Positions 1 through 64,000 of a DNA stretch of 64,000 bases are shown here, one piece after another. Source of the DNA: a virus; the IMG/VR virus record IMGVR_UViG_3300031951_021456, positions 183,933-247,932 of that record; one strand, 5' to 3'. A model generated the notes under the pieces. That model was not told the DNA's origin. It searched no databases and saw only the letters and a list, made by a program, of their open reading frames with translations. Each line of letters opens with the position of its first letter. Position 1 is the first letter of the stretch. The position numbers were made by a program, and so were the translations under genes.

Positions 1-1307
1 GCTGCAAATAGAATTAATGTTCCTGGTGCTGCTTCAGTTCTTTTTAACAACTCAAGTTTAATCTCATCAGATAAGTTATCTTTAATTGCCCCAATTGTGT
101 CAACCTCTCCATTGTCTCTTACTCTAATAAAGGCAAGACCAGAACCACCAGAGGATTGAACTTCACTAAAAATATCACCTCCAGGTTTAATTCTTACATT
201 GCTGATTAAATTATTACCATTGGGAATGGATATACATTTTACAACTCCACCATTTTGAATTGCACTAGAGAAAATTTTAAATCCAAAATCAACAAATAAA
301 TCGCTCATGTTGATTAGTTTTAAATCATATCTAAGATCAGGCTTATCCGAACCATACTGATCCATAGCTTCATTCCAAGTCATTCTCTGAAATGGTAAGT
401 CTAATTTAATTCCTTTAATAGAAAGCCAAATTTGTTGAATAAGCCTTTCATTTAATTCAAGAATTTCATCTTGAGTCATGAAGCTCATTTCCATATCTAA
501 TTGAGTAAATTCTGGCTGCCTATCAGAACGAGGATCTTCATCTCTGAAACATTTAGCGATCTGATAATATTTCTCAAATCCACCAGTCATCAGTAATTGT
601 TTAAAGATTTGAGGTGATTGTGGTAACCCAAACCACTCTCCTTCATGCATTCTACTAGGAACCAAATAGTCTCTAGCACCTCCTTTTGTAGAGCGAATAA
701 GAATTGGAGTTTCAATCTCAATAAAACCTACATTTTCAAGAAAATTGCGAATAGTCTTTGCAGTTTCATGGCGAATAAGAAGATTTCGGGTCATGTTCTC
801 TCGCCTTAAGTCAAGATACCGATGTTTCAATCTTATCTCATCTCTTACAATTTCTTGACCAGAAACTGAAAAAGGAAGAATTGATTTTATAGAATTTAGA
901 ACAACAATATCTTGAATATCTATTTCAATTTTTCCGGTATATATCTTCTCATTAACTGATTCTTGGGGTCTTTCTTTTACGACCCCACAAACTTGAATGA
1001 CCGTTTCTTCTTTTAGTTGTTCAGCAATTGAAAATAAGTTTTCTCCAATTTCAGGGCTAACTGTTAGTTGAACAATTCCAGAACGATCCCTAAGATCAAT
1101 GAATATAAAACCACCATGATCTCTTCGGCTATGAACCCACCCACAAAGTTTAACCTTTTGGTTAATTTCTTCAGAACATAATTGACCGCAATGATGACTT
1201 CTCATTTGATTTTTGTTTGTTAATTCCACTAAAGTATATTTAAATGAAATTTTTTCTACTGGTAGAAGTGGTTGAATATTAATATCAACTAATAAGTTTT
1301 TATCCAT
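1..1307 (-). CDS. aspS: Aspartyl-tRNA synthetase, 3' end outside window
   Basis: Class II aminoacyl-tRNA synthetase that charges tRNA-Asp. The reverse strand reads the anticodon-binding OB fold ([20 protein letters not shown]), then the catalytic domain with motif 2 [20 protein letters not shown] and the bacterial-type insertion start [13 protein letters not shown]. It is still open at base 1 after about 400 canonical residues; the family has about 590, so roughly a third is missing to the left. The usual AspRS start (MRSHHCGQ) is ATG 1205. An in-frame ATG at 1307 adds 34 residues and overlaps the preceding stop by 8 bases, which suits the tight packing here; which start is used is open. Base composition is phage-like, so it is not a recent host gene. 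Identification is secure; a synthetase in a T4-like phage is unusual. Confidence 0.93.
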
Positions 1308-2031
1308 TTTTTCTACAACTTTGAATTTCATTGATAAATTTGTTAATAGCTAACTCAGCCCAATTTTCTGCACATGTTCTTATCATTCCAATAATAGAAT
1401 TATTATCCTCATGATATGTTATACTATAGCACCTATCCTGCTCACCCCATTTTACTCTATGTGGAACACCATCTTCACACTCAACTTCAAATCTTATTGA
1501 TTCTACCATTTTATTAAATCTCTCATAAGTCCAGGTTGAAAGACTTTTGGTAACCTTTAAATCATAATAGTTATCTTCGTATCCATAAACGCCGGGAATA
1601 AAAACTCTCTCATTTACTACTTCTAGTGTTTCGTTTTTATATTTACTTTTCCCATAAATCGTCTCAGCAAGAGATTTATATAAATGAAACCATCCAGATT
1701 CATGGAGATATGTTCCTAAATCAAAAGAAAAAATATAATCTTTACCTAAAATGTGATCATTATCGGGATAAATACTAATACTAAATCGTCTCCCATCATA
1801 TTTGTGTTCATCATCTAGTAATAGAAGTTTTCCCCACCACTTAGTCTTAAATAAAAATAGTAGATCTAAAGAAACATAAAACTTAAATAAAAACGGTAAA
1901 CAAATGTTGAATGTTATAGTTTTTTCATTGTCATTTTCTAGAATAAGGTTAAGTGCAAACTCATCCTTTGCTCTATAAACTTCAAAATTAATTGAGTTTC
2001 TGTAGTTATTAGAATAAAATGTTTTTCTCAT
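1300..2031 (-). CDS. Hypothetical protein, 243 aa
   Basis: Not recognised. Soluble-looking, rich in Tyr, Phe and Trp, without signal peptide or a clear membrane segment apart from a short Leu/Phe stretch near residues 45-65. It is the gene directly upstream of aspS and its stop overlaps the longer aspS start by 8 bases, so the two are probably co-transcribed in the leftward block. Start is the first ATG after a 36-base gap. Confidence 0.75.
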
Positions 2032-2067
2032 GAAGATTTTTTGTTGGGTGGGTTATGGTATATAGAA

Positions 2068-2583
2068 TCAAACAGTGTGATAGATTTGCTGCTTATATTT
2101 TCTTAAATTCATAACAACACCTTTAGCCTCTTCAAATGTTTTAATTCTTGGTGTAATTCCAGCCACCAATCCCTTTGTCATAGCGTTGACTATTGAAAAA
2201 TAAACTTGTAGGTCTTGAGTATTATACCATTCATGAATAAGATAATCATCACTTTCATTAACAACATCAGCTTCTTCGGATTTTTCCCACCATCCTGTCC
2301 ATTCCATACTATAATTTTCTGGATGTATTTTAGCATTAGCAAGAAAAATTCTTAGAGCTTCTTCTGTTTCCCTATGTAACTTTAAATAGTTTTTTTCCTC
2401 TTCTTCAGTCAATTCTGAATCTTCACCAGTTAAAAGTTCATGAATATCTCCAGGAACATATGAGTTACCATAAGGTCTTTTTGGATCAATTTCTGGAGCA
2501 CCAGTTTCACAGTTATTCCATCTAACATACATATTCCTCAGAAGAGTAATATGCTGCTCAGTTAATTTAAATTGATTTGTCAT
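2068..2583 (-). CDS. Hypothetical acidic protein, 171 aa
   Basis: Not recognised. Acidic soluble protein with a Glu-rich stretch (around residues 52-75) and a basic C-terminal tail ending NLRKYKQQIYHTV. Its start ATG overlaps the stop of the upstream 65-residue gene by 4 bases, indicating coupled translation. Confidence 0.75.
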   Translation of the reverse strand: MTNQFKLTEQHITLLRNMYVRWNNCETGAPEIDPKRPYGNSYVPGDIHELLTGEDSELTEEEEKNYLKLHRETEEALRIFLANAKIHPENYSMEWTGWWEKSEEADVVNESDDYLIHEWYNTQDLQVYFSIVNAMTKGLVAGITPRIKTFEEAKGVVMNLRKYKQQIYHTV

Positions 2584-2777
2584 AATAATTTTAATAGTTT
2601 GCTTTTTGGAAAGTTTGGTTTTGGAATAGGAATATCAAATTTTCTGCATATATTATAGTAGGTTTGTTGAGTTATTATGTCAGTTTTTAACTCTTCTTGA
2701 GATGCAATTTCAAGATAATAATCATAATAAATATCAATAAAATCTTTACTTGGCTGAATGTCATTAAATGATTTCAT
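2580..2777 (-). CDS. Hypothetical small protein, 65 aa
   Basis: Not recognised. Acidic N-terminal half and a proline/lysine-rich end (PIPKPNFPKSKLLKLL). It overlaps the next gene by 4 bases and follows the previous one after 8 bases, so it belongs to a tightly packed leftward operon. Confidence 0.65.
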   Translation of the reverse strand: MKSFNDIQPSKDFIDIYYDYYLEIASQEELKTDIITQQTYYNICRKFDIPIPKPNFPKSKLLKLL

Positions 2778-2785
2778 GGATAATT

Positions 2786-2968
2786 CTAAGCTTTTAGAGC
2801 ATCATTTTGTTCTTTCTCTTTATCTTCCCATGGATCAGGACGATAATGTTGAGTAAGCTTTAAATCTTCTCCAATGATTCCGGCGTCTTGTAGAAATTTT
2901 CTACATTTTTCTGGAGTGTTATGTATTTTTAAAAACTCATCAATGTCAGTTCGGGTTAATTTATTCAT
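2786..2968 (-). CDS. Hypothetical small protein, 60 aa
   Basis: Not recognised. Charged, helical-looking protein with no membrane segment. Start overlaps the stop of the gene upstream (2965-3333) by 4 bases. Confidence 0.65.
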   Translation of the reverse strand: MNKLTRTDIDEFLKIHNTPEKCRKFLQDAGIIGEDLKLTQHYRPDPWEDKEKEQNDALKA

Positions 2969-3333
2969 TCTATCTCTGATAAAGAAAGTTGTCCGTTATT
3001 TTCTTCAATTTTTTTAATTCTCAACTCTTCAAGTTTCTCATCAGAAATAAAAGTTTTAAATTCGTCAAACTCATAATAATCAAAGCAACCATGTTTATCT
3101 TGAGCAATAAACTGCATATCAGGTTTTTGTTTAATTTCATTTAGATTTAAAATAGAAATTTCCTTTGCTGTTATTTCCATTCTACTATATAAATCGTCAT
3201 ATGATTCTAAATTCACAATTCGTTCTGTAGCTTTTTTAGCATCTTCTACCGAATCGGCTAAAACTAGAATATCTGCATCAGTATGCCAAGATTGTTCTAC
3301 ATATATTGAAAATAATTTTAATTCATTCATCAT
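2965..3333 (-). CDS. Hypothetical protein, 122 aa
   Basis: Not recognised. Begins with two Met codons (MMNELKLFSIYVEQSW), so the start may be three bases downstream. The segment ADILVLADSVEDAKKATERI resembles an alpha/beta element but does not identify a family. Co-directional with its neighbours. Confidence 0.7.
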   Translation of the reverse strand: MMNELKLFSIYVEQSWHTDADILVLADSVEDAKKATERIVNLESYDDLYSRMEITAKEISILNLNEIKQKPDMQFIAQDKHGCFDYYEFDEFKTFISDEKLEELRIKKIEENNGQLSLSEIE

Positions 3334-3381
3334 TTTTATTCTTCTCTGTTAAATATTGGCCAAGATTATATAAAATAAAGT

Positions 3382-3726
3382 TCATGCTTTTTTAATTAGT
3401 GTGTTTAAGAATTTTCCAAATTCGTTGTTTAATGCACTTCCAATATAGAATTGTAGAAGCCTTTCTCCATAATTTTCCAAAGTTGAAAGTTCATCATAAT
3501 GTGATTTAAAAACTGGCTTCCATTCCATCTGATGTCTATGTAGACACTCTTTGTTGACAATAATTTTAAATTCTATGATAGGAATGAGATCAACCGAAAT
3601 TCTTTCAGATTGTTGAAATACTATGGACTTTTCATCCTCAAACATATTATATGTTGGAATAGTAACTCCATTCTGCTTGAGTGTTTCTTCTTGATCTTTA
3701 TCAAGTTTAAAGGTGCTGTATAACAT
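3382..3726 (-). CDS. Hypothetical protein, 114 aa
   Basis: Not recognised. Soluble, mixed charge, no recognisable motif. It sits three bases after the NADAR gene (3730-4248) in the direction of transcription, so it is probably translated from the same message. Confidence 0.68.
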   Translation of the reverse strand: MLYSTFKLDKDQEETLKQNGVTIPTYNMFEDEKSIVFQQSERISVDLIPIIEFKIIVNKECLHRHQMEWKPVFKSHYDELSTLENYGERLLQFYIGSALNNEFGKFLNTLIKKA

Positions 3727-3729
3727 TGA

Positions 3730-4248
3730 TCAATTAGGGATTTTAATAAGATCTTCTCTGAGACATGTAAGAACTTGACCAAGCCAATTGGTTCCTCTCC
3801 AGTTTTTAGGGTCTTGAATGCCTACTGCACCTTCAGCCATTCCAATTCCCCAAACAGTATCGGTTGGAGATGCCTCAACCAAATAATGATCTACAGTGTT
3901 CATAAGATATTCAAAGGCATTTTTATCTTGAGTGAACTTATAAAAACAACCTTCATAGACAATTTGACGAGCATGTGTTCGCCAAACTTGCAAATCAAAA
4001 TTTTTCAATGTTCTCCCTAGTTCTTTTTGTTGTCTTGGATGTTTCTGTCTCATAATAGTTTGAGCACTTTCAAAATCATTAAATAGAAGAGCTTTTTGTT
4101 GCATCATATATTGCTCTGAGCAATTGTAAGGAATGCAAGTTCTAGTGTCAATGAATGGCGTGAATGCCCAATTAGAAAGATAGCCATAATAAAAGAAATG
4201 ATAGTTGTTAAATATCTCAAGATAATTTTGTTCTTTAAATGTAATCAT
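3730..4248 (-). CDS. NADAR/YbiA-family (DUF1768) protein
   Basis: Belongs by sequence to the NADAR family, N-glycosidase-like proteins that act on NAD/ADP-ribose or riboflavin-pathway metabolites (family knowledge). Visible hallmarks in order: FYYGYLSNW near residue 20, SEQYMMQQKALLF near 44, the LGRTLKNFD...W block near 75, KFTQ near 103, and the C-terminal signature LVEASPTDTVWGIGM followed by NWRGTNWLGQVL and a closing arginine. At 172 aa it matches the compact single-domain form. The neighbours are unknown genes, so its job here, for example removing ADP-ribose marks or altering NAD turnover during infection, is inference. Confidence 0.88.
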   Translation of the reverse strand: MITFKEQNYLEIFNNYHFFYYGYLSNWAFTPFIDTRTCIPYNCSEQYMMQQKALLFNDFESAQTIMRQKHPRQQKELGRTLKNFDLQVWRTHARQIVYEGCFYKFTQDKNAFEYLMNTVDHYLVEASPTDTVWGIGMAEGAVGIQDPKNWRGTNWLGQVLTCLREDLIKIPN

Positions 4249-4640
4249 AATTCTTGGTAATCATAATTCTTGCCATGGTAAATAATTCTATTAATAAATC
4301 GTCCAAACATTGTCATTTGTCTGTTTGCAATTCTAGATGCCTTATGAATGGTAATGTCGTAAATATACCGATAAGTATTAAATTTACCAGAAGGTAATAT
4401 TAACAAAGACATATAAAACCTAGAATCTTCATTTAGTATAGAACCACAAGGATAAGATAATCCTTCATTATAAGGTTCATATTTTTCACAAACTAATGTC
4501 ACATAATAAGAACAAATTTTGTTTTGATTCACATCTAAAAAATCAGTTACTATACCATAAGACTTTAAATTATTAATATAATTATCTTCAACTGAGATAA
4601 TTCTTTCTTTTGTTATAAGTTTTTTAGTCATTTGCTGCAT
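4245..4640 (-). CDS. Hypothetical protein, 131 aa
   Basis: Not recognised. It has two cysteines that could pair, an aromatic middle (FNTYRYIYDITIHKASR) and a basic tail. An alternative start three codons in (MTKKLITKE, ATG 4631) overlaps the upstream stop less. It overlaps the NADAR start by 4 bases. Confidence 0.68.
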   Translation of the reverse strand: MQQMTKKLITKERIISVEDNYINNLKSYGIVTDFLDVNQNKICSYYVTLVCEKYEPYNEGLSYPCGSILNEDSRFYMSLLILPSGKFNTYRYIYDITIHKASRIANRQMTMFGRFINRIIYHGKNYDYQEL

Positions 4641-4812
4641 TATAAGCTTCTATTTGCTTAATACATTGCTTCCAAGTCGTACTGGAGATTGTTCGGGCAA
4701 ACTTCACAAAAGTATCAGGTTTCCCATAATATTCTGAACAACTACCATCATCCCAAATACCACCAACCTTAAAGTATTCTTCTACAAGTTTTAGGATTTC
4801 TTTTTCAGTCAT
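4624..4812 (-). CDS. Hypothetical small protein, 62 aa
   Basis: Not recognised. The ATG at 4812 is chosen because it lies one base after the stop of the 438-residue gene. A longer in-frame reading exists but would run inside that gene. The chain MTEKEILKLVEEYFKVGGIW looks like an amphipathic helix followed by a Gly/Asp turn. Confidence 0.6.
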   Translation of the reverse strand: MTEKEILKLVEEYFKVGGIWDDGSCSEYYGKPDTFVKFARTISSTTWKQCIKQIEAYNAAND

Positions 4813-4813
4813 T

Positions 4814-6130
4814 TCATTTAATTTCAGTAGGTAATGATGTGGCGTTGAATGGGAGGTAGTGTGTATCATAATTGCCAGGCTCAGGTTTGCGGAATTTCCA
4901 TTCTTTATAGATGTCAATGAAACACCAACACCTCCCATCCTTGTCACACCACCCCTCACGCTCCCAAGGATTATCGTCCACTACAACAGGAGCAGAGTGG
5001 CAATTCTTAATTAGTTCAGCAGCCTGAATTAGTATATCTGGAAGTTCAGAGCAGCATGGCATTGCTCCAATTTCTTCCATACGTTGAAGATGCCTAGCAT
5101 GATCCTCCATCCACTCAACCAACTTTACGACCTCGCCATCATCTCGTGTTGTTGGCCCATAATCATCTCCATAATCATCACATTCTTGATTGAGTGTGGC
5201 AATAGAATCAAGGGCTCTCCTACTCTCCTTTGAATATTTCTTAAGTAATTCAATAACATGAGCTAAATCCATAGGTTCCATACAGCTCATACCGAAAGAT
5301 TCAAGCCTCTCTACCTCTCTACTGAGTAATTCAACGGCCTCTTTTATCTCGTCTTTAGAAGGAGGAGCTGACAACTGCTCCATTAAAGCATCAGCAATAT
5401 GCCAGGGTGTCCAATATCCATCTTTTTTTGGGGTAAATAGAGGTTGATTTGGTGAACCATTCCATGTAAAACTATAACGCACTAGCTTATTTTCTTCAAC
5501 TTGCTCCTTAGCCTGAGAATCTGGCCTATGGCTCCAAAGTGACAAGATAGCTCTGGCAAATGAACGATGGTTGAACAGATACTCCCGTTGACCTTGTTCT
5601 TGTACTCCAGTTTCTATCCAATGTTTACGTTCAAGATTATCAATATCCTCATCTGTTGGATCCTCATCCGGGTGGGTAGGCCTGATAAAAAGCTCATAGC
5701 GGCCATCTGGTAGCTCTGCAATGTAATCAAACTGAGCATTTTCATAACCACGAAAGTTTGATACATGTAGGATTCCTATCACTTGATCCTTATCCAGATG
5801 AACTGAAGGCTGGCAATCCAATTGATTATTAAAATATCGCGTCCATTCTATTACAGAAACTAGAGGAACTGAACCAAAATAAGGTGTTCCATAGCGTTCT
5901 TTCCACCAAACTCGGAAACTCGTTTCAAGATCTTCATCTGTTACTACCCCATCCGCATGGTGCATCAACCGGGCGTCGGAATTTAAGTCATACAAAGCTG
6001 CTCCGGCAATAGCAATAGCGTCATGATGACTAACTCGCTCGCACCACCTATTATCCTCAGTATTTTTGCAGCATTTATCAACCCAGTCAGAAATCTCAGC
6101 AAAGGTTGGCCGGCGATTAGGTTTCATCAT
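4814..6130 (-). CDS. GC-rich hypothetical protein, 438 aa, probable picocyanobacterial import
   Basis: Function unknown. It stands out from its neighbours: stretches reach about 50% G+C (52% in bases 5101-5160) against about 30% around it, with host-like codon choice. The C-terminal part (about residues 385-435) reads NPWEREGWCDKDGRCWCF...LPFNATSLP, which resembles a Trp/Cys-rich module I associate with hypothetical proteins of Synechococcus/Cyanobium and their phages (memory, not searched). The middle is helical and acidic. Start is ATG 6130 or the next Met at 6127. It lies just downstream of a CTGGC-class promoter (-10 at 6153-6158), so it may be the first gene of the operon running left. 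Confidence 0.8.
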   Translation of the reverse strand: MMKPNRRPTFAEISDWVDKCCKNTEDNRWCERVSHHDAIAIAGAALYDLNSDARLMHHADGVVTDEDLETSFRVWWKERYGTPYFGSVPLVSVIEWTRYFNNQLDCQPSVHLDKDQVIGILHVSNFRGYENAQFDYIAELPDGRYELFIRPTHPDEDPTDEDIDNLERKHWIETGVQEQGQREYLFNHRSFARAILSLWSHRPDSQAKEQVEENKLVRYSFTWNGSPNQPLFTPKKDGYWTPWHIADALMEQLSAPPSKDEIKEAVELLSREVERLESFGMSCMEPMDLAHVIELLKKYSKESRRALDSIATLNQECDDYGDDYGPTTRDDGEVVKLVEWMEDHARHLQRMEEIGAMPCCSELPDILIQAAELIKNCHSAPVVVDDNPWEREGWCDKDGRCWCFIDIYKEWKFRKPEPGNYDTHYLPFNATSLPTEIK

Positions 6131-6152
6131 ATTTTATCTCTAAACTCTTATT

Positions 6153-6195
6153 AGAGTAGCACACCACTCAAACAAACTTAAAAGTGATGTGCCAG
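6153..6195 (-). promoter_or_regulatory. CTGGC-class promoter
   Basis: On the reverse strand CTGGCACATC starts at 6195 and the extended -10 TGCTACTCT ends at 6153, with 31 bp between the CTGGCA box and TACTCT. Predicted transcript start is near 6146, about 16 bases before the 438-residue gene. Same architecture as 16 other sites in the window. Confidence 0.75.
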
Positions 6196-6253
6196 TTTTT
6201 AAAGTGACATACTTAATCTAATGTACTGTAAATTTTTCATTAATCATATTATT

Positions 6254-7108
6254 TCAATAACAAAACCTATAACTACAAGAATTATTAGGGCAATATACGC
6301 CACCGCCATTAACAATAGTTTCAGCTTCCAATTGTGTTCCACAACTGGGGCATGGGTCAGGATACTCAACTGGTGTTTCTCCATCCACATTATCATCACA
6401 TTGCCTCATAATAATGTAAGGAGCTTCCTTTTCATTATCCTTTAAATCCAAAAATCTATGATAACCATCAATTAAGAAATATTGATTATTAATCCTCTTA
6501 ACAACCCCAACTGGTAAATTTAATTCAAAATCATATGAGGCATAAGAACTATCTTTTTTAAGTCTTGAAACATATTCTCCATTTAAGCCAATTTTATCTA
6601 ATGGAATTTGTTCAATAGTTATGGTATTTGTTTGAATTAAGTTATCCAACAAATAAGAATATTCTTCTGATAGGGCAAATTTAATCTTTTGAATGTCTGT
6701 TTCTTTTTCTAGCATGGTGTTAATAGAATCTAGCATCTCATCATAGTTTTCAAATTCAAATCCACTGATTTCTTCACCATAATATCCATTTGATACTTCT
6801 AAGGAATATAAATTTTTATCATATGCTTTATAAATTCTCATTAAGCGATCTGCACAATATTTTTCTATTTTTGTTAAGTTATAAGATTTTTTTCTAATTT
6901 TATTGGATTTATCTTTATATAATTGCTCAATAACTAGATAATTTAGTGATTTATTTACTTTCTTTATTTTTAAATTAGTAATTTTTCCACACCGGCATAT
7001 TGAATCGCATCCATATAATGAACAATCATACTCATAGTCATAATCACTATCAATCATATAAGTGTTGCCAAATCTCAATTCAAAGTTGTTGTATGTTTTG
7101 GTTTTCAT
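6254..7108 (-). CDS. ParB-like domain protein with zinc-ribbon ends
   Basis: The central part (about residues 165-235) has the ParB/sulfiredoxin-like pattern: ITIEQIPLDKIGLN, then LPVGVVKRINNQYFLIDGYHRFLDLKDN, where DGYHR matches the DGNHR signature of the fold. The first 45 residues hold a Cys cluster (CSLYGCDSICRCGK) and the last 35 a zinc ribbon CPSCGTQLEAE...CPNNSC. This suggests a nucleic-acid-associated protein with nuclease, NTP-binding or kinase-like ParB activity; no catalytic role is proven. It follows the promoter for the 438-residue gene on the other side and shares its strand. Confidence 0.72.
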   Translation of the reverse strand: MKTKTYNNFELRFGNTYMIDSDYDYEYDCSLYGCDSICRCGKITNLKIKKVNKSLNYLVIEQLYKDKSNKIRKKSYNLTKIEKYCADRLMRIYKAYDKNLYSLEVSNGYYGEEISGFEFENYDEMLDSINTMLEKETDIQKIKFALSEEYSYLLDNLIQTNTITIEQIPLDKIGLNGEYVSRLKKDSSYASYDFELNLPVGVVKRINNQYFLIDGYHRFLDLKDNEKEAPYIIMRQCDDNVDGETPVEYPDPCPSCGTQLEAETIVNGGGVYCPNNSCSYRFCY

Positions 7109-7123
7109 AAATTTTAATAGTTT

Positions 7124-7330
7124 TTACTCATTGTTGTCTTGTAGATCAATTTCTGTAATAATATTCTTATTAACATCAATAAAAACAAGCCTCCTTCCTT
7201 TCTTTTCTTCTTGCTTGGCAATAAAGAAAAGAGCAACTCCATTTCTGATACTTTCAGTCATATTGATGCCAAATTCAGCTTTGAGGTGAATTAAAAGAGC
7301 AAAACTTCTTTTGTATTTAGGAGTCTTCAT
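7124..7330 (-). CDS. Small ribbon-helix-helix-like protein, 68 aa
   Basis: Probable DNA-binding protein. After the basic N terminus KTPKYKRSFALLIHL comes a two-helix pattern (AEFGINMTESIRNGVALFFIAKQEEKKG) and a final strand ITEIDL, the layout seen in the clearer RHH proteins of this window. It is more divergent than those, so the fold is inferred. Its start overlaps the stop of the 146-residue gene by 4 bases. Confidence 0.6.
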   Translation of the reverse strand: MKTPKYKRSFALLIHLKAEFGINMTESIRNGVALFFIAKQEEKKGRRLVFIDVNKNIITEIDLQDNNE

Positions 7331-7767
7331 TTATTCACCAACAGAGACTGAGAATTTCTTATAACAAACCAAATGCGCTTCCAGACAGGGAGTTTGGCAA
7401 AACGATCAATTCTATCAAGAAGCTCAGTTATTTCCTTTGTAAGCTCTGTTAAATCATTTCTTTTTTGGTTTAAAGCTAATTTTAAGCTTTCACATTCTTT
7501 TATAGATTCATTGAGTTGTATCTTGAATGGAGCTTCCAAAATCTCAAGAAGTTCTGGTTCCACACAGAAAAAGACATCTTTATTTTCTAGCTTTCTCTGA
7601 CAAACATGATGAATTGGTAAATCAATTCTCTCAATAAAGATAGGTTCTTCACCTTTAATTGTCATAAACTGAATGTCATCACATTTGAAGAATGAAAAGG
7701 TCTTTTGATATGGATAAATTATTTGAGATTTTCTTTCAGTTATTCCGTAGATAGTAATTTCTTTCAT
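7327..7767 (-). CDS. Hypothetical protein with coiled coil, 146 aa
   Basis: Not recognised. The N-terminal 80 residues look like beta strands. The last 65 contain a heptad-like segment (LNESIKECESLKLALNQKRN...LTELTKEITELLDRIDR) that should form a coiled coil. It lies 11 bases after the RHH protein at 7779-8204 and is translationally coupled to the next small gene. Confidence 0.68.
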   Translation of the reverse strand: MKEITIYGITERKSQIIYPYQKTFSFFKCDDIQFMTIKGEEPIFIERIDLPIHHVCQRKLENKDVFFCVEPELLEILEAPFKIQLNESIKECESLKLALNQKRNDLTELTKEITELLDRIDRFAKLPVWKRIWFVIRNSQSLLVNK

Positions 7768-7778
7768 ATTTTTTATGA

Positions 7779-8204
7779 TTAAATATGTGTTATTATTCTC
7801 TCATTATCCTTAGCTCTAAGAATGACTTGTTCTCCATCAGTGCTTGCTTTCTTTGCAATTTTGTAAAGAGCTATGGCACGACGGAACACTTCAGCACCGT
7901 TCATTCCGGTGTCTTTCTGTATCTCATCAAACTCTCGCGCTAGTTCTTCGCTCATTCTTATGCTGAAGCTATCAGAAGGTGTTGAGATGGCTATAGAAGG
8001 TTCAGCAAATGGTTCTAGAAAATCAATAATTTCTCTAATTTTAGCAGAGTCTAAAGTGTGATTGTCTACGATCCAGGGAAGGCCTGTTTCATTATAATAA
8101 TATAGTTCTACATATTCTTTGCCATTTTTAGTATATTTTGATGCACTAAGAGTGCAAGAATCTGTAATTTCTAGAGTTTGTTTGTTAATCTCAGTGGTTG
8201 TCAT
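7779..8204 (-). CDS. Ribbon-helix-helix regulator with N-terminal extension
   Basis: The C-terminal 60 residues (FSIRMSEELAREFDEIQKD, then TGMNGAEVFRRAIALYKIA) are a CopG/Arc-type ribbon-helix-helix closely related to the proteins at 12089-12304 and 16784-17002. About 80 residues of unknown fold precede it. The start at ATG 8204 (MTTTEINKQ) is preferred over ATG 8234, because the promoter upstream predicts a transcript start near 8229, inside the longer reading. RHH proteins bind operators as dimers of dimers; the target here is unknown, possibly phage promoters. Confidence 0.82.
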   Translation of the reverse strand: MTTTEINKQTLEITDSCTLSASKYTKNGKEYVELYYYNETGLPWIVDNHTLDSAKIREIIDFLEPFAEPSIAISTPSDSFSIRMSEELAREFDEIQKDTGMNGAEVFRRAIALYKIAKKASTDGEQVILRAKDNERIITHI

Positions 8205-8235
8205 TGAACTAATAATTGTTTTCTGAATTTTCAAT

Positions 8236-8277
8236 AGTCTAACATATCACTCAAACAAAAGTAAAGTGATGTGCCAG
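8236..8277 (-). promoter_or_regulatory. CTGGC-class promoter
   Basis: Reverse strand CTGGCACATCACTTTA starts at 8277; extended -10 TGTTAGACT ends at 8236. It shares the extra CACATCACTTT with the promoter at 6153-6195, so these two are close copies. It feeds the RHH gene and decides its start codon. Confidence 0.75.
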
Positions 8278-8296
8278 TTCTTAAGGTGTCCTAATT

Positions 8297-9097
8297 TTAC
8301 ATATACTCTTCTTTAAAACATTCATATCCAGATAACCTAATAGTTTCCTCTCGCCACTTTCTATTTCTTTCTGGAATTTCGCGATAATGAATGTTAATTG
8401 GAATCATTTCAGAACCATCAATATCATTCATAGCATTCCAAAACAATTCATTAAACTTAGAGTCTTTTTTCTGCGTTGAAAATATTGCTAATTTCTTATT
8501 TGGGAACATTGATAGTGCTACAGATAGATCTTCAACAACGGTAGAACTAAAGAAAGCAAATTCGTCTAAAATTAAAAAGTCAAAAGATCTATAATCTTCA
8601 GAATCTCTCCGAGATGAGCAAAATTTAATTTTTGATCCATTTTCAAATGTTATTGAATTTGAATTAATTTCAGTAACCCAATCTTCAAAATATTTGTTAG
8701 TGTTTAAATCATCACAAAATTGCTTAGTAATATCTAATAGTCTTTTAGATTCACTGTAATTAAAACAAACAATTCCAACTTTAGATTTATCATTAAAAAT
8801 TGCATAATGAATAGCAGATATTAATGACAGGGTTGATTTTGTGGATTGTCTAGGCATTTTAAAAATTGTTTGCCTATTGCTGTTAATTGTATTTAACACA
8901 TATTTTTGATAAGGATCTAATTCAATCTTTTTACGTTTAATTGCATCATAGTTTAAAAATTTAAGACAATTAATTGCAAAAATATCTGGATGATCTTTAA
9001 ATATAAAATAGTTCTTTGTTGCACCAGGATTATGTTTAATGCTAGTTCCCGTTAAGGCTTTGATGAATAATTTGACGTTTTTAAATAGACTTTTCAT
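8297..9097 (-). CDS. Free-standing terminase large-subunit-like ATPase
   Basis: Resembles only the N-terminal ATPase half of T4 gp17-type packaging motors. Visible are an adenine-binding-type QKYVLNTINSNRQTIFKMPR, the Walker A position PRQSTKST, a Walker B FLILDEFAFF and a coupling-type segment AIFSTQKKDS. The chain stops at 266 aa (GYECFKEEYM), where a large terminase would continue into its nuclease domain. The P-loop glycine before the lysine is Thr (RQSTKS instead of RQxGKS). It could be a decayed terminase copy, a domestic ATPase or a packaging modulator; the frame is intact. Overlaps the next gene upstream by 17 bases. Confidence 0.78.
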   Translation of the reverse strand: MKSLFKNVKLFIKALTGTSIKHNPGATKNYFIFKDHPDIFAINCLKFLNYDAIKRKKIELDPYQKYVLNTINSNRQTIFKMPRQSTKSTLSLISAIHYAIFNDKSKVGIVCFNYSESKRLLDITKQFCDDLNTNKYFEDWVTEINSNSITFENGSKIKFCSSRRDSEDYRSFDFLILDEFAFFSSTVVEDLSVALSMFPNKKLAIFSTQKKDSKFNELFWNAMNDIDGSEMIPINIHYREIPERNRKWREETIRLSGYECFKEEYM

Positions 9098-9419
9098 TTT
9101 CGTATTTTTCTTTAAGATTTAAAAATAATTTATACTCTTTATTATTTTCAGTTTTAATTTCTTTATCAATACTATCATAGATAAAGTTATTCATTTTTTC
9201 TGATTCTATAAGTTCAACTATAACAATTTGTTCAGATAATTTTAGGCCACTTCTTTCATAATCTTTATAATCATTTAATTCCCCACCTAAGATATGACTA
9301 GCAGCATTTAAAACTGCATCTTTTAGCTGTCTCTCTCCATCATATATATCTAAATCATCAATAGATTCTAGACCTTCACCTAAAGTGTCTATAAAGACCA
9401 TATAACGTTTTTGTTCCAT
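9081..9419 (-). CDS. Hypothetical protein, 112 aa
   Basis: Not recognised. Starts MEQKRYMVFIDTLGEGL and ends in a lysine/glutamate-rich helix. Its 3' end overlaps the start of the terminase-like ATPase by 17 bases, so the two are probably expressed together. Confidence 0.68.
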   Translation of the reverse strand: MEQKRYMVFIDTLGEGLESIDDLDIYDGERQLKDAVLNAASHILGGELNDYKDYERSGLKLSEQIVIVELIESEKMNNFIYDSIDKEIKTENNKEYKLFLNLKEKYENEKSI

Positions 9420-9424
9420 ATTAA

Positions 9425-9452
9425 TTTTAATTTTCTTTAAATGTGGACAATT
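9425..9452. repeat. 28-bp direct repeat, copy 1
   Basis: A 28-base block is identical here and at 9672-9699. This copy covers the stop codon of the 9427-9810 gene and is read in a different frame from the internal copy. Confidence 0.85.
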
Positions 9453-9810
9453 TTTCTAATTTTGTTTGCAATTCAATAACTTGTTGTTCTAAAATTTCAA
9501 TTCTATCAACAACAGTTAATTCAGTTGCACCCTCTTCAGGTTCAATAAAACCAATATGATCAAGTATAAATTTAATCTGTTCATTTAATCTAGGTATTTC
9601 TAATATATTTCCCACCTTCAAAGCAAATTCACGGTTTGGTCTAAACTTTTTCTTTACGATTTCTATATCAGTTTTAATTTTCTTTAAATGTGGACAATTC
9701 TTTGGATCTATACATGATGAATCTGAGTTCTTATTTGTTTCTATATCATCAGGTGCATAACACCATCCGCAATCCCAATAATTACATATCATAGCTTTTA
9801 GTTGTCGCAT
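9427..9810 (-). CDS. Cys-rich N-terminal protein with coiled coil, 127 aa
   Basis: Not recognised as a family. The N terminus has six cysteines in a zinc-site-like layout (MICNYWDCGWCYAP, then SSCIDPKNCPH). The C-terminal 40 residues are a heptad-like coiled coil (VDRIEILEQQVIELQTKLEKL). An alternative start is the Met at residue 7. A 28-bp sequence occurs both inside the gene and at its end, a sign of local duplication. Overlaps the upstream paralog-family gene by 13 bases. Confidence 0.68.
   Translation of the reverse strand: MRQLKAMICNYWDCGWCYAPDDIETNKNSDSSCIDPKNCPHLKKIKTDIEIVKKKFRPNREFALKVGNILEIPRLNEQIKFILDHIGFIEPEEGATELTVVDRIEILEQQVIELQTKLEKLSTFKEN
9672..9699. repeat. 28-bp direct repeat, copy 2
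   Basis: Identical to 9425-9452, inside the same gene, encoding the CPHLKKIK part. Recombination between the copies would remove about 250 bp. Confidence 0.85.
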
Positions 9811-10238
9811 CCAATAAAGAGCTGTAAAACCGGTAATGTATAATTTAGCTCCACCAGTAATAGAGAACCCCCAATAAGCTCCTTAGTCGCCAAGAATGCC
9901 TTAAATGCAGCATCATTTAATGCATTATTTTTATGATATATTGTATTATATACTGCCTCTGAAGCGATATAAGCAAAACTATCTTTCATTTCCCCGTTAA
10001 TCATTATAACAGAAGGAATAATTGTTCTAATTTTAGTTAAATAACTGCACCTAGGCCCAATCATATAATTCTTTTCTTCATTAATAGATTTTAGACGTTT
10101 AATGGATAAAGTATCCAAGTAAATCCAGAAGTTCAATACATCTTTCCAATTGGGTCCTAGAAAACGTTCAGGGTACTCTAGAGCAGTTTGGTCATTTAAG
10201 AGATCTACAAATCTTTGATGTGTTGTAGAGATTTTCAT
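9798..10238 (-). CDS. NWKxVLNFW paralog family, copy 1 of 11 (146 aa)
   Basis: Unknown function. Contains the family N terminus (MKISTTHQRFVDLLNDQTAL, FLGPNWKDVLNFWIYLDTLS) and the C-terminal ELIGG...LNYTLPVLQL region in degenerate form; the usual LPLFLNL end is altered. The middle 50 residues are unlike the other copies. This is the only member on the reverse strand, lying between the Cys-rich gene and the DNA ligase with 4-base overlap to the latter. Confidence 0.82.
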   Translation of the reverse strand: MKISTTHQRFVDLLNDQTALEYPERFLGPNWKDVLNFWIYLDTLSIKRLKSINEEKNYMIGPRCSYLTKIRTIIPSVIMINGEMKDSFAYIASEAVYNTIYHKNNALNDAAFKAFLATKELIGGSLLLVELNYTLPVLQLFIGCDN

Positions 10239-11107
10239 AAATCATCCTCATGTCTGAAACCCAAAAACACTGCATGTCTTGGGAGATCCTTGACACCATG
10301 TTGAAAAAATTTATATTTTACATATTTACCAATATATTCTTCTTTATTGTTCCAAATTTCATCTCTCAGTTCGTCATTTAATCCAGAGCCTATTTTAATT
10401 ATTTGACCATCCTTATTTTTTGTAATAAGTTTGCCAGTTGTTTTAGCACCTATAAGACCCTCAATAGAAGTAGATCGCTTAATTCTACCAAAAGCATCCA
10501 ATTGAGCTTCATTCTCATTGTGCATTTTTTCCTCAATGTCAATAAGAATTGATTCTGCATCTTCAAATCTTTTAACTTTCAGAAGAATATTTTCATTAAC
10601 ACTTGATCTGCCAAACTTGTAAGTCCCATAAGGATCTCTTAGCATCATTCCTTCATAGCCATTGTTCAAATAGATTTCTTCTAGTTCATTTAATTGCTCT
10701 TGATTATAAATTGTAGTTCCATAAAGAATTTCATGATTAAGACTCTTAGGAATTAAAGGAAAGTTTAGAATTCTTAAGTAATATGGAAGAATTTCTGGTT
10801 CTAATGGATTCACATAATCAAATAACCAAACTTTAAAATCTGGCTCACCATCAATAGACATAACGGCAGATTGAGAATCTTGAAAGTTATTGCCTGAAGT
10901 TATTTCGCCATCAATTCCATCTGGCAATGTTTCTGAAAGAACTTTTTGAATGTATAGATTTCTTAAGGGTTTAAATGTTCTAGAAAGGGCAATTCCATCA
11001 ATCATGAGAAAACGAATGCCATCAATCTTTGGTGTTGCAATATATGGAAATTTAGCTTTCTCTGGGTTAAACTTTCCTGCAAGTAATGGCTTTTGAATTT
11101 TTGGCAT
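10235..11107 (-). CDS. ATP-dependent DNA ligase
   Basis: Seals nicks in duplex DNA using ATP. Motif I is ATPKIDGIRF near residue 25 (Lys adenylated), motif III-like GIDGEI near 66, motif IV GYEGMMLRDP near 150, motif V LLKVKRFED near 176. The remaining C-terminal 100 residues form the OB fold, including IKIGSGLNDELRDEIW. At 290 aa it is a compact phage ligase, shorter than T4 gp30 (487 aa) and more like small T7/bacterial-type enzymes. Likely joins Okazaki fragments with the replisome encoded to the right. No key residue is missing. Confidence 0.92.
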   Translation of the reverse strand: MPKIQKPLLAGKFNPEKAKFPYIATPKIDGIRFLMIDGIALSRTFKPLRNLYIQKVLSETLPDGIDGEITSGNNFQDSQSAVMSIDGEPDFKVWLFDYVNPLEPEILPYYLRILNFPLIPKSLNHEILYGTTIYNQEQLNELEEIYLNNGYEGMMLRDPYGTYKFGRSSVNENILLKVKRFEDAESILIDIEEKMHNENEAQLDAFGRIKRSTSIEGLIGAKTTGKLITKNKDGQIIKIGSGLNDELRDEIWNNKEEYIGKYVKYKFFQHGVKDLPRHAVFLGFRHEDDL

Positions 11108-11112
11108 TAGAG

Positions 11113-11598
11113 TTAAGTTTTTGATGAATTTTTATGGTATGATGGGTAATTTTTATTAAACCAGTCTTCAAAAAGAGATGTTGCTTTTTCTCTGGCTTCA
11201 TCTATTGAATTTGCCTTTAAACATACACTAAACCAATCTTCTGAATCTTTATAAATTTCATTTAATTTTTGACCACTATTAAGATAATTCCAAACTGTTA
11301 ATCCGCTTATTTGTCGTGCACATAAAAATTCATTAAGTTTTTGTAGATCTTTTTCTCTAATGAATGCTCTAAAATGCAGATCATCTTTATTAAAGGTTTC
11401 TGGTATAGTTGTATCGTTTATTGGCGCTTTAGTAATTTCAAATTTATGAATTGGACATGAAACAAAATCTCTCCATTTTTCTGCAGATTCTAAATCAAAG
11501 AAGAAATCAAAATCACTTATTTCAACCCAACCTTCAGCCATCGTGCTGTTAAGCAGTCCTTCACTATGAACAATATAAATGTAGTTTTGTGTGTTCAT
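11113..11598 (-). CDS. Hypothetical protein, 161 aa, tandem paralog A
   Basis: Not recognised. Clearly related to the neighbour 11601-12044: both share IYIVHSEG/IIYSVHYE at the start, DLESAEKWRDF near residue 35, QISGLTV/QISGIRV near 95, a Gly-Gln/Glu-x-L pattern, and end in AREKA..LFEDWFNKN. The pair arose by tandem duplication and has diverged widely. Confidence 0.72.
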   Translation of the reverse strand: MNTQNYIYIVHSEGLLNSTMAEGWVEISDFDFFFDLESAEKWRDFVSCPIHKFEITKAPINDTTIPETFNKDDLHFRAFIREKDLQKLNEFLCARQISGLTVWNYLNSGQKLNEIYKDSEDWFSVCLKANSIDEAREKATSLFEDWFNKNYPSYHKNSSKT

Positions 11599-11600
11599 TT

Positions 11601-12044
11601 TTAGTTATTTTTATTGAACCAGTCTTCAAACATAGTTATTGCTTTTTCTTTAGCTTTTTCTATTGAATTTGTTTTTGTGTATAAGTACAATTTTCTTCCC
11701 CATGTATAGACTTTATCTAGTTGTTCTCCACTTTCAAATATTCTTGAAACCCTTATACCGCTAATCTGATTCCATGAAATGGAATCTTGAATAAATTCTC
11801 TTGGATTTTTTACATTAACATTATTATCTTTTAAAAAAAGATATGCAGTATAGTAAAAATCATTTTTATCATACCACTCAGGGACTTGTTTATTATCTAT
11901 TTCTATTTTAGATTCATCAATTACATATTTAATATCTTCAAATGAAAGAAAATCTCTCCATTTTTCTGCAGATTCTAAATCGTCAAAAATATAATTTCCT
12001 ATACACTCATAGTGAACAGAATAAATGATGATTGAGGTGCTCAT
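11601..12044 (-). CDS. Hypothetical protein, 147 aa, tandem paralog B
   Basis: Not recognised. Second member of the tandem pair with 11113-11598 (shared DLESAEKWRDF and MFEDWFNKN). Two bases separate the genes. No catalytic motif is visible. Confidence 0.72.
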   Translation of the reverse strand: MSTSIIIYSVHYECIGNYIFDDLESAEKWRDFLSFEDIKYVIDESKIEIDNKQVPEWYDKNDFYYTAYLFLKDNNVNVKNPREFIQDSISWNQISGIRVSRIFESGEQLDKVYTWGRKLYLYTKTNSIEKAKEKAITMFEDWFNKNN

Positions 12045-12088
12045 TTGTTTGATGGGTTAAAGGTTTATTTGTTATATTTTTATATTAT

Positions 12089-12304
12089 TTACAATCCCAC
12101 AACATGATACATCTCGCCTTGAGCATTCTTAAACAAAACTTTTCCATTGTTTTTCTCTATATTTTTTGCCTCCTTGTATAAGGCAACTGCGCGGCGAAAA
12201 ATCTCTGCATGAGTGAGGCCAGTTGAATCACTGATGCTATCAAGCTGATCAGCTAACTCTTCTGGCATTTGAACATCAAAACGTAATCTATCAGTAATTG
12301 TCAT
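12089..12304 (-). CDS. Ribbon-helix-helix DNA-binding protein, 71 aa
   Basis: Compact CopG/Arc-type repressor: strand RLRFDVQMP, helix A EELADQLDSISDSTG, turn LT, helix B HAEIFRRAVALYKEAK, then a C-terminal strand. It is about half identical to 16784-17002 and to the C terminus of 7779-8204. It lies 400 bp from the divergent promoter region at 12.7 kb, so autoregulation of that region is a reasonable inference. Confidence 0.85.
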   Translation of the reverse strand: MTITDRLRFDVQMPEELADQLDSISDSTGLTHAEIFRRAVALYKEAKNIEKNNGKVLFKNAQGEMYHVVGL

Positions 12305-12312
12305 TTGTTTGG

Positions 12313-12654
12313 TTAATCAGATCTTTTAAGTTTTAATGGAGGTTTTCCGGTGGGTTTGTTAAAGTTTTCATGGTTAAAAGATGTTCGGGAATCTTTATCA
12401 TTCCTATTTACATCTTTCCAAAGTCTAGGCCTTTTTGATGATGTATCCTTTCTATTAAACTTTGTAGAATTTTCTTTCAATGATGGAATAATAACATACT
12501 CAACTATTCTATTAAAAAGGAACAGAATAATAACTACAGAAACTACTAGCCAAAGCCAAGGATTAATAAACAATAAAGCACTTGTCCCATAAAATACAAC
12601 AAGAATCAAAATTGAAATTAGAGTTAATTTAAGTTCTTTGATTATGTATTTCAT
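12313..12654 (-). CDS. Small membrane protein, 113 aa
   Basis: Two hydrophobic segments (about residues 9-28 and 31-50) make a hairpin, followed by a basic, Lys/Arg/Ser-rich cytoplasmic tail of about 55 residues. First gene of the leftward block: the sigma70-like promoter with -10 at 12708-12713 lies about 50 bases upstream. Function unknown. Confidence 0.7.
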   Translation of the reverse strand: MKYIIKELKLTLISILILVVFYGTSALLFINPWLWLVVSVVIILFLFNRIVEYVIIPSLKENSTKFNRKDTSSKRPRLWKDVNRNDKDSRTSFNHENFNKPTGKPPLKLKRSD

Positions 12655-12707
12655 TTTATTTAAACAGAATGAGCATAATAAGGGGAGTTTTTGGGGAACA
12701 TGGAACC

Positions 12708-12735
12708 ACTATACATGAGTTTCAAAATTTGTCAA
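12708..12735 (-). promoter_or_regulatory. Sigma70-like promoter for the leftward block
   Basis: Reverse strand TTGACA (12735-12730), 16-bp spacer ending CATG, TATAGT (12713-12708). Perfect -35 and a good -10. It faces away from the inverted-repeat segment and its -35 flank (GGTACTTGACA) is repeated at the right end of that segment. Confidence 0.8.
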
Positions 12736-12760
12736 GTACCTAAGGCGCTTATTAGCATTT

Positions 12761-12872
12761 CCTGACTTAGTATAAGTACCTATTGACAGACCTTCAATAA
12801 TCATGTACGCTCAGCTTTGTCAAAGATGATGCACGATAACTTAAGTGTCTTAAAGAACTTAAATACTCTTAA
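12761..12872. repeat. 112-bp inverted repeat, left arm
   Basis: Matches the reverse complement of 16319-16430 at 106 of 112 positions by direct comparison. All six mismatches fall in the spacer of the promoter inside the arm, while -35 TTGACA and -10 TACGCT are kept. The arms enclose 12.9-16.3 kb (tail-tube-like gene, uvsY, uvsW and small genes). Confidence 0.93.
12783..12811 (+). promoter_or_regulatory. Sigma70-like promoter reading into the uvsY-uvsW segment
   Basis: TTGACA 12783-12788, 17-bp spacer ending CATG, TACGCT 12806-12811, inside the left inverted-repeat arm. It would transcribe the AT-rich repeats and then 12996 onward. Confidence 0.72.
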
Positions 12873-12950
12873 AGATACTTAAGTTTTTTATATAACTTAA
12901 ATACTCTTAAGTAACTTAAAGAACTTAAATACTCTTAAAGATACTTAAGT
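12849..12950. repeat. AT-rich 36-bp direct repeats (iteron-like)
   Basis: A 36-base unit built from CTTAAAG/ACTTAAG words is repeated perfectly at 12849-12884 and 12915-12950, with a truncated 19-base copy at 12894-12912. The run continues into 12996. Very low G+C and location at the strand switch make it a candidate replication origin or regulator-binding array; neither is shown. Together with the promoters and inverted-repeat arm this fills the gene-free stretch 12655-12995. Confidence 0.8.
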
Positions 12951-12995
12951 AAGTTAAAGAACTTTAATAACTAATTAAAAACAAACTTAAATAAA

Positions 12996-13199
12996 ATGAA
13001 TAAACTTTCTCCTGAAGCACTTAAACAAAGATCATTCATTCTAAGTGCATTTACAAGATTAAAAATGTCTATTTCAACAAGTATCTATGAATTTGCAGAT
13101 TATAAAATTAAAACTGGATGGGCTCCATCTTTAAATGATTTAACTAAAGTAGATCAAGAAATTCTAGAAGAGTATATGAAGTTTATTAAAAATAAATAG
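12996..13199 (+). CDS. Hypothetical small protein, 67 aa
   Basis: Not recognised. Basic helical protein (LKQRSFILSAFTRLK...DQEILEEYMKFIKNK). First rightward gene after the repeat array. Its 3' end contains an AATAAATAG sequence that may double as a weak late promoter for the next gene. Confidence 0.65.
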   Translation: MNKLSPEALKQRSFILSAFTRLKMSISTSIYEFADYKIKTGWAPSLNDLTKVDQEILEEYMKFIKNK

Positions 13200-13219
13200 A
13201 GTAACTCAACTCTAATATA

Positions 13220-13774
13220 ATGACTGATTCTTGTTCTCCTATTGAAAATAGAAATTTTTTATCTCCAAACCAATTTAAATTAACAATCAAACGATGCCCA
13301 AAGGCATCGTTTTTTTCAAATTCTGGAAATATTCCTTCTTTAACTCTAGGAATTGCAAAACAATCAAACTACCTAAAGACTATCAGTCAACCTGGAGATA
13401 TGATAGATTTTCAAGACTTTATTTTCAAGTTTCTTGTAGATGAAGATTTAACAAATTATCTTGAAATACAAAATTGGATTAGAGGTCTTGGATATCCATT
13501 CAGTCTTCAACAAATTTACGATTTGCAAAAAGAAAGACCAGATCTTAAGACAAATATTACGAATCAATTGAATTTATTCTCAGATGGAACTCTTTCAATT
13601 CTTTCAAGCAATAATAAATCAAATTTTCAAGTAAGATTTTATGATTTATGGCCATATGATCTTTCTTCACTTCTATTTGATTCAACGAGCACAGATTCTC
13701 AATATTTTACAGCAGAGGTAAAAATGAAATATACATACTATGACATAAGAAATTCAAGTGGTGAACTTTTATGA
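13220..13774 (+). CDS. T4-like tail-tube-fold virion protein (gp3/gp54-like position)
   Basis: Structural protein. The pattern NQFKLTI...PKASFFSNSGNIPSLTLG, then FLVDEDLTNYLEIQNWI near residue 75 and a C-terminal VRFYDLWPYDLSSLLFD...YFTAEVKMKYTYYDI is that of tail-tube-like proteins in T4-like cyanophages. Immediately upstream of uvsY, where cyanophage maps usually place gp3, but sequence alone does not let me decide between gp3, gp54 or another tube-fold protein. Length (184 aa) suits all. It carries a perfect terminator hairpin in its coding sequence (13291-13316). Confidence 0.62.
   Translation: MTDSCSPIENRNFLSPNQFKLTIKRCPKASFFSNSGNIPSLTLGIAKQSNYLKTISQPGDMIDFQDFIFKFLVDEDLTNYLEIQNWIRGLGYPFSLQQIYDLQKERPDLKTNITNQLNLFSDGTLSILSSNNKSNFQVRFYDLWPYDLSSLLFDSTSTDSQYFTAEVKMKYTYYDIRNSSGELL
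13291..13316 (+). terminator. Intragenic intrinsic terminator
   Basis: ACGATGCC, loop CAAA, GGCATCGT, then six T. A perfect 8-bp stem with poly-U tail, located 71 bases inside the tail-tube-like gene, between the early promoter at 12806 and uvsY/uvsW. Confidence 0.75.
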
Positions 13775-14211
13775 AAATTCTTGATCTTCCCTCCATTCAA
13801 CAAATGTGGAAGGAAGATGCTAAAATTGATATTGACGATTTACACAACGAATCAGTAAAAATACCAGAACTCCATGCAAAATACTATGAAATTTATTCAA
13901 ATCTTTTACTTTTAAAGAAAAAGACCGAAGAAGATAAGAAACAAATCAGACATAAAAAATATGAATATTTTACAGGTAAAGCTGAACCAGAAGCATACAT
14001 TAAAGATCCATTAGATAAGAAAGTAAGAGATAAAGAGCATTTACAAAGTTGTCTTAATTCTGATGAAGAAATTTCAAGAATTAACATCAAGATTGAAATT
14101 TACGATGTGTCACTTGATTATATTCAAGACATCATTAAGATGATTCATAATCGCTCATTTCAAATTAAAAATAGTATTGAAGCAATAAGATTACTAGGAG
14201 ATTCTCACTAA
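13771..14211 (+). CDS. uvsY: UvsY recombination mediator
   Basis: Loads UvsX recombinase onto gp32-covered single strands. The 146-residue chain matches UvsY in length and plan: N-terminal WKEDAKIDIDDLHNES, helix with LHAKYYEIYSNLLLLKKK, the RHKKYEYFTGKAEPE block near residue 62, and C-terminal LDYIQDIIKMIHNRSFQIKNSIEAIRL. Overlaps the preceding virion gene by 4 bases and precedes uvsW, as in other T4-like phages. With UvsX (33.2 kb), UvsW and gp46/47 it makes a complete recombination set. Confidence 0.92.
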   Translation: MKILDLPSIQQMWKEDAKIDIDDLHNESVKIPELHAKYYEIYSNLLLLKKKTEEDKKQIRHKKYEYFTGKAEPEAYIKDPLDKKVRDKEHLQSCLNSDEEISRINIKIEIYDVSLDYIQDIIKMIHNRSFQIKNSIEAIRLLGDSH

Positions 14212-14237
14212 ATAGACACAACTAAGCATTTCTTATC

Positions 14238-15710
14238 ATGGCTGATGTTGTGATTGTTAAAAAGAATGAGGTTCACATCAAATTAAAATGTGAACCTCAT
14301 ATTTTATATGAATTGCATCCTTACTTTACATTTGAAGTAAATAGTGCAAAGTATATGAAAAAATATCGCAAAGGTTGGAATGGTCTTGTAACTTTACTGA
14401 GTGTTACAACTGGAGAAGTGTATGCAGGGCTTATTGATAGGGTTATTGCAAAATTAAAGGCTCTTGGTTATTCTTATGAGTTTGAGCATAGTAAGTATTA
14501 TGGCAGCCCATTTGAAGTTAATGAAGAGATAACAAAAGAAGGCTGTCAGGGGTTTTTAAAGGCTGTATGTAAGACATTAGATCCTTATGACTATCAAATC
14601 AATGCAGTATATGAGTGTTTAAGATATAATAGAAAGACAATTATTTCAGCAACTTCTTCTGGAAAAAGCTATATCATTTATGGTTTGATAAGATATCATA
14701 TTCTTAAACAAAGAAAATGTCTAGTTGTATTTCCAACAACTGGTCTAGTTAAGCAGATGTTTTCAGACTGGAAATCTTATGGATGGAATCCCGAGAACCA
14801 TTGTCATTTAATCTATGACGGTTCTGAGAAAAGAAATGATTTTGAAGTAACTCTTTCAACTTGGCAATCTTTAGATAATTGTCCTAAATCTTTTTTTGAA
14901 GAGTTTGATTGCATTATTGTAGATGAGTGTCATGGATGTAAGGCAAAAAGTCTTACAAACATCATGAAGAACTGTCATCAAGCAAAGTATCGTTATGGCT
15001 TTACTGGAACTCTTACTAATGGTGGTGAAGATTCAAAGACTCATGAATGGGTTATTTCAGGTTTATTTGGCCCATCTTATAAAGCAATAGGAACTAAAGA
15101 ACTCATTGAAAAAGGAAGAGCCTCGCAATTAGATATTCAATGTATTGTTCTTAAACATACTTCAAGATCTTTTGAATCTTATCAAGATGAAATTAAGTAT
15201 CTCATTGAGAACGAAAAGAGAAATAGATTCATTAAAAATCTTTCTCTTGACATTAAAGGAAATACTCTAATTCTTTTTGAAAGAGTTGAAACACATGGAC
15301 AGATTCTTTTTGACTTAATAAATAATGATGCAGACAATCATAAGATATATTTCGTTCATGGTGGAGTTGATACAGATGAACGGGAAGAGATAAGAAACAT
15401 TGTAGAGAGAGAAAATAATGCAATCATTGTTGCATCTTACGGAGTATTCAGTACAGGTATCTCAATCAAGAATCTACACAATCTTATCTTTGCTTCACCC
15501 TTTAAGTCTCGTATTAGAAATATGCAGAGTATTGGTAGATTATTAAGACTTAATCACAATAAAAAGGTTGCAAAGGTTTATGATCTTTCTGATGATATTT
15601 CATTTAATGATAGACCAAATTATACATTGAAGCATTTTATGGAAAGAGTTAAAAATTACAATGAAGAAGGATTTGATTATGACATTAAAACAATTAAACT
15701 AGGAGAATGA
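14238..15710 (+). CDS. uvsW: UvsW DNA/RNA helicase
   Basis: Superfamily 2 helicase that migrates branches and unwinds R-loops, shifting T4 from origin- to recombination-dependent replication. An N-terminal substrate-binding domain of about 110 residues precedes PYDYQINAVYECL (Q motif), ISATSSGKSYII (Walker A near 140), DECHG (motif II near 230), YGFTGTL (III), and the C-terminal RecA lobe with SYGVFSTGISIKNLHN and QSIGRLLRL (VI). 490 aa, close to T4's 502. A TAAATAG sequence about 30 bases upstream is a weak late-promoter candidate, in keeping with late expression in T4. Confidence 0.95.
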   Translation: MADVVIVKKNEVHIKLKCEPHILYELHPYFTFEVNSAKYMKKYRKGWNGLVTLLSVTTGEVYAGLIDRVIAKLKALGYSYEFEHSKYYGSPFEVNEEITKEGCQGFLKAVCKTLDPYDYQINAVYECLRYNRKTIISATSSGKSYIIYGLIRYHILKQRKCLVVFPTTGLVKQMFSDWKSYGWNPENHCHLIYDGSEKRNDFEVTLSTWQSLDNCPKSFFEEFDCIIVDECHGCKAKSLTNIMKNCHQAKYRYGFTGTLTNGGEDSKTHEWVISGLFGPSYKAIGTKELIEKGRASQLDIQCIVLKHTSRSFESYQDEIKYLIENEKRNRFIKNLSLDIKGNTLILFERVETHGQILFDLINNDADNHKIYFVHGGVDTDEREEIRNIVERENNAIIVASYGVFSTGISIKNLHNLIFASPFKSRIRNMQSIGRLLRLNHNKKVAKVYDLSDDISFNDRPNYTLKHFMERVKNYNEEGFDYDIKTIKLGE

Positions 15711-15943
15711 AATTGGAAAAAACTATTGACAGAATAAATGCTGAGAATAAAGCTTTAACTAAAACTGGAAATTTTACTATATGGACAACTCTTATTGGGG
15801 CTGTTTTACTAGGAGCTGTTCCTGGTATTCCTACATTTGTCCTCTTATTATATCCTATACTAGGATGTTCTATAACAGTCAATATTCTCAATAAAAGGCA
15901 TGATAACTCAATTGAAATTATGTCATTAGATAAAGATGGATGA
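15707..15943 (+). CDS. Small membrane protein, 78 aa
   Basis: Not recognised. One or two hydrophobic segments (about residues 24-58, WTTLIGAVLLGAVPGIP then FVLLLYPILGCSITV) between charged ends. Start overlaps the uvsW stop by 4 bases and its end overlaps the next gene, so it is translationally coupled on both sides. Confidence 0.7.
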   Translation: MKLEKTIDRINAENKALTKTGNFTIWTTLIGAVLLGAVPGIPTFVLLLYPILGCSITVNILNKRHDNSIEIMSLDKDG

Positions 15944-16322
15944 AGAATTTTATGCAGTAGTAAAACTTAAGAATGGTGAAGAGTTCTTTTCTCAAGTGTG
16001 TTTAACTGAAGAAGATGATAAGGAAGTTCTACTTTTATATCATCCTATTACTCTTACTCTAGTAAGAACTAAAAAGGGGTTTGATTATCTTGTTCAGCCT
16101 TGGATTAAAATTGGTAATGAAAGTTTATATGTTCTTAATAAAGAAGATATTCTTACTATGTCTGAACTTGAGGATATTGATCTTATACAAATGCACACTA
16201 AATATGTTACTTCTAAAGAACAGACTAATTTTCATCAAGAAAATCTAAGCCCATCTTTAGGTCATATTGGAACAGTTTCAGAAGCTAAGAATAAACTTGA
16301 AAGAATATTTGAGAATTCTTAA
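15936..16322 (+). CDS. Conserved cyanophage protein with Sm-like N terminus, 128 aa
   Basis: The first 75 residues (YAVVKLKNGEEFFSQVCL... ILYHPIT-type strand pattern, then LVQPWIKIGNESLYVLNKEDILTMSEL) look like a small beta-barrel of Sm-like type found in T4-like cyanophages. The shorter protein at 30406-30669 shares the pattern. Role unknown. Its last bases enter the right inverted-repeat arm, so the stop codon is encoded by the repeat. Confidence 0.7.
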   Translation: MDEEFYAVVKLKNGEEFFSQVCLTEEDDKEVLLLYHPITLTLVRTKKGFDYLVQPWIKIGNESLYVLNKEDILTMSELEDIDLIQMHTKYVTSKEQTNFHQENLSPSLGHIGTVSEAKNKLERIFENS

Positions 16323-16430
16323 GAGTATTTAAGTTCTTTAAGACACTTAAGTTATCGTGCATCATCTTTGACAAAGCTGAGCGTAGCAGGTTCTTAAAGG
16401 TCTGTCAATAGGTACTTATACTAAGTCAGG
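16319..16430. repeat. 112-bp inverted repeat, right arm
   Basis: Reverse-complement partner of 12761-12872 (106 of 112 identical). Beyond it the outward promoter flank GGTACTTGACA is also shared, so the symmetric unit includes both inward and outward promoters. Confidence 0.93.
16380..16408 (-). promoter_or_regulatory. Sigma70-like promoter pointing into the segment (antisense)
   Basis: Reverse strand TTGACA (16408-16403), 17 bp, extended -10 TGCTACGCT ending at 16380. As oriented here it would transcribe antisense to 15936-16322 and uvsW. Confidence 0.65.
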
Positions 16431-16455
16431 GTTTCTTGACAATGTTTAAGGGTAC

Positions 16456-16484
16456 TTGACATATTTTGAATGAGGTGCTATTGT
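16456..16484 (+). promoter_or_regulatory. Sigma70-like promoter, rightward
   Basis: TTGACA 16456-16461, 17-bp spacer ending TGC, TATTGT 16479-16484: perfect -35, optimal spacing and extended -10. Likely drives the small genes and RHH regulators from 16509 on. Confidence 0.8.
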
Positions 16485-16508
16485 TTGAGAGATCTAAAAA
16501 TAATCATT

Positions 16509-16616
16509 ATGAGTTGTCGTATTTGTGGTCGCCAAAGTTGCACGGAATCTTTTCATAGTCTTGATGAACAAGAGATTTATGAAATGTCTATGTTTTACTG
16601 TAAAAAACTTAAATAA
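16509..16616 (+). CDS. Mini zinc-site protein, 35 aa
   Basis: Short reading MSCRICGRQSCTESFHS... with a CxxC followed by Cys and His, then an acidic helix. It starts about 18 bases after the predicted transcript start of the promoter at 16456-16484. Function unknown; the metal site is inferred from spacing. Confidence 0.5.
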   Translation: MSCRICGRQSCTESFHSLDEQEIYEMSMFYCKKLK

Positions 16617-16643
16617 AACTATTAACAAACTTGAATTAGATCA

Positions 16644-16799
16644 ATGAAACAAGTTTTTCCGCAGCTATTCATAAATCTTCCTGTTACTGCTGCCATGATT
16701 GGTGGAATTATTGCAGCTATTCGTGGAATTCCAGATTGGGGTCTTTTTCTTATTATTGGATTTCTATCAATTCGCATACCATCATGGATCAATCTTTGA
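16644..16799 (+). CDS. Small membrane protein, 51 aa
   Basis: Hydrophobic throughout (LPVTAAMIGGIIAAIRGIP, then LFLIIGFLSIRIPSW), consistent with two short membrane spans. Located between the mini zinc protein and the RHH gene, with whose start it overlaps by 16 bases. Function unknown. Confidence 0.55.
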   Translation: MKQVFPQLFINLPVTAAMIGGIIAAIRGIPDWGLFLIIGFLSIRIPSWINL

Positions 16800-17002
16800 A
16801 AATGAAATTATTTTCATATATGATTCCCACAGAAATAGATCATGATTTAACATACCTAGAAGACAACACCGGGATGTCTCGTGCTGAAATTTTTCGCAGA
16901 GCGATTGCTCTCTATAAGCGAGCTAAGCAAACAGAGAAAGACAAAGGGAATGTAATTCTCAGAAATTCAGACGGAACACTTAGAGAGGTTATTGGTTTTT
17001 AA
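16784..17002 (+). CDS. Ribbon-helix-helix DNA-binding protein, 72 aa
   Basis: Closely related to 12089-12304: strand LKMKLFSYMIP, helix TEIDHDLTYLEDNTG, MS turn, helix RAEIFRRAIALYKRAK, C-terminal NVILRNSDGTLREVIGF. ATG 16784 is preferred; the longer reading would start inside the membrane-protein gene, and Met 16802 is also possible. Copies of this regulator type sit on both sides of the inverted-repeat segment. Confidence 0.85.
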   Translation: MDQSLKMKLFSYMIPTEIDHDLTYLEDNTGMSRAEIFRRAIALYKRAKQTEKDKGNVILRNSDGTLREVIGF

Positions 17003-17007
17003 TTAAT

Positions 17008-17190
17008 ATGCCAAAACGCTATCAATTCAAAACAAGCTGCGAATTTACAGAAAAACTCAATAGGGTATCACGAGAATCAGGACTAAGCAAGCCTGAAGCA
17101 ATTGTAGCCGGAATAGAACTTTTAGATCGTCTTGTGCAAGCTGATAAGGAAGGAAAAGAATTTGCTATTGTAAGTAAACCTGACAATTAA
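17008..17190 (+). CDS. Small RHH-type protein, 60 aa
   Basis: Pattern YQFKTSCEFTEKLNRVSRESGLSKPEAIVAGIELLDRLVQADKEGK matches a ribbon-helix-helix fold but is distinct from the AEIFRRA subgroup. Five bases after the preceding regulator, so co-expressed. Confidence 0.72.
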   Translation: MPKRYQFKTSCEFTEKLNRVSRESGLSKPEAIVAGIELLDRLVQADKEGKEFAIVSKPDN

Positions 17191-17232
17191 TCTGTTAAAT
17201 TATTCTCTCTACGAATAATACCTGAAGGGCAC

Positions 17233-17261
17233 TTGACAAACTCTCATTAACATGCTATGCT
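17233..17261 (+). promoter_or_regulatory. Sigma70-like promoter of the secreted-protein gene
   Basis: TTGACA 17233-17238, 17 bp, extended -10 TGCTATGCT with TATGCT 17256-17261. Transcript start near 17268 excludes the first in-frame ATG at 17257 and supports ATG 17287. Confidence 0.82.
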
Positions 17262-17286
17262 AAATAAACAACTACACTCAAAACAC

Positions 17287-17889
17287 ATGAAATCCTTGAT
17301 TGCCACTAGCAGCTTGATGATCGCCGCAGCCCTGGTCGCACCCCCTGCGAAAGCGCAGACACCATGCATGAGTGGCTTGCCGGTCAGCACCATCGTCAGC
17401 TCAGGTCCATCTGGGTATAGCTGCGAACTTGGAGGGTTAAACTACACGTTTTTTGACAATCTTGCTGAACTCGATAACCCAGGTGCCATCGTAAATTTCC
17501 AGACTTCGCGACAGTTTCAGGTGATTACCTTTGCCAACCTAACCACTGAGGGCGTGGTTGGCTTCTTCTATAAGATTATTTCTCCTTTCGAAACAATCAC
17601 TGATATTCAACTGTCCTATTCACAGGATCCGCCGTTGCCCGACCCGATTATGGAAATATTGATCACCGCTCCAACGTTGCCTAAGCCACCATCTCCAGTA
17701 GTCGCGCTCACTGTGGAAACCGTGTTTGAATCTGATACGAGCATGGCTCCACCTCTTCAAACGCTGAGGTCACTGACCCATACCATCCACAAAACTCCAG
17801 CACCTCTTCCTTTGGCGGGTGCTGGTCTTGCCTTTGGAATGAGCCGAAGAATTAAAACAAGAATTAATATGGGAAAGCAAAACACATAA
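17287..17889 (+). CDS. Secreted PEP-CTERM-like protein of picocyanobacterial type
   Basis: Begins with a Sec signal peptide (MKSLIATSSLMIAAALVA, cleavage near AKA-Q). A 130-residue extracellular domain with two Cys follows (SGYSCELGGLNYTFFDN). It ends with PAPLPLAGAGLAFGMSRRIK, a Pro-rich motif, hydrophobic stretch and Arg cluster like the PEP-CTERM sorting signals of Synechococcus/Cyanobium proteins. G+C is about 43-52% in sample lines, far above flanking genes, and it has its own strong sigma70 promoter: the mark of a recent host-derived cargo gene. Function unknown; possibly a surface or extracellular-matrix protein displayed by the infected cell. Start fixed by the promoter. Confidence 0.8.
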   Translation: MKSLIATSSLMIAAALVAPPAKAQTPCMSGLPVSTIVSSGPSGYSCELGGLNYTFFDNLAELDNPGAIVNFQTSRQFQVITFANLTTEGVVGFFYKIISPFETITDIQLSYSQDPPLPDPIMEILITAPTLPKPPSPVVALTVETVFESDTSMAPPLQTLRSLTHTIHKTPAPLPLAGAGLAFGMSRRIKTRINMGKQNT

Positions 17890-17964
17890 AATGATATTGA
17901 GTTCTAAATTTAATTAAAAAATAACAATACAAGTTAAAATCTATATAGCGTAAATGAGAGAAAG

Positions 17965-18480
17965 ATGATAACAACATCAGTAATGGAAAAAAAGAAAAGA
18001 AGAACACATTATGTAATTAATGCTGACTTTTATGATGCTCTAATTAAATACAAAGATCGTGTAAAACAAGCAGAAGAAAAAGAACAACCAAAACCAAGAA
18101 TCCCTGAATATATTGGTAAGTGTTTTTTGGAAATTGCAAATCATTTAGCATTTACTCCAAAATTTATAAACTACTCATATAAAGATTTAATGATCTCTGA
18201 TGGTTATACTGATTGTGTGAAATATGTTTTAAATTTTGATCCATATTTTAAGGGTGGAAAAACGGTTAAGAATCCTTTCTCTTACTTTACAACAATTTGT
18301 TATTGGGCATTTGTTCGTAGAATTAAACAAGAGAAAAAAACTCTAGAGCTTTATGATATGCTTCTAGAAAAGAATGGATTTGATGAAGTCTTTCATGATG
18401 ATTCAGCAGATGGAGATTATTCAAACTATTCCGATTTTAATAGCATCAAAGATTCTGTGCATTCAAGAATGAGATATTGA
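17965..18480 (+). CDS. 55: gp55 late-transcription sigma factor
   Basis: T4 gp55-type sigma that recognises the TATAAATA late -10 element on host RNA polymerase. After a basic N terminus (KKKRRTHYVINADFYDAL), the core KNPFSYFTTICYWAFVRRIK near residue 110 is the region-2-like signature, and the chain ends in an acidic, Ser/Asp-rich tail. 171 aa; T4 gp55 is 185. Purine-rich GAGAGAAAG directly precedes the ATG. Matching TATAAATA sites occur at 38687, 43044, 48934 and 51168. Two bases separate it from gp47. Confidence 0.92.
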   Translation: MITTSVMEKKKRRTHYVINADFYDALIKYKDRVKQAEEKEQPKPRIPEYIGKCFLEIANHLAFTPKFINYSYKDLMISDGYTDCVKYVLNFDPYFKGGKTVKNPFSYFTTICYWAFVRRIKQEKKTLELYDMLLEKNGFDEVFHDDSADGDYSNYSDFNSIKDSVHSRMRY

Positions 18481-18481
18481 A

Positions 18482-19531
18482 ATGAGTAAAGTAGCAATTT
18501 TGACCGATCAGCACTTCGGATTCAAAAGACAGTCAACAATCTTTCATGATTATTTCTTGAAGTTCTATAATGATGTCTTCTTTCCCTTTCTTGAGGAAAA
18601 TAATATCTCAACTGTCATTGATTTAGGTGATACTTTTGATAGTCGTAAAACTCTTGATCTAACAACAATTGATTGGGCTAAGAGAAACTACTATGATAGA
18701 TTAGAAGCTCTTAACTGTCAGGTTCATACGATTGTTGGAAATCATACGACTTATTATCGCAATACCAATAGAATTAATACACCTGAACTACTTCTGAATC
18801 AATATCCAAACATTCAAACCTATTCTGGGGCAACTGAAATTCAACTGAATGATCTTTCAGTGCTGCTGATTCCCTGGATCAATCAAGAGAATGAAAAAGA
18901 TACTTTGAAACTCATTGAAAATACTAAGGCAACTGTTGCAATGGGACATTTAGAATTGAATGGTTTCTATGTCAATCGTGGCACACAAATGGAAGGAGGT
19001 AAGGATCCTGACGTTTTTTCTAAGTTCAAAAAAGTATTTACCGGACATTTTCATACTCGTTCAGATAATGGAACAATTTACTACATTGGCAATCCTTATG
19101 AAATGTTCTTCAGTGATGTTGGAGATCCTAGAGGATTTATTATTTTTGATACCGATACATTAAAACACTCCTATGTAAACAATCCAAATCATTTATTTGA
19201 TTATGTTTATTATGAGGATACAGATATTGATTCATTTGATTTTGAGTCTTATTCTGGTAAAGTTATTAAAGTAATCATCAGAAAAAAATCTGATATTAAT
19301 TTATTTGATGAATTTATTAGTAATTTTTATCGGGTTGGTGTTTCAGATCTTAAGATTATTGAAAACTATTCTGTTTCTGAAGATTCTGAAGAATTTGATG
19401 CCGATTTAGAAAGTGAAGACACATTTAGTCTCATTCAAAGATTTGTAGAAGAAAGTGATGTTAATCTAAACAAAGATAAGTTGAAGTTAGTTTTGTCTGA
19501 GTTACACAAAGAAGCCTGTGAATTAATCTGA
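18482..19531 (+). CDS. 47: gp47 recombination nuclease subunit (SbcD/Mre11-like)
   Basis: Mn-dependent nuclease that, with gp46, resects DNA ends for recombination-dependent replication and host DNA breakdown. Phosphoesterase motifs in order: LTDQHFGF (I), VIDLGDTFDSR (II), IVGNHTTYY (III), MGHLELNG (IV) and FTGHFHTRSD (V). 349 aa, near T4 gp47 (339). Stop overlaps the start of the next small gene by one base. Confidence 0.95.
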   Translation: MSKVAILTDQHFGFKRQSTIFHDYFLKFYNDVFFPFLEENNISTVIDLGDTFDSRKTLDLTTIDWAKRNYYDRLEALNCQVHTIVGNHTTYYRNTNRINTPELLLNQYPNIQTYSGATEIQLNDLSVLLIPWINQENEKDTLKLIENTKATVAMGHLELNGFYVNRGTQMEGGKDPDVFSKFKKVFTGHFHTRSDNGTIYYIGNPYEMFFSDVGDPRGFIIFDTDTLKHSYVNNPNHLFDYVYYEDTDIDSFDFESYSGKVIKVIIRKKSDINLFDEFISNFYRVGVSDLKIIENYSVSEDSEEFDADLESEDTFSLIQRFVEESDVNLNKDKLKLVLSELHKEACELI

Positions 19532-19794
19532 TGTTTTTGATAACTTTAAAAGAAACACCTGAAAGAGGTGCATTTTCTGTTACTAATGAGAAGGGCAATA
19601 AGATTCTTTATCTTTTTCAACAATCTGATGATGCTCTAAGATTTTCAATGCAGCTTGAAGAAAATGGTTATCCCAAAACCGAAATTGTTGAATGTGAAGA
19701 TAGAAAAATAATTTATACATGTGAGCTAACAAATACAAAATATGCTATAATTAAACCTGAAGATCTTGTTGTTCCACCTGTTTTTGAGAAATGA
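19531..19794 (+). CDS. Conserved small protein between gp47 and gp46 (DUF3110-like)
   Basis: 87 aa. The arrangement KILYLFQQSDDALRFSMQLEE followed by ending AIIKPEDLVVPP resembles the DUF3110 type common in cyanobacteria and their phages (recognition from memory). Lies precisely between gp47 and gp46 with overlapping codons on both sides, so it is made together with the nuclease complex; a role in it is inference. Confidence 0.72.
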   Translation: MFLITLKETPERGAFSVTNEKGNKILYLFQQSDDALRFSMQLEENGYPKTEIVECEDRKIIYTCELTNTKYAIIKPEDLVVPPVFEK

Positions 19795-21509
19795 TAATCT
19801 TAGAGAAAGTACGCTATAAAAATCTTCTTTCTATTGGAAACACTTTTACTGAAATTGAACTCAATAAAAACCCAACAACATTGATTGTAGGTAAGAATGG
19901 AAGTTCAAAGTCAACAGTAATTGAATCCATCACTTTTGCATTATTCAAGAAAGCCTATAGACCAATCAATTTACCTCAGCTCATTAATTCAATCAATGAA
20001 AAAGATTGTCTAGTTGAACTTGAATTTTCAATCAACTCAACCAAATGGATGGTGAGACGTGGACTTAAGCCAAATATATTTGAGCTTTATAGAGATGGAC
20101 AATTATTAGAACAAGATGCTTCAGCCATTGATCAACAAAGATGGTTTGAGCAAAATGTTCTTAAGATGAACTATAAAACGTTCATTCAAATTGTTATTCT
20201 TGGAAGTGGTAATTATATACCATTCATGCAATTACCACTTGCGCAAAGAAGAGAAATCATTGAAGATCTTTTAGATATTCGCATTTTCTCTTCAATGAAT
20301 GTTGTTCTTAAAGAAAAACTCAAGACAATCAAAGATGATTTAAAACAGCTCAATGTTTCTGAAAAGCATCTACACGATAAAGCAGTCATGCAAAGACGTT
20401 TCATTGATGAAATTGAAAAGGAGAGCAATACAAGAATCAATGAGAAACAACAGAGAATTGAAGGTCTCTCAAAAGTCATTGATAAGATGATCAATGACAA
20501 TAAAACTATTGAGAGTCAAATTCAAGAACTTAATCAACAAATCTCCGAGGTTTCAGCATCTTCAAATAAACTTAATCAACTTGGAACTTTAAAAGGTAAA
20601 ATCTCACAAAGAGTTGGAACAATTAATAAAGACTTAAGGTTCTTTCAAGAAAATTCAATTTGTCCAACATGTACTCAAAATATTGATGAAGAATTTAAGA
20701 CTAATAAGATTACAGAATACCAAAAATCATCAGAAGAGTTTTCTGGTGCTCTCTCTGAAATTAATGATGCTATTACTTCTCAAGAAGAAAAACAAAGACA
20801 GTTTTCAGCATTATCACAACAAATTGTTAAGTTGAATCAAAAAATCAGTTCACACAATATTCAGATTTCAACTGCCCAAAAACAGATTTCTGAATTGAAC
20901 GAAGAGATTGAATCAATTCAAGAAAATGTTCAAAATAGAAGTACAGAAAATGAAAAACTCTCTCAAATTGAGGAAGAGTTACTACAAGTTCAGACAGATT
21001 TCTTGAATAAAAAGGACTCTTTACAGTATTATGAATATATGGCTAGTCTTCTTAAAGATGGTGGAGTTAAGACAAAGATCATCCGTAAATACTTACCGAT
21101 CATTAATCAGTTGATCAATAAGTATCTGAATACGATGGATATGTTTATTAACTTTACATTTGATGAAGAGTTTAATGAAACAATCAATTCACCTTTACAC
21201 GATAACTTCTCTTACAGCTCATTCTCTGAAGGACAAAAACAAAGAATCAATCTGAGTATTCTTTGGACGTTTAGAGAGCTTGTAAAAATTAAGAACTCAA
21301 CAAATGTAAATCTTCTTCTGTTTGATGAGATTTTAGATAGTTCGCTAGATGATGCAGGAATTGAAGAGTTTATTAGAATTGTTAAGTATGTCTTTACTGA
21401 TACTAATACGTTCATCATTTCTCATAGAGAAGGTGTGACTGAAAAGTTTGAACACATTCTTGAATTTGAGAAGCAGGGTAACTTTAGCCGAATTTCAAAT
21501 ATAACTTAA
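19791..21509 (+). CDS. 46: gp46 recombination endonuclease subunit (SbcC/Rad50-like)
   Basis: SMC-like ATPase partner of gp47. N-terminal P-loop IVGKNGSSKSTVIESITFAL near residue 33, long coiled-coil arms (about 170-410) interrupted by a zinc hook NSICPTCTQNID near 292, then signature FSEGQKQRINLS and Walker B LLLFDEILDSSLDD near the end. 572 aa, like T4's 560. The P-loop has Ser where the usual glycine precedes the lysine (NGSSKST rather than NGSGKST), worth noting though the rest is intact. Overlaps the upstream gene by 4 bases. Confidence 0.95.
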   Translation: MIILEKVRYKNLLSIGNTFTEIELNKNPTTLIVGKNGSSKSTVIESITFALFKKAYRPINLPQLINSINEKDCLVELEFSINSTKWMVRRGLKPNIFELYRDGQLLEQDASAIDQQRWFEQNVLKMNYKTFIQIVILGSGNYIPFMQLPLAQRREIIEDLLDIRIFSSMNVVLKEKLKTIKDDLKQLNVSEKHLHDKAVMQRRFIDEIEKESNTRINEKQQRIEGLSKVIDKMINDNKTIESQIQELNQQISEVSASSNKLNQLGTLKGKISQRVGTINKDLRFFQENSICPTCTQNIDEEFKTNKITEYQKSSEEFSGALSEINDAITSQEEKQRQFSALSQQIVKLNQKISSHNIQISTAQKQISELNEEIESIQENVQNRSTENEKLSQIEEELLQVQTDFLNKKDSLQYYEYMASLLKDGGVKTKIIRKYLPIINQLINKYLNTMDMFINFTFDEEFNETINSPLHDNFSYSSFSEGQKQRINLSILWTFRELVKIKNSTNVNLLLFDEILDSSLDDAGIEEFIRIVKYVFTDTNTFIISHREGVTEKFEHILEFEKQGNFSRISNIT

Positions 21510-21519
21510 ATTAAACAAA

Positions 21520-21738
21520 ATGGAACAAAAAATTTCTATTACCCAAGATTTGATAGATCAACTGATCGTAAAATATAAAGATTTGTCTGACTACTGGGAC
21601 ATTGCAGCAGCAATCATTAATGAAATTTATCCACGAGAAGATAAAAGCGATGCAGAGTTTTATTATTATGTTCATGCCATTTGGGAATTAATTGACGACT
21701 ATGCAAGAAGGGACCGCTTAAAAAACTGGCACACATAA
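21520..21738 (+). CDS. Hypothetical protein, 72 aa
   Basis: Not recognised. Acidic, aromatic-rich helical protein (LSDYWDIAAAIINEIYPRED...IWELIDDYARRD). Its last codons encode part of the CTGGCACAC promoter box (21726 on), so coding and regulatory sequence overlap. Confidence 0.65.
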   Translation: MEQKISITQDLIDQLIVKYKDLSDYWDIAAAIINEIYPREDKSDAEFYYYVHAIWELIDDYARRDRLKNWHT

Positions 21739-21768
21739 GCAACACTTTTGTAGAATTTATGATAGATT
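21726..21768 (+). promoter_or_regulatory. CTGGC-class promoter
   Basis: CTGGCACACATAAGCAACAC box start 21726, extended -10 TGATAGATT with TAGATT 21763-21768. The first 21 bases of the box region are identical to those at 22453. Expected start about 21775, before 21805. Confidence 0.78.
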
Positions 21769-21804
21769 GCAATTAATCAAATTAATTTGAGGGTTCAATT
21801 TATT

Positions 21805-22410
21805 ATGGTTACTAGAACTGTTAATTTTAGCGATAACACACTTACTCATTATAGTGAATCAATTGGAGAAAATATACCCATAGATTGCATTGGAAATTTA
21901 ACACGAGAGGAATTACGCATTCTTACAAAAGAACTTGAATTTAGTCTAATAAACATTGAATCACAAATTGAACATTTAGATAAAGTTATTGAAACTAAAG
22001 AGGTGGCAATTAATGACGAGATTCACTTAAGATCAATTAAAGTTAGAACTGCACAAAAAATAAAGAAAAAATTTCTAGACAGGGTTAGAAGGGTAAGGGG
22101 TATAAATCCAGTCTTAGCAAGTAAATTTGTTTTACATTTTTATAGTAATGAGCTTGATAAAGAGTATGACGAATTTATGATTTCATATATGTCTAATGAA
22201 GAATTGCAAATTATTTCTGCCGAATTAAAACAAATTTTACGAAGAGAAAATGTCATTATAGAACATTATGATAATTCAATTTCCCCTAGCTCAGAAAATA
22301 AAGAAGAATGTAAAATTATTTCACTTAAAACTTCCCATAGTTATCACACAAAATTTTTACAACGTGTTATAAAAGAACAACGTAGACGAAAACCTCAAAA
22401 AAGAGTTTGA
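21805..22410 (+). CDS. Hypothetical coiled-coil protein, 201 aa, internally repeated
   Basis: Not recognised. Two similar halves: LTREELRILTKELEFSLINIESQIEHLDK...HLRSIKVRTAQKIKKKFLDRVRR and YMSNEELQIISAELKQILRRENVIIEHYDN...KIISLKTSHSYHTKFLQRVIK. This indicates an internal duplication of an about 85-residue helical unit with a basic end. ATG 21805 is chosen over an upstream TTG because GAGGG precedes it and the promoter start is near 21775. Confidence 0.7.
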   Translation: MVTRTVNFSDNTLTHYSESIGENIPIDCIGNLTREELRILTKELEFSLINIESQIEHLDKVIETKEVAINDEIHLRSIKVRTAQKIKKKFLDRVRRVRGINPVLASKFVLHFYSNELDKEYDEFMISYMSNEELQIISAELKQILRRENVIIEHYDNSISPSSENKEECKIISLKTSHSYHTKFLQRVIKEQRRRKPQKRV

Positions 22411-22452
22411 ATGTGTAGTTAAATTAAAAACACGCATGAGCCACTTAAAGAA

Positions 22453-22495
22453 CTGGCACACATAAGCAACACTTATCCAAAAATCATGTTACATT
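22453..22495 (+). promoter_or_regulatory. CTGGC-class promoter
   Basis: CTGGCACACATAAGCAACAC starting 22453, extended -10 TGTTACATT with TACATT 22490-22495. It feeds 22516 and probably the sliding-clamp gene behind it. Confidence 0.8.
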
Positions 22496-22515
22496 AATAT
22501 CACTGGCAAAACAAT

Positions 22516-22830
22516 ATGACAGAAAACAAAGACCACTTTTGGAAATATAATGAAGGTGAGATTCTTAGAGAGATTGAAGAATATCTGATCGGAACCTATA
22601 ATGCTCATTATGTTGGGGATAATGGAATACAGGCAATGGATCTTATCTCAGCAATCGGTGATGGAGTTCCATTTTCACGCTCAAGTATCATTAAATATGC
22701 AAGCCGATATGGTAAGAAAAATGGGTTCTCAAAATCAGATTGTCTAAAAATCATACACTTCTGCATCTTTCTATATCACTTTTCAAATCACGATAAACAA
22801 ACAACTGAAAAATATGAAACTCTCTCCTGA
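22516..22830 (+). CDS. DUF3310-like protein, 104 aa
   Basis: The segment YNAHYVGDNGIQAMDLISAI, then FSRSSIIKYASRYGKKNGFSKSDCLKIIHFCIFLYHFS follows the pattern of phage DUF3310-type proteins (IKYxxRxGKK, LKxIHFxIFLY), sometimes called nucleotide kinase-like without proof. It ends 17 bases inside the sliding-clamp gene, so translation is coupled. Confidence 0.68.
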   Translation: MTENKDHFWKYNEGEILREIEEYLIGTYNAHYVGDNGIQAMDLISAIGDGVPFSRSSIIKYASRYGKKNGFSKSDCLKIIHFCIFLYHFSNHDKQTTEKYETLS

Positions 22831-23503
22831 AACAATTGAAATTCTTAGTAATTTCTCTTCTATTAATAACTCAATTATCATTTCTCCAGGAAGCGTAATT
22901 AAAACAATTAATTCTGAACGAAATGTTTTTGCAAAAGCAACAGTTCAAGAAACATTTCCTCGTGATATTCCAATCTATGAATTAAGAGAGTTTCTCAATA
23001 TCTTTAAAATTCATAAAGATGCTGATGTTGATTTTTCAGATGAACAATATATTCTAGTTCAACATAATCGCACTCGCATGAAGTTTTATTATGCAGATTT
23101 ATATTCTCTCTCTAAAAATTTAAATCTTCCTGACAGAGATTATGTACTTGATGATGTCGTTCTGAGTATTAATCTAGAATCTGAACAAATTGAAAGAGTA
23201 AGAAAAGCTGCAAATTATTACAGTCTTAATGATCTATCTTTGACTGGGGCTGAAGGAAGAATTGAGTTGCTAGTTCATAATAAAGAAGATTCAACCTCAA
23301 AGTCTTATAATGTTGAGATTGGTGAAACTGAAAATCAGTTTTGTTTCAATCTTATTGAAAAAAACATTAAGATTCTTTCGGGATCTTATATGCTTGAAAT
23401 TGCTAGAGTTAATGATAGTAATTTTGCAGCTAGATTCATCAATCAAAATCAAGAGCTTGAATATTTTATCGCTACAGAGCCCGATAGTTCTTATGACGAT
23501 TAA
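22814..23503 (+). CDS. 45: gp45 sliding clamp
   Basis: Trimeric DNA polymerase processivity clamp; in T4 it also activates late transcription with gp55 and gp33. 229 aa (T4: 228). Starts MKLSPETIEILSNFSSINNSIII and shows the paired two-domain beta pattern including VFAKATVQETFPRDIPIYEL and the second-domain LNLPDRDYVLDDVVLSI. First of the clamp and loader genes, but here separated from gp44 by three members of the NWKxVLNFW paralog family, an arrangement not seen in T4. Confidence 0.93.
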   Translation: MKLSPETIEILSNFSSINNSIIISPGSVIKTINSERNVFAKATVQETFPRDIPIYELREFLNIFKIHKDADVDFSDEQYILVQHNRTRMKFYYADLYSLSKNLNLPDRDYVLDDVVLSINLESEQIERVRKAANYYSLNDLSLTGAEGRIELLVHNKEDSTSKSYNVEIGETENQFCFNLIEKNIKILSGSYMLEIARVNDSNFAARFINQNQELEYFIATEPDSSYDD

Positions 23504-23858
23504 GATTTCCAAGACACATCAAAAATTTGCATATCGCTTAAAAGACCAAACTGCTCTAGAATACCCTGAACGTTTTCTAGGACCCAATTGGAAGAATGTA
23601 TTGAACTTTTGGTTTTATTTGGATACTTTGAGTGTTGAAGATTTTGAGATAGTTTATGATCGTTATTGGGATTTGGATGATCTGAGTGCCATAAAGAATC
23701 TTGCTTGGAAAGCTGTTAAAGATACTATAGAATATTATAATGCAAATGAAGCTTGGTGTGCTACTGCTGGTATTGCTACACGTTGCGCGACTTGTGAACT
23801 CATTGGCTCACACAATCTTAAGTCTTTGAATTTTCTTCCCTTGTTTTTGAATTTATGA
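23493..23858 (+). CDS. NWKxVLNFW paralog family, copy 2 of 11 (121 aa)
   Basis: Unknown function. Starts MTIKISKTHQKFAYRLKDQ, core FLGPNWKNVLNFWFYLDTLS at residues 32-51, variable middle rich in Trp/Asp, end CELIGSHNLKSLNFLPLFLN. ATG 23493 overlaps the gp45 stop by 11 bases and the next copy begins in its stop codon. Small, acidic to neutral, no signal peptide, no catalytic motif. Confidence 0.85.
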   Translation: MTIKISKTHQKFAYRLKDQTALEYPERFLGPNWKNVLNFWFYLDTLSVEDFEIVYDRYWDLDDLSAIKNLAWKAVKDTIEYYNANEAWCATAGIATRCATCELIGSHNLKSLNFLPLFLNL

Positions 23859-24250
23859 AAATCTCTAAGACTCATCAAACTCTTTCAGAAGTAATGGATG
23901 ATATAAGAGTTCTTACTGAACCTGAAAACTATCTAGGAACTAACTGGAAAGAAGTCTTAAATTTCTGGATCTTTCTAGATACTATGAATGAAGAGCAGTG
24001 GAATAGTATTAATGTTGCTTATTCTTCTTTAAGTTGGGATGAACGAGATGCTTCATTTCTAGAAATTCTTAATCTTGCTAGAGATCTTCGTGGTGTGCGT
24101 TCTGCATGGCTTGCTGCTTCTAGATATTATCTTGCTGCTTCTAGTTGTCGCGGGGCTTCTGGTTTTGCAACATATGAACTTATTAATTCTCATAAGCGTA
24201 AAAAACAAGGAAAATCTTTAGTCTATTTTCCATTATTTTTAAATATATGA
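23855..24250 (+). CDS. NWKxVLNFW paralog family, copy 3 of 11 (131 aa)
   Basis: Unknown function. More divergent N terminus (MKISKTHQTLSEVMDDIRVL, YLGTNWKEVLNFWIFLDTM), Ala/Ser/Arg-rich middle (WLAASRYYLAASSCRGASG) and end ATYELINSHKRKKQGKSL...LPLF type (YFPLFLNI). ATGA overlap with both neighbours. Confidence 0.85.
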   Translation: MKISKTHQTLSEVMDDIRVLTEPENYLGTNWKEVLNFWIFLDTMNEEQWNSINVAYSSLSWDERDASFLEILNLARDLRGVRSAWLAASRYYLAASSCRGASGFATYELINSHKRKKQGKSLVYFPLFLNI

Positions 24251-24843
24251 AAATTTCCACCTTTCATAATAATCTTAGTTTTATACTAGAAAATGAAGAA
24301 GTTCTTACTGATCCCTCATTATATTTGGGAAATAATTGGAAATCTATATTAAATTTTTGGTTTTATTTGGAAAACCTAAGTGAACATATAAAACAAAAAA
24401 TCTTAGAATTTGATAAAGAGGAGTATCATAATGCAGGTATTATAAAATATGTAGATTATATTTATCATATTCTTCCACCAGAAGAGGATTATATTTGGGA
24501 TGCAGTTAATATGAATTGTGAAGAAATTTCTTTAAATTGGTATTATGCCTGGGCAACTCTAGAAATTTTATGTCATGATAAAATTTTAAAGAACAATTTA
24601 GAATTGAAATTTCTACCACTTTTTATTCCACCAAAGCCAAAAATTGTTTTAGTGTCAACACCAAAGGGTGAGATGACTATGGACTATATGAAAAGTATAG
24701 TTAATAAATTTTATCCCAATCTTTTTGGTGATCTTCCCGGCGTTGAACCAATTTCTAGTCAAATGTCTAGTGAATACCTGGACATCTCTAGAAACGAGAT
24801 GCCAATTTTAGAACAAATACGAACTGGACGAACAATTTTTTAA
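24247..24843 (+). CDS. NWKxVLNFW paralog family, copy 4 of 11, C-terminally extended (198 aa)
   Basis: The first 125 residues are a family member (YLGNNWKSILNFWFYLENLS ... LEILCHDKILKN...LKFLPLFIPP). A further 70 residues (VSTPKGEMTMDYMKSIVNKF, ending EQIRTGRTIF) occur in no other copy here. The extension could be a fused gp44-proximal peptide or a partner-binding tail. It lies directly before gp44 (7-base gap). Confidence 0.82.
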   Translation: MKISTFHNNLSFILENEEVLTDPSLYLGNNWKSILNFWFYLENLSEHIKQKILEFDKEEYHNAGIIKYVDYIYHILPPEEDYIWDAVNMNCEEISLNWYYAWATLEILCHDKILKNNLELKFLPLFIPPKPKIVLVSTPKGEMTMDYMKSIVNKFYPNLFGDLPGVEPISSQMSSEYLDISRNEMPILEQIRTGRTIF

Positions 24844-24849
24844 CTTATT

Positions 24850-25794
24850 ATGAACGACGAATTTTTATTTACTGAACGACACAGGCCAAAATCTATTGAA
24901 GAGTGCATTTTACCTGAACAACTCAAAGAATATTTCACTGAAATAAAAGATTCTGGAAATGTCCCAAATCTTCTTTTATCTGGACCTTCAGGAACCGGAA
25001 AAACCTCTGTTATCTTAGCTCTAGCTAATGAACTTAACCGAGATTTCATGAAGATCAATGGAAGTGAAGAGCGAAGTATTGATGTTATCCGAAATAAGGT
25101 TAAGTCATATGCTTCAACTATTTCCCTTTCTTCAACTGGGAAAAAATTTCTACTTATTGATGAAGCTGACAATCTTACTCATGATGCTCAACTTGCCTTA
25201 AGGGCTTTCATTGAAGATTTTCAATCCAATTGTGTTTTTATTTTTACATGCAATTATAAAAATCGTATTGACAAAGCTCTCTGTTCTAGATGTATCAATA
25301 AAGAATTTATTTTCCCAGTTGAAGAAAAACCAAAGATTCTTTCTAGATTCTTTAAGGTAGTTTGTTCAATTCTAGAGAATGAAAATCTTGAGTATGACCA
25401 AAAAATTGTTGCATCATTTGTTGGCAAATACTATCCAGATTTTAGGAGAACACTTCTAGAACTTCAGGGTTATGCAAGAAAAGGTTCAATTGACGTTGGT
25501 ATTCTTGCAGTTTCTTCAGATGTCTCAGTTACTGAACTCTTTGAACATATCCGAAACAAAAATTATTCAAACGTCAGAAAATGGGTGATTGACAATATTG
25601 ATAATGACCCATCCATAACAATCAGAAGAATCTTTGATGAGTTATGGAAAAATGAAAAAATCGTTAAGACAACAATCCCTCCATGTGTTATACATCTGGG
25701 GAAATATCAAGATCTTGCAACTCGTGTTGCAGATCAAGAAATCAATTTAATGGCATGTATTACTGAATTAATGTACGAACTTGAATGGAATTAA
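24850..25794 (+). CDS. 44: gp44 clamp-loader large subunit
   Basis: AAA+ ATPase that, as a tetramer with gp62, opens gp45 and loads it on primed DNA. RFC-box motifs: TERHRPKSIEECILPEQLK, Walker A LLSGPSGTGKTSVIL near residue 40, Walker B FLLIDEADNLTHDAQLALRA near 103, sensor I FTCNYKNRID, Arg finger SRCIN near 145. 314 aa (T4: 319). The small subunit gp62 follows after three small genes rather than immediately. Confidence 0.95.
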   Translation: MNDEFLFTERHRPKSIEECILPEQLKEYFTEIKDSGNVPNLLLSGPSGTGKTSVILALANELNRDFMKINGSEERSIDVIRNKVKSYASTISLSSTGKKFLLIDEADNLTHDAQLALRAFIEDFQSNCVFIFTCNYKNRIDKALCSRCINKEFIFPVEEKPKILSRFFKVVCSILENENLEYDQKIVASFVGKYYPDFRRTLLELQGYARKGSIDVGILAVSSDVSVTELFEHIRNKNYSNVRKWVIDNIDNDPSITIRRIFDELWKNEKIVKTTIPPCVIHLGKYQDLATRVADQEINLMACITELMYELEWN

Positions 25795-25796
25795 TC

Positions 25797-26051
25797 ATGA
25801 ACCGAAATCAATCTGAAGATCTTGCATCACTCGCAGAAGTCTTTTATGCTAATTTGAATGAAGATTCAACTTGGGATAATCCTTTTGGCTATCACAAATG
25901 GAAGCCTGATACAATTATGACAATTTTAGGTGAGGAACCTGAAGGACAATTTAGCGAACTTCATCAAGATTCTCTAACTGATGAACAACGTCAATACGCT
26001 TATATGCTCTATAAGAATCTCCCTAACTTTATTAGTAGCAGTCATGAGTGA
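25797..26051 (+). CDS. Hypothetical protein between gp44 and gp62, 84 aa
   Basis: Not recognised. Acidic protein with SEDLASLAEVFYANLNEDSTW and DEQRQYAYMLYKNLPNF. ATG 25797 follows the gp44 stop by two bases; an alternative ATG 25785 would overlap it. The RQYAYMLYKNLP piece resembles the MQYAYYLYAL piece of gp62, hinting at a shared helix, but this is a short match. Confidence 0.65.
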   Translation: MNRNQSEDLASLAEVFYANLNEDSTWDNPFGYHKWKPDTIMTILGEEPEGQFSELHQDSLTDEQRQYAYMLYKNLPNFISSSHE

Positions 26052-26301
26052 AAACCCGCTTAATCAAGACATGAATGCCTCAAGATGGGCAATGGAATTT
26101 CATTCCATTCATGGTGGTGATGAAGAATTAATGAGAACTTGGTTTGCAAATGCAACTATGTGTGACTGGGATAATCATTTTCGGGTCACAAACCCATATG
26201 AAAATGATTCAATTCATATTCATTTTGACCCTAATAGCCCTAGAGGAGTTATATATAATGAGATATACCAAGATGTCGTATATGTAAATATAAATTTATG
26301 A
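26044..26301 (+). CDS. Hypothetical protein, 85 aa
   Basis: Not recognised. ATG 26044 (MSENPLNQDMNASRWAMEF) overlaps the upstream stop by 8 bases; a longer reading would run back inside the previous gene. His/Asp-rich C-terminal half (DNHFRVTNPYENDSIHIHFD). Confidence 0.65.
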   Translation: MSENPLNQDMNASRWAMEFHSIHGGDEELMRTWFANATMCDWDNHFRVTNPYENDSIHIHFDPNSPRGVIYNEIYQDVVYVNINL

Positions 26302-26474
26302 GTAGACAGGAATTATTAGCTAAAATTTATTCTGAGCTTGTGGTAAAAACTTTAATGGTTGTTGGACCTGTTGAAGTTGAAACCTATTCAGATGTTTATA
26401 AAGAAAACTGTGAAGCACTTTATAAAATAGCAAAAATCGCTTCTCGTGAATATAATCAATATGAATATATGTAA
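26298..26474 (+). CDS. Hypothetical small protein, 58 aa
   Basis: Not recognised. MSRQELLAKIYSELVVKTLM then an acidic/Tyr-rich helix. Begins in an ATGA overlap with the previous gene and ends four bases before the GTG of gp62, filling the gap exactly. Confidence 0.62.
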   Translation: MSRQELLAKIYSELVVKTLMVVGPVEVETYSDVYKENCEALYKIAKIASREYNQYEYM

Positions 26475-26479
26475 AAAAT

Positions 26480-26872
26480 GTGAATAACCCAGAACTTAAA
26501 GATTGGTTAAATTCAATCAATTTCTCTAAGGAAAATCTCTTAGATGAAACTCCAGAATCAGTTTCATCTTATCAGCCATACATCATCAATAAATGTATGG
26601 CTAGTCATTTAGATGCTATACTGTTTGTAAATGAGCTAAACCAACTTCCATATATTGATAAGCGAATGCAATACGCTTATTATCTCTATGCTCTAAGACC
26701 AAGAAAAAGATATGCCCCTTGGTTAAAAAGGGAAACCGCAGATAATCTTTCTGCGGTTAAAGAATATTATGGATTTAGTGACAAGAAAGCTTTAGATGCT
26801 TTAAAGGTTCTAAATAGAGACGAAATTATTTTCATTAAACAACGACTGAATAAAGGTGGATTTAAAAAATGA
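26480..26872 (+). CDS. 62: gp62 clamp-loader small subunit
   Basis: Fifth subunit of the gp44/62 clamp loader. The 130-residue chain has the cyanophage gp62 pattern: LKDWLNSINFSKENLLDE, YQPYIINKCMASHLDAILF, then KRMQYAYYLYALRPRKRYAPW near residue 75 and ending FIKQRLNKGGFKK. Starts with GTG, and the next gene (RegA) begins in its stop (ATGA). Shorter than T4 gp62 (187), as usual in cyanophages. Confidence 0.88.
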   Translation: MNNPELKDWLNSINFSKENLLDETPESVSSYQPYIINKCMASHLDAILFVNELNQLPYIDKRMQYAYYLYALRPRKRYAPWLKRETADNLSAVKEYYGFSDKKALDALKVLNRDEIIFIKQRLNKGGFKK

Positions 26873-27294
26873 GTGAATTGAACAAAGATGGATACATTAA
26901 TTGGGATTCATCCATGATGATTGAAGTGACACTTGATCAACCAGATACATTTTTGGTTGTTAAAGAAACACTTCAGCGTGTTGGAATTTGTAGTAAGCAT
27001 GAAAAGAAACTCTTTCAGAGTGCACATATTCTCCACAAATCTGGAAAATATTATATCGTTTCTTATAAAGAGTTATTTGCCCTTGATGGAAAGTATTGTA
27101 CTTTAACTCAATCTGATTTACAGAGACGTAATAGAATTGCAAAGCTTTTAAGTGATTGGGGCCTTATTACAATTGTTAATCCTGAACAAATTACAGATAT
27201 GGCTCCTTTGAGTCTTATTAAAGTTCTTGCATATAAAGATCGCCAAGATTATGAACTTATTACTAAGTACACAATTGGTGGAAAACGTAAGTGA
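26869..27294 (+). CDS. regA: RegA translational repressor
   Basis: RNA-binding protein that represses translation of early mRNAs by covering their start regions. Aligns with T4 RegA: MIEVTLDQPDTFLVVKETLQ, RVGICSKHEKKLFQSAHILH, KYYIVSYKELFALDGK, RRNRIAKLLSDWGLITIV and the end KYTIGG. 141 aa against T4's 122, with a 16-residue N-terminal extension; the internal Met at MMIEV would give the T4-like length. Five paralog-family genes follow directly, the first starting with GTG inside the regA stop. Confidence 0.93.
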   Translation: MSELNKDGYINWDSSMMIEVTLDQPDTFLVVKETLQRVGICSKHEKKLFQSAHILHKSGKYYIVSYKELFALDGKYCTLTQSDLQRRNRIAKLLSDWGLITIVNPEQITDMAPLSLIKVLAYKDRQDYELITKYTIGGKRK

Positions 27295-27773
27295 AAATCT
27301 CGAGGTCACATAGACGCTTTGCACTTTGTTTAGAAGATCAAACTGCTCTAGAATATCCTGAGGATTTTTTAGGACCTAATTGGAAGGATGTACTGAACTT
27401 CTGGATTTATTTGGATACTTTAAGTGAGGAACAGATAAAAATTGTTATAGAGAGTTTTAATGTAGTATGTCCAGTTGAATATACTGCTTATTATGGTTTC
27501 CTTGTGCATTCTGACTATAATGGTTTTCAAGGTGATGCTATGAATGCTGCTCAAAAAACATCTAATTTTTTTATTGAAGCTTCTGCATCAGCAGTTTGTA
27601 GCTCTTCTATAGCTGTTGCTACAGATACTAATAACCTTTACATAAGCTCTATAGACTATATAAAATCTGGCAACTGGGCTGCAGGTCGTGCAACCTATGA
27701 ACTAATCGGTTCACACTTTCTCCTAGATAACAACAAACCATTAACCTTTTTTCCATTGTTTTTAAATTTGTGA
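27291..27773 (+). CDS. NWKxVLNFW paralog family, copy 5 of 11 (160 aa)
   Basis: Unknown function. GTG start overlapping the regA stop. N terminus VKISRSHRRFALCLEDQTAL, core FLGPNWKDVLNFWIYLDTLS, the longest variable middle among the typical copies (about 75 residues, Ser/Ala/Tyr-rich), end ATYELIGSH then TFFPLFLNL. The first 60 bases are nearly identical to those of copy 6, suggesting recent duplication or gene conversion. Confidence 0.86.
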   Translation: MKISRSHRRFALCLEDQTALEYPEDFLGPNWKDVLNFWIYLDTLSEEQIKIVIESFNVVCPVEYTAYYGFLVHSDYNGFQGDAMNAAQKTSNFFIEASASAVCSSSIAVATDTNNLYISSIDYIKSGNWAAGRATYELIGSHFLLDNNKPLTFFPLFLNL

Positions 27774-28129
27774 AAATCTCGAGGGCACATAGACGCTTTG
27801 CACTTTCTTTAGAGGATCAAACTGCTCTAGAATACCCTGAACGTTTTCTAGGACCTAATTGGAAGAATGTACTGAACTTCTGGATTTATTTGGATGATTT
27901 AAGTGTTGATAAACTTTCTATAATTTATGCACATTATCATGATTTGAGAGACGTGCATACATTAAGGAGTCTTGCAGTGAAAGCTGCTGTAGATACTATA
28001 GGTGGTGAATATAAAACTGCAGCCTGGTGTGCCACTACTAATTCTATTGGGGTTTTGGCAATTTACGAACTCATTGGCTCACATAATCTTGAGACCTTGG
28101 CATTTCTTCCTTTGTTTATAAATCCATGA
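27770..28129 (+). CDS. NWKxVLNFW paralog family, copy 6 of 11 (119 aa)
   Basis: Unknown function. GTG start in the preceding stop. Same N terminus as copy 5; short middle with the piece VDTIGGEYKTAAW, which recurs in copy 11 at 53 kb although the surrounding middle differs. Ends IYELIGSHNLETLAFLPLF. Confidence 0.86.
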   Translation: MKISRAHRRFALSLEDQTALEYPERFLGPNWKNVLNFWIYLDDLSVDKLSIIYAHYHDLRDVHTLRSLAVKAAVDTIGGEYKTAAWCATTNSIGVLAIYELIGSHNLETLAFLPLFINP

Positions 28130-28563
28130 AAATCTCTAAAACCCATCAACGATTTGCAGACCGTTTAAGAAACCAAAGAGCCTTAGAACATCTAGAAGAG
28201 TTTCTAGGACCTAATTGGAAGGATGTCTTGAACTTTTGGCTTTATTTGGATACTTTAAGTTATGATCAGTGGAAGAGTATTATTGATGCTTATTGTTCTT
28301 TAAGTCACAATGAACGCCAGCTTGCTCGTCGGGCTTCCTGTGTTGCTGCCCGAGCTGTTGCTGCTAGTTATGCTGCTGGTGATGCTGGTTTTTATGCTGC
28401 TGGTGATGCTGGTTTTTATGCTGCTGGTGATGCTGGTTTTTATGCTGCTGGTGATGCTGGTTTTTATGTTGCTGGTTATGCAACTTATGAACTAATGGGT
28501 TCACACATACTTAAATCTCAAGGTAAATCTTTAGTCTCTCTTCCACTGTTTTTAAATGTATGA
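28126..28563 (+). CDS. NWKxVLNFW paralog family, copy 7 of 11, with AAGDAGFY repeats (145 aa)
   Basis: Unknown function. Standard N-terminal core (FLGPNWKDVLNFWLYLDTLS) and C-terminal ATYELMGSHILKSQGKSL. The middle holds four perfect 8-residue repeats AAGDAGFY encoded by a 24-bp tandem repeat (28372-28467) plus a degenerate fifth. Repeat number could change by slippage without shifting the frame. Confidence 0.86.
   Translation: MKISKTHQRFADRLRNQRALEHLEEFLGPNWKDVLNFWLYLDTLSYDQWKSIIDAYCSLSHNERQLARRASCVAARAVAASYAAGDAGFYAAGDAGFYAAGDAGFYAAGDAGFYVAGYATYELMGSHILKSQGKSLVSLPLFLNV
28372..28467 (+). repeat. 24-bp tandem repeat, 4 copies
   Basis: Four consecutive identical 24-base units (start GCTGCTGGTGATGC) in the variable region of paralog copy 7, followed by a partial, mutated unit. 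In frame. Confidence 0.95.
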
Positions 28564-28979
28564 AAATCTCTAATACACACAAAGAATTTGCTGACCTCTT
28601 GAATAACCCAAGAGCCTTAGAATATCCTGAGGATTTTTTAGGCCCTAATTGGAAGGATGTCTTGAACTTCTGGATTTATTTGGATACTTTAAGTGATGAT
28701 CAGTGGAGTATTATTGAATCTCTCCACGTAGAACTTGGTTACCCTAAATGGAATGAAGGTAATTTAAATGGAAGACAAGAATATTGGCATGTAGTTGCAA
28801 ATAGTGCTTACAAAACAATTAGAGAATATGCAGGCTATGCTGCTCTTGCAGCATCTGGTGATTATCATTGGACGGCTGCTTCTGATGCAACTTATGAACT
28901 TATCGGTTCTCATAAACTTAAAGAACAAGGAAAACCCCTAACCTTTCTCCCACTTTTTAATTATCAACCATCTCTTTAA
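28560..28979 (+). CDS. NWKxVLNFW paralog family, copy 8 of 11 (139 aa)
   Basis: Unknown function. MKISNTHKEFADLLNNPRAL, core FLGPNWKDVLNFWIYLDTLS, middle with EGNLNGRQEYW and AGYAALAASGDYHW, end ATYELIGSHKLKEQGKPLTF then LPLFNY. ATGA overlap with copy 7; 10-base gap to copy 9. Confidence 0.86.
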   Translation: MKISNTHKEFADLLNNPRALEYPEDFLGPNWKDVLNFWIYLDTLSDDQWSIIESLHVELGYPKWNEGNLNGRQEYWHVVANSAYKTIREYAGYAALAASGDYHWTAASDATYELIGSHKLKEQGKPLTFLPLFNYQPSL

Positions 28980-28989
28980 CAATTAAACC

Positions 28990-29445
28990 ATGGAAAACCA
29001 ACTTACACAATCAAAATGTTTTACTGAATTTTCAAAAGCATTGAATAACCCAAGAGTTTTAGAAGCTCCAGAAGAGTTTTTAGGTGATAATTGGAAAAGT
29101 ATTTTACAATTTTGGAACTATTTGGATAGTTTAAGTGATAATGATTTGGAAAATATTGCAGAAAGATTTTTAAATTTACCTAAATTTTCTAAAACTTTCT
29201 CCTTTAAATTGTGCTTTGATGATAATCTTTTAGAAGCTCTTACAGGTCTTTGTTGTGAAACTTTAATGTTAATTAAACTTTGCTCTATACCATGTTATAT
29301 AAAATTAAGTCATCATGTAAATACTGTTATATCTTTAGCTTTGTGTGAATTGTTAGTTAAGAATAAACTAAATGATTCATCTCTAGAAACAGAACCTTCA
29401 ACATTCTTACCACTATTTGATTTTGACCCACAGACCAATACATGA
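28990..29445 (+). CDS. NWKxVLNFW paralog family, copy 9 of 11, divergent (151 aa)
   Basis: Unknown function. Core FLGDNWKSILQFWNYLDSLS is recognisable; the middle is hydrophobic and Cys-containing (LTGLCCETLMLIKLCS) rather than Ala/Tyr-rich, and the end is LCELLVKNKL...FLPLFDFD. It is last in the RegA-linked array and the only one there without stop/start overlap. Confidence 0.8.
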   Translation: MENQLTQSKCFTEFSKALNNPRVLEAPEEFLGDNWKSILQFWNYLDSLSDNDLENIAERFLNLPKFSKTFSFKLCFDDNLLEALTGLCCETLMLIKLCSIPCYIKLSHHVNTVISLALCELLVKNKLNDSSLETEPSTFLPLFDFDPQTNT

Positions 29446-29446
29446 A

Positions 29447-29490
29447 CTGTCACAAAAAGTATTGCTAATAGAACTTTATAATGCTATAGT
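29447..29490 (+). promoter_or_regulatory. CTGGC-class promoter
   Basis: CTGTCACAAA box at 29447, extended -10 TGCTATAGT with TATAGT 29485-29490. Starts a new transcript after the paralog array, about 24 bases before 29521. Confidence 0.75.
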
Positions 29491-29520
29491 ATTTCTATCT
29501 TAGCCCCTTGGTAAAGTAAA

Positions 29521-29802
29521 ATGACAGAAGATGAAAAACTAATTGAAGAGTATTCTAAAGAAGTATTTGGTGTAGGTTCAACATTTAAAGTAACAATAAA
29601 AAACCTTATTGAACATTCTCGCAATTATAGAAAAGAAAAGGGCGCAGAACACAAAATCCTCAAAGATGCTAGAAAAGCTGGATATGAGCAAGGTTATCAA
29701 TGGGGAATAAAACGAGCAGAAGAATCAACCATTACTCTAGAAGAATTACGCAAAATGACTGTTCAAGAATTAGTAAATTTCATTGGAGATGAAAACGATT
29801 AA
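29521..29802 (+). CDS. Hypothetical helical protein, 93 aa
   Basis: Not recognised. Charged, probably all-helical (EYSKEVFGVGSTFKVTIKNL, then RKAGYEQGYQWGIKRAEE). Preceded by its own promoter. The 114 bases after it form the Hsp20 leader. Confidence 0.68.
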   Translation: MTEDEKLIEEYSKEVFGVGSTFKVTIKNLIEHSRNYRKEKGAEHKILKDARKAGYEQGYQWGIKRAEESTITLEELRKMTVQELVNFIGDEND

Positions 29803-29916
29803 ATTCAAAGTACGGCTTTCCACACTTGAACATTTTCTCAAAATCCGCTAAATATGGTTTGTGGGATGCCAAATGGGTCCTACACTAAAAACACTCGCTT
29901 TTAAAGGAGAATTAAA

Positions 29917-30327
29917 ATGCAATTAGCACATAGTTTTTTTGATGATCTATACAAGGGTTCAATCGCTCTTGATGGTTTCTTTGACCGAGTTTATCCGATC
30001 TCTGAAACTTACAATTCATATCCGACAGAGGATGTCATTCAAGAAACTGATTCTAGGCTCAGAGTTGAACTTGCCCTTGCAGGTTTTGACCGTTCAGAGA
30101 TTAAAGTTTATACAGAAAATGGTAAACTTTATGTTGAAGGAACACTACAATCAAAACCAGATGAAAAATATCTTGTGAGAAACATCGCCCAAAGAAATTT
30201 TCGTTGGGGTAGAGTTCTTCAAGAACAGTTGCAGGTTGATTCAGTTTCCTTTGTTAATGGAATCTTGAAAATCACACTAAACCGTCACACCCCAGAACAC
30301 GAACTGCGAAAGGAATATTCATTCTAG
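29917..30327 (+). CDS. hsp20: Hsp20 small heat-shock protein
   Basis: ATP-independent chaperone of the alpha-crystallin family; a core gene of T4-like cyanophages, thought to protect scaffold or photosynthetic proteins during infection. N-terminal arm FFDDLYKGSIALDGFFDRVY, then the crystallin domain from about residue 40: IQETDSRLRVELALAGFDRS and KPDEKYLVRNIAQRNFRWGR, ending with the usual GILKITL strand. 136 aa, typical. A strong ribosome site AAAGGAG lies seven bases before ATG. A hairpin follows at 30341. Confidence 0.94.
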   Translation: MQLAHSFFDDLYKGSIALDGFFDRVYPISETYNSYPTEDVIQETDSRLRVELALAGFDRSEIKVYTENGKLYVEGTLQSKPDEKYLVRNIAQRNFRWGRVLQEQLQVDSVSFVNGILKITLNRHTPEHELRKEYSF

Positions 30328-30340
30328 TAAGTGTCTAAGT

Positions 30341-30384
30341 AGAGCAGGAATTTTAAAACTTCTTAAATTTCCTGCTCTTAATAA
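30341..30384 (+). terminator. Probable terminator after hsp20
   Basis: AGAGCAGGAA (30341-30350) pairs perfectly with TTCCTGCTCT (30369-30378) and the loop ends can pair further; the following T run is weak (TTAATAATCC), so it may act partly as an mRNA-stabilising hairpin. Confidence 0.6.
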
Positions 30385-30405
30385 TCCATTGTAAAATATA
30401 TAAAA

Positions 30406-30669
30406 ATGAAAGAAGATAGTTCAGTTTTTTTAGTAGTTCTTGTGGATAATGTAAAACTTATTTCAGGAATTGAGTTTACAAAAAACGAAATTGGTAAAGA
30501 CGAGGTTATTCTAAATAAACCATTTGTGCTTGAAGGATCTAGTTTAATGCCATATCTTTATGCATATACAAATCAAAAAATGTTTTATGTTTCACCAACA
30601 AAAATTATAACTTTAGCTACACCAAAACAAGAAATTTTAGATAATTACATTAAGCTAGTGAGCGAATGA
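30406..30669 (+). CDS. Small Sm-like conserved protein, 87 aa
   Basis: VFLVVLVDNVKLISGIEFTK, NKPFVLEG and FYVSPTKIITLATPKQEI give the strand pattern of the Sm-like protein at 15936-16322. Overlaps the polymerase start by 4 bases, so it is made together with gp43. Function unknown. Confidence 0.68.
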   Translation: MKEDSSVFLVVLVDNVKLISGIEFTKNEIGKDEVILNKPFVLEGSSLMPYLYAYTNQKMFYVSPTKIITLATPKQEILDNYIKLVSE

Positions 30670-33164
30670 GATTTTATACGAATGTCAAACAGATTGGAAA
30701 TAACATATATGTCAGAGGATATGAAGACAATAAATCATTTGTTGACCGAATTGATTATCAACCAACACTCTTTCTAAGAACTAAAGAAAAGACAAAATAC
30801 AAGACTCTACAAGGTGAATGTCTTAAACCAATCAATCCTGGAACTATCTGGGAAACTAGACAATTCATTGAACGCTACAAAGGCGTAGATAATTTTGAAA
30901 TTTTTGGTGACATTTCACCAGTCAATCAATATATCTCTGACAATTATCCAGAAGAAAACATTGAGTTTGACATCAATAAAATCAAAATCTATATCATTGA
31001 CATTGAGACTACCTCAACCTATGGATTCCCAAATGTTGAAGAAGTAAGAGAAGAAGTGCTTCTGATTACTATTCAAGATTTTGAATCAAAGAAAACATAT
31101 ACTTGGGGAACCCGACCTTTTTCTGAGAAAGTAGAAGGCAATGTTTATTGTGAATGTAAAGATGAATATGAGCTTTTTCAGAAATTTATTGAGTTCTGGG
31201 AATCTGATTATCCTGAAATTGTTTCTGGTTTTAACTGTGAGTTTTTTGACATTCCTTATCTTGTTCGTAGAATATCTCGGGTTTTATCTGAAGCTGATGC
31301 TAAAAGACTTTCAATTTGGAAATCTATCAGAGAGAGAAAAGTAAAGGTAGAAAAAACTAATAGAGAAGAATATGTTTATGATCTTGCAGGGATCGCATGT
31401 CTTGACTTTCTTGCTCTTTTTAAGAAGTTCAGTGGTAAAAAACTAGAAAACAATAGACTAGAAACCGTAGCTCAAGAAATTTTAGGAGAAACTAAACTAG
31501 ATCACTCTCAATATGAAACCTTTTCCGATTTTTATACTCAAGATTTTAATACCTTTACTCGCTATAACATTATAGACTGTGAGTTAATCAGTAAGCTGGA
31601 AGATAGCCTAGGTCTTATTGGACTTGCTATTGCAATGGCATTTGATACAAGAGTTAATTTTGACGATGTATTCTTTCAAAGCCGAATGTGGGATTCAATC
31701 ATTTATAATTTCCTTAAGAGAGAAAATATCTGCATCCCACAAAGAAAAGAAGTCACTTTAAAAACTGAAAAATTTAAAGGAGCATATGTAAAAGAAACAC
31801 AAGTTGGAAAGTTTAATTATGTTGTAACATACGACGTTCACTCCCTATATCCATCTATTATTCGTACATTTAATATTAGTCCAGAAACTCTAGTTCCAAA
31901 AAGAAATTCAGAAGTTTCGGTTGATACAATTCTTAATGAGACTTTTAGTAATACTACAGAATTTAGTGTATGTGCTAACGGCTCAATGTATTCAAAATCT
32001 TTTCAGGGATTTTTGCCAACATTGATGGAGAAGCTCTATAAAGATAGAACAGTTTATAAAAAAATGATGCTTGCGGCGAAAGCGGAATATGAAAAAAATC
32101 CAAATCCAGAAATAAAGAAAAAGATTACTGTTTATAATAACTATCAGAATGTTAAAAAGACTGTTCTAAATTCAGCTTTTGGTACCCTTGGGTGTGAATA
32201 TTTTCGTTATTATGATTTAAGAAACGCAGAAGCAATTACATATACTGGACAAGCCGTCATTAAATTGTTAGAGAAAAAGATGAATGCTTTTCTCAATAAG
32301 ATTGCGGGAACTGAAACTTTTGACTTTGCAATTGCAATGGACACAGATTCAATTATGATTAACTTTGAACCAATAATTGAACGTATTTTTAGTAATAAGA
32401 ATGTTGAGATGTCCAAAGTCATTGATTTTATGGATAAAGTATGTGCAACAAAGGTTCAAGAGTGTATTGATCAATCATTCAGAGAAATTTGTGACACTTT
32501 AGGGGCTTATGAACTTCAACTAAGTATGAAGAGAGAGAAGCTTTGTTCATCTGGTCTCTGGGTTGCCAAGAAAAACTACATTATGAATGTGTGGGATAAT
32601 GAAGGTATAAGATACTCTGAACCAGAAGTCATAATTTCGGGTATTTCAGCAATTAAATCTTCAACTCCAGCATATTGTAGAACAAAAATCAGAGAAGCAA
32701 TCAATATCATTCTTAATGGCACAAATAAAGACATTATTAACTTTATAGGAAACTGCAAGAAAGAGTTCTTCAAACTTACGCCAGAAGAGGTATCATCTCC
32801 TAAAAGTGTCAGTAATGTTAATAAGTATGCTGAAGGTAAGTCATCATATAAATCAGGAACACCAATACAATCAAGAGCTTCACTGATTTACAATCGCTAT
32901 ATAAGAGAACAGAACCTTGAAATGAAATATCCAATCATCAAAGATGGAGAAAAGATAAAGTTCTGTTATCTCAAAATGCCTAATCCAATCAATGAAAATG
33001 TCATTGCATTCATTCAAAGATTTCCAACCGAATTTGGACTTGAAAGCTTTGTTGATTATAATTTGCAATTTGAAAAGACTTTCATCTCACCTTTGAAAGC
33101 TATTTTAGATGTTATTGGTTGGACAACAAAAAAAACAAACACACTAGACTCTTTATTTGGATAA
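30666..33164 (+). CDS. 43: gp43 DNA polymerase (family B)
   Basis: Replicative polymerase with proofreading. Exonuclease motifs: IYIIDIETTSTYGFP near residue 112 (Exo I), VSGFNCEFFDIPYLVRR near 190 (Exo II), YNIIDCELI near 300 (Exo III). Polymerase motifs: YDVHSLYPSIIRTFN (A), KKTVLNSAFGTLG (B), AIAMDTDSIMINF (C), and KREKLCSSGLWVAKKNY. 832 aa; T4 gp43 has 898. Uninterrupted, no intein or intron. It works with gp45, gp44/62, gp41 and gp61 encoded here. UvsX follows immediately. Confidence 0.96.
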   Translation: MRFYTNVKQIGNNIYVRGYEDNKSFVDRIDYQPTLFLRTKEKTKYKTLQGECLKPINPGTIWETRQFIERYKGVDNFEIFGDISPVNQYISDNYPEENIEFDINKIKIYIIDIETTSTYGFPNVEEVREEVLLITIQDFESKKTYTWGTRPFSEKVEGNVYCECKDEYELFQKFIEFWESDYPEIVSGFNCEFFDIPYLVRRISRVLSEADAKRLSIWKSIRERKVKVEKTNREEYVYDLAGIACLDFLALFKKFSGKKLENNRLETVAQEILGETKLDHSQYETFSDFYTQDFNTFTRYNIIDCELISKLEDSLGLIGLAIAMAFDTRVNFDDVFFQSRMWDSIIYNFLKRENICIPQRKEVTLKTEKFKGAYVKETQVGKFNYVVTYDVHSLYPSIIRTFNISPETLVPKRNSEVSVDTILNETFSNTTEFSVCANGSMYSKSFQGFLPTLMEKLYKDRTVYKKMMLAAKAEYEKNPNPEIKKKITVYNNYQNVKKTVLNSAFGTLGCEYFRYYDLRNAEAITYTGQAVIKLLEKKMNAFLNKIAGTETFDFAIAMDTDSIMINFEPIIERIFSNKNVEMSKVIDFMDKVCATKVQECIDQSFREICDTLGAYELQLSMKREKLCSSGLWVAKKNYIMNVWDNEGIRYSEPEVIISGISAIKSSTPAYCRTKIREAINIILNGTNKDIINFIGNCKKEFFKLTPEEVSSPKSVSNVNKYAEGKSSYKSGTPIQSRASLIYNRYIREQNLEMKYPIIKDGEKIKFCYLKMPNPINENVIAFIQRFPTEFGLESFVDYNLQFEKTFISPLKAILDVIGWTTKKTNTLDSLFG

Positions 33165-33165
33165 T

Positions 33166-34206
33166 ATGGACGATTTTTTAAAGGACTTAATTAAAGAAGT
33201 TGGAGGAGAATACACAAAGCTTGCTTCTAAAATTGAACAGACTGAGACATATGTTGATACAGGTTCTTATGTCTTAAATGCTCTAGTTTCTGGTAGTATT
33301 TTTGGTGGAATTTCACAGCAAAGAATTACTGGATTGGCTGCAGATGAATCTTGCGGAAAAACATTCATAGCTCTTACTGTTGTGAAAAATTTTCTTGATG
33401 TAAATGAGAATGGAGTATGTCTATATTTTGATACTGAAAAAGCAATTGATCCTTTACTTTTAGCTCAAAAAAATATTGATCCAAATAGAATTATTATTAG
33501 TAATGTTGTAACTATTGAGGAATTTCGCTCTAGGGCTCTTAAGGCTGTTGATTCTTATTTAAAAAAGCCAGAATCTGAACGAAGACCTCTTTTTATTGTA
33601 CTAGATTCTCTTGGAATGCTTTCAACCAATAAAGAAATTTCTGATGCCTTAGAAAGTAAAGATACTAGGGATATGACCAAAGCACAATTGGCAAAGGGTG
33701 CTTTCAGAATGCTTACTTTAAAACTTGGAGAAGCTAAGATTCCTATGATTGTGAATAATCACCTTTATAGTTCTATGTCAATGTATTCACCTAAAGATAT
33801 GTCTTCGGGTTCAGGTCTCAAGTTCGCTGCCTCTACAATTCTTTACATTTCTAAATCTAAAGAAAAAGAAGGAACTGAAGTTGTTGGTGTTATTCTAAAA
33901 TTTAAGACTATCAAATCCCGAATATCAAGAGAAAATCGTGAAGTTGAAGTAAGATTATTCTATGATGAAAGAGGTCTTGATCGCCATTATGGACTTTTAC
34001 CTCTTGCTGTAGAAGGTGGAGTCATTGAAAGAACTGGAAATCGTTATGTCTTTGGAGAAAACAAATTCTTTGAAAAAGAAATTATGAAAGACCCAGAAAG
34101 ATTCTTTACACAAGATGTTCTAGAGAAAATTGATGCCTATGCTAAAACCAAATTCAATTATGGTTCAGCTATTGGAGTAATTGAAGAGGAAGAAAACGAC
34201 GAGTGA
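33166..34206 (+). CDS. uvsX: UvsX RecA-like recombinase
   Basis: Forms filaments on single-stranded DNA and drives strand exchange for recombination-dependent replication. Walker A ADESCGKTFIALTVVKNF near residue 60, Walker B PLFIVLDSLGML near 145, an L1/L2-type region QLAKGAFRML...PMIVNNHLYSSM and GSGLKFAASTILYIS. 346 aa from ATG 33166; a TTG at 33157 would overlap gp43. An acidic C-terminal tail (VIEEEENDE) resembles RecA/UvsX. Partner UvsY is at 13.8 kb. Confidence 0.95.
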   Translation: MDDFLKDLIKEVGGEYTKLASKIEQTETYVDTGSYVLNALVSGSIFGGISQQRITGLAADESCGKTFIALTVVKNFLDVNENGVCLYFDTEKAIDPLLLAQKNIDPNRIIISNVVTIEEFRSRALKAVDSYLKKPESERRPLFIVLDSLGMLSTNKEISDALESKDTRDMTKAQLAKGAFRMLTLKLGEAKIPMIVNNHLYSSMSMYSPKDMSSGSGLKFAASTILYISKSKEKEGTEVVGVILKFKTIKSRISRENREVEVRLFYDERGLDRHYGLLPLAVEGGVIERTGNRYVFGENKFFEKEIMKDPERFFTQDVLEKIDAYAKTKFNYGSAIGVIEEEENDE

Positions 34207-34208
34207 TA

Positions 34209-35579
34209 ATGGAAACAACTGAAGCACTGATTTTAAGAAATTTAATATACAATGAAGACTTTGCAAGAAAATCTTTACCATTCATAAGAACTGAATATTT
34301 CATTGATAGCCTTCAAGGAATTTTATATGATGAGATTTCATCTTTTATCACTGAATATAATTCCCTTCCAACAAAAGAAGCTCTCCATATTGAACTAGAA
34401 AAAAGAACAGATCTAAATGAGCAATCCTTCCCAAAGGTCATGTCATTTCTTTCTGATCTTTCAGAAGAACCAGCAGACAATGAATGGCTTTTAAATACCA
34501 CTGAACAATGGTGTAAAGATAGAGCAGTTTATCTTGCAATTAGACAATGTATTCTTATTGCGGATGGGAATGATACAAAACTTTCAAAGGAATCAATACC
34601 TTCAATCCTTAGTGATGCTCTTGCTGTAAGTTTTGATAGTCATGTTGGTCATGATTATATTGAAGATGCTGAAAGCCGCTATGAGTCTTATACTCTTAAA
34701 GAAGAAAAGCTTCCATTTGATTTGAATTATTTTAATAAGATTACAGATGGTGGATTGTCTCCTAAGACTCTTACAGTTCTTCTTGCATCTACTGGTGCTG
34801 GTAAAAGTCTTGCGATGTGCCATTTTGCAAGTTCATATTTGTCTCAAGGAAAAAATGTACTTTACATTACACTTGAGATGTCTGAAGAGAAAATTGCTCA
34901 AAGAATTGATGCAAATCTTTTAGATATAAAAATTCAAGATTTTTCAAAAATTTCAAAATCTGATTTTGAAACAAAAATTAAACGATTATCATCTAAAACT
35001 CATGGAAAATTAATCATTAAAGAATATCCACCAGTATCTGCACATTCTGGACATTTTAAGGCTTTTATAAATGAACTCAAACTAAAAAAATCTTTTACTC
35101 CTGATTTGATTTTTGTTGACTATTTAAATATATGTGCCTCTAGTAGACTCAAAAATAATGGACAACACAATAGCTATACCACTGTAAAGTCCATTGCAGA
35201 AGAGATTCGTTCAATAGCTGTTGAGTATAATGTTCCTATAATTAGTGCAACTCAAACGGTTAGATCTTCAATTTCTAGTTCAGATTTAAATCTTGCAGAT
35301 ACATCTGAAAGCATTGGGATTACTCATACTGTTGATTATATGTTCGGTCTTATTTCAACTGAAGAATTAGAAAGCATTAATCAAATTATGGTTAAACAAC
35401 TAAAGAACCGATATGGCGCTTTAGATCCTTATAGGAGGTTTACAGTTGGCATAGATAGAGCGAAGATGAGACTTTATGACGTAGAGCAAGAAGCACAAGA
35501 ATCAATCATTCAAGAGAGTGATCTACAGCAAAAACCAAAAGACCTTAAGTCCAAATTTCAAACTTTTAATTTTGAATAA
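34209..35579 (+). CDS. 41: gp41 replicative helicase (DnaB-like)
   Basis: Hexameric 5'-3' helicase that forms the primosome with gp61. N-terminal helical domain to about residue 150; RecA core with TVLLASTGAGKSLAMCHFAS (Walker A near 198), LYITLEMSEEKIAQRID (H1a-like), LIFVDYLNICASSRL (Walker B), ISATQTVRSS (H3) and Arg finger region KNRYG. 456 aa, near T4's 475. ATG 34209 chosen; a GTG at 34203 overlapping the uvsX stop adds two residues. Confidence 0.95.
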   Translation: METTEALILRNLIYNEDFARKSLPFIRTEYFIDSLQGILYDEISSFITEYNSLPTKEALHIELEKRTDLNEQSFPKVMSFLSDLSEEPADNEWLLNTTEQWCKDRAVYLAIRQCILIADGNDTKLSKESIPSILSDALAVSFDSHVGHDYIEDAESRYESYTLKEEKLPFDLNYFNKITDGGLSPKTLTVLLASTGAGKSLAMCHFASSYLSQGKNVLYITLEMSEEKIAQRIDANLLDIKIQDFSKISKSDFETKIKRLSSKTHGKLIIKEYPPVSAHSGHFKAFINELKLKKSFTPDLIFVDYLNICASSRLKNNGQHNSYTTVKSIAEEIRSIAVEYNVPIISATQTVRSSISSSDLNLADTSESIGITHTVDYMFGLISTEELESINQIMVKQLKNRYGALDPYRRFTVGIDRAKMRLYDVEQEAQESIIQESDLQQKPKDLKSKFQTFNFE

Positions 35580-35580
35580 A

Positions 35581-35955
35581 ATGACCACAATTACAGATAC
35601 TAGCCAAAAAGATAGATTAGAAGAATTATTAAATCATGCTAGAAGACAATTAGAGCATAATGATAAAATTGAAACCGAACGACAAAAACGGATACCTCGT
35701 TTTCCTGACGAAAAAACTACAAAGCAAAAAGAACAAGAATATCTTGAGAAACTAAAATTAAATCCAGATTTAGAAATACCAGAAGAATTGTTATACACTA
35801 CAATGACTGGAATGAATATTCAGCTTGAGAATAGTGTTGAAGAATATCCGACTCTTAAATACTCATGCCTCAGATTAATTCCTCATACACAAATAAAGCA
35901 GATAAAATTTTATCCAGAAAGTGAAATGTTTTTAATAAAAAAGTTCAACAAGTAG
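35581..35955 (+). CDS. Hypothetical protein, 124 aa, tandem paralog A
   Basis: Not recognised. ATG 35581 begins two bases after the gp41 stop. Shares with the next gene the block EYLEKLKLNPDLEIPEELLY, TTMTGM, and a C-terminal pattern ending FLIKKF. A tandem duplicate pair of unknown role. Confidence 0.72.
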   Translation: MTTITDTSQKDRLEELLNHARRQLEHNDKIETERQKRIPRFPDEKTTKQKEQEYLEKLKLNPDLEIPEELLYTTMTGMNIQLENSVEEYPTLKYSCLRLIPHTQIKQIKFYPESEMFLIKKFNK

Positions 35956-35961
35956 AATAAA

Positions 35962-36294
35962 ATGTTTACTATTTCAGACCAAATCCGGCAACAAATTCTT
36001 GAAGTTTTTGATAAAAATGAAGAGATCGTATCATATTACGATCTCGGTAAATCTTCAAGAGAATCAGAAAAAGAATATCTTGAAGCAAAGAAAACTAATC
36101 CAGATCTTGAATTGCCATCTGCATTAAAATTTACAACCATTACTGGAATTGAAAATCAAATTGAATCTTGTAATGTGAATCCTGATAAGGATAATGTTGA
36201 TAGATTTCATGGGTTTTATTTACGGCAACAGCCAAAAGACAATAATGGCACTTTAAGGTTTAGTATAGAAAAATTCCTAATAACCAAAGTCTAA
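35962..36294 (+). CDS. Hypothetical protein, 110 aa, tandem paralog B
   Basis: Not recognised. EYLEAKKTNPDLELPSALKF and TTITGIENQIES match paralog A (35581-35955), six bases upstream. Final EKFLITKV parallels its partner's end. Confidence 0.72.
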   Translation: MFTISDQIRQQILEVFDKNEEIVSYYDLGKSSRESEKEYLEAKKTNPDLELPSALKFTTITGIENQIESCNVNPDKDNVDRFHGFYLRQQPKDNNGTLRFSIEKFLITKV

Positions 36295-36318
36295 TAACAA
36301 ACAGCTAAACTAATAAAA

Positions 36319-36729
36319 ATGACACAACAAATTACAACAACTGAATACGCAGAATTTGTCGCCAAAGTGACTTCAAAACCCTCCACAGATTTGAATGTTC
36401 TTATTGCCCGTTTGCAAGAACTACAAGACCTTGGGGCAAATGTTCCTCAACTCATTACGGCATCTCATGGTATTAGTGCTGAAGCTGGTGAGTTTACTGA
36501 CATCGTAAAGAAAATTTTATGGCAATCTAAACCATACAACGAAGAAAACATCCTTAAATTGAAGAAAGAATTGGGAGATGTATTATTTTACGTTCAAATG
36601 GCTTGTACTGCATTGGGTGTAACAATTGATGAAGTTCTTCAAATGAATTTTGAAAAACTTTCTGCTCGTTATCCTGAAGGTACATTTAATGTAAACCGCT
36701 CAGAAAACCGTAAAGAGGGAGATTTATGA
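36319..36729 (+). CDS. mazG: MazG-like nucleotide pyrophosphohydrolase
   Basis: Hydrolyses nucleoside triphosphates (or ppGpp-like/dNTP substrates) to monophosphate and PPi. MazG-type motifs: GISAEAGEFTDIVKKILWQ near residue 57 (EAGE metal-binding helix) and LKKELGDVLFYVQMACTALG near 88 (ELGD helix), ending EKLSARYPEGTFNVNRSENR. 136 aa, single domain, as in cyanophages, where it is thought to adjust nucleotide pools during infection. Overlaps the next gene by 4 bases. Confidence 0.92.
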   Translation: MTQQITTTEYAEFVAKVTSKPSTDLNVLIARLQELQDLGANVPQLITASHGISAEAGEFTDIVKKILWQSKPYNEENILKLKKELGDVLFYVQMACTALGVTIDEVLQMNFEKLSARYPEGTFNVNRSENRKEGDL

Positions 36730-37205
36730 AAACTATCAAATCTATAAATATCTGCTCAGATCACAATTCTGAGTGGACGGTTGAACCAGTTTTTGATAAC
36801 GGTGATAATTTTGACGAAAAATGGAAAGATGTACCAAATGATATGGAGTTTTACAAATACACTGAAAATTTTGAAGAGTTTCTTAAAAGCTACTTAGATT
36901 TTCTTTCAGATTATGATATAGTAAACGTAAAATTTTATAGTGACTATGTTGCTCAACCGATAAAAGAACTTGCTGAACTCGCTAGATCTGTAAAGGGATA
37001 TTTTACGGGGTTTGCTACATCTCCATTTTTTATCTATAAATTTAAATCCTATCCTACAAATAATGGTTTATCTTTTGATACAAAAGAAGCCCTTATTAAA
37101 CATTGTTCTCAATTGAGTAATTGTGTATTTTACGGTGTCACATATTCTCAAAAAACAAATGAATACATAATACGTTATACTGAAGTAGAGCCAACAAAAA
37201 AGTAA
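36726..37205 (+). CDS. Hypothetical protein, 159 aa, related to next gene
   Basis: Not recognised. The C-terminal half (KGYFTGFATSPFFIYKFKSY ... CVFYGVTYSQKTNEYIIRYT, EVEPT) parallels 37210-37572, so the two share a domain of about 80 residues. Co-translated with MazG. Confidence 0.7.
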   Translation: MKTIKSINICSDHNSEWTVEPVFDNGDNFDEKWKDVPNDMEFYKYTENFEEFLKSYLDFLSDYDIVNVKFYSDYVAQPIKELAELARSVKGYFTGFATSPFFIYKFKSYPTNNGLSFDTKEALIKHCSQLSNCVFYGVTYSQKTNEYIIRYTEVEPTKK

Positions 37206-37209
37206 ATCA

Positions 37210-37572
37210 ATGAAAAACATCCAGGAACCACAAACAGTTTTTAGCTATGACGAGTGGCTTAAATTCATGTCAAATATTGGCGCAGAATTTCAACCGGACT
37301 TGGTAGAATTTATCTCATCTATTAAAGAAAGTTTTATTGGATTTTGTAAAACCCCACTTATCATATATGATGGAAAAGTTGGCACGGCCCGATCCGCAGT
37401 ATTTAACTCTAAACATGAAGTTTTAAATTTTTTAAAAGATAAATCTTGTTTTCTTTATAGTTTAGATGAATTTTCTACAATGTTGCCATCTGGAGAAAAA
37501 GAAATTTCATTAAAAATGAGGTATATTGAAGTAGAACCAACAACACAAACAAAACTTGAACCACAATGCTAA
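37210..37572 (+). CDS. Hypothetical protein, 120 aa, related to previous gene
   Basis: Not recognised. FIGFCKTPLIIYDGK, CFLYSLDEFSTM and MRYIEVEPT match the C-terminal domain of 36726-37205. Overlaps the following membrane-protein gene by 7 bases. Confidence 0.7.
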   Translation: MKNIQEPQTVFSYDEWLKFMSNIGAEFQPDLVEFISSIKESFIGFCKTPLIIYDGKVGTARSAVFNSKHEVLNFLKDKSCFLYSLDEFSTMLPSGEKEISLKMRYIEVEPTTQTKLEPQC

Positions 37573-38135
37573 CCCCAGATAATATCTTCACAATCTTGTC
37601 TATCAGTTTCACTATTATCCTCGGAATAGGGGCTTTAATTGTTAGAAAACAGGCAATTAAAGCCTGGTCTATGACGACTAAGGCACCTATATTGAAAAAC
37701 ACAAAATCTGCATACAACGTTCCATTAAAAGAGCGTTTGAGGCGTTTTAAAGTAAGACTTAAAACACTCTTTAATATTCCAGAATATCGTAACTCTGACT
37801 ATTTTGGGAAAATTAAACTTCCATCTAATACTAACATTCCAGTAAAAATCCCAAATTTCTGGTATATTCCATTTGAAGTTTATCTCTTAGCTCATCTACA
37901 GAGGGCACATTTTATCATGACTTGTGATGAATATTTTTATGTTGATTCTGGGATGGCACGTTTAACCACACTTTTCCCCAAAAAAGAAAATTCATCAGAC
38001 TTATTTGATCATAACTTTCTTTCTGGAACCATAGAAATGTGGACTGAGAGGGATGGTTCATTAGCTGTTAAAAAAACTAATGGGAAAATTGAAATTATAA
38101 AAGAAGATGAAGCAAAAACTAACTCTAACAACTAA
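37566..38135 (+). CDS. Membrane-anchored hypothetical protein, 189 aa
   Basis: One N-terminal membrane helix (about residues 6-27, NIFTILSISFTIILGIGALIV) followed by basic residues, so the 160-residue remainder is probably cytoplasmic. That part contains IPNFWYIPFEVYLLAHLQRAHFI and many charged residues but no recognised motif. Confidence 0.7.
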   Translation: MLTPDNIFTILSISFTIILGIGALIVRKQAIKAWSMTTKAPILKNTKSAYNVPLKERLRRFKVRLKTLFNIPEYRNSDYFGKIKLPSNTNIPVKIPNFWYIPFEVYLLAHLQRAHFIMTCDEYFYVDSGMARLTTLFPKKENSSDLFDHNFLSGTIEMWTERDGSLAVKKTNGKIEIIKEDEAKTNSNN

Positions 38136-38253
38136 AGAATCCCAAGATGTTCTTGAAATTCTTATTGAGCACCAAAAGAATTATGGAACAGACCATACAC
38201 CTGAGCGAATTATTAGGATTCGTGGTGTGATTGAAAAACTAACAAGTAATTAA
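38107..38253 (+). CDS. Hypothetical small protein, 48 aa
   Basis: Short reading MKQKLTLTTKESQDVLEIL...RIRGVIEKLTSN overlapping the end of the membrane-anchored gene by 29 bases and ending six bases before the next start. A helical, basic protein; plausible because it fills the gap, but unproven. Confidence 0.5.
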   Translation: MKQKLTLTTKESQDVLEILIEHQKNYGTDHTPERIIRIRGVIEKLTSN

Positions 38254-38259
38254 ACTAAA

Positions 38260-38685
38260 ATGAGTCTATTTAATGCTAAAATTTTAAATGTGTCAGAAAT
38301 TTACCCAAATGGACAGACATTTGAACCCACAACAGAAGTAACTGTAAAATTTAATATTCCTGCAGAACCTCTTCGGAGTAGTTATTATAATCTAGGTGGT
38401 GCAATTATGTATGCCTATGATAATTATGACGAATCCAATATTGAAAGGTGGATTGAAACAACAAAAGTTCAAAGAGCAGTGTTCCTTGATGCGGATAAAT
38501 TGTCTAATGAACAAATGGAAACAAATAATCAACTAAAACCAAATTATGACATGAATGATGTAGATAGAGCTAGACTAAAATTTGATATTTTCGCTTTAGC
38601 CTCAGATTTAGCAAAAGATAGAAACTGGACGGAAAACCAATTTTTTGAATTTGCAGATAGGCTTTGTCAACGTATCTTAACTTAA
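38260..38685 (+). CDS. Hypothetical protein, 141 aa
   Basis: Not recognised. A beta-rich N-terminal part (ILNVSEIYPNGQTFEPTTEV) is followed by a helical acidic part ending FADRLCQRILT. Last gene before the first clear late promoter. Confidence 0.68.
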   Translation: MSLFNAKILNVSEIYPNGQTFEPTTEVTVKFNIPAEPLRSSYYNLGGAIMYAYDNYDESNIERWIETTKVQRAVFLDADKLSNEQMETNNQLKPNYDMNDVDRARLKFDIFALASDLAKDRNWTENQFFEFADRLCQRILT

Positions 38686-38686
38686 C

Positions 38687-38694
38687 TATAAATA
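38687..38694 (+). promoter_or_regulatory. T4-type late promoter
   Basis: Exact TATAAATA, the gp55-dependent late -10 element, about 50 bases before the 404-residue virion-type gene. Confidence 0.78.
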
Positions 38695-38742
38695 ATTAGA
38701 GTATCATCTAATAGACTAAATAAGTCACATAATTTTAAGATA

Positions 38743-39957
38743 ATGAAAACATTCTCTCAGTTCTTGTTAGAATACCGAGGCAGTAAAGCCAGCGAAAAAG
38801 CTTATCGTCTTGGTTTAGTTTCTAATAAACACGGGGGATGGGTTGATCGCTCTGGGAAACTAATTGCACAAACCGTTAATGGGGATTTACAATTCGTCCA
38901 GAAAAAATCACCCTCTCCAGAAAAAGCTGAAGGAAATTTAACACCATCTCAGGAGCAGGAAGCTCCACAAATAAAGAAAGTTTCTGGTGGAAATCAAACT
39001 AAAATAAAATCAGCAAAAGAAGAAGATTCTACACCCAAAGTTAAAGGTGAAGATACAATTACTATTGTTTTAGGTAGATTTAATCCACCCACTAATGCTC
39101 ATCGCCTAATATTTGACAAAGCTATACAAGTAGCATCTGGCGGAGAACTGAGAATTTACCCATCAAGAGCACAAAATAGAACCACAGATCCTCTTAATCC
39201 TCCTCAAAAAATTAAATATATGAGGAAAATGTTTCCTGATCTTAAAAAGAAAATTGTTAATGATCGTGCATTAAAAACTATTTTTGAGGTTTTAAAAAAT
39301 ATTTTTGAAGATGGTTTTAAGAATGTTAATATAGTTGTAGGTGCTGATAGAGTTTCTGAATTTGAAAGACTTGCAAATCAATATAATAATTCAGATTTAT
39401 ATTCATTTGAGGATATTAAAATTGTTTCTGCTGGCCCAAGAGATCCAGATTCTGCAGATGATTTAACAAGTATGTCTTCAGCTAAACTAAGAAAAGCATC
39501 AGTTGAAGATGACTTTCCAACATTTAGATCTGGAGTTCCTAGGACTCTTCCTCCACAAGAAGTAGAAAATCTCTTTCATGCTGTGCAGAATGCTCTTGAA
39601 GGCAAGAATAAAATGACAGAAATGTGGAGAATTGCACCTAGTCTAGATTATGAAAATTTAAGAGAAAATTATTATCAAGGAAATATTTTTAAGGTTGGAG
39701 ATGTAGTTGAAAATCTTATTACTGGTCTTATTGGTAAAATAACAAGACGCGGCCCAAATTATTTAATATGCGTAACAGAAGATAATATTATGTTTAAGTC
39801 TTGGATCAAAGATATAACTGAATGGATAGGTTTTTCTTCTGATCAAAGAATTGTTGAATCTGATCAACTTAGTGAATATGTAATGAAATTAACAGGCTCT
39901 AAAGCAATTAAGAATTTTCTAAATTCTTACCGAAAGAGTAAAGAAAAATCTAAATAG
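38743..39957 (+). CDS. Nucleotidyltransferase-domain virion-associated protein, 404 aa
   Basis: Three parts. The N-terminal 100 residues are a low-complexity linker after MKTFSQFLLEYRGSKASEKA. The central cytidylyltransferase/NadM-like domain has IVLGRFNPPTNAHRLIFDKA near 110 (HxGH-type motif altered to NAHR), VVGADRVSEF, and MSSAKLRKA (ISSTxxR-like) near 248. The C-terminal unit GDVVENLITGLIGKITRRG ... MFKSWIKDI is known to me from other T4-like cyanophage virion-region proteins. The TATAAATA site upstream marks late expression. A transferase may be packaged or act on NAD/CTP-type substrates; activity is inferred. Confidence 0.78.
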   Translation: MKTFSQFLLEYRGSKASEKAYRLGLVSNKHGGWVDRSGKLIAQTVNGDLQFVQKKSPSPEKAEGNLTPSQEQEAPQIKKVSGGNQTKIKSAKEEDSTPKVKGEDTITIVLGRFNPPTNAHRLIFDKAIQVASGGELRIYPSRAQNRTTDPLNPPQKIKYMRKMFPDLKKKIVNDRALKTIFEVLKNIFEDGFKNVNIVVGADRVSEFERLANQYNNSDLYSFEDIKIVSAGPRDPDSADDLTSMSSAKLRKASVEDDFPTFRSGVPRTLPPQEVENLFHAVQNALEGKNKMTEMWRIAPSLDYENLRENYYQGNIFKVGDVVENLITGLIGKITRRGPNYLICVTEDNIMFKSWIKDITEWIGFSSDQRIVESDQLSEYVMKLTGSKAIKNFLNSYRKSKEKSK

Positions 39958-39980
39958 TTCATAAGTTATTAAACAAAAAT

Positions 39981-41378
39981 ATGTCTGATCGCATTATTCA
40001 AAGTTTTTCAGAATTGAAAAATATCTATCTGACTCAAATTGTTAAAGAAGAAAAAGAATATGGTGAAGACCATGAAGACAAGTATAAAAAGAGTGGTAAG
40101 AAGAGTAAGGATTATGACGAAGATGGCGAAGTAGAAGATGAAGCTGATGAATATGCTGGAGTAAAAGATAAAGCCATTAAAAAATCCAAGACTCATAAAA
40201 AAGATAAAGATGAGGACGAAGATTATAAAATGAAGACAGAATCTTATTCAGATTGGCGGAGCGATCTTTTTGAAATTGTTTCAAAACTTGAACCAAAAAT
40301 GAAAGATGTTAATAATGATGAAATCAAAGAGAAGCCAGTTAAAAATAAAATTATTGTCAATCCTTCGGTGAGTGAAAATATCGCCTTTATTAATGGTGAA
40401 GAATTAAATGAAGAATTTATCACTGAGAGTGTAAATATCACTGCCAACTACCTATATGAAATGGGTCTTAATGAGCACGGCCTTGATTTAGTTTTAGAAA
40501 CTTTAGATGAAGATACATTCCTTGAGTATATCTTCTATATTTCTGATGATTATATGCTCACAGAAGCTCGTAGAAGTGGAAGAATTGAACCAGTTACCAA
40601 GACTGGTAAACCAATTGCAACTTTACGTGGTGGAGCTAAAGCATCTGCAATCAGATCTAGAAAAAAAGAAAAAGCATCTAGAGATGTTGAAGATACTAGG
40701 CCATCTGGTATGACTGCTGCCCTTAAACGGCAAGCGGAGGTTGCTAAGAAAGTGACTATGGATCGGGGCAATAGTGCTGTGAAAGCTGCAGTTGAGGCTC
40801 AACCTAAAACTAAACAAAAATCAAATGAAACTAAAGATAAAATCGCAAGAGGTATTTTAGGTTTCATTTCAGGTGCTCAAAAACAATATGCCAAAGGTAT
40901 GGAAAGACACAAGGCTGCAATGAAAATGGCATCACAGACGGCAGAAGTTGGCTCCAATGTTGCTAAGGCAGTTTCAAAGGGTGCTAAAGCTGTTGGGGGT
41001 GGAATAACCAGTGGTGTACGAGTTGCAACAGGCCTTGAGACTCCATCTGGAAAAGAAACTAAACTTGGACGCAATGTAGCTGCTGCTACTTATAAAGGTG
41101 CTAGAAAGGTTACAAGAGCAGCAAGAGATGCTTATGCTAAGGAAGTTGGGTATAGACGTGCAAGAGCACAAACCAATGAAAATGTCCAGTATATTCTAGA
41201 AAAAGCAGTAAGTGAGCAACAACAAAAAATATTTGGGCTAGCCCTTTCAGTAAAACGTGGAATGGTTTCAAGAGATAAAGTTAGCGATAAGGTTTTAGAG
41301 ATTGCTGATGGAATGTCTGAGGCAGAAATTCGTAAATTTGCAACGACTAAACATAAAGGAATACCTAAGAAAGTATGA
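39981..41378 (+). CDS. Large basic structural protein, 465 aa
   Basis: Probable virion or head-associated protein. Residues 20-85 are an extreme Lys/Asp/Glu repeat (KKSGKKSKDYDEDGEVED). A middle unit LNEHGLDLVLETLDEDTFLE then carries YMLTEARRSGRIEPVTKTGK. The C-terminal half is Ala/Lys/Arg-rich and helical (KASAIRSRKKEKASRD, AAVEAQPKTKQKS), like DNA-condensing proteins. The same plan, acidic helix bundle plus basic Ala-rich tail, appears in 48966-50072. Late gene by position. Confidence 0.68.
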   Translation: MSDRIIQSFSELKNIYLTQIVKEEKEYGEDHEDKYKKSGKKSKDYDEDGEVEDEADEYAGVKDKAIKKSKTHKKDKDEDEDYKMKTESYSDWRSDLFEIVSKLEPKMKDVNNDEIKEKPVKNKIIVNPSVSENIAFINGEELNEEFITESVNITANYLYEMGLNEHGLDLVLETLDEDTFLEYIFYISDDYMLTEARRSGRIEPVTKTGKPIATLRGGAKASAIRSRKKEKASRDVEDTRPSGMTAALKRQAEVAKKVTMDRGNSAVKAAVEAQPKTKQKSNETKDKIARGILGFISGAQKQYAKGMERHKAAMKMASQTAEVGSNVAKAVSKGAKAVGGGITSGVRVATGLETPSGKETKLGRNVAAATYKGARKVTRAARDAYAKEVGYRRARAQTNENVQYILEKAVSEQQQKIFGLALSVKRGMVSRDKVSDKVLEIADGMSEAEIRKFATTKHKGIPKKV

Positions 41379-41620
41379 ATAAAAATATAGTATTATCATC
41401 TATCTTTAGTGCAACAGTTCTTTCTGCTATTGCAGGTGGAGTTTTTATTATTGACTGCCGGGTAAATAATGGTGGTGATCTTAAAGATTGTTGGATGACT
41501 GGTCTTCCATATATGGGTATTGGTTTAGCTGGTGGAGCAGGAGCTGCTGGCGGATTTAAAGTTGGCTATGAAACTTATAATCCAAATCTTAGAAAACCAA
41601 AAGATGAAGAACTTTCATAA
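41375..41620 (+). CDS. Small membrane protein, 81 aa
   Basis: N-terminal hydrophobic helix (about 5-25), two Cys around NNGGDLKDCW, then a Gly/Ala-rich second hydrophobic segment (YMGIGLAGGAGAAGGF). Begins in the stop codon of the 465-residue gene. Function unknown; could be a holin-like or envelope protein. Confidence 0.65.
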   Translation: MNKNIVLSSIFSATVLSAIAGGVFIIDCRVNNGGDLKDCWMTGLPYMGIGLAGGAGAAGGFKVGYETYNPNLRKPKDEELS

Positions 41621-41639
41621 TTATTGTACTAATAATAAA

Positions 41640-41647
41640 CATAAATA
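41640..41647 (+). promoter_or_regulatory. Late promoter, one mismatch
   Basis: CATAAATA differs from TATAAATA at the first base, about 32 bases before the ATG of the 256-residue virion protein. Confidence 0.6.
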
Positions 41648-41678
41648 ATTCTTAGCAAATACTATCCAGGAAATAATA

Positions 41679-42449
41679 ATGGCTCTTTGGGGAATCTCAA
41701 CTACAACCGAAACTGAAGCAAATAAGTATGGTATTCCCAAACATCTTCATGATGTAGACCGGAATAGAACTCCACATAATTGCTTTGCAGATCAAAGGGG
41801 TTGGGTCTATCGTTTTTATGGTAGCACTGAAAATTCTGGTCTTTCCACTTCATATTATGATGAAGTCATTGTTCCTGTTTCTGGTCTTAATACCACTGGG
41901 ATTGGTTCTAATTCAACTGGTCTAGGTCTTGCAACTCCTGTTGCAGTGTTTTTTGAAGACCTAAATCGTTCTTCACCAATTTCTATTGGTGCCGGGGGGA
42001 CTTCAGGTATTGGAACTGGACGAAATGGTCATGTTCATCTAGTTTTTAATGAACTTGTTTTCGCTTCTGCTGGTGCAACTTGTATGATTAGACAATTTAC
42101 TGCTGCTGGAGTTGCAACTGGAACTCCAATTGTTGCCACTGCACGTTCATATGCAAGCGGAGCGACTGTTACTAATTTTATTAATGATCAATCCTTTAAA
42201 ACCTTTACTGGCTATAATGGCCAAATTACCAATCGTGTTGCTTTTGCTTTTACTGCTCCTTCAACTGGTATTGGGAGTGTATTAAGAATTGACACAAGTA
42301 GAGGTTTTGTTGGAGTTATTACAGATCTTTTCAATGCTGCTGGAGTTACTTCAACTTTTACTGCTGATATGATTCGTAATGTTGGTGGTGCAGGTACTTT
42401 TGGCTCAAATGCTGGAATCGGAACCACTACTCTTACAATTTTCGCATGA
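41679..42449 (+). CDS. Cyanophage virion structural protein, 256 aa
   Basis: Starts MALWGISTTTETEANKYGIP, then DVDRNRTPHNCFADQRGWVYR, typical of a structural protein found in T4-like cyanophages. The rest is Gly/Thr/Ser-rich beta-structure with repeated GIG pieces, as in neck, fibre or decoration proteins. Precise position in the particle unknown. Preceded by a near-consensus late promoter. Confidence 0.75.
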   Translation: MALWGISTTTETEANKYGIPKHLHDVDRNRTPHNCFADQRGWVYRFYGSTENSGLSTSYYDEVIVPVSGLNTTGIGSNSTGLGLATPVAVFFEDLNRSSPISIGAGGTSGIGTGRNGHVHLVFNELVFASAGATCMIRQFTAAGVATGTPIVATARSYASGATVTNFINDQSFKTFTGYNGQITNRVAFAFTAPSTGIGSVLRIDTSRGFVGVITDLFNAAGVTSTFTADMIRNVGGAGTFGSNAGIGTTTLTIFA

Positions 42450-42455
42450 TTATAG

Positions 42456-42833
42456 ATGCAGTTTAATGAATTGAATGAAGATAATTTTCTTCTATTTGCG
42501 ATAAAAAATTATGAAAATCCTCAAGCTCTAACTAGAGAAGATTTTGAAAAGGATCTTAATCAGTTTAGGTATATTAAACGATTACTTAAAAAATATAAAA
42601 AAACTGGCGATTTAAAGGTTCATTTAATTCTTAATCATTTTGTGATACTTTATAATATTTTTGGAGAAGCCACAACTCCTATGCTTTTCTATAAGCTTGA
42701 TTGCGAACTGTGGAGTACAATTAAATCATTTATTGTTTTTCTCAATCGTCTTCCAGAGTTTCCAATTAGTTATATACATCTTATAGAAGAAGATCAAAAC
42801 TGCAAACGATTATTACATGACGCCACTAGATAG
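42456..42833 (+). CDS. Conserved cyanophage protein, 125 aa (DUF7207-like)
   Basis: The pattern MQFNELNEDNFLLFAIKNYE, FRYIKRLLKKYKKTGDLKVH, LILNHFVILYNIFG is well conserved in the late region of T4-like cyanophages; role unknown. Overlaps the next gene by 17 bases. Confidence 0.78.
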   Translation: MQFNELNEDNFLLFAIKNYENPQALTREDFEKDLNQFRYIKRLLKKYKKTGDLKVHLILNHFVILYNIFGEATTPMLFYKLDCELWSTIKSFIVFLNRLPEFPISYIHLIEEDQNCKRLLHDATR

Positions 42834-43041
42834 AATTATTACAATTATAAGAGAAGATGTAATGACTGCAAATGCGCCTGGCGAGGGTGGGGGATTTGGA
42901 GGTTCCTCACCGGAACCAAGAGCAGGATATGATACAATAATGGGGATGAATTTAACAAGACGCGGAAAAATAGATAAAAGAAATACAAAAAGTTATAAGA
43001 AAAAATATAACTCTTGGCTGAAATCATTGGGACTTTTGTAA
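42817..43041 (+). CDS. Conserved small late protein, 74 aa
   Basis: MTPLDRIITIIREDVMTANA, a Gly/Pro linker and a basic tail (KIDKRNTKSYKKKYNSWLK). A small protein of this plan commonly follows the 125-residue gene in cyanophages. Function unknown. Confidence 0.72.
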   Translation: MTPLDRIITIIREDVMTANAPGEGGGFGGSSPEPRAGYDTIMGMNLTRRGKIDKRNTKSYKKKYNSWLKSLGLL

Positions 43042-43043
43042 AT

Positions 43044-43051
43044 TATAAATA
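43044..43051 (+). promoter_or_regulatory. T4-type late promoter
   Basis: Exact TATAAATA three bases after the preceding stop codon and about 45 bases before ATG 43097. Confidence 0.78.
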
Positions 43052-43096
43052 TTTAAGTATTATCGTTTTCCAAAGTGAGCACATTTGGAGTAATTA

Positions 43097-43561
43097 ATGG
43101 CAGAAGATTCAGTTCGGTTAGCGATTTTAGAAAAAAGTCAAGAAACTTCAGAAAAAGAAATGTCAGCTTTACGGGAAGCTATTTCTGAGATAAGTAAGGT
43201 TAATATAAGAATTAGCGAATTATTAGCTGTACATCAAGTAAAATTAGACCAACAACAACAAAAGGAAGAAGATCTTAACCGAAAAGTTGAAACTGGAATC
43301 TCTAAACTGACTTTAAAAATGGATGTAGATAGAGATGAAATATATAAGAAAATGGAGACTAATAAGACTGACCTGCTCACTGCTGTTGCAACCTTAGAAA
43401 CAAAATTTGATAATATAAAGGGTAAAGTTTTTATTGGTGTTGGGGTAGCTCTCACTTTTCAATTAATTTTGACTGTTTTTGGGCCTTCACTGATCTCAAA
43501 CATGACAACAAAGGTGGTCTTGACAAATCCGCAACCTTCTGCTAGAGTTCAGACACCTTGA
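43097..43561 (+). CDS. Coiled-coil protein with C-terminal membrane helix, 154 aa
   Basis: About 110 residues of heptad-rich coiled coil (SEKEMSALREAISEISKV onward), then one hydrophobic segment (about 116-138, VFIGVGVALTFQLILTVFG) and a short external tail. The topology recalls XhlA-type lysis or membrane-tether proteins, which is structural analogy only. Late promoter directly upstream. Confidence 0.7.
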   Translation: MAEDSVRLAILEKSQETSEKEMSALREAISEISKVNIRISELLAVHQVKLDQQQQKEEDLNRKVETGISKLTLKMDVDRDEIYKKMETNKTDLLTAVATLETKFDNIKGKVFIGVGVALTFQLILTVFGPSLISNMTTKVVLTNPQPSARVQTP

Positions 43562-43570
43562 ACGGTTTGA

Positions 43571-44545
43571 ATGGATGCAATAGACAATCAATACATTAAT
43601 TTACTTTCTTCACGTCTAGAAAAGTTTAAAAAAGTCAAAGCTGGTCTATATAACTGCAGATGTATTTTATGTGGTGATTCCCAGAAAAACAAGACAAAGG
43701 CAAGAGGATACTTTTATGAAAAGGGGAACAACACCAATTACAAATGCCATAACTGTGGCATAAATATATCACTTAATAACTTTCTAAAACAGGTAGATCC
43801 AATACTTTATCAAGACTATATTCTTGATAAATTCAAAAAAGGATACACTGGTAAAAACTTTGTTGTAGAAGCACCAAAATTCCCAAGAAAAAAGCTTATA
43901 CTTAGGCAACAATTAAATTTACCAAGAGCAAGTGAAGAGCAGATTTCAAGAGAATATTTAGAATCAAGAAAAATAGATCCAAGAAAGTTTTATTATGCCA
44001 AAGAGTTTAAGAAATGGGTTAATTCAATAAAACCAACATTTAATGAAAAAGCTCTATATTATGAGGAGGAAAGAATTGTAATTCCATTTTACTTCAAAAG
44101 AGAACTCATAGGATTTCAAGGAAGAACATTTGGTGATTCTCAGATCAAGTATATCACAATCATGCTCAATGAAGAATCCCCTAAAGTTTACAATTTTGAT
44201 ACAATAGATAATACTAAACCTGTATATATTCTTGAAGGGCCTTTTGATTCTTATTTTATTGAGAACTCAATTGCAATGTGTGGAGCTGATGTTTCACTTG
44301 AAAAATTAAACATAAACAATCCAATTTACATTTATGATAATGAACCGAGAAATAAAGAAATTATTGATAGAATGCAACGAACAATTAATAATGGGCTTCC
44401 AATAGTCATATGGCCAAATGCAATTAAAGAAAAGGATATAAATCTTATGATTCTTTCTGGTCTTGATATTAATCAAATTATCACTCAAAACATTTATACT
44501 GGTCTTTTAGCAACTTTAAATTTTAACGAATGGAAGAAAAAATGA
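43571..44545 (+). CDS. 61: gp61 DNA primase
   Basis: Synthesises RNA primers for Okazaki fragments with gp41. N-terminal zinc ribbon CRCILCGDSQKNK ... YKCHNCGI within residues 25-65, TOPRIM-type core PVYILEGPFDSYFIE near 217 and IYIYDNEPRNKEIIDRM near 252. 324 aa, near T4's 342. Overlaps nrdA by 4 bases, coupling primer and dNTP supply. Confidence 0.93.
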   Translation: MDAIDNQYINLLSSRLEKFKKVKAGLYNCRCILCGDSQKNKTKARGYFYEKGNNTNYKCHNCGINISLNNFLKQVDPILYQDYILDKFKKGYTGKNFVVEAPKFPRKKLILRQQLNLPRASEEQISREYLESRKIDPRKFYYAKEFKKWVNSIKPTFNEKALYYEEERIVIPFYFKRELIGFQGRTFGDSQIKYITIMLNEESPKVYNFDTIDNTKPVYILEGPFDSYFIENSIAMCGADVSLEKLNINNPIYIYDNEPRNKEIIDRMQRTINNGLPIVIWPNAIKEKDINLMILSGLDINQIITQNIYTGLLATLNFNEWKKK

Positions 44546-46854
44546 GCAACAACATTACTGTAGTCAAGCGTAGTGGAAATATTGAACCATTAATGCTAGA
44601 GAAAATTCATGATATGGTGAATTGTGCATGTGAGGGTCTTACGAATGTTTCTGCATCTCAAATTGAGATGAATTCTGGACTTCAATTTTATCCGGGTATT
44701 ACAACTGACGAGATTCAGCAGATTCTTGTTAAATCTGCATCTGATTTGATTAGTCTTGAACATCCTAATTATCAATATGTTGCAGCGAGATTGCTACTTT
44801 TTGCTATTCGTAAGCGTCTTTATGGTGGACGAATTGATCTTCCTCATTTGAAGGATCATATTGCTCGCTGTTCTAATATCAATAATAATCATAGCATTTA
44901 TGATTTAAAAGCTATTGGTACATATAGCGATGAAGAACTTGAAGATCTTAATGAATATATTGATCATGAAAGGGATTTCATTTTCACATATGCAGGGCTT
45001 CGTCAAGTTGTTGATAAATATCTTCTTCAAGATAGATCTTCTGGCAAATTGTATGAAACTCCGCAATTTACCTATATGTTGATTTCTATGACCGGATTCT
45101 TTAAATATCCTAAAGAAACTCGCTTATATTATGTTAAAAAGTTTTATGATGCAATTAGCAAACATAAAATTAATTTACCAACGCCTATTATTGCTGGAAC
45201 TAGATCTAATGAATCAAACTCAGCATCATGTGTTCTAATTGATCCTGATGATGATTTAGATAGTATTTCTTCATCAGTTCACGCAATGATTAGATATATT
45301 GCAAAAAAAGCTGGTATTGGGCTTAATGCTGGAAGATGGCGAGGTCTTGGTAGTAAAATTCGTGGAGGGGAAGCAGTTTCAACTGGTGTAATTCCTTTTC
45401 TTAAACTTTTTGAGAGTGCATTGAAATCTTGTCATCAAGGTGGAATCCGAGCTGCAATGGCTACGGTTTATTTTCCAATCTGGCATCAAGAAATTGAAAG
45501 TGTTATTGTACTTAAAAATAATAAAGGTACTGAAGAGAATAGAGTAAGAAAACTAGATTATAATATTCAGATTTCTAAGTTATTTCTTGAGCGTTTTATT
45601 AAAGGTGAACAGATTACTTTATTTTCCCCTAATGATGTTCCTGGTCTTTATGAAGCTTTCTTTAGTTCAAATGGGACTGATGAATTTGACAAGCTTTATG
45701 TCAAATATGAGCAAGATAAAACAATTCAAAGTAAAACTATTGATGCTCGTAAACTAATTTTTGATCTTTTGACTGAAAGGTTTGAAACTGGAAGAATTTA
45801 CTTAATGTTTGTTGATCATTGCAATACTCATAGTCCATTTAAGGATAGCATTTATATGAGTAATCTTTGCACAGAAATTTTAGAGACGACAAAACCTATC
45901 AAACATATAGATGATGAGGAAGGAGAAATAGCTTTATGTACTTTAAGTTCTTTCAATGTTGGAATTATTAAAATTGATAAAGAGTTAGAATCCCTAGCAG
46001 ATTTAACTATTAGATTTCTTGATGAACTTATTGATACTCAATATTATCCAGTAAAAGCTGCAGAAATTTCAACTCGTTCAAGAAGAATGCTAGGTGTTGG
46101 AGTTATTGGTCTTGCTCATTATTTTGCTAAGTTAAATGTAACTTATGAGGATCAAGAAGCCTGGAATGCAACTCATCGTTTAGCTGAGAGTCTTCAATAT
46201 TATTTGTTGAAAGCCTCAAACAATCTTGCCAAGGAAAAAGGGCCTTGCGATTATTTTAATAAAACAAAATATTCAGATGGTATTCTTCCAATTGATACTT
46301 ACAAGAAAGAAGTTGATAATATTTGCAATGAACCTTTACAGCATGATTGGGAATCTTTAAGAAATGATATTGTTAAGTATGGTTTAAGAAATTCAACATG
46401 CAGCACAATTTTACCATCTGAATCATCGTCAGTTATCACTAATGCAACAAATGGTATTGAACCGCCAAGGGGCTTACTATCATACAAGAAATCTAAAAAA
46501 GGTCCAGTCAAGCAAATTGTTCCTCAATATTCAACATTGAAGAACAATTATACTTTACTTTGGAATATGAAAAACAATAAGGGATATTTCAATGTTGTTG
46601 CAGTCTTTACTAAATTTATTGATCATGCTGTTAGTTCAAACTGGAATTATAATCCAGCAAATTATCCCGGTGGGGAAGTTCCCATGAGTGAAATTTCAGG
46701 TGATTTATTATATTGTTATATGTATGGTCATAAAACTGCTTACTATTGCAATACCAATGATGGTAGAGTTGAAGGTGATGAACAAAAAGAAAATTTAGAT
46801 GAACTAATTAAACTACTAGAAGGAGAAGAAGTCTGTGAAAGTTGCTCAATCTGA
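44542..46854 (+). CDS. nrdA: Class Ia ribonucleotide reductase, alpha subunit
   Basis: Reduces NDPs to dNDPs. After an N-terminal ATP cone (TVVKRSGNIEPLMLEKIHDM), it carries the first redox Cys SNSASCVLI near residue 230, GIGLNAGRWRGLGSKIRGGE, the active-site NLCTEILE near 440, STILPSESSSVITNATNG, radical-relay tyrosines YMYGHKTAYY and the C-terminal swinging thiols EVCESCSI. 770 aa, full length. ATG 44542 is preferred to 44530. No intron or intein. Confidence 0.96.
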   Translation: MSNNITVVKRSGNIEPLMLEKIHDMVNCACEGLTNVSASQIEMNSGLQFYPGITTDEIQQILVKSASDLISLEHPNYQYVAARLLLFAIRKRLYGGRIDLPHLKDHIARCSNINNNHSIYDLKAIGTYSDEELEDLNEYIDHERDFIFTYAGLRQVVDKYLLQDRSSGKLYETPQFTYMLISMTGFFKYPKETRLYYVKKFYDAISKHKINLPTPIIAGTRSNESNSASCVLIDPDDDLDSISSSVHAMIRYIAKKAGIGLNAGRWRGLGSKIRGGEAVSTGVIPFLKLFESALKSCHQGGIRAAMATVYFPIWHQEIESVIVLKNNKGTEENRVRKLDYNIQISKLFLERFIKGEQITLFSPNDVPGLYEAFFSSNGTDEFDKLYVKYEQDKTIQSKTIDARKLIFDLLTERFETGRIYLMFVDHCNTHSPFKDSIYMSNLCTEILETTKPIKHIDDEEGEIALCTLSSFNVGIIKIDKELESLADLTIRFLDELIDTQYYPVKAAEISTRSRRMLGVGVIGLAHYFAKLNVTYEDQEAWNATHRLAESLQYYLLKASNNLAKEKGPCDYFNKTKYSDGILPIDTYKKEVDNICNEPLQHDWESLRNDIVKYGLRNSTCSTILPSESSSVITNATNGIEPPRGLLSYKKSKKGPVKQIVPQYSTLKNNYTLLWNMKNNKGYFNVVAVFTKFIDHAVSSNWNYNPANYPGGEVPMSEISGDLLYCYMYGHKTAYYCNTNDGRVEGDEQKENLDELIKLLEGEEVCESCSI

Positions 46855-47995
46855 AATTAAAGGGATGACAGTTTTAAATTTGAATGATGTTGATTTTTTA
46901 AATCAACCAATGTTCTTTGGTGCTCCTCAAGGAATTCAGAGATATGATAAATTTAAATATCCAGATTTTGAGGCATTGACGAAAAAGCAAATTAGCTTTT
47001 TCTGGATTCCAGAAACAAAAGATCTTCAAAAAGATAGATTAGATTATCAAAAATTGAGTCCAGAACAGAAACACATCTTCACTTCAAACCTAAAGTATCA
47101 AACGATGCTTGATAGTGTTCAAGGTAGAGCACCAGGCCTAGCATTTAGGCCATATTGCTCTCTCCCAGAATTAGAGTCTTGTATGTTATGGTGGGAAGCA
47201 TTTGAGAATATTCACTCTCGCTCCTACACACATATTATTAAGAATGTTTATCCAAATCCTTCAGAGATTTTTGATACTATCATTCTTGATGAAAATATTA
47301 GACAAAGATCTCAAAGTGTTACTGCAGCTTATGATGATTTTATTCAATCAGCTCAACAATATAGTTCATCAAATTTATGGAAGTTTAATTTAGAGGGTGT
47401 TGAATCTGCCCACACGGAACTCTATGAACTTAAAAGAAAACTTTATCGCGCTGTAATGAATGTCAATATCTTAGAGGGTATTCGTTTTTATGTTTCATTT
47501 GCTTGTAGCTTTGCTTTTGGTGAACTAAAATTAATGGAAGGTTCTGCTAAAATTATTGAGTTAATTGCTAGAGATGAAGGTTTACATTTAGCCTTAACAC
47601 AAAAAATTCTTAAAAAGTGGAAGCAGGGTGATGATCCCGATATGGCTAAAATTGCAGCAGAAGAAGAGCAATATTCTTATTATCTATTTGATAGAGCTGT
47701 TAATGAAGAAAAATCTTGGGGTCGGTATCTTTTTAAAGAGGGATCTATGATTGGTCTCAATGATAAAATTATGGATGAATATACTGAATGGAATGCGAAT
47801 ACAAGACAGAGAGCCATTGGGTTAAAACCACAATACCCGAATGCACCAAAAACAAATCCTTTAACTTGGATGGAAGGATGGTTAAATTCAAATGCCCTTC
47901 AAGAAGCTCCCATGGAAACTGAAAAATCTAGTTATCTAGTTGGAGTAATCAAACAAGACATAAACCCAGATTCTTTTGCAAACTTTAAACTATAA
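46835..47995 (+). CDS. nrdB: Class Ia ribonucleotide reductase, beta subunit
   Basis: Supplies the tyrosyl radical to NrdA through a di-iron centre. Seen: LDSVQGRAPG, MLWWEAFENIHSRSYTHII near 115, the helix LEGIRFYVSFACSFAFGELK and ELIARDEGLHLALTQ near 245 carrying iron ligands. 386 aa. The GTG at 46835 overlaps nrdA by 20 bases and is supported by GAAGGAGAAG about nine bases upstream; ATG 46865 is the alternative. Confidence 0.95.
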   Translation: MKVAQSEIKGMTVLNLNDVDFLNQPMFFGAPQGIQRYDKFKYPDFEALTKKQISFFWIPETKDLQKDRLDYQKLSPEQKHIFTSNLKYQTMLDSVQGRAPGLAFRPYCSLPELESCMLWWEAFENIHSRSYTHIIKNVYPNPSEIFDTIILDENIRQRSQSVTAAYDDFIQSAQQYSSSNLWKFNLEGVESAHTELYELKRKLYRAVMNVNILEGIRFYVSFACSFAFGELKLMEGSAKIIELIARDEGLHLALTQKILKKWKQGDDPDMAKIAAEEEQYSYYLFDRAVNEEKSWGRYLFKEGSMIGLNDKIMDEYTEWNANTRQRAIGLKPQYPNAPKTNPLTWMEGWLNSNALQEAPMETEKSSYLVGVIKQDINPDSFANFKL

Positions 47996-47999
47996 GACC

Positions 48000-48158
48000 A
48001 TGGAAGAAACCTTTACATTAGCTGAGATTAAAAAAGCTTTCTTTGACAGTTTTCATGAAAGCGGTGAAATTTGGTTTGAGTATCTAGGCAGTCCACAAGA
48101 AAATTTGGATTCAACTACCGAATATTGGGAAGAACTTAAAGATAAGTTGATTAGATAG
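48000..48158 (+). CDS. Hypothetical small acidic protein, 52 aa
   Basis: MEETFTLAEIKKAFFDSFHE... from ATG 48000, four bases after the nrdB stop. The AxxIKKAFxxxFHxSGEIWF pattern is common in small phage proteins; role unknown. Confidence 0.62.
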   Translation: MEETFTLAEIKKAFFDSFHESGEIWFEYLGSPQENLDSTTEYWEELKDKLIR

Positions 48159-48170
48159 CCAGTTTTTTAA

Positions 48171-48212
48171 CTGACCCGTAGAGCACTTAGAAAGGCTCAA
48201 GTGCTCTATAGT
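48171..48212 (+). promoter_or_regulatory. CTGGC-class promoter inside a hairpin
   Basis: Box CTGACCCG at 48171 (weaker match), -10 TATAGT 48207-48212. A perfect 10-bp inverted repeat TAGAGCACTT (48179-48188) / AAGTGCTCTA (48199-48208) overlaps the -10. The hairpin may end upstream transcripts while the DNA starts new ones. Confidence 0.62.
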
Positions 48213-48236
48213 GGTTTTAAATCTAATATTTCAATT

Positions 48237-48638
48237 ATGGCTTCTGAAAATTATTCTATTATATCAGTAGAAAAGCTTAAGCAATTTTGCAATCCATTTG
48301 AAACACCCTGCTGGGAGACAAAAACTCCAGTTTTATACAATGAGGTAAAACGAGCAGTTACTAGCAATTGCACATTATTATCTCAATATTCTTCATCAGT
48401 TGAACCACCAAAATGGTCAAAAAAGAAACACATTGAGAGAATTGCACATCTTGTTATAAATCCAGATTATACTCCTATTGAAATAGATGTTGGAGTTCCA
48501 AGTTTAGGTTATTGTTCTGAGTGGTTTATTGTAGATGGCAATCATAGATTTGCTGCTGCAATTTTTAGAGGTGATTTAACTATTCTTGCTACATGTTCAG
48601 GTCAAGTTGATCTAATTGAAAACCTTATTTACAATTAA
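48237..48638 (+). CDS. ParB-like domain protein, 133 aa
   Basis: ParB/Srx-type pattern: HIERIAHLVINPDYTPIEID near residue 75, then WFIVDGNHRFAAAIFRGD near 103, with the DGNHR signature intact. Single small domain. ATG 48237 is chosen because the promoter's -10 covers the upstream GTG. A second, larger ParB-like protein is at 6254-7108. Activity (nuclease, CTPase or binding only) cannot be told. Confidence 0.75.
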   Translation: MASENYSIISVEKLKQFCNPFETPCWETKTPVLYNEVKRAVTSNCTLLSQYSSSVEPPKWSKKKHIERIAHLVINPDYTPIEIDVGVPSLGYCSEWFIVDGNHRFAAAIFRGDLTILATCSGQVDLIENLIYN

Positions 48639-48644
48639 AACCTT

Positions 48645-48902
48645 ATGGATATCATTAACTTTGATAATTTCCGTGCAGGCTCCCATTTTCCAGGCTGTCT
48701 TGATATAGAAAAACTTGGAAACCACGAACAGATGGGTGTCAGAGCAATTGCATATTGTTTTCCTAATTCAAATGAAAGCTTCGTTCAATTTCGTAAACAT
48801 AATAAGGACTACCTAGTTGCACTTTTTTCATTCAACTATGAAGTTGAATTAGAAGATTATTGGAAAGACTCTACGGTTATTTGGGATAGTAGAGAACAAT
48901 AA
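48645..48902 (+). CDS. Hypothetical protein, 85 aa
   Basis: Not recognised. Soluble, aromatic-rich (FRAGSHFPGCLDIEKLG...VALFSFNYEVELEDYW). Six bases after the ParB-like gene, same transcript. Confidence 0.65.
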   Translation: MDIINFDNFRAGSHFPGCLDIEKLGNHEQMGVRAIAYCFPNSNESFVQFRKHNKDYLVALFSFNYEVELEDYWKDSTVIWDSREQ

Positions 48903-48933
48903 ACGTATCATAAAAAGTAAATGGTGCCTATTC

Positions 48934-48941
48934 TATAAATA
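48934..48941 (+). promoter_or_regulatory. T4-type late promoter
   Basis: Exact TATAAATA, 25 bases before ATG 48966, the best-placed late promoter in the window. Confidence 0.82.
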
Positions 48942-48965
48942 ATAGAAGAACTTTATATTCGCAAT

Positions 48966-49529
48966 ATGTCCACTTATCATCTCACTGAAGCATATGGAGA
49001 CCTTCATAACCCTCGCGTAACAGATTCTAACTATTTTCAAAATCTTCGTTTTGTTGATGATCTAAATCAAAATCAAATGCAAGAGGTAATGGAATCTCTC
49101 ATTTGGGAGTTCATGGATTATGGAGATAGTTTTGAAGAGGCAACAAAAATTCTTGAAACTGCTTTTTCAGATGATATTGTTTTATGTGAATCACTTGAGG
49201 CGATTTGTGAAGTTACTGCTCGTCCATTCAAGGCTACGACTGAATTTAAGCCAACTTATGGCTATCAAAAAGATGGAAAATCTGTTAAAGGCGGTTCAGA
49301 TTCTTCTGCTAGAGCTAGACGAGCTGAACGGGCTTCCGCCGTTAGGGGAGCACTTAGAGGGGCTGCCGAGAGCGTTAAAGGCGCTCTTAAAGGGTTTCGC
49401 AAACAGGTTAGGGATAGCAAAACAAATTTAGCAGCTAAAGGTGCTAGCATGGCCCTCAGAGGGCAAGCTGCGCTTTCTAAGGTCGCTAGAACTGCTCGTG
49501 GAGCCGTGCGAGGGGCTAAACAAGAATGA
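48966..49529 (+). CDS. Structural protein, N-terminal part up to an in-frame TGA (187 aa)
   Basis: Virion-type protein: an acidic helical head (residues 1-75, with SLIWEFMDYGDSFEEATKIL) and a basic Ala/Arg/Gly-rich tail (SARARRAERASAVRGALRG) like DNA-binding internal proteins. Translation meets TGA at 49527-49529, but the same frame stays open to 50072, where a C-terminal domain typical of such proteins is encoded. Either readthrough gives a 368-residue protein or the gene has been split by one nonsense change. Late promoter upstream. Confidence 0.75.
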   Translation: MSTYHLTEAYGDLHNPRVTDSNYFQNLRFVDDLNQNQMQEVMESLIWEFMDYGDSFEEATKILETAFSDDIVLCESLEAICEVTARPFKATTEFKPTYGYQKDGKSVKGGSDSSARARRAERASAVRGALRGAAESVKGALKGFRKQVRDSKTNLAAKGASMALRGQAALSKVARTARGAVRGAKQE

Positions 49530-49586
49530 CAAACACCTTCAAAACCTCCAAGTTCTCGTATTTCAGGTAAAGAAAAGACTCAACAA
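49527..49586 (+). other. Leaky-context TGA and open link between the two halves
   Basis: GAA-TGA-CAA: a TGA followed by C, the context known to be most prone to readthrough. The following 19 codons (QTPSKPP..., GKEKTQQ) contain no stop and join in frame with Met 49587. Confidence 0.72.
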
Positions 49587-50072
49587 ATGAGGCTTGCAGC
49601 TAGAAAGGAGCTTGGTGATGTATTTGCAGAAAAGCAACCTAGTTCTTCGGCACAAACACCTTCTAAAATTGAACGTTTGAGAGCTGCTGCTAAAGCATCT
49701 AACCCCAAAAAAGAACAAACAGCCCCAAAACCACAAGAAGGTAGAGCAATTCATGGAGGTTCTTGGCCAGCTCCACCCCCGCCGATGAAAAGAGCCAATA
49801 AAAAACAAACTCCAGCTTTACCCCCTTCTGGTAAAACTAGCGGTAGTACAAAAGGTGGAAGAGTATTAACTGGCTCGCAACGTAAAATGAAAAATGCTGC
49901 TCTTTATCGTCGTCTAAACTCTGACCTTGATTATGATCTTTTAGCTCATTATATGATTGAAGACATTATCAATGGAGGGTATGCAACTACTGAAGATGAT
50001 GCACTCTTTATTTTAGAAAATATGGAGCCAGAAGTATTAAATGATCTGATGGAAACCTATCTAGAAGACTGA
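49587..50072 (+). CDS. Structural protein, C-terminal part in frame after the TGA (161 aa)
   Basis: Pro/Lys/Ala-rich linker (KPQEGRAIHGGSWPAPPPPM), then a conserved C-terminal unit YRRLNSDLDYDLLAHYMIED ... NMEPEVLNDLMETYLED, which closes many T4-like cyanophage structural proteins. No promoter and no ribosome site of note precede Met 49587, supporting expression as an extension of the upstream part. It can also be read as a separate gene beginning at this Met. Confidence 0.72.
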   Translation: MRLAARKELGDVFAEKQPSSSAQTPSKIERLRAAAKASNPKKEQTAPKPQEGRAIHGGSWPAPPPPMKRANKKQTPALPPSGKTSGSTKGGRVLTGSQRKMKNAALYRRLNSDLDYDLLAHYMIEDIINGGYATTEDDALFILENMEPEVLNDLMETYLED

Positions 50073-50083
50073 CACTTAAAAAA

Positions 50084-50127
50084 CTGTCACATCCTAAAAT
50101 CACTCTAGGACTTAGATGAACTAGAGT
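50084..50127 (+). promoter_or_regulatory. CTGGC-class promoter overlapping a terminator
   Basis: Box CTGTCACATC at 50084; -10 TAGAGT 50122-50127 lies in the descending arm of the terminator at 50097-50135. Predicted start about 50134, 16 bases before the deaminase-like gene. Confidence 0.6.
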
Positions 50128-50135
50128 GATTTTTT
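50097..50135 (+). terminator. Intrinsic terminator after the structural gene
   Basis: AAATCACTCTAG (50097-50108) pairs with CTAGAGTGATTT (50121-50132), followed by T residues. Ends the late transcript from 48934. Confidence 0.78.
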
Positions 50136-50149
50136 ATTGATTACTTGTC

Positions 50150-50584
50150 TTGAGTAACATTATTGCAATCGCTTCGCCACTTAAACCTGAAATACTCAAT
50201 CAAGCTACAGCGGTTGCAATGGCTTCAGCATCTAAAGAGCGTTTAGGCTGTGTAATTCTTAATAAAAAGAAAATTATTGCAGCCGCCTGCAACTGTGATA
50301 AAAAGACTCATACCATTCAAGAGAAGTATGCAAGACTTGCGAGTCAATTATATGAGAATGATTCTCTTTCTCGGAAAATTTTTCTCCATGCTGAGATTCT
50401 ATGTTTAATCCGATCTAAAGGTGAGGGAGATACTATTATTACTGCTAGGGTTGGGGGACATGGTGGCAATAAATTAAGAAATTCACGCCCATGTCCTATT
50501 TGCTCTTTATTTCTTAAGCATCATGGAATTAATAAAATACACTATTCAACCCCGGATGGCTTTCTTTTTGAAGATTGGAGATAA
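50150..50584 (+). CDS. Cytidine/deoxycytidylate deaminase-like protein, 144 aa
   Basis: Has the zinc-site signature of the deaminase superfamily: FLHAEILCLIR near residue 84 (HAE) and RPCPICSLFLKHHGI near 120 (PCxxC). In T4 the dCMP deaminase (Cd) feeds dTTP synthesis. This copy is shorter (T4 Cd 193 aa) and lacks the usual extra zinc segment, so the substrate is open. Start is TTG 50150, as no ATG lies before the conserved domain; its position 16 bases from the predicted transcript start fits. Confidence 0.75.
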   Translation: MSNIIAIASPLKPEILNQATAVAMASASKERLGCVILNKKKIIAAACNCDKKTHTIQEKYARLASQLYENDSLSRKIFLHAEILCLIRSKGEGDTIITARVGGHGGNKLRNSRPCPICSLFLKHHGINKIHYSTPDGFLFEDWR

Positions 50585-50605
50585 ATAGAAAAAATAATTA
50601 TTTCT

Positions 50606-50761
50606 ATGGTTACCTCAACCGATGTTTTTGCCTTTAGATCAAAATTAGATAAAATAATGAATAGTCTTTATGAAAAAGATTTACCCAAAGAGCAAAAAGA
50701 TGTTGCAATTTTTTATCTCACTCAGGTAATAGATGCGGTTGAACAGACTCTGAAATCATGA
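50606..50761 (+). CDS. Small conserved helical protein, 51 aa
   Basis: MVTSTDVFAFRSKLDKIMNSLYEKDLP... resembles a small late protein seen in T4-like cyanophages. Its 3' end overlaps the convergent GIY-YIG-like gene by 44 bases. Function unknown. Confidence 0.6.
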   Translation: MVTSTDVFAFRSKLDKIMNSLYEKDLPKEQKDVAIFYLTQVIDAVEQTLKS

Positions 50762-51158
50762 CTTTATTGTAGATATTCTCACGTTCGGATGAGAAAAATT
50801 TACCTTCAACGTTAGTATTATAATAGTCTTCTCTCATAATTACATCTCGCCTAAACTGTTCAGATGTTTCAAAATAAGACATTGATTTTTTGTGTGGACA
50901 AAGATATAGTATTGTTTTTTTGAAGTTTGATATTCCAAGTTCTTTAATATCATCCTTTAATTCATCACAACTTCCGCAATAAGTTCTCCAATTGCTTTCT
51001 GTCTTTTTTCTTCGTCCAGTTTTTGGGTCTTTTCGCCTTTGCCAGAAAGTTTTTTTGCCGATGTATTTTTTATTGTTGGTTAAATTTTCAATAAGATATA
51101 CAAATCCCTCCATATCTTCTGGGACAGCCTCTAAAATTTTATCGTTGTAGTACCACAT
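50718..51158 (-). CDS. GIY-YIG nuclease-like protein, 146 aa
   Basis: The start region EGFVYLIENLTNNKKYIGKKTF is the GIY-YIG fold signature in the variant form (VYL...YIG) seen in T4-like phages, with WRTYCGSCDELKDDIKELG following and a conserved Glu-containing helix (MSYFETSEQF). Possibly a resolvase-like or homing-type nuclease; it lacks an obvious DNA-binding tail, so not a typical free-standing homing enzyme. The only reverse-strand gene right of 12.7 kb, with its own late promoter (51168-51175). Confidence 0.78.
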   Translation of the reverse strand: MWYYNDKILEAVPEDMEGFVYLIENLTNNKKYIGKKTFWQRRKDPKTGRRKKTESNWRTYCGSCDELKDDIKELGISNFKKTILYLCPHKKSMSYFETSEQFRRDVIMREDYYNTNVEGKFFSSERENIYNKVMISESVQPHLLPE

Positions 51159-51167
51159 TTTTATGTT

Positions 51168-51175
51168 TATTTATA
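51168..51175 (-). promoter_or_regulatory. T4-type late promoter (reverse)
   Basis: TATTTATA on the forward strand is TATAAATA in reverse, 10 bases before the GIY-YIG-like start codon. It lies back to back with the forward promoter at 51189-51231. Confidence 0.75.
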
Positions 51176-51188
51176 GACAGTTTACTGA

Positions 51189-51231
51189 GTGTCCACCATA
51201 ATCACAATTTGCCCAATAAATCGTGTATCCT
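51189..51231 (+). promoter_or_regulatory. CTGGC-class promoter, variant box
   Basis: GTGTCCACC replaces CTGTCCAC at 51189; -10 TATCCT 51226-51231 preceded by GTG. Spacing equals the other copies. Start about 51238, before ATG 51254. Confidence 0.6.
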
Positions 51232-51253
51232 TTTGACAGTTCAATAAAAGATC

Positions 51254-51412
51254 ATGAAATTTTTATTAAAAATTATTTTAGCTATAATGTTAATCCTTTT
51301 CGCATCTTGTGGTGTATTGGTTGCAGTAGCTCTTATTGCATCTGGAAAAATTATTTTGGCAATTATTGTATTATTATTAACAGTTTTGGTTGTTCTTCAA
51401 ACTATTGAATAA
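51254..51412 (+). CDS. Small membrane protein or lipoprotein, 52 aa
   Basis: MKFLLKIILAIMLILFASCG looks like a signal peptide with a lipobox-like Cys (FASC), followed by a second hydrophobic helix to the end. Located in front of the lysis-type genes, so an envelope role is likely. The reading in another frame at this place is not supported. Confidence 0.6.
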   Translation: MKFLLKIILAIMLILFASCGVLVAVALIASGKIILAIIVLLLTVLVVLQTIE

Positions 51413-51475
51413 ATCATGTAATCTTTTGTTAATCTAATGAAAAACTACGAATTCACCCTTCTTGACTAAACTCTC

Positions 51476-51748
51476 ATGCTACTACCAGAAAACATTCGCA
51501 TAGGTAAAGTCTCAAGAATTTTTAGTGACGGGTATGTTTATTTGGATGAAATATATCCCTGTGCCTATAGAAAGTATGTCGCTAATAATGCTATGGTCCC
51601 TGGATATAACGGTAAATCGGCTAAAGATCTAGGGATTAAAATTGGAACAAGAGCTTTATTTAGAGTAGATGAACATAATAGAGTTCAAGAGATCATATTT
51701 GATGCTAAACCGAGAAAGTTTTGGAATTTTTGGCCGTTCAATTTTTAA
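51476..51748 (+). CDS. Hypothetical protein, 90 aa
   Basis: Not recognised. A beta-rich OB-like pattern (RIGKVSRIFSDGYVYLDEIY ... GTRALFRVDEHNRVQEII) with aromatic tail KFWNFWPFNF. Its last bases overlap the next promoter box. Confidence 0.62.
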   Translation: MLLPENIRIGKVSRIFSDGYVYLDEIYPCAYRKYVANNAMVPGYNGKSAKDLGIKIGTRALFRVDEHNRVQEIIFDAKPRKFWNFWPFNF

Positions 51749-51749
51749 A

Positions 51750-51791
51750 CTGTCCACTTCTTTAAATTAATCTTGAAAAAGCTGCTAAACT
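51750..51791 (+). promoter_or_regulatory. CTGGC-class promoter of the rlpA leader
   Basis: CTGTCCAC box at 51750, extended -10 TGCTAAACT with TAAACT 51786-51791; start about 51798, giving a leader of about 128 nt before ATG 51926. Confidence 0.75.
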
Positions 51792-51797
51792 TACCGC

Positions 51798-51925
51798 AAG
51801 ACTGAAATCCAGTCTAAATACTGATTCATTATGAATTCAGTGTTTTTAGAGCCGGGGAGTGCTGCCTTTTAGACAGGGGCGTTGCGATGGTACTCAAACC
51901 CGGATGTAGAGTTCAATTTAATTTA
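51798..51925 (+). promoter_or_regulatory. Structured 5' leader with attenuator-like hairpin
   Basis: Starts with hairpin AGACTG/CAGTCT (51799-51815). A terminator-like hairpin with T tail follows (51817-51847), then a GC-rich stretch with GCCGGGGAGT (51851-51860), GGGGCG near 51877 and AACCCGGAT near 51898; CCGGG/CCCGG can close the outer stem. The landmarks faintly recall c-di-AMP (ydaO) riboswitches, which precede cell-wall genes, but the 3' half is too short for a confident match. Confidence 0.5.
51817..51847 (+). terminator. Terminator-like hairpin within the rlpA leader
   Basis: AATACTGATTCAT pairs with ATGAATTCAGTGTT (one bulge) and is followed by five T. Placed between promoter and gene, it can only act as an attenuator. 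Confidence 0.55.
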
Positions 51926-52387
51926 ATGCAATTTAACAAAACTTTTTCACTTCTTTTTGCTAGTGCTCTTCTGTTTACACCAGTTGAAGCAACTGCAGTT
52001 TCTTCCCCAAATTATGAAATCTTTGAGACCACAAATTCTCAAATGAATACTGAAAAATGGGGACTAGAGAACTATCACAATCAACGAAAAGTTGCCAATG
52101 TTTATACTGGAACTGCAAGTTGGTATGGTCCTGGTTTTTATGGTAATAGAACCGCGAATGGTGAAGTTTATCGCCCAGGAACATATACAATTGCCCATAG
52201 GTATTTACGATTTGGGACAAGAGTTCGTGTCACTAATTTAAACAATGGCCGAAGTGCCATAGCTAGAGTGAACGATCGTGGTCCATATGTTGGCGGAAGA
52301 ATTGTTGATTTGGGTCATGGCATTGCAAGAGATCTTGGAGTAATTTCAAGTGGTCTTGCTCATGTTAGACTTGAGGTTCTTGATTGA
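51926..52387 (+). CDS. RlpA-like secreted lytic transglycosylase
   Basis: Cell-wall enzyme or wall-binding protein. Signal peptide MQFNKTFSLLFASALLFTPV (cleavage after VEATA), then a double-psi beta-barrel with GTASWYGPGFYGNRTANGE, AHRYLRFGTRVRVTN and the catalytic-type VNDRGPYVGGRIVDLGHG. No SPOR domain. ATG 51926 is chosen: the upstream in-frame ATG 51887 would place a charged peptide before the signal and translate the structured leader. Forms with the C39-like protein at 53262 a plausible lysis or wall-remodelling cassette. Confidence 0.88.
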   Translation: MQFNKTFSLLFASALLFTPVEATAVSSPNYEIFETTNSQMNTEKWGLENYHNQRKVANVYTGTASWYGPGFYGNRTANGEVYRPGTYTIAHRYLRFGTRVRVTNLNNGRSAIARVNDRGPYVGGRIVDLGHGIARDLGVISSGLAHVRLEVLD

Positions 52388-52407
52388 AAGAAGTGATTTA
52401 GTAATGT

Positions 52408-52435
52408 TGGGGCAATTAGGTGCCCCATTTTTAAT
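52408..52435 (+). terminator. Intrinsic terminator after rlpA
   Basis: TGGGGCA, loop ATTAGG, TGCCCCA, then TTTTTAATT. A strong 7-bp GC stem. Confidence 0.8.
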
Positions 52436-52454
52436 TATTCATTTTATTTTCATA

Positions 52455-52853
52455 ATGATTATTTCTAAAATTCATCAGGATCTGGCTACATCTACATCCT
52501 CTACAATATTAGAGTGTCCAGAAGGATTTCTTGGACCCAATTGGAAGAATGTACTGAACTTTTGGATTTATTTGGATACTTTAAATTCTGACCAATTGAA
52601 GACTGTTGGGTGTAGGTATATAAAATCTTATCCCACACTTAGTTCAATTGAAAAATATTATTGGGCTGATACACTTTCTATAGAAGGCGATAAAGTATCA
52701 TTGGCTTCATTTATTGCTGGATGTAATATTTCTGATAGAGCAGGTGGTTATGCTGCTGATTCCGTGTTATCCGCAACCCGCGAGCTTTTCTATTCCTATC
52801 ATTTAGGCGGAGAAAAGTCTTTTGTATTTCTTCCATTGTTTCTAAATCCATGA
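52455..52853 (+). CDS. NWKxVLNFW paralog family, copy 10 of 11 (132 aa)
   Basis: Unknown function. Start ATG 52455 (MIISKIHQDLATSTSSTIL), core FLGPNWKNVLNFWIYLDTLN, middle with YYWADTLSIEGDKVSLASF, end ATRELFYSYHLGGEKSFVF then LPLFLNP, where ELIGSH is altered to ELFYSYH. Follows the rlpA terminator. Confidence 0.84.
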   Translation: MIISKIHQDLATSTSSTILECPEGFLGPNWKNVLNFWIYLDTLNSDQLKTVGCRYIKSYPTLSSIEKYYWADTLSIEGDKVSLASFIAGCNISDRAGGYAADSVLSATRELFYSYHLGGEKSFVFLPLFLNP

Positions 52854-53236
52854 AAATTTCTGAATCCCATCAATGTTTTGCAGATCATTTAGATGATCAA
52901 ACTGCTCTAGAATATCCTGAACGTTTTCTTGGACCTAATTGGAAAGATGTATTGAATTTCTGGATTTATTTGGACACTTTAAGTGATGGAGATTTTAGGT
53001 TAATTGTAGAGCGTTGTCGGGCCTTAGATTTAGATGTAGGGGCTAGAGTTTTTGATGAATACTCTGCTCGTTCGGCCGCTGCTGTAGATACTATAGGTGG
53101 TGAATATAAGACTGCAGCTTGGTATGCCCATCCTACATTATTAGGAGCTTGTGCAACCCTTGAACTCATTGGCTCCCATAAAATTCTAGAACAAAATAAA
53201 CCATTATCATTTCTATTGACACATCTCAATCTCTAA
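52850..53236 (+). CDS. NWKxVLNFW paralog family, copy 11 of 11 (128 aa)
   Basis: Unknown function. MKISESHQCFADHLDDQTAL, core FLGPNWKDVLNFWIYLDTLS, middle with VDTIGGEYKTAAW shared with copy 6, end LELIGSHKILEQNKPLSFLL. ATGA overlap with copy 10, so this distant pair keeps the same coupled layout as the arrays at 23.5 and 27.3 kb. Confidence 0.86.
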   Translation: MKISESHQCFADHLDDQTALEYPERFLGPNWKDVLNFWIYLDTLSDGDFRLIVERCRALDLDVGARVFDEYSARSAAAVDTIGGEYKTAAWYAHPTLLGACATLELIGSHKILEQNKPLSFLLTHLNL

Positions 53237-53261
53237 ATAAAACATCAATGCCATTTAATCA

Positions 53262-53948
53262 ATGAGAGTAGATTTAAATAATTTTTTCAAGTATTATGAT
53301 GACAAAAACCCAAAGCATCGCGCCGCAGTTGATGATTTTGAAAGATTGTTAATTGAAAAGTGTCCAGAATTATTGGAAGACTATGCAAACTGGATTAAAA
53401 TTTATAGAACATCAGAAGCTTCTGATATTATTAATATTCCTTGGTATCCTCAAACTGATAATTATAGACTTCCTGATAGCACTTGCAATTCTTCAGCTTG
53501 TGCAATGTGCCTTGAATATCTTAAGCCTGGTTCATTACCTGCAGGACCAAAAGGTGATGATGCTTATTTGAGAAAAGTTCTAGCTTTAGGTGCTTCCACA
53601 GATCATACCATTCAGACGATAGTTTTAGAGTCTTATGGAGTTAAATCCAACTTTTATTATAATCTAGGCTTTGATGATTTAGATAGAGAACTTGCTGCAG
53701 GAAGACCAATTGTTATTGGATTTCTACATAGAGGTTCTGCTAGTAGTCCTACAGGTGGCCACATGATTTGTGTAATTGGTAAAAATGCTTCAGGGGATTA
53801 TTGGGTTAGAGATCCTTATGGTAGTTTTTATGATGGTTATAGTGGTCCTGTATCAAATGGTAGACAAGTTGTATATTCTAGAAAAATTCTTGAGAATAGG
53901 TGGACTGTAAAACATCCTAAAGACGGTTGGGGGAGAATTTTTCAGTGA
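53262..53948 (+). CDS. C39-like peptidase domain protein, probable wall hydrolase
   Basis: Papain-like C39 family. Catalytic layout visible: INIPWYPQTDNYRLPDSTCN with nucleophile-type Cys at STCNSSACAMCLEYL (near residue 80), His in PTGGHMICVIGKN near 170, Asp in YWVRDPYGSFYDGY near 183. About 55 helical residues precede it; no signal peptide is visible. Such domains serve as peptidoglycan endopeptidases in phage lysins. Proximity to RlpA suggests a lysis role; substrate not determined. Confidence 0.78.
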   Translation: MRVDLNNFFKYYDDKNPKHRAAVDDFERLLIEKCPELLEDYANWIKIYRTSEASDIINIPWYPQTDNYRLPDSTCNSSACAMCLEYLKPGSLPAGPKGDDAYLRKVLALGASTDHTIQTIVLESYGVKSNFYYNLGFDDLDRELAAGRPIVIGFLHRGSASSPTGGHMICVIGKNASGDYWVRDPYGSFYDGYSGPVSNGRQVVYSRKILENRWTVKHPKDGWGRIFQ

Positions 53949-54005
53949 CGGTCTTTAAACTGGCATATGACTTTCCTGTTCTGCTTGGTTTGTGTTATTC
54001 TTAAT
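53947..54005 (+). repeat. 59-bp direct repeat (promoter), copy 1
   Basis: Identical to 54078-54136 and contains a complete CTGGC-class promoter. The first bases overlap the stop of the C39-like gene. Confidence 0.95.
53960..54001 (+). promoter_or_regulatory. CTGGC-class promoter of the small RNA
   Basis: CTGGCATATG box at 53960, extended -10 TGTTATTCT with TATTCT 53996-54001. Predicted +1 at 54008, the first base of a perfect hairpin. Confidence 0.8.
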
Positions 54006-54007
54006 TT

Positions 54008-54076
54008 GTCGGTAGGTGGCGCCACCTTCCCGACTTTTGCATAAGGTGGACTGAGCCCTTCGGGGCTCTTTCTTTT
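54008..54076 (+). ncRNA. Candidate phage small RNA, 69 nt
   Basis: Begins at the predicted +1 with hairpin GTCGG..AGGTGGC/GCCACCT..CCGAC (54008-54034) and ends with the UUCG-loop terminator (54053-54076). No ATG or useful reading frame is present. G+C is much higher than in neighbouring DNA. The exact fit of promoter start, hairpin and terminator makes a stable free RNA likely; target unknown. Confidence 0.7.
54053..54076 (+). terminator. Intrinsic terminator with UUCG loop
   Basis: GAGCCC, loop TTCG, GGGCTC, then TTTCTTTT. Textbook structure between the two copies of the promoter. Confidence 0.92.
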
Positions 54077-54077
54077 A

Positions 54078-54136
54078 GACGGTCTTTAAACTGGCATATG
54101 ACTTTCCTGTTCTGCTTGGTTTGTGTTATTCTTAAT
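54078..54136 (+). repeat. 59-bp direct repeat (promoter), copy 2
   Basis: Perfect second copy of 53947-54005, starting two bases after the small-RNA terminator. Confidence 0.95.
54091..54132 (+). promoter_or_regulatory. CTGGC-class promoter, second copy
   Basis: CTGGCATATG at 54091, TATTCT 54127-54132, +1 near 54139, where the RNA again starts with a hairpin (GTGGTTGG/CCGACTAC, 54139-54158). Reads into 54181. Confidence 0.8.
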
Positions 54137-54180
54137 AGGTGGTTGGCAAACCGACTACAAGCTGTTTTTGAATTTTAAAG

Positions 54181-54387
54181 ATGATCTTCATTCAACGATT
54201 TTTTACTTGGCTACTTGCTAGTTTGCTCATGTTTCCATTGGCTTTGCTTGTAACTGTAGGATCTTTTTGTCCTATTATTGTCTATGGACTTGATGATGGA
54301 GGTTCTACTACTCTTACAACTTTTTTACCTTTTATAGCTATTTTACTTTGGCATAGTGCGATTTACTTGGTACTTAAAACTAAGTAA
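54181..54387 (+). CDS. Small membrane protein, 68 aa
   Basis: Two hydrophobic helices (about 8-34 and 45-64) with a short Gly/Ser/Thr loop and a basic end, N terminus FIQRFFTW. Size and topology fit a class II holin, and it lies just after RlpA and the C39-like protein, but no holin signature proves it. Confidence 0.65.
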   Translation: MIFIQRFFTWLLASLLMFPLALLVTVGSFCPIIVYGLDDGGSTTLTTFLPFIAILLWHSAIYLVLKTK

Positions 54388-54446
54388 AATTTGCTCAAGA
54401 GATTTAGCATAAATAACCGAGAATCTGAATTGTTTTAGGTTTTATT

Positions 54447-54519
54447 GGATCCTTGGTGAAATTGGACATCATATGGAGCTTCTAACTCCACGTTTCTGGT
54501 TCAAGTCCAGAAGGATTCG
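54447..54519 (+). tRNA. tRNA-Arg (TCT)
   Basis: Acceptor GGATCCT pairs with AGGATTC; anticodon stem TGGAG/CTCCA encloses CTTCTAA with anticodon TCT; T arm TCTGG-TTCAAGT-CCAGA; discriminator G. No encoded CCA. It reads AGA, a codon frequent in this AT-rich genome. Occupies the otherwise gene-free stretch 54388-54702 together with the next promoter. Confidence 0.9.
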
Positions 54520-54633
54520 TTACTTAGACTTAAATCTTCTATGTTACTCTCTGAGCCATTTAATACACTTGACACAATCTCTTAGTAATCTAGTTTCAAA
54601 AACCTCAAGGCTACATTTAAGACACTCCCCAAA

Positions 54634-54676
54634 CTGTCACACATACTCTCACACCACATAGAATTTCCCATAGATT
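54634..54676 (+). promoter_or_regulatory. CTGGC-class promoter
   Basis: CTGTCACACATACTC at 54634, -10 TAGATT 54671-54676, start about 54683, ahead of ATG 54703. Confidence 0.72.
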
Positions 54677-54702
54677 ACTAAAACCACAAGAAATTTAAAA
54701 GC

Positions 54703-55140
54703 ATGACTAAGCCATCATTGGTTATTGAAACTGTAAAAATGATAGATGTGAATGAATGGGATAAATTTGTCCAAGATGTTTATGGTAAACCCTATAATTT
54801 TCAACAGCAAGATGGTTGCAAAGAAAAGGGTCTAGAAACATTTGTTTGTACTACAACAGAAGAATTTCTTCAATGGGGTATGGAAGAAACAGAATATAAA
54901 GCAACTGAGATTCCATTTGAAGTTAATGGTGAAGAAATGGGTGTAAGTTTTAAAACTTGGATGAATACTACACCTGAGGAAACATCCAAATATTTTGAAT
55001 TTCAATCACAAAATGAATTGTTTTGGCAAAGAAATTTTTATCCTCACATAGACATGATTGCTCATGATTTATATTTAAGGAGTTTGTTGGAACCTGGAGA
55101 ATATACAATAAATATTGATTGCTATTATGGTTTGGTGTAA
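54703..55140 (+). CDS. Hypothetical acidic protein, 145 aa
   Basis: Not recognised. Begins MTKPSLVIETVKMIDVNEWD; contains VQDVYGKPYNFQQQDG and a C-terminal strand GEYTINIDCYYGLV. Single-gene unit between two promoters. Confidence 0.7.
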   Translation: MTKPSLVIETVKMIDVNEWDKFVQDVYGKPYNFQQQDGCKEKGLETFVCTTTEEFLQWGMEETEYKATEIPFEVNGEEMGVSFKTWMNTTPEETSKYFEFQSQNELFWQRNFYPHIDMIAHDLYLRSLLEPGEYTINIDCYYGLV

Positions 55141-55162
55141 TTTAACCCAAACGCCTTCTAAA

Positions 55163-55205
55163 CTGGCACACTCTTTCCATGTTGCATGAGCTTTTCGTGT
55201 ATGTT
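55163..55205 (+). promoter_or_regulatory. CTGGC-class promoter
   Basis: CTGGCACACTC at 55163, -10 TATGTT 55200-55205 directly after GTG; start about 55212. This rules out the upstream in-frame start at 55186 for the next gene. Confidence 0.7.
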
Positions 55206-55230
55206 AGTAGAGAAACCTAAAGAAGCTTTA

Positions 55231-55449
55231 ATGTCTAGCAAAAAACATCAAAGGTGCTTAAAGGAAAAGCGAGACCGAGAACTTCACTTTGAGGAAGAAT
55301 ATCTTGTCCGTTTTGTAACAGGCAAAAGTGTATTTGTTTATGTTAAGGTTGAACATGGGGTTAATGAAAAGTGCAATCATCAAGAAGCAGAGGACATTGC
55401 AAAAAGGCAATATCCAGGTCTTGATATACTTACTGTTGATTATTGTTAA
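55231..55449 (+). CDS. Hypothetical small protein, 72 aa
   Basis: Not recognised. Basic N terminus (MSSKKHQRCLKEKRDRE), then YLVRFVTGKSVFVYVKVEHG and EAEDIAKRQYPGLDIL. Start fixed at ATG 55231 by the promoter. Confidence 0.66.
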   Translation: MSSKKHQRCLKEKRDRELHFEEEYLVRFVTGKSVFVYVKVEHGVNEKCNHQEAEDIAKRQYPGLDILTVDYC

Positions 55450-55464
55450 ATTTAAGGAGCTAAA

Positions 55465-55641
55465 ATGACAATCAAACCTTACTATTTCTATGCTAAATCT
55501 GATGAGTATAGAAAATATTATACCGAACATTCAGAAGATGGAGATTCTCCCATATTAGATTATGACCAACTAATTGATACGATTGTTGACCTTTATGATA
55601 AAATAGCCAAACTTGAGGCGCAAATAAATACCGAAAAGTGA
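55465..55641 (+). CDS. Hypothetical small protein, 58 aa
   Basis: Tyr-rich N terminus (MTIKPYYFYAKSDEYRKYY) and a coiled-coil end (LIDTIVDLYDKIAKLEAQ). A good ribosome site AAGGAG precedes ATG by seven bases, supporting expression. Confidence 0.65.
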   Translation: MTIKPYYFYAKSDEYRKYYTEHSEDGDSPILDYDQLIDTIVDLYDKIAKLEAQINTEK

Positions 55642-55646
55642 TTAAC

Positions 55647-55811
55647 ATGAAGTTTCTCAAATTCCTCAAAAATAAAAATAAAAATGCAGAAGTCACCATA
55701 GACTCTTCTGGAGCTTCTACCGTCAGCATTCTTGAAACAATTCTTAGCGCACAAGGAAAGAAAGAACTAAAAGATATGGCTGAGTTTGCAAAACAACATA
55801 ACCTAAGATAG
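55647..55811 (+). CDS. Hypothetical small protein, 54 aa
   Basis: MKFLKFLKNKNKNAEVTIDS ... ILSAQGKKELKDMAEFAKQH. Basic start, helical end; five bases after the previous gene and 11 bases before the tRNA. Function unknown. Confidence 0.58.
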   Translation: MKFLKFLKNKNKNAEVTIDSSGASTVSILETILSAQGKKELKDMAEFAKQHNLR

Positions 55812-55822
55812 ATTCTCTCAAT

Positions 55823-55894
55823 GCGAATTTAGTTCAGCGGCAGAACGCAACTTTTCCAAAGTTGATGACATCGGTTCAAATCCGATAATTCGCT
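55823..55894 (+). tRNA. tRNA-Gly (TCC)
   Basis: Acceptor GCGAATT pairs with AATTCGC; D arm GTTC-AGCGGCA-GAAC; anticodon stem CAACT/AGTTG with loop TTTCCAA (anticodon TCC); T arm ATCGG-TTCAAAT-CCGAT; discriminator T. No encoded CCA. Reads GGA. Confidence 0.93.
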
Positions 55895-55962
55895 TACATC
55901 ATTATATTAGAATAGATTAAAGCAAAAATAAATAATGAAATTTGAATTAGACGATTTCTTAA

Positions 55963-56005
55963 CTGGCACACATACTATATTAAACCCACAAATATATCAT
56001 AGACT
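55963..56005 (+). promoter_or_regulatory. CTGGC-class promoter
   Basis: CTGGCACACATACTA at 55963, -10 TAGACT 56000-56005, start about 56012, 18 bases before ATG 56030. Confidence 0.75.
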
Positions 56006-56029
56006 ACTAAAGCCATAAGAAATTCAAAA

Positions 56030-56656
56030 ATGATTAAACCCACCGAAGATACTCAAACTTTTTATATTGTAAAGTTTGACTGTGGCTATTATGCTGAAAC
56101 CCAATCATATTTTAAGTGGAGTTTTACTGACAACCCCACATTGGCGAAAAAATACAAGTCACTAAAGAGTGCAAAAAAAAGAGCTGAAACAGTAGAATGG
56201 GGTACAACTTTAATTACTTGTTCCTCACCGTCATATGTTATCGAAAAAGTTATTCTAAAAACAATGTTTGTGATTGATAGTGTTGAATGTGTTTATACTA
56301 CACCTGAACTTTCCAAATCTAAAGCAGCAATAAGTCAAAAAATGATTGAAGAAATTAAAGTTGGAGATATTGTATCTCCCATTAGTTGCGGTCTTTGGCT
56401 GGCAGATGCTCCGGTAGATGGGAATTACTATCAAAAAAGAAATAGGATTTGCGTATTCAAAGACAAAGGGAAAGTATTAAGATTGGATAAAGTTATAATT
56501 GACTATGACGAATGGGACGAGCAAGACATAATTAATGGGTTTGAAGGTTGTATGAGTGTTGGTAAACTAGAATGTATAAATCTTCTTATTGTATGTGATG
56601 CTGGTACTGGATGGGCTGGAGCCGGAGCAGTAACTAAAGTAAAAGAGGAAATTTAA
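56030..56656 (+). CDS. Hypothetical protein, 208 aa
   Basis: Not recognised. N-terminal part FYIVKFDCGYYAETQSYFKW ... KYKSLKSAKKRAETVEWG resembles small phage proteins that read a residue table, followed by an acidic domain with EIKVGDIVSPISCGLWLADA and a Gly-rich end. First gene of a run of six short genes. Confidence 0.7.
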   Translation: MIKPTEDTQTFYIVKFDCGYYAETQSYFKWSFTDNPTLAKKYKSLKSAKKRAETVEWGTTLITCSSPSYVIEKVILKTMFVIDSVECVYTTPELSKSKAAISQKMIEEIKVGDIVSPISCGLWLADAPVDGNYYQKRNRICVFKDKGKVLRLDKVIIDYDEWDEQDIINGFEGCMSVGKLECINLLIVCDAGTGWAGAGAVTKVKEEI

Positions 56657-56657
56657 A

Positions 56658-56870
56658 ATGAATGAAGAAATAGTACAAAAATTATGGAAAGTTTATTGTG
56701 ATGAGTTGATTGATAATGGAGACAAGAATTCTGAAGATGTTCGCCAGGCACTTGCATCTTTTCTTCGTGCTCTAACTGATTATTGTGAAGGGAAATGGGG
56801 AGATAAAGTTTGGTTGGTAACCTCAAAAGATTTATTAGATACTGCAAATCTGTTAGAGAACTTGAAATGA
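56658..56870 (+). CDS. Hypothetical small protein, 70 aa
   Basis: Not recognised. Helical, acidic (VQKLWKVYCDELIDNGDKNS ... DLLDTANLLENLK). One base after the previous stop. Confidence 0.66.
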   Translation: MNEEIVQKLWKVYCDELIDNGDKNSEDVRQALASFLRALTDYCEGKWGDKVWLVTSKDLLDTANLLENLK

Positions 56871-57055
56871 CCAGCATTAAAAAATATCCTCCATATTTGT
56901 GGAGAGAAGATGGTTCAAGATTTACCAAAAATGAAGATGATACATATAGTCATGATGATACTAAAATTAATATGCCAACTTGCTACTATAGATATACTTT
57001 TGAGCGTTTAATGAATACTGGAAAATTTTATCTGTATGAACCTAATAAATTCTAA
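56867..57055 (+). CDS. Hypothetical small protein, 62 aa
   Basis: MTSIKKYPPYLWREDGSRFT from ATG 56867 in an ATGA overlap; Tyr-rich with YYRYTFERLMNTGKFYLYEP. Not recognised. Confidence 0.62.
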   Translation: MTSIKKYPPYLWREDGSRFTKNEDDTYSHDDTKINMPTCYYRYTFERLMNTGKFYLYEPNKF

Positions 57056-57066
57056 ACAATTCTTAC

Positions 57067-57381
57067 ATGACTTACTCATACAAAAAGAAAAGAAACCCAC
57101 ACAATTATAAAAGAAACACTAGGCGCATTTACTATCATGTAATTTGGTATAGTGAAAAGAAGCGGTTTGTTCGTTATTTTTGTTCTGCAAAGAGAGCGAG
57201 AAATTTCGTTAATTATTTAATTGAAACTGTGAATACCTACTGTCCGATAGATAATTTTGATTGGGAAGGGCCTTATATTGAAATCGAAAAAATTTGGTGT
57301 AGACTTAGACATACTCCACGACATAAATGGTACTATCTTGCAGATAAGAAAAATCAATGGGTTCGTTATGAATGGTATTAA
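57067..57381 (+). CDS. Very basic hypothetical protein, 104 aa
   Basis: Not recognised. Lys/Arg-rich start (YSYKKKRNPHNYKRNTRRIY) and further clusters suggest nucleic-acid binding; aromatic end KWYYLADKKNQWVRYEWY. No Cys/His metal site. Confidence 0.64.
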   Translation: MTYSYKKKRNPHNYKRNTRRIYYHVIWYSEKKRFVRYFCSAKRARNFVNYLIETVNTYCPIDNFDWEGPYIEIEKIWCRLRHTPRHKWYYLADKKNQWVRYEWY

Positions 57382-57400
57382 ATATATGAGGATTTAAAAT

Positions 57401-57679
57401 ATGAAACTTAAACTTAATGCAGTTACTATTACTTACACTAAGTCTCTTACATTCATTCCAACTGAACAAATGTTCAGTGATTGGGATGAAGTGCCAACTC
57501 AAAAAGAATTTGAGGATTATGCTAGTCAAAAATTTGATGTTGAACTATACAAAGAAGTAAGGCAATCCGAACCTGGAAATTTTACTATTATAAAACATCC
57601 TAATTCTTTTGAGATCAATTATCAAGAATTAGAAGAAGTTAAAATTGATTCTAGTATTTTTGATGAAGAATTAGACTAA
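57401..57679 (+). CDS. Hypothetical protein, 92 aa
   Basis: Not recognised. TFIPTEQMFSDWDEVPTQKE then an acidic end IDSSIFDEELD. The DWDEVPTxxEFxxYA piece faintly resembles WKDVPNDMEFYKY in 36726-37205. Confidence 0.64.
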   Translation: MKLKLNAVTITYTKSLTFIPTEQMFSDWDEVPTQKEFEDYASQKFDVELYKEVRQSEPGNFTIIKHPNSFEINYQELEEVKIDSSIFDEELD

Positions 57680-57734
57680 TGGATGGAATCATTGTCTAAG
57701 TAAAATTGCAACAGAATTAATTAAATGACTAGAA

Positions 57735-57899
57735 ATGCCTGAACCAAAATTTGAAAAACCTCCAATATACGTTTCAGAATCTGGCATAGCTTATGTAAAA
57801 GCTAAAGATATTTTAATGAGTCAAAAGGGGCAGAAAGAAATCTACAGACTCTGTAATGCCCTAGAAAACACAAGACAATTTAAGAACTGTCACAACTAA
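57735..57899 (+). CDS. Hypothetical small protein, 54 aa
   Basis: MPEPKFEKPPIYVSESGIAY ... EIYRLCNALENTRQFKNCHN. Its final codons encode the promoter box CTGTCAC, so the promoter at 57887 lies in its coding end. Confidence 0.55.
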   Translation: MPEPKFEKPPIYVSESGIAYVKAKDILMSQKGQKEIYRLCNALENTRQFKNCHN

Positions 57900-57929
57900 A
57901 ATAGATTCAAGAAAATTTTGTTCTAGAAT
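57887..57929 (+). promoter_or_regulatory. CTGGC-class promoter
   Basis: CTGTCACAACTA at 57887, -10 TAGAAT 57924-57929, start about 57936, ahead of 57957. Confidence 0.7.
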
Positions 57930-57956
57930 TTGTGAAATTGAACTTTCCTAAAAACA

Positions 57957-58388
57957 ATGACCAATTCCAATACAATTGAAACTCTTGAAAATGAGTTAAA
58001 TGAACTTCAAAGTGAAATTGAAAAAGCTGGATTAGAATATCAAGCTAAAAACAGATTTTTTCGCAGACAAAAACATGAAATAAAAAACCAAATTAGACTG
58101 ATTAAAGGAATCCCTGAAGAATTTAAGGAATATTTTGATTATATGATGTTTAGCCCAAGAGATATTTTTAATGATTTTTTACTTGAAGCCCGAGTTTATA
58201 ACTTTGATAGTAAAGAAGAATTACTTAATTTTTTAAAAGAGAAAAGAAAACTTTCAAATATAATGACGTTTTATTCTTATAAAGTCAATGAATTTAAACC
58301 ATTGGATTATTTTGATCCATCTTTAAATGAGTTTGTAAAAGAAAGGGTAGAAAAGCATCACATTAGATTTTCTTTCATCCAAAAATAA
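57957..58388 (+). CDS. Hypothetical protein with N-terminal coiled coil, 143 aa
   Basis: First 45 residues form a coiled coil (ETLENELNELQSEIEKAGLE), then a basic stretch and an aromatic domain (FKEYFDYMMFSPRDIFNDFL). One-base overlap with the next gene. Not recognised. Confidence 0.68.
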   Translation: MTNSNTIETLENELNELQSEIEKAGLEYQAKNRFFRRQKHEIKNQIRLIKGIPEEFKEYFDYMMFSPRDIFNDFLLEARVYNFDSKEELLNFLKEKRKLSNIMTFYSYKVNEFKPLDYFDPSLNEFVKERVEKHHIRFSFIQK

Positions 58389-58723
58389 TGAACAATTTAA
58401 CAGAATCAAACCAACTGAAACCTTATACAAAAGAAGAGATGCGGGAAAGGTTTTTACAACAATGTAGAAATTTAGCCAAATATTGGTCTAGAGTTAAAGA
58501 TCAAACTAAAGAAGAACTGTGTGATGGTGTTGTATTTTCAATTTTAAATGTTATTGATGGGGGTTCTGGTGGATTTCCATGTGCTATTGATTTGGTTCTT
58601 CGCCCTCATCCAGAAGATAAAGATTATTGGATAACCGAAGGTGAGAATTGGGTAGAAGATGGTCAAGTTATCAACAATGATACAAATCTCCATGATTACT
58701 ATTTTAAAGGGGAGCAGCAATGA
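58388..58723 (+). CDS. Hypothetical protein, 111 aa
   Basis: The stretch RVKDQTKEELCDGVVFSILN, then IDGGSGGFPCAIDLVLRPHP and EDKDYWITEGENWVEDG resembles a small conserved phage protein type with a Gly-rich strand and acidic end; no function known to me. ATGA overlap with the next gene. Confidence 0.7.
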   Translation: MNNLTESNQLKPYTKEEMRERFLQQCRNLAKYWSRVKDQTKEELCDGVVFSILNVIDGGSGGFPCAIDLVLRPHPEDKDYWITEGENWVEDGQVINNDTNLHDYYFKGEQQ

Positions 58724-59136
58724 CAATTAATCTTAATGACTTTGTGAATCAATTTGTTAAAATTAAACTGAGAAATGGCAGCATTTATTATGGAGTAATT
58801 GAGCTTAATGCTTATCAACCTGCTGATTATTCATATCTTTTTCAGTCCCAAGACTCAACGAAAAGATTTTGGTTTATGAGCCATGGTTGTCAGAGCATTT
58901 GGAAATCTAGTCTTGATATTATAGAGATAGAACAAGTTAAATCTCCAATACAAACTACTAATTCTAGTTTCTTAGAGTGGTTCTCTAGTGAATATGGAAA
59001 TTTTTCTTTTCGCTCTGAAGCATTTTTTGCTGACTGTGAAATAAAAGATGTAAAAATCTTAAAACGCATGATGTTCAAATGGCTTCAAGCTGCTTATGAA
59101 GCCGGGACACAATGCAAAGTGGAACAAGAGTCTTAA
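58720..59136 (+). CDS. Hypothetical protein with Sm-like N terminus, 138 aa
   Basis: FVNQFVKIKLRNGSIYYGVI followed by further strands and DIIEIE suggests an Sm-like barrel (as in LSm/Hfq-type folds); the C-terminal 50 residues are helical with Cys (FFADCEIKDVKILKRMMFKW). RNA binding is a guess. Confidence 0.64.
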   Translation: MTINLNDFVNQFVKIKLRNGSIYYGVIELNAYQPADYSYLFQSQDSTKRFWFMSHGCQSIWKSSLDIIEIEQVKSPIQTTNSSFLEWFSSEYGNFSFRSEAFFADCEIKDVKILKRMMFKWLQAAYEAGTQCKVEQES

Positions 59137-59151
59137 AAAGCATTTTATTTC

Positions 59152-59478
59152 ATGTATGATAAGAAAAACAACAAAATGAAACCCTTTCCAATACCCCGCG
59201 ATGAGACTTGGATTTCTGGCACATTCCACCTTCTTCTAAAATTAATTGGTGAGAATTATTCTACTGATCATGAATTTTCTAATGATGTTTTCACTATTCG
59301 CCCATATTATTGGGGAGATGAAGAAGACGAAATTAATAGAGCAAATTTTGAAATTCCATCAGAAAATTTTAATATTTCTTGGTACAAATATCCATTTAGA
59401 AATTCATATTCTAGTGAACTAATTACACCAGAGCGTTGGTATCACCTTATCCAAAAATGTATTGAGAGCCTAAAATGA
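59152..59478 (+). CDS. Hypothetical protein, 108 aa
   Basis: Not recognised. Starts MYDKKNNKMKPFPIPRDETW; Met at residue 9 is an alternative. Aromatic, acidic middle (VFTIRPYYWGDEEDEINRAN). ATGA overlap downstream. Confidence 0.66.
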   Translation: MYDKKNNKMKPFPIPRDETWISGTFHLLLKLIGENYSTDHEFSNDVFTIRPYYWGDEEDEINRANFEIPSENFNISWYKYPFRNSYSSELITPERWYHLIQKCIESLK

Positions 59479-59789
59479 CCGAAAATAGAAAATTAGTTTT
59501 TGAATATGAGAGGATTCTTACCGGCTCATATGAAGATGTTGACATCAGTGAACTAATCCATAAACTTAAGCATCTTAGATCCCAAGGGTATTCTAGAGTT
59601 GAAACTGATTATAGGTATTTGGATACGTGGGATAGTGAAAAAACTTTTATTGTAAGAGCAAGAAAATCCCGCAAAGAAACTGACAAAGAATATCATGCTC
59701 GCATTGAGAAAGAAGAACAACAAAAAGCAGAATCTGAGGAATACCGGCGTAAACAATATGAGAGACTTAAAATGGAGTTTGATTCATGA
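59475..59789 (+). CDS. Hypothetical charged protein, 104 aa
   Basis: Not recognised. A small alpha/beta start (LVFEYERILTGSYEDVDISE) and a long charged helix at the end (EYHARIEKEEQQKAESEEYR). Confidence 0.66.
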   Translation: MTENRKLVFEYERILTGSYEDVDISELIHKLKHLRSQGYSRVETDYRYLDTWDSEKTFIVRARKSRKETDKEYHARIEKEEQQKAESEEYRRKQYERLKMEFDS

Positions 59790-59811
59790 ATACATACTTT
59801 TCAATCATAAA

Positions 59812-59976
59812 ATGAAGTCCTTCTCAGAACTCACCAAAGACTTCTCACCTGAAAGGAGAGAACATATTGAAAGTAAAAAGGATGATTTAAGGCAACAACT
59901 ATACAAACCATTACCAAAAATAAGATCTGATATATCAAATCCGTATGATTCTTCTGGGCGATCTAAAGTAGAATGA
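59812..59976 (+). CDS. Short protein resembling the N terminus of XRE-type antitoxins, 54 aa
   Basis: MKSFSELTKDFSPERREHIE...KKDDLRQQL matches the leading helix segment found before the HTH domain of many XRE-family regulators, but the HTH itself is absent. Either a stand-alone fragment or a chance likeness. ATG 59812; a longer reading runs inside the preceding gene. Confidence 0.55.
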   Translation: MKSFSELTKDFSPERREHIESKKDDLRQQLYKPLPKIRSDISNPYDSSGRSKVE

Positions 59977-60332
59977 AACTTTACAACAAAAGACAAAAAA
60001 CATCAATTCGTTCAGATGTCAAAGAGAGTGTTTTAGATATTAAATTATTTGATTTTGGAAATTTTGATTTATTAAATTTTCAAAATCAAATATTTGATGG
60101 AATTAACGGAAATTCTTTTCATTCTATTAGATATTCTTTGCAATTATTCAATTATAAAAATTTCTCTTTATTTTCATTTTATTGGGATGATGATCCCACA
60201 CAAGGATTTCAATTAACATTGTTTGCAATGAATTCACATATTTTATTGACTCTACAATTAAGCATGTTTGATCACACTTTTTGTTTTTCATTTTGCCAAA
60301 ATGAAGCTATTAGATTTGATGAACATTTATAA
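59973..60332 (+). CDS. Hypothetical protein, 119 aa
   Basis: Not recognised. Phe/Leu/Asn-rich beta-type protein (LLNFQNQIFDGINGNSFHSI, FNYKNFSLFSFYWDDDPTQG). ATGA overlap upstream. No signal peptide. Confidence 0.66.
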   Translation: MKLYNKRQKTSIRSDVKESVLDIKLFDFGNFDLLNFQNQIFDGINGNSFHSIRYSLQLFNYKNFSLFSFYWDDDPTQGFQLTLFAMNSHILLTLQLSMFDHTFCFSFCQNEAIRFDEHL

Positions 60333-60356
60333 TAACACGGTTTTGTTTTTTGTGAA

Positions 60357-61004
60357 ATGAACATGAATCATTATAAATACCCGAGAACCTTACATGTTCC
60401 ATGGTCCAAAGGAATTACTTCTGACGATAAAGTCTGTAAAAATATTTCACATTTTGAAGGTCTTGATGTAGTTCTTACTGAAAAGATGGATGGAGAAAAT
60501 ACTTCTCTTTATCGGGATCATATTCATGCAAGAAGCTTAGATTCAAGGGGTGGAGAAGATAGAGCATGGGTTAAACAATTTTGGTCACAGATCCAACTTG
60601 AAATCCCAGATGGATGGAGAATCTGTGGAGAGAATTTATTGGCACAACATTCAATTCGCTACGAAAACTTGAGTTCTTATTTCTATGGCTTTAGTATTTG
60701 GAATGAGAACAATATTTGTTTGGATTGGAAATCTACTCTTGAATTATTTTCAATTCTTAACATAACGCCAGTACATGTGTTATATTCTGGAGTGTTTGAT
60801 GGCAAATTATTCAAAGAAATTGCGAACCAATTAGATGAAGAAAAAACTGAAGGTTATGTCATACGCTTAGCCGATTCTTTTTCGTATGAAGATTTTGGAA
60901 AATCTGTGGCCAAATATGTAAGATCAAATCATGTTAAAACTGATAAACATTGGAGAACTCAAATCTTTATTCCAAATACATTGAAGTGTTATGAAAATTC
61001 TTAA
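60357..61004 (+). CDS. RNA ligase family protein, 215 aa
   Basis: Nucleotidyltransferase of the RNA ligase superfamily, presumably sealing RNA breaks such as host anticodon-nuclease cuts. Motif I VVLTEKMDGENTSLYRDHIH near residue 40 (Lys adenylated), motif III WRICGENLLAQHSIRYENL near 85, motif IV EGYVIRLAD near 165, motif V KYVRSNH near 188. 215 aa, a minimal catalytic domain without the C-terminal domain of Rnl1/Rnl2. Stop region overlaps the next gene by 14 bases. Confidence 0.88.
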   Translation: MNMNHYKYPRTLHVPWSKGITSDDKVCKNISHFEGLDVVLTEKMDGENTSLYRDHIHARSLDSRGGEDRAWVKQFWSQIQLEIPDGWRICGENLLAQHSIRYENLSSYFYGFSIWNENNICLDWKSTLELFSILNITPVHVLYSGVFDGKLFKEIANQLDEEKTEGYVIRLADSFSYEDFGKSVAKYVRSNHVKTDKHWRTQIFIPNTLKCYENS

Positions 61005-61347
61005 AGTAAATAAAACTGTTGAATACATTGTAGAGACTGATAATTTGTTCTTTCCATTCTATAGAACAAATGAAGATGGTTCAGAATGGGAAAATCTCAT
61101 TGGAGAATCTTGGGAACCTGTTTATCTAGGTTATTATACAAAAACTGAAGATGAACTACCAAATTTGTTTAAAGAACATGTGAGAAATAATCCAGAAGAA
61201 TCCAGTTTACAGTTTAAAGAAGTGGGTGAATGGATTAAGAAAACTTATTATGAATGTGTAAGATATGATGGTAAATTGTGGCATAGAAAATATGGGGATA
61301 TGGATACAATTAATGATCTTATTAAAATTCTCAATGAAGCAGTGTGA
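60991..61347 (+). CDS. Hypothetical protein, 118 aa
   Basis: Not recognised. Aromatic, acidic (FPFYRTNEDGSEWENLIGES ... YYECVRYDGKLWHRKYG). Begins within the RNA ligase gene, so it is translationally coupled. Confidence 0.66.
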   Translation: MKILKVNKTVEYIVETDNLFFPFYRTNEDGSEWENLIGESWEPVYLGYYTKTEDELPNLFKEHVRNNPEESSLQFKEVGEWIKKTYYECVRYDGKLWHRKYGDMDTINDLIKILNEAV

Positions 61348-61553
61348 AAGGCACAATTTCTCCAGAATTGAGAGCAATATTAAATAATAGGCATCTTTAT
61401 AAACAATTTATAGGTGGTTTTGATACAGTGCCAAGAAAAAATTTTACTATAACCGACGAAAGTGGAAATACAATTACAATTAAATTTCCAAATAATAGTA
61501 AATATAAACCAAGAAAAAGAAGAAATATTTTTGAGGTTTTACTTGGTAAATAA
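61344..61553 (+). CDS. Hypothetical small basic protein, 69 aa
   Basis: GTG start in the preceding stop. KGTISPELRAILNNRHLYKQ and a basic end (NNSKYKPRKRRNIFEVLLGK). Not recognised. Confidence 0.6.
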   Translation: MKGTISPELRAILNNRHLYKQFIGGFDTVPRKNFTITDESGNTITIKFPNNSKYKPRKRRNIFEVLLGK

Positions 61554-61575
61554 AATTTATTTATCTAAAACTTAA

Positions 61576-61812
61576 ATGAAAAAGCTAATTGAATTCTTAT
61601 TGCCCATTTGTTTGCACGAGTGGGAGACTGAAGACAAACTGGATATTTATAGGGTTCATCCAATAATTGGAGCATTTGATCCTAATGATGAATGTAAAAA
61701 TAAATTTTTACCAGAAAAATATAGAAGCCCTATAGGTTATTGTTACATCTTAAAATGTAAAAAATGTGGAAGGATTAAGAAACATGTTGAATACTTTAAA
61801 TATGACACTTGA
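61576..61812 (+). CDS. Putative zinc-site protein, 78 aa
   Basis: A Cys/His pair ICLHEW at residues 11-16 and a C-terminal CYILKCKKCGRIKKHVEY could form a zinc ribbon. This layout (CxH...CxxC) recurs in small phage proteins of unknown role. Confidence 0.66.
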   Translation: MKKLIEFLLPICLHEWETEDKLDIYRVHPIIGAFDPNDECKNKFLPEKYRSPIGYCYILKCKKCGRIKKHVEYFKYDT

Positions 61813-61816
61813 AAAA

Positions 61817-61858
61817 CTGGCACGCATCAGCTCCACAGACCAATTTTCATGCTACACT
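61817..61858 (+). promoter_or_regulatory. CTGGC-class promoter
   Basis: CTGGCACGCATCAGC at 61817, extended -10 TGCTACACT with TACACT 61853-61858. Start about 61865, before ATG 61879. Confidence 0.78.
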
Positions 61859-61878
61859 TACAGTAGTTTAAAAAAATT

Positions 61879-62208
61879 ATGATTTCTGCATTGGACCTTG
61901 CAAAAGTTCTAAAATTAGCCGACGATTTGGGGTATGAGTATAATACATACTCTACTCGTGCTGAGCAGGTTTTAACGATAGTTTTTCATATCCCAGATGA
62001 GGATGAAGATGCCTTCAGGAACAAAAAAATTATTATGGTGATTGATCACGAATACCGTAATTATAAATCCTATAACTTTGATTTTTGGGTATTGAGTGAA
62101 GTTGAGGTTCTTTTTAATAAAAAACTGAAAGAAAAACAATTGCGTAAAGCAGCGCTTGCAAAACTCACAAAAGAAGAGATTAAACTATTGGGAATTGAAA
62201 ATGATTGA
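61879..62208 (+). CDS. Hypothetical protein, 109 aa
   Basis: Not recognised. ALDLAKVLKLADDLGYEYNT, an acidic strand region and a charged end KEKQLRKAALAKLTKEEIKL. It shares with the next gene only operon position (8-base overlap). Confidence 0.68.
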   Translation: MISALDLAKVLKLADDLGYEYNTYSTRAEQVLTIVFHIPDEDEDAFRNKKIIMVIDHEYRNYKSYNFDFWVLSEVEVLFNKKLKEKQLRKAALAKLTKEEIKLLGIEND

Positions 62209-62512
62209 TGTCAGCAAACTAACTCCTGAGGAAATTTCAAATCTTAAACAACAGCTAGAAGAACATGAAAGAAAAAATAATCTGAAAGGCTATCATGTTT
62301 CATTTATCGTTAGATTTGATCCTAAGGCTCATGTGGATGATGCATTAACATGTGATGGAGATTTAGATATAGAAATTTTCAGGGAATACATTTATGAAAA
62401 TATAGTTTTTTCAATAATAAAGGATTTTAATCTAGGAAGTAAAGTTAAATTTGAAACATGCAGTTATCCTCGGGTAAGACTAGCAACAACCGAAGAATTA
62501 GAGATCCTTTAA
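62201..62512 (+). CDS. Hypothetical protein, 103 aa
   Basis: ATG 62201 (MIDVSKLTPEEISNLKQQLE) rather than a longer overlapping reading. A short helix is followed by an alpha/beta domain (YHVSFIVRFDPKAHVDDALT). Its stop overlaps the next ATG by one base. Confidence 0.66.
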   Translation: MIDVSKLTPEEISNLKQQLEEHERKNNLKGYHVSFIVRFDPKAHVDDALTCDGDLDIEIFREYIYENIVFSIIKDFNLGSKVKFETCSYPRVRLATTEELEIL

Positions 62513-62742
62513 TGACAGATTCCTTTAAATGCATTTATGAAATTGATGATGGCTATGTTGGAAGTTCAAGACCACAAAGTTTTACAATCAGTGTTGATGA
62601 TCTTGAAGATGAAGAAGACTACAATTCCATTTTTCATAATATGATGCAAGAAGACTTTGAACAAAACATCTATCCGTATCCAAAAAACCTAGATAAATTT
62701 TTAGAATGGGCAGATCAAAAGAGCTTACAGAAACAGAAGTAG
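62512..62742 (+). CDS. Hypothetical acidic protein, 76 aa
   Basis: MTDSFKCIYEIDDGYVGSSR then a very acidic segment (DDLEDEEDYNSIFHNMMQED). Not recognised. ATG 62512 follows the overlap pattern of the operon. Confidence 0.64.
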   Translation: MTDSFKCIYEIDDGYVGSSRPQSFTISVDDLEDEEDYNSIFHNMMQEDFEQNIYPYPKNLDKFLEWADQKSLQKQK

Positions 62743-62894
62743 AAGTTTTACTTAATGCGATTGATTACACATTAGAAACTATTTCTCCAGGTATTAGAAA
62801 ACAGACTAGACCCGAATGGGTTGAAATTCATTTAGGGAGAGCATTTCAAGCTGAGGCATTTTTAACATACGCTAGACAGATTCTTAAACAATGA
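62706..62894 (+). CDS. Hypothetical small protein, 62 aa
   Basis: MGRSKELTETEVEVLLNAID ... GRAFQAEAFLTYARQILKQ; helical. Overlaps the previous gene by 37 bases and the next by 4. Not recognised. Confidence 0.58.
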   Translation: MGRSKELTETEVEVLLNAIDYTLETISPGIRKQTRPEWVEIHLGRAFQAEAFLTYARQILKQ

Positions 62895-63253
62895 AACCAT
62901 TTCTGCATAGTAGAATTCACGCCAAAAAGTATGGAGGAATTCCATCTGATTACGATGATATTGATACTTTCATTGACAGTAGTAAAATGACGTGTCCAGA
63001 TATGAGACAAAGAGCAATTTTACATTCAGCTTTTGGCTGCTTTATTGTTGAACAAGTATTTGGAATTACTAGAGTGAATTCAGATGGAATTACATATTCC
63101 CCTAGAGATGTTGCTGAAGACCACATCATTCAAGATTTGGGGTTCATTCCAACAACTGAAGCATATTTAAAAAATATGACACTTCAACCTTGGATGAGTG
63201 GTACTCAAAAACAACAAACAAAAACTACAACTTTTATTCCTATTGGAGATTAA
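62891..63253 (+). CDS. DUF6915-like protein, 120 aa
   Basis: HSRIHAKKYGGIPSDYDDID, FIDSSKMTCPDMRQRAILHS, FGCFIVEQVFGITRVNSDG and VAEDHIIQDLGFIPTTEAYL match a small widespread family of unknown function (DUF6915, recalled) with conserved His residues that could bind metal. Its role in phages is unknown. Confidence 0.76.
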   Translation: MKPFLHSRIHAKKYGGIPSDYDDIDTFIDSSKMTCPDMRQRAILHSAFGCFIVEQVFGITRVNSDGITYSPRDVAEDHIIQDLGFIPTTEAYLKNMTLQPWMSGTQKQQTKTTTFIPIGD

Positions 63254-63255
63254 TT

Positions 63256-63717
63256 ATGTCAATTACGCAAATTAGTGAAGAGTTTATTGATTCATATAAT
63301 AAAATTTATGAGGAGCTAAAACAAAAAGGTCAAGAAAATCTTAAAGAAGTTTTTAAGATTTTTTGGGAAGCTAACCCAAATGTTAATGTTGTATGTTGGT
63401 CCCAATATACACCATATTATATGGATGGTGAAAAATGTGTGTTTAGAATTAATGATATTATGATTTCTAATTTAAACGATAAATCTCAATTTAATCTTTT
63501 AAATTGGGGTGAATATGATGGTGATGATGAATCTGTTTGGGTGACAGATAGCTGGGGCGAGAAAAGCAGTTATTTTGATGCTGCAATGGCAAATCAGCTT
63601 GATAACTTTATTCACTCTTCCGCAATGGAAGAAATTCTTAATAGTCTTTTTGGTGATCATTGCATCGTTTTTGCAACCCGCGAAGGGTTTTATTCTGAAC
63701 AATATGATCATGACTAG
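63256..63717 (+). CDS. Hypothetical protein, 153 aa
   Basis: Not recognised. ATG 63256 two bases after the preceding stop. Asp/Trp-rich (WGEYDGDDESVWVTDSWGEK) with MANQLDNFIHSSAMEEILNS. The end overlaps the next promoter region. Confidence 0.68.
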   Translation: MSITQISEEFIDSYNKIYEELKQKGQENLKEVFKIFWEANPNVNVVCWSQYTPYYMDGEKCVFRINDIMISNLNDKSQFNLLNWGEYDGDDESVWVTDSWGEKSSYFDAAMANQLDNFIHSSAMEEILNSLFGDHCIVFATREGFYSEQYDHD

Positions 63718-63729
63718 ACGGTTTACTAA

Positions 63730-63771
63730 CTGTCCATAACTGGTCTAATGTTGAAGATTTTTCACTATAAT
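63730..63771 (+). promoter_or_regulatory. CTGGC-class promoter
   Basis: CTGTCCATAAC at 63730, consensus -10 TATAAT 63766-63771. Start about 63778, before ATG 63794. Confidence 0.76.
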
Positions 63772-63793
63772 AAGAAAAGTTCACCCAAATACT

Positions 63794-64000
63794 ATGCTCA
63801 CCCAAAAAGAACATAAGATTAAAAGACTCAAAGAAATCGCAACTGAAATTTCTACAGCAACTGATGAAACCCTTACTCAAAATCCAGAATGGTTTGAAGA
63901 ACTTATTGAGCTTTATGCTGAAACACTCAAACCTAAACCCAAACAAAAATGCAACAGTAGTATCGGTTGGACGGATGCTCGTTCATATTATAACAAATAA
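63794..64000 (+). CDS. Hypothetical small protein, 68 aa
   Basis: Not recognised. Helical, charged (EHKIKRLKEIATEISTATDE), Lys/Pro-rich linker, ending SSIGWTDARSYYNK with a stop at the last three bases of the window, so complete. Confidence 0.64.
   Translation: MLTQKEHKIKRLKEIATEISTATDETLTQNPEWFEELIELYAETLKPKPKQKCNSSIGWTDARSYYNK

Follow-up and report, generated by a model that had tools for sequence, protein, structure and literature searches.

Recombination in bacteriophage T4 increases the copy number of the anti-toxin gene tifA (PMC9391042), and SegB amplifies anti-defence loci (PMC13096335). Here, we analysed a gene family in a 64 kb window of a 247,932-bp contig (referred to as G000) from an uncultured T4-like phage, without terminal repeats, which shares with the tifA type of system the presence of tandem copies with signs of recombination. 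The nearest relatives of the G000 gp43 were those of Synechococcus myoviruses (cyanomyoviruses), at approximately 50%, and a search of G000 for psbA as a sign of a cyanophage host found none.

Eleven ORFs of the family had been listed in the window by the first-pass annotation, and all were confirmed at the coordinates given in Table 1, where each copy is named by its first position. These ORFs aligned over their full length, contained no internal stop and matched their own profile with E-values of 4e-38 to 1e-49. The shared core was found in all 11 copies, but the C-terminal signature ELIGSH...LPLFLN, also attributed to the whole set, was altered in five: copy 24247 has ATLEIL...FLPLFIPP ahead of its long tail, copy 28990 has LCELL...FLPLFDF, copy 9798 has LPVLQLFIG, copy 52455 has ATRELF at the signature, and copy 52850 has lost LPLF, with SFLLTHLNL in its place. 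Two copies with extended C-termini, one in the window (24247-24843) and one in the related contig G001 (81653-82237), have a PKIxxxSTP-like stretch in common after the LPLF tail, at different slots.

Table 1. Family copies and flanking genes in the window
Feature	Position	Strand	Remark
Family copy, 146 aa	9798..10238	-	Start overlaps stop of upstream gene 10235-11107
Sliding clamp gp45	22814..23503	+	Flank of first array; phrog_223, E 4e-62
Family copy, 121 aa	23493..23858	+	Opens the three-copy array between gp45 and gp44; ATG overlaps gp45 end
Family copy, 131 aa	23855..24250	+	ATGA overlap with copy 23493
Family copy, 198 aa, divergent	24247..24843	+	C-terminal tail of ~60 aa
Clamp loader gp44	24850..25794	+	Flank; phrog_168, E 1e-103
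RegA translation repressor	26869..27294	+	Flank of second array; phrog_242, E 1e-53
Family copy, 160 aa	27291..27773	+	GTG overlaps regA stop; opens the five-copy array between regA and Hsp20
Family copy, 119 aa, typical short form	27770..28129	+	AlphaFold2 pLDDT 96.1
Family copy, 145 aa	28126..28563	+	Ala/Gly/Asp/Tyr 8-residue repeats kept in centre
24-nt tandem repeats	28371..28490	+	Centre of copy 28126
Family copy, 139 aa	28560..28979	+	
Family copy, 151 aa	28990..29445	+	Most divergent of its array
Hsp20 gene	29917..30327	+	Downstream of second array; phrog_432
Family copy, 132 aa	52455..52853	+	
Family copy, 128 aa	52850..53236	+	32-nt central piece common with 27770

The family had been described as embedded in a T4-type replication operon. 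This setting was confirmed by PHROG matches to gp45, gp44, gp62, regA, Hsp20 and gp43, but only eight of the 11 copies are located within it; the gene upstream of copy 9798 is DNA ligase-like by PHROG. When the whole contig was searched with the 11-copy profile, 41 places were detected, corresponding to 40 copies of the module and one core-only protein. Because the 40 copies are spread over approximately 15 places of the contig, the replication operon represents one location among many. The family totals approximately 17.3 kb (about 7% of the contig), nearly all copies are intact, and stop-start overlaps (ATGA or GTGA) were found at 20 copy-to-copy junctions, a pattern suggesting translational coupling.

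Several further features of G000 were recorded. The core-only protein, of 385 aa (G000 92617-93771; L028:12617-13771), contains only the first 43 or so core positions (VLENPEQVLGPNCKSILDFWESLD), fused to an unrelated region, and is reciprocally matched in G001 by an ORF at 21499-22029. G000 has a single HNH nuclease match (98141-98245; PF01844, E 7e-13, in a 199-aa frame), flanked by copies 97505 and 99465 in the region where divergent and full-length family copies are found; this nuclease is a possible amplifier of the family copies. In G001, one GIY-YIG match was found instead (123654-123902). Outside the family, self-comparison detected a repeat of approximately 233 nt (window ~12720-12952), 83% identical to G000 65965-66178.

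Two longer copies in G000, at 99465 and 101655 and thus outside the window, carry an extra N-terminal domain with the motif CMCAQG, and the short copies begin two residues ahead of the ISxxH motif of this long form. Using a DNA pattern taken from the conserved NDS....P..VLT.PE stretch, we detected 12 full-length relatives in unrelated viral contigs, and a search with the full-length alignment detected at least 91 viral contigs, as against only four loci in 84,980 genomes (one genome per species). In hhalign, the window copies matched the full-length family with 99.4% probability (E 2e-21), the whole short form being aligned with long-form residues 78-226. This full-length CMCAQG/AAxDAAW family (L047-L143; BFVD A0A6J7XDA0 and A0A6J7XFP3) and the window copies have the same core (IS..H, then PE..LG.N, then VL.FW..LD), the same position of the centre and the same FLPxF tail; the tail motif E[IL]xG ... 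F[LV]PxF is altered in copies 52850 and 9798. In contrast, the N-terminal domain with its invariant CMCAQGQ was present in the two other G000 copies but absent from all 11 window copies, and the window genes were therefore classified as a truncated branch rather than as full members. The centre of the full-length family is usually an Ala-rich AAxD/AAxA repeat (AAxDAAW-type), the length of which varies from phage to phage; this repeat is clear in copy 28126 and in the relative G001, but eroded in most G000 copies and for the most part missing from the other window copies. In addition, the full-length family usually occurs at one or two copies per record, whereas its short form is amplified approximately 40-fold in G000.

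In one full-length relative, L100:2452-3138 (+), the tail motif occurs as a tandem duplication (AWATNEIQGAAWATNEIQGA), resembling the duplication in G000 copy 9217; by their sequence, the two duplications appear to reflect slippage close to the same joint, although the phages are unrelated. Thirteen apparent relatives in IMG/VR were rejected, being 100% identical pieces of the same phage wherever alignments were shown.

The first-pass annotation knew of no described function for the family, and the profile searches led to a parent family which is itself uncharacterised. Pfam and NCBIfam, with sub-threshold Pfam matches set aside, and PADLOC, the models of which cover defence systems and not counter-defence, contained no curated model or match; tblastn of 50,697 phage records and 72,556 plasmids did not detect the family, a sequence search for relatives of solved structure gave none, and no description of the CMCAQG/core family was found in the literature that was available for searching. 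The function-unassigned phrog_8332 matches one place in G000: in-register alignments were obtained with the core of copy 28126 as well as with full-length members, but copy 28126 was the only significant one in the window (1.4e-5), through a partial, Ala-rich alignment to which composition contributes, and no window copy gave a significant match to the whole profile. The CMCAQG/core family is undescribed, its copy number is unusual and its centre is diversifying.

The typical short form, copy 27770, was predicted by AlphaFold2 as a compact, all-helical protein (mean pLDDT 96.1), and a full-length form from G001 was modelled at a pLDDT of 84.2, only the Ala-rich stretch being of low confidence. 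Neither the short nor the long model had a Foldseek match in the PDB, and in the viral library the full-length model matched only uncharacterised phage proteins (A0A6J7XDA0 and A0A6J7XFP3, both uncharacterised Caudovirales proteins).

To follow the family between genomes, G000 was compared with G001 (243,166 bp), which is largely collinear with it, many core genes being 60–85% identical, and which contains approximately 29 family matches, five of them full-length. At the nine collinear slots, the copy numbers in G000/G001 were 5/2, 5/1, 3/0, 1/2, 1/1, 2/3, 1/3, 3/1 and 5/0; array size was thus unequal at eight of nine. In a tree of 73 copies and relatives, five label changes between groups were counted, as against 28 with shuffled labels, and the copies thus cluster by genome and not by slot, although the branching within genomes has little resolution and the main G000 group leaves out a few divergent G000 copies. 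The interruption of many copies in relatives, named in advance as evidence for neutral decay, was seen to a small extent: approximately five of 29 G001 copies are broken by frameshift, stop or truncation, indicating birth and death of copies.

Exchange between copies has also left traces. The 5' ends of copies 27291 and 27770 are identical at 129 of 150 nt, and copies 27770 and 52850 share an exact 32-nt central piece, both in agreement with the first-pass annotation. Copies 8077 and 179379 have 102 identical nt of core, with centres only 16% identical, and other distant pairs have 54–62 identical bases in common, nearly all within the core. Long identical cores with differing centres, together with the shared central piece, point to exchange between copies in which the cores would serve as homology. 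Short internal duplications, read from the translations, were observed in several centres and suggest slippage as an added source of change. The concerted evolution between the collinear genomes and the mosaic copies support the earlier proposal of ongoing duplication and recombination.

Finally, we analysed selection on core and centre, using pairs of copies with centres of equal length and at least 30% identity, hence gap-free. Over all 23 such pairs, dN/dS was 1.45 for the centre and approximately one third for the core. In 500 random sets of five disjoint pairs, analysed by simple counting at transition/transversion weights of 1, 2 and 4, the median dN/dS was 1.54, 1.79 and 2.07 for the centre and 0.35, 0.45 and 0.57 for the core, respectively, and at weight 1 the one-sided p was below 0.05 in 93% of the sets; five hand-chosen pairs gave 1.87 for the centre and 0.36 for the core. 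Synonymous divergence was alike in centre and core, which argues against misalignment, while the simplicity of the counting and the small number of pairs make the evidence for positive selection good rather than final. The centre changes at or above the silent rate and the core is under purifying selection, in support of the scaffold with a diversifying centre that had been proposed from the sequence. The column entropy of the centre followed a helical period (permutation p 0.016; 51-residue class, seven copies), a pattern to be expected from conservation of buried positions and variation of exposed ones, and the variable positions would accordingly lie at the surface of the predicted protein.

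These values bear on a possible, though rather unlikely, alternative, in which the family expanded through recombination with little benefit to the phage, the ends recombining and looking conserved owing to gene conversion while the centre drifts. The strong turnover and homogenization of copies, and the broken copies in G001, are in line with such an expansion. However, the dN/dS of the centre was above 1 and not at 1, nearly every G000 copy is intact, with stop-start overlaps joining the copies into chains, and the core values of 0.35–0.57 indicate protein-level selection, not merely homogenized DNA.

A recognition, adaptor or decoy role, as suggested in the first-pass annotation, may reasonably be ascribed to the copies. 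We tentatively favour, at a little below an even chance, a recombining and probably translationally coupled repertoire of small binders against variable host factors, most likely acting in counter-defence. In this scenario, the full-length form, consisting of the CMCAQG domain, core, variable helical centre and FLPLF tail, would have lost its N-terminal domain (we infer the direction of this loss), and the compact helical module left behind has been multiplied approximately 40-fold among the core genes of a T4-like phage. Each array would probably be made from the mRNA of the preceding gene, as the observed overlaps suggest. Crossing-over and gene conversion between near-identical cores and tails may have moved copies, changed array length and joined one core to different centres, with short-repeat slippage adding length changes, all as judged from sequence patterns. 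The core and tail are conserved and the centre is under pressure to change, as the dN/dS above 1 shows with modest statistics, and many binding surfaces could thereby be held against variable host proteins in infection, by analogy most plausibly as inhibitors of host defence. A search for an anti-defence identity of the copies found none, and the usual occurrence of the full-length family at one copy per record counts against this reading, indicating that a repertoire is not the general habit of the family.

Alternatively, the copies could be adaptors or a host-takeover set that redirects phage or host enzymes rather than inhibiting defence. The arrays do lie within replication-gene operons, adjoining gp45, gp44 and regA, and elsewhere the full-length gene adjoins recombination genes, its neighbours including exonuclease, RecE-like and single-strand-annealing genes. 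We nevertheless regard this as unlikely, since copies are also found at many unrelated places and 40 diversified copies would not be required for a single essential function as adaptor. The same setting makes a role in decorating the virion or surface, through variable receptor-like faces, quite improbable: a conserved frame with a variable centre would suit such a role, and one pair of copies adjoins an endolysin-like gene, but several arrays lie in replication operons and, among the neighbours of the full-length gene that can be recognised, replication/recombination genes predominate. Mutation of the centre by a diversity-generating retroelement, which the hypervariable segment between fixed ends might recall, can be dismissed as highly improbable, since neither the G000 nor the G001 record contains a reverse transcriptase (PF00078) match, length changes are many and the variation is spread over many genes. 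DNA mimicry was rejected, the acidity of the copies being only mild (mean net charge -3.5).

Although phage genomes are compact, approximately 7% of G000 is spent on one undescribed module. Should the copies prove to be a repertoire of host-factor binders, new inhibitors of bacterial defence could readily be drawn from them, and they would represent a natural case of diversification driven by gene conversion in a phage. The wider family, present in at least 91 viral contigs but lacking a curated model or solved fold, has been missed by phage annotation, an omission that can now be remedied.

The tifA (PMC9391042) and SegB (PMC13096335) cases resemble G000 in that T4-like phages gain copies of small accessory genes by recombination. 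In those cases, however, the copies are recent, near-identical dosage repeats obtained under laboratory selection, whereas G000 is a natural genome in which the copies have become fixed at scattered places and have diverged, the others being 27–55% identical to copy 28126 rather than near-identical and dosage-acting; the likeness is therefore one of route and not of membership. More speculatively, and with less assurance than for the binder repertoire itself, the approximately 40 copies may be expressed as diversifying proteins of unsolved fold, with positive selection on the surface of the centre and gene conversion between copies. Each virion would then have a ready repertoire against many host proteins, following a logic like that of the multigene families of large eukaryotic viruses.

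What the first reader, a model, noticed from the sequence alone, without database searches (positions are those of the whole stretch)
53947..54158. Duplicated 59-bp promoter producing a 69-nt two-hairpin RNA
Two perfect 59-bp copies of the same promoter flank a short unit. The first copy's predicted +1 (54008) coincides with the first base of a perfect GTCGG...CCGAC hairpin, and the RNA ends at a textbook UUCG-loop terminator (54053-54076). There is no coding frame. The second copy then drives the membrane-protein gene. This looks like a dedicated phage small-RNA gene created by promoter duplication, adjacent to lysis-type genes.
Basis: partly seen in the sequence, partly recalled or inferred. 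Interest (0 to 1): 0.72.

Follow-up and report, generated by a model that had tools for sequence, protein, structure and literature searches.

The report
Doubled cyanophage promoter, possible small RNA
A virus of cyanobacteria carries two identical copies of one of its standard promoters, with only a short hairpin-and-terminator stretch between them, so the first copy may make a small RNA of about 69 letters; the promoter type is real and widespread, but nothing yet shows that this RNA does anything.

Summary
A perfect 59-bp direct repeat (53947-54005, 54078-54136) brackets a GC-rich non-coding stretch with a 5' hairpin and an intrinsic terminator (54008-54076). The repeat is very probably a real promoter: it belongs to a class recurring across this 248-kb phage record and other cyanophages (box AACTGGCAYA, about 29 bp, then a TANNNT -10; 18 matches against 0 for the reversed control in this record). 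Predicted starts fall on the first base of a hairpin in both copies (54008, 54139). A terminated RNA of about 69 nt from copy A is the most likely product; copy B would drive a 68-aa membrane-type protein.

A 'dedicated small-RNA gene' is not shown. The unit occurs only in this phage and two contigs identical to it, so conservation cannot be tested; no target signal was found and no transcript data exist. The terminator-promoter arrangement resembles the PeSL cassettes of T4-type phages. Copy A begins inside the endolysin stop codon, where 48 of 80 relatives carry a likely frameshift site leading into a lysozyme domain not found in this record. The unit may be a recombination product with a by-product RNA. 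New member of a known kind; moderate interest.

The parts
53262..53948 (+). upstream gene: C39-like endolysin; its stop codon overlaps the first bases of promoter copy A
   Evidence: PHROG endolysin family and Pfam Peptidase_C39_2; sequence
53947..54005 (+). promoter copy A: box AACTGGCATA 53958-53967, -10 TATTCT 53996-54001
   Evidence: perfect repeat; class member
54008..54076 (+). predicted 69-nt non-coding transcript from copy A
   Evidence: start predicted from the -10, end from the terminator; not measured
54008..54034 (+). 5' hairpin of the predicted small RNA
   Evidence: fold; -14.9 kcal/mol in the 5' test
54053..54076 (+). intrinsic terminator with UUCG loop and T-rich tail, abutting copy B
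54078..54136 (+). promoter copy B: box AACTGGCATA 54089-54098, -10 TATTCT 54127-54132
   Evidence: perfect repeat; class member
54139..54158 (+). 5' hairpin of the predicted mRNA from copy B
54181..54387 (+). 68-aa ORF with two hydrophobic stretches by eye, no known family
   Evidence: no PHROG or Pfam match; relatives only in two identical contigs

Best explanation
The 59-bp repeat is a complete cyanophage promoter of a phage-wide class: an upstream box (consensus GaCACTTgaaGAACTGGCACA), probably read by an activator or a modified host polymerase, and a sigma-70-type -10 about 29 bp further on. The whole module was copied once, at a recombination junction directly behind the endolysin gene. 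Copy A now transcribes a short, hairpin-capped, terminated non-coding RNA of about 69 nt (54008-54076). Copy B starts the mRNA of a 68-aa membrane-type protein, whose 5' end also begins with a hairpin. The terminator abutting copy B makes a PeSL-like terminator-promoter cassette that insulates the gene from upstream transcription. Shown: the sequence, the promoter class and its fixed spacing, the predicted structures, and the restriction to this phage in the collections searched. Inferred: that both copies fire, that the RNA ends at 54076, that the 5' hairpins protect the RNAs from 5'-end-dependent decay, and that the unit arose by module duplication. No regulatory target is proposed.
For: Box in the genome record: 14 exact and 70 in all with at most 1 mismatch, against 15 for the reversed pattern. 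A TANNNT starts 28-31 bp after the box at 14 of 14 exact sites. Two-part pattern: 18 matches against 0 reversed. The pattern is in 5 of 6 named cyanophages: S-SRM01 12 (control 3), S-PM2 9 (0), Syn9 5 (0), DSL-LC03 3 (0), S-SZBM1 2 (0), S-CREM1 0. In IMG/VR loci, of 173 distinct boxes that were not the search seed, 125 have TANNNT at 27-31 bp; offset bins of 5 bp outside 25-34 hold 5-28. In the stretches of S-PM2 and S-SRM01 that I read, 10 of 12 predicted promoters have an annotated CDS start 22-34 nt after the -10. Identity of the two copies runs through the spacer, which differs between other sites, and the downstream flanks do not align better than shuffles. Structures. Within the sampled class this locus is unusual: no other site of 261 has an orphan terminator unit, and 3 of 248 IMG/VR sites have a 5' hairpin as stable as the weaker one here.
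Against: No transcript, start or end has been measured. The -10s (TATTCT) are poor, no -35 is recognisable, and the generic scan lists neither copy. No relatives of the unit outside one population, so selection on the RNA cannot be tested. In this genome the only terminator directly upstream of a class promoter is this one (1 of 16), so a general cassette habit is not seen here; in other phages the stem-loop lies inside the promoter spacer instead (41 of 254 against 2.4 in shuffles). S-CREM1 has no match of the class. Some pattern matches in named phages are doubtful: Syn9 148757-148800 overlaps the start of annotated gp183, and S-PM2 2200-2245 lies in annotated S-PM2p007.
Confidence: 0.6

Rival explanations
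1. Recombination scar: two PeSL-like terminator-promoter modules were brought together, or the gene between them was lost. The short RNA is only a by-product and has no function.
For: Copy A starts inside the endolysin stop codon; 48 of 80 relatives have a slippery site and a lysozyme frame there, and this record has no PF00959 match. The terminator abuts copy B. Other promoter pairs in the record share box plus spacer sequence. The unit is confined to one population.
Against: A residue of a lost gene would hardly be 56.5% G+C in a 32% genome with a stable hairpin at the predicted +1 of both copies. No remnant of a gene was recognised.
Confidence: 0.35
2. Functional trans-acting small RNA of the phage that binds host or phage RNA, or a host RNA-binding protein, soon after infection.
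For: Own promoter and terminator, no long frame, structured and GC-rich. The unpaired linker could present a pairing region (fold).
Against: Pairing with 124 predicted start regions of the window and with the genome by the linker complement (10 hits, one of them the unit itself, against 11 in the control) is no better than chance. No Rfam family. Host targets were not tested.
Confidence: 0.25
3. Expression tuning of the membrane-protein gene only: doubled promoters raise the local polymerase load, and the terminator shields copy B from endolysin transcription. The RNA itself is irrelevant.
For: The terminator lies 1 bp before copy B; copy B leads straight into the 68-aa ORF.
Against: A promoter whose transcripts end before the second one does not add mRNA to the gene. 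The 5' hairpin of the first unit is not needed for this.
Confidence: 0.2

Closest known systems
PeSL cassettes (promoter-early stem-loops) of T4-type phages: Arbiol 2010 and Comeau 2014, contents recalled, neither held; mentioned in PMC4503421, passages seen
   Same: terminator stem-loop next to an early-type promoter, short, intergenic, at a place where relatives differ in gene content; identical copies could recombine
   Different: the promoter is the cyanophage box/-10 type without a recognisable -35; copy A has no terminator in front of it; the two copies enclose no gene; exchange and minicircles were not tested
Early-gene regulatory element of T4-like cyanophages (Doron 2016, Syn9; recalled, not held)
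   Same: recalled as a phage-wide element in front of early genes; the box found here sits before small ORFs in S-PM2 and S-SRM01
   Different: I could not read that motif, so its identity with this box is unverified, and so is early timing
Non-coding RNAs of cyanophages (CfrI, PhotoRC-II, wcaG, glutamine riboswitch, abiF; PMC9964418, passages seen)
   Same: short non-coding RNA in a T4-like cyanophage
   Different: that paper predicts its RNAs by Rfam families; this unit matches no Rfam family at gathering score

Membership tests
Cyanophage box/-10 promoter class (defined here) | AACTGKCAYA box with TANNNT 27-31 bp downstream | tested here: met
   both copies, spacing 28; class established
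Cyanophage box/-10 promoter class (defined here) | upstream extension GACACTT | tested here: inconclusive
   copies read GACGGTCTTTAA, a partial match
Cyanophage box/-10 promoter class (defined here) | gene start about 25 nt after the -10 | tested here: not met
   copy A has no gene; copy B has ATG 49 nt after the -10; compare S-SRM01 and S-PM2
PeSL cassette (definition recalled) | terminator stem-loop adjoining an early-type promoter | tested here: met
   terminator ends 54076, copy B starts 54078; early timing itself not tested
PeSL cassette (definition recalled) | many copies in hyperplastic regions | tested here: inconclusive
   promoters recur, but a terminator directly upstream is seen at 1 of 16 sites in this record
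PeSL cassette (definition recalled) | recombination between copies, minicircles | not testable with these tools
   needs reads or DNA
Phage small-RNA gene | own promoter and terminator, no coding frame | tested here: met
   by prediction only
Phage small-RNA gene | conservation or covariation in relatives | tested here: inconclusive
   two contigs only, 100% identical; none in genome contigs
Phage small-RNA gene | detected transcript and a target | not testable with these tools
   no expression data; prediction against phage starts negative
Sigma-54 promoter (consensus recalled) | TGGCAC-N5-TTGCW with the -12 GC | tested here: not met
   copies read TGGCATATGACTTTCC; bases after the box vary across the class
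Cyanobacterial Pho box | CTTA-N7-CTTA | tested here: not met
   consensus from PMC3037559 (passages); by inspection absent in both copies. PhoB binding itself untested

The most novel reading that the evidence does not exclude
A phage-specific, 5'-hairpin-capped small RNA made in bulk from a duplicated phage promoter and acting in trans, for example by occupying host RNase E or other 5'-end decay factors or by pairing with host mRNAs, with the neighbouring membrane-protein mRNA wearing the same kind of 5' cap.
Probability: 0.2. Interest if true: 0.65.

Novelty: new member of a known kind. Interest (0 to 1): 0.36.

Why it matters
It is a compact case of a phage promoter module copied whole so as to leave a transcription unit without a gene, one route by which phage small RNAs could be born. 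The same work outlines a box/-10 promoter class, often with a terminator inside its spacer, that recurs in T4-like cyanophages and could be used to map their transcription units.

Tried and rejected
Sigma-54 promoter: the -12 element is missing. Pho box: consensus absent by inspection; PhoB binding untested. Rfam family: none at gathering score at this locus; three matches below it up to E 5 (best rli40, E 0.18, 14.7 bits against gathering 100). tRNA remnant: ARAGORN finds only the two other tRNAs. Pairing of the unit with phage start regions and with the next gene's leader: no better than shuffles. Common origin of the two leaders: local alignments no better than shuffles (635 and 621 of 1000 as good). 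A 5' hairpin as a general feature of the class: 10 of 248 against 3-10 in shuffles, so no. Host origin of the hairpin: no match in genome contigs. Orphan units in other phages: 8 of 261 sites have a terminator within 120 nt of the -10, two of them at this locus; the six others lie past a start codon (L187, L219 at 1298, L258) or directly before a gene (L208, L219 at 4263, L242). Twelve tandem promoter pairs closer than 400 bp were found; I read two (L235 and L213), neither like this one; ten were not read.

Full report
What is there. The window is bases 183,933-247,932 of an unnamed 248-kb virus record. Its relatives are T4-like cyanophages; the best DNA match of the locus in the phage collection is Synechococcus phage S-SRM01. 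Behind the C39-like endolysin gene (53262-53948) lie two perfect 59-bp copies 131 bp apart. Between them are a hairpin (54008-54034) and an intrinsic terminator (54053-54076). After copy B come a second hairpin (54139-54158) and a 68-aa ORF (54181-54387) with two hydrophobic stretches by eye, no family, and relatives only in two contigs identical to the window.

Is it more than chance? The 59-bp exact repeat clearly is (about 4e-24 expected). The 69-nt stretch folds better than 199 of 200 shuffles, and its G+C (56.5%) is reached by 235 of 63,932 windows of that length. Part of that fold is the terminator itself.

The repeat is a promoter. AACTGGCAYA occurs 14 times exactly in the record and 70 times with up to one mismatch, against 15 for the reversed pattern. 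Each of the 14 exact sites has a TANNNT 28-31 bp further on. The joined pattern gives 18 against 0. Named cyanophages have it too, 5 of 6 tested; S-CREM1 has none. In S-SRM01, 7 of the 8 sites inside the stretch I read have an annotated CDS start 22-34 nt after the -10; the eighth (86129) has none nearby. In S-PM2, 3 of the 4 sites inside the stretch read have one at 23-26 nt; the fourth (2200) lies in S-PM2p007. The one Syn9 site I looked at overlaps the start of annotated gp183, so it may be chance or a misplaced start. A scan of IMG/VR stopped at 120 stretches. They hold 316 boxes, 266 with the -10, against 2 and 0 for the reversed box. Leaving out the seed matches, 125 of 173 distinct boxes have it, while 5-bp offset bins outside 25-34 hold 5-28. 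The consensus is GaCACTTgaaGAACTGGCACA, 29-30 bp, TATAAT (its sites include the seeds).

The terminator inside the promoter. In the wider class the spacer between box and -10 often holds a stem of 6 bp or more (114 of 253 against 26.5 in shuffles). With a T-run the count is 41 of 254 against 2.4. One such site in S-PM2 (11362-11405) coincides with the 'potential stem loop' at 11369-11391 that PMC4503421 discusses under PeSLs (passages seen); that paper judged PeSLs too sparse in S-PM2 to explain its gene gain. In this record none of 16 sites has a terminator in the spacer, and only copy B has one directly upstream.

How the unit most likely works. From the -10 of copy A transcription would start near 54008, at the first base of the hairpin, and end near 54076. 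From copy B it would start near 54139, again at the first base of a hairpin. This is unusual: of 248 IMG/VR sites 10 show a 5' hairpin at -6 kcal/mol or better, no more than shuffles (3-10), and 3 reach -10.7; here the two are -14.9 and -10.7. A 5'-terminal stem is known in other bacteria to slow 5'-end-dependent decay (recalled), so stable short RNAs are plausible. That is inference.

How it arose. The identity of the copies includes the spacer, which differs between other sites. It stops near the promoter's ends; the sequences after it do not align better than shuffles. So the module was copied whole and recently, or is kept identical by gene conversion. Copy A begins inside the endolysin stop codon. 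In 48 of 80 relatives the endolysin gene ends there with A-AAA-AAG and an open frame at -1 that reads as a lysozyme-type domain by eye, while this record has no PF00959 match. A recombination that put promoter modules in place of the lysozyme part is the simplest history. The record may be incomplete, so this is inference.

Small-RNA gene or scar? For a small RNA: own promoter, no gene, strong terminator, structure, composition. Against, or silent: it is found only in this phage in the collections searched; the two contigs are 100% identical over 8,150 and 11,241 bp and so say nothing about selection; there is no target signal in the phage, no Rfam family, and no expression data. I therefore hold that a terminated transcript is likely, and that a function for it is open.

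Literature. Searches of the held library for the box with 'cyanophage' gave no paper. The Syn9 transcriptome paper and both PeSL papers are not held, so what I say of them is recalled. The box class may therefore already be in print as the cyanophage early element.

Side result. The frameshift site of the relatives is itself notable. On 19 of the 48 sequences the stem behind the slippery site has four pairs with changes on both sides and 98.6% of cells paired. No shuffle of 500 reaches the observed value on four of the five measures; on the fifth (further pair types) 33 do. No slid version comes near. The 19 were chosen because their spacing made alignment easy; the other 29 were not aligned. 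The listings of the two paper searches on it show no title about it; I opened none of those papers for it.

Noticed in passing
L043:3670-3760, L048:2201-2297 and other relatives of window 53262-53948 (48 of 80 loci): Candidate -1 programmed ribosomal frameshift in cyanophage endolysins: A-AAA-AAG, 0-frame stop, about 5-nt spacer, 10-11 bp stem with compensatory changes (19 sequences), and a lysozyme-type domain open in the -1 frame. Six more loci (L055, L063, L067, L086, L095, L106) have AAAAAAG with a slightly later stop. In S-SRM01 gp274/gp275 overlap there. The window phage lacks it.
   Followed up: partly
120 IMG/VR stretches; S-PM2; S-SRM01: Composite cyanophage promoter with a terminator stem-loop nested between the upstream box and the -10 (41 of 254 with T-run against 2.4 in shuffles).
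   Followed up: partly
L208 near 7841 (+); L219 near 4263 and L242 near 6427 (reverse-complement coordinates): Box followed by CTAAACCGGCACAGACCCC or a near variant and a hairpin with T-run directly in front of a gene, shared by three contigs; possibly a second promoter type or a leader attenuator.
   Followed up: no
window 21724 and 22451; window 6188 and 8270 (- strand): Other promoter pairs of the class share box plus spacer sequence (24-bp exact repeat for the first pair; second pair seen), suggesting that promoter modules are copied within this genome.
   Followed up: no
window 23310-23858, 27291-28700, 52350-53236: Repeated small ORFs sharing a motif like EYPERFLGPNWKxVLNFWIYLDTLS: dispersed paralogues; the two tested have no PHROG or Pfam match.
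   Followed up: no
window 28368-28470: 24-bp tandem repeat, perfect over at least three units, probably coding.
   Followed up: no
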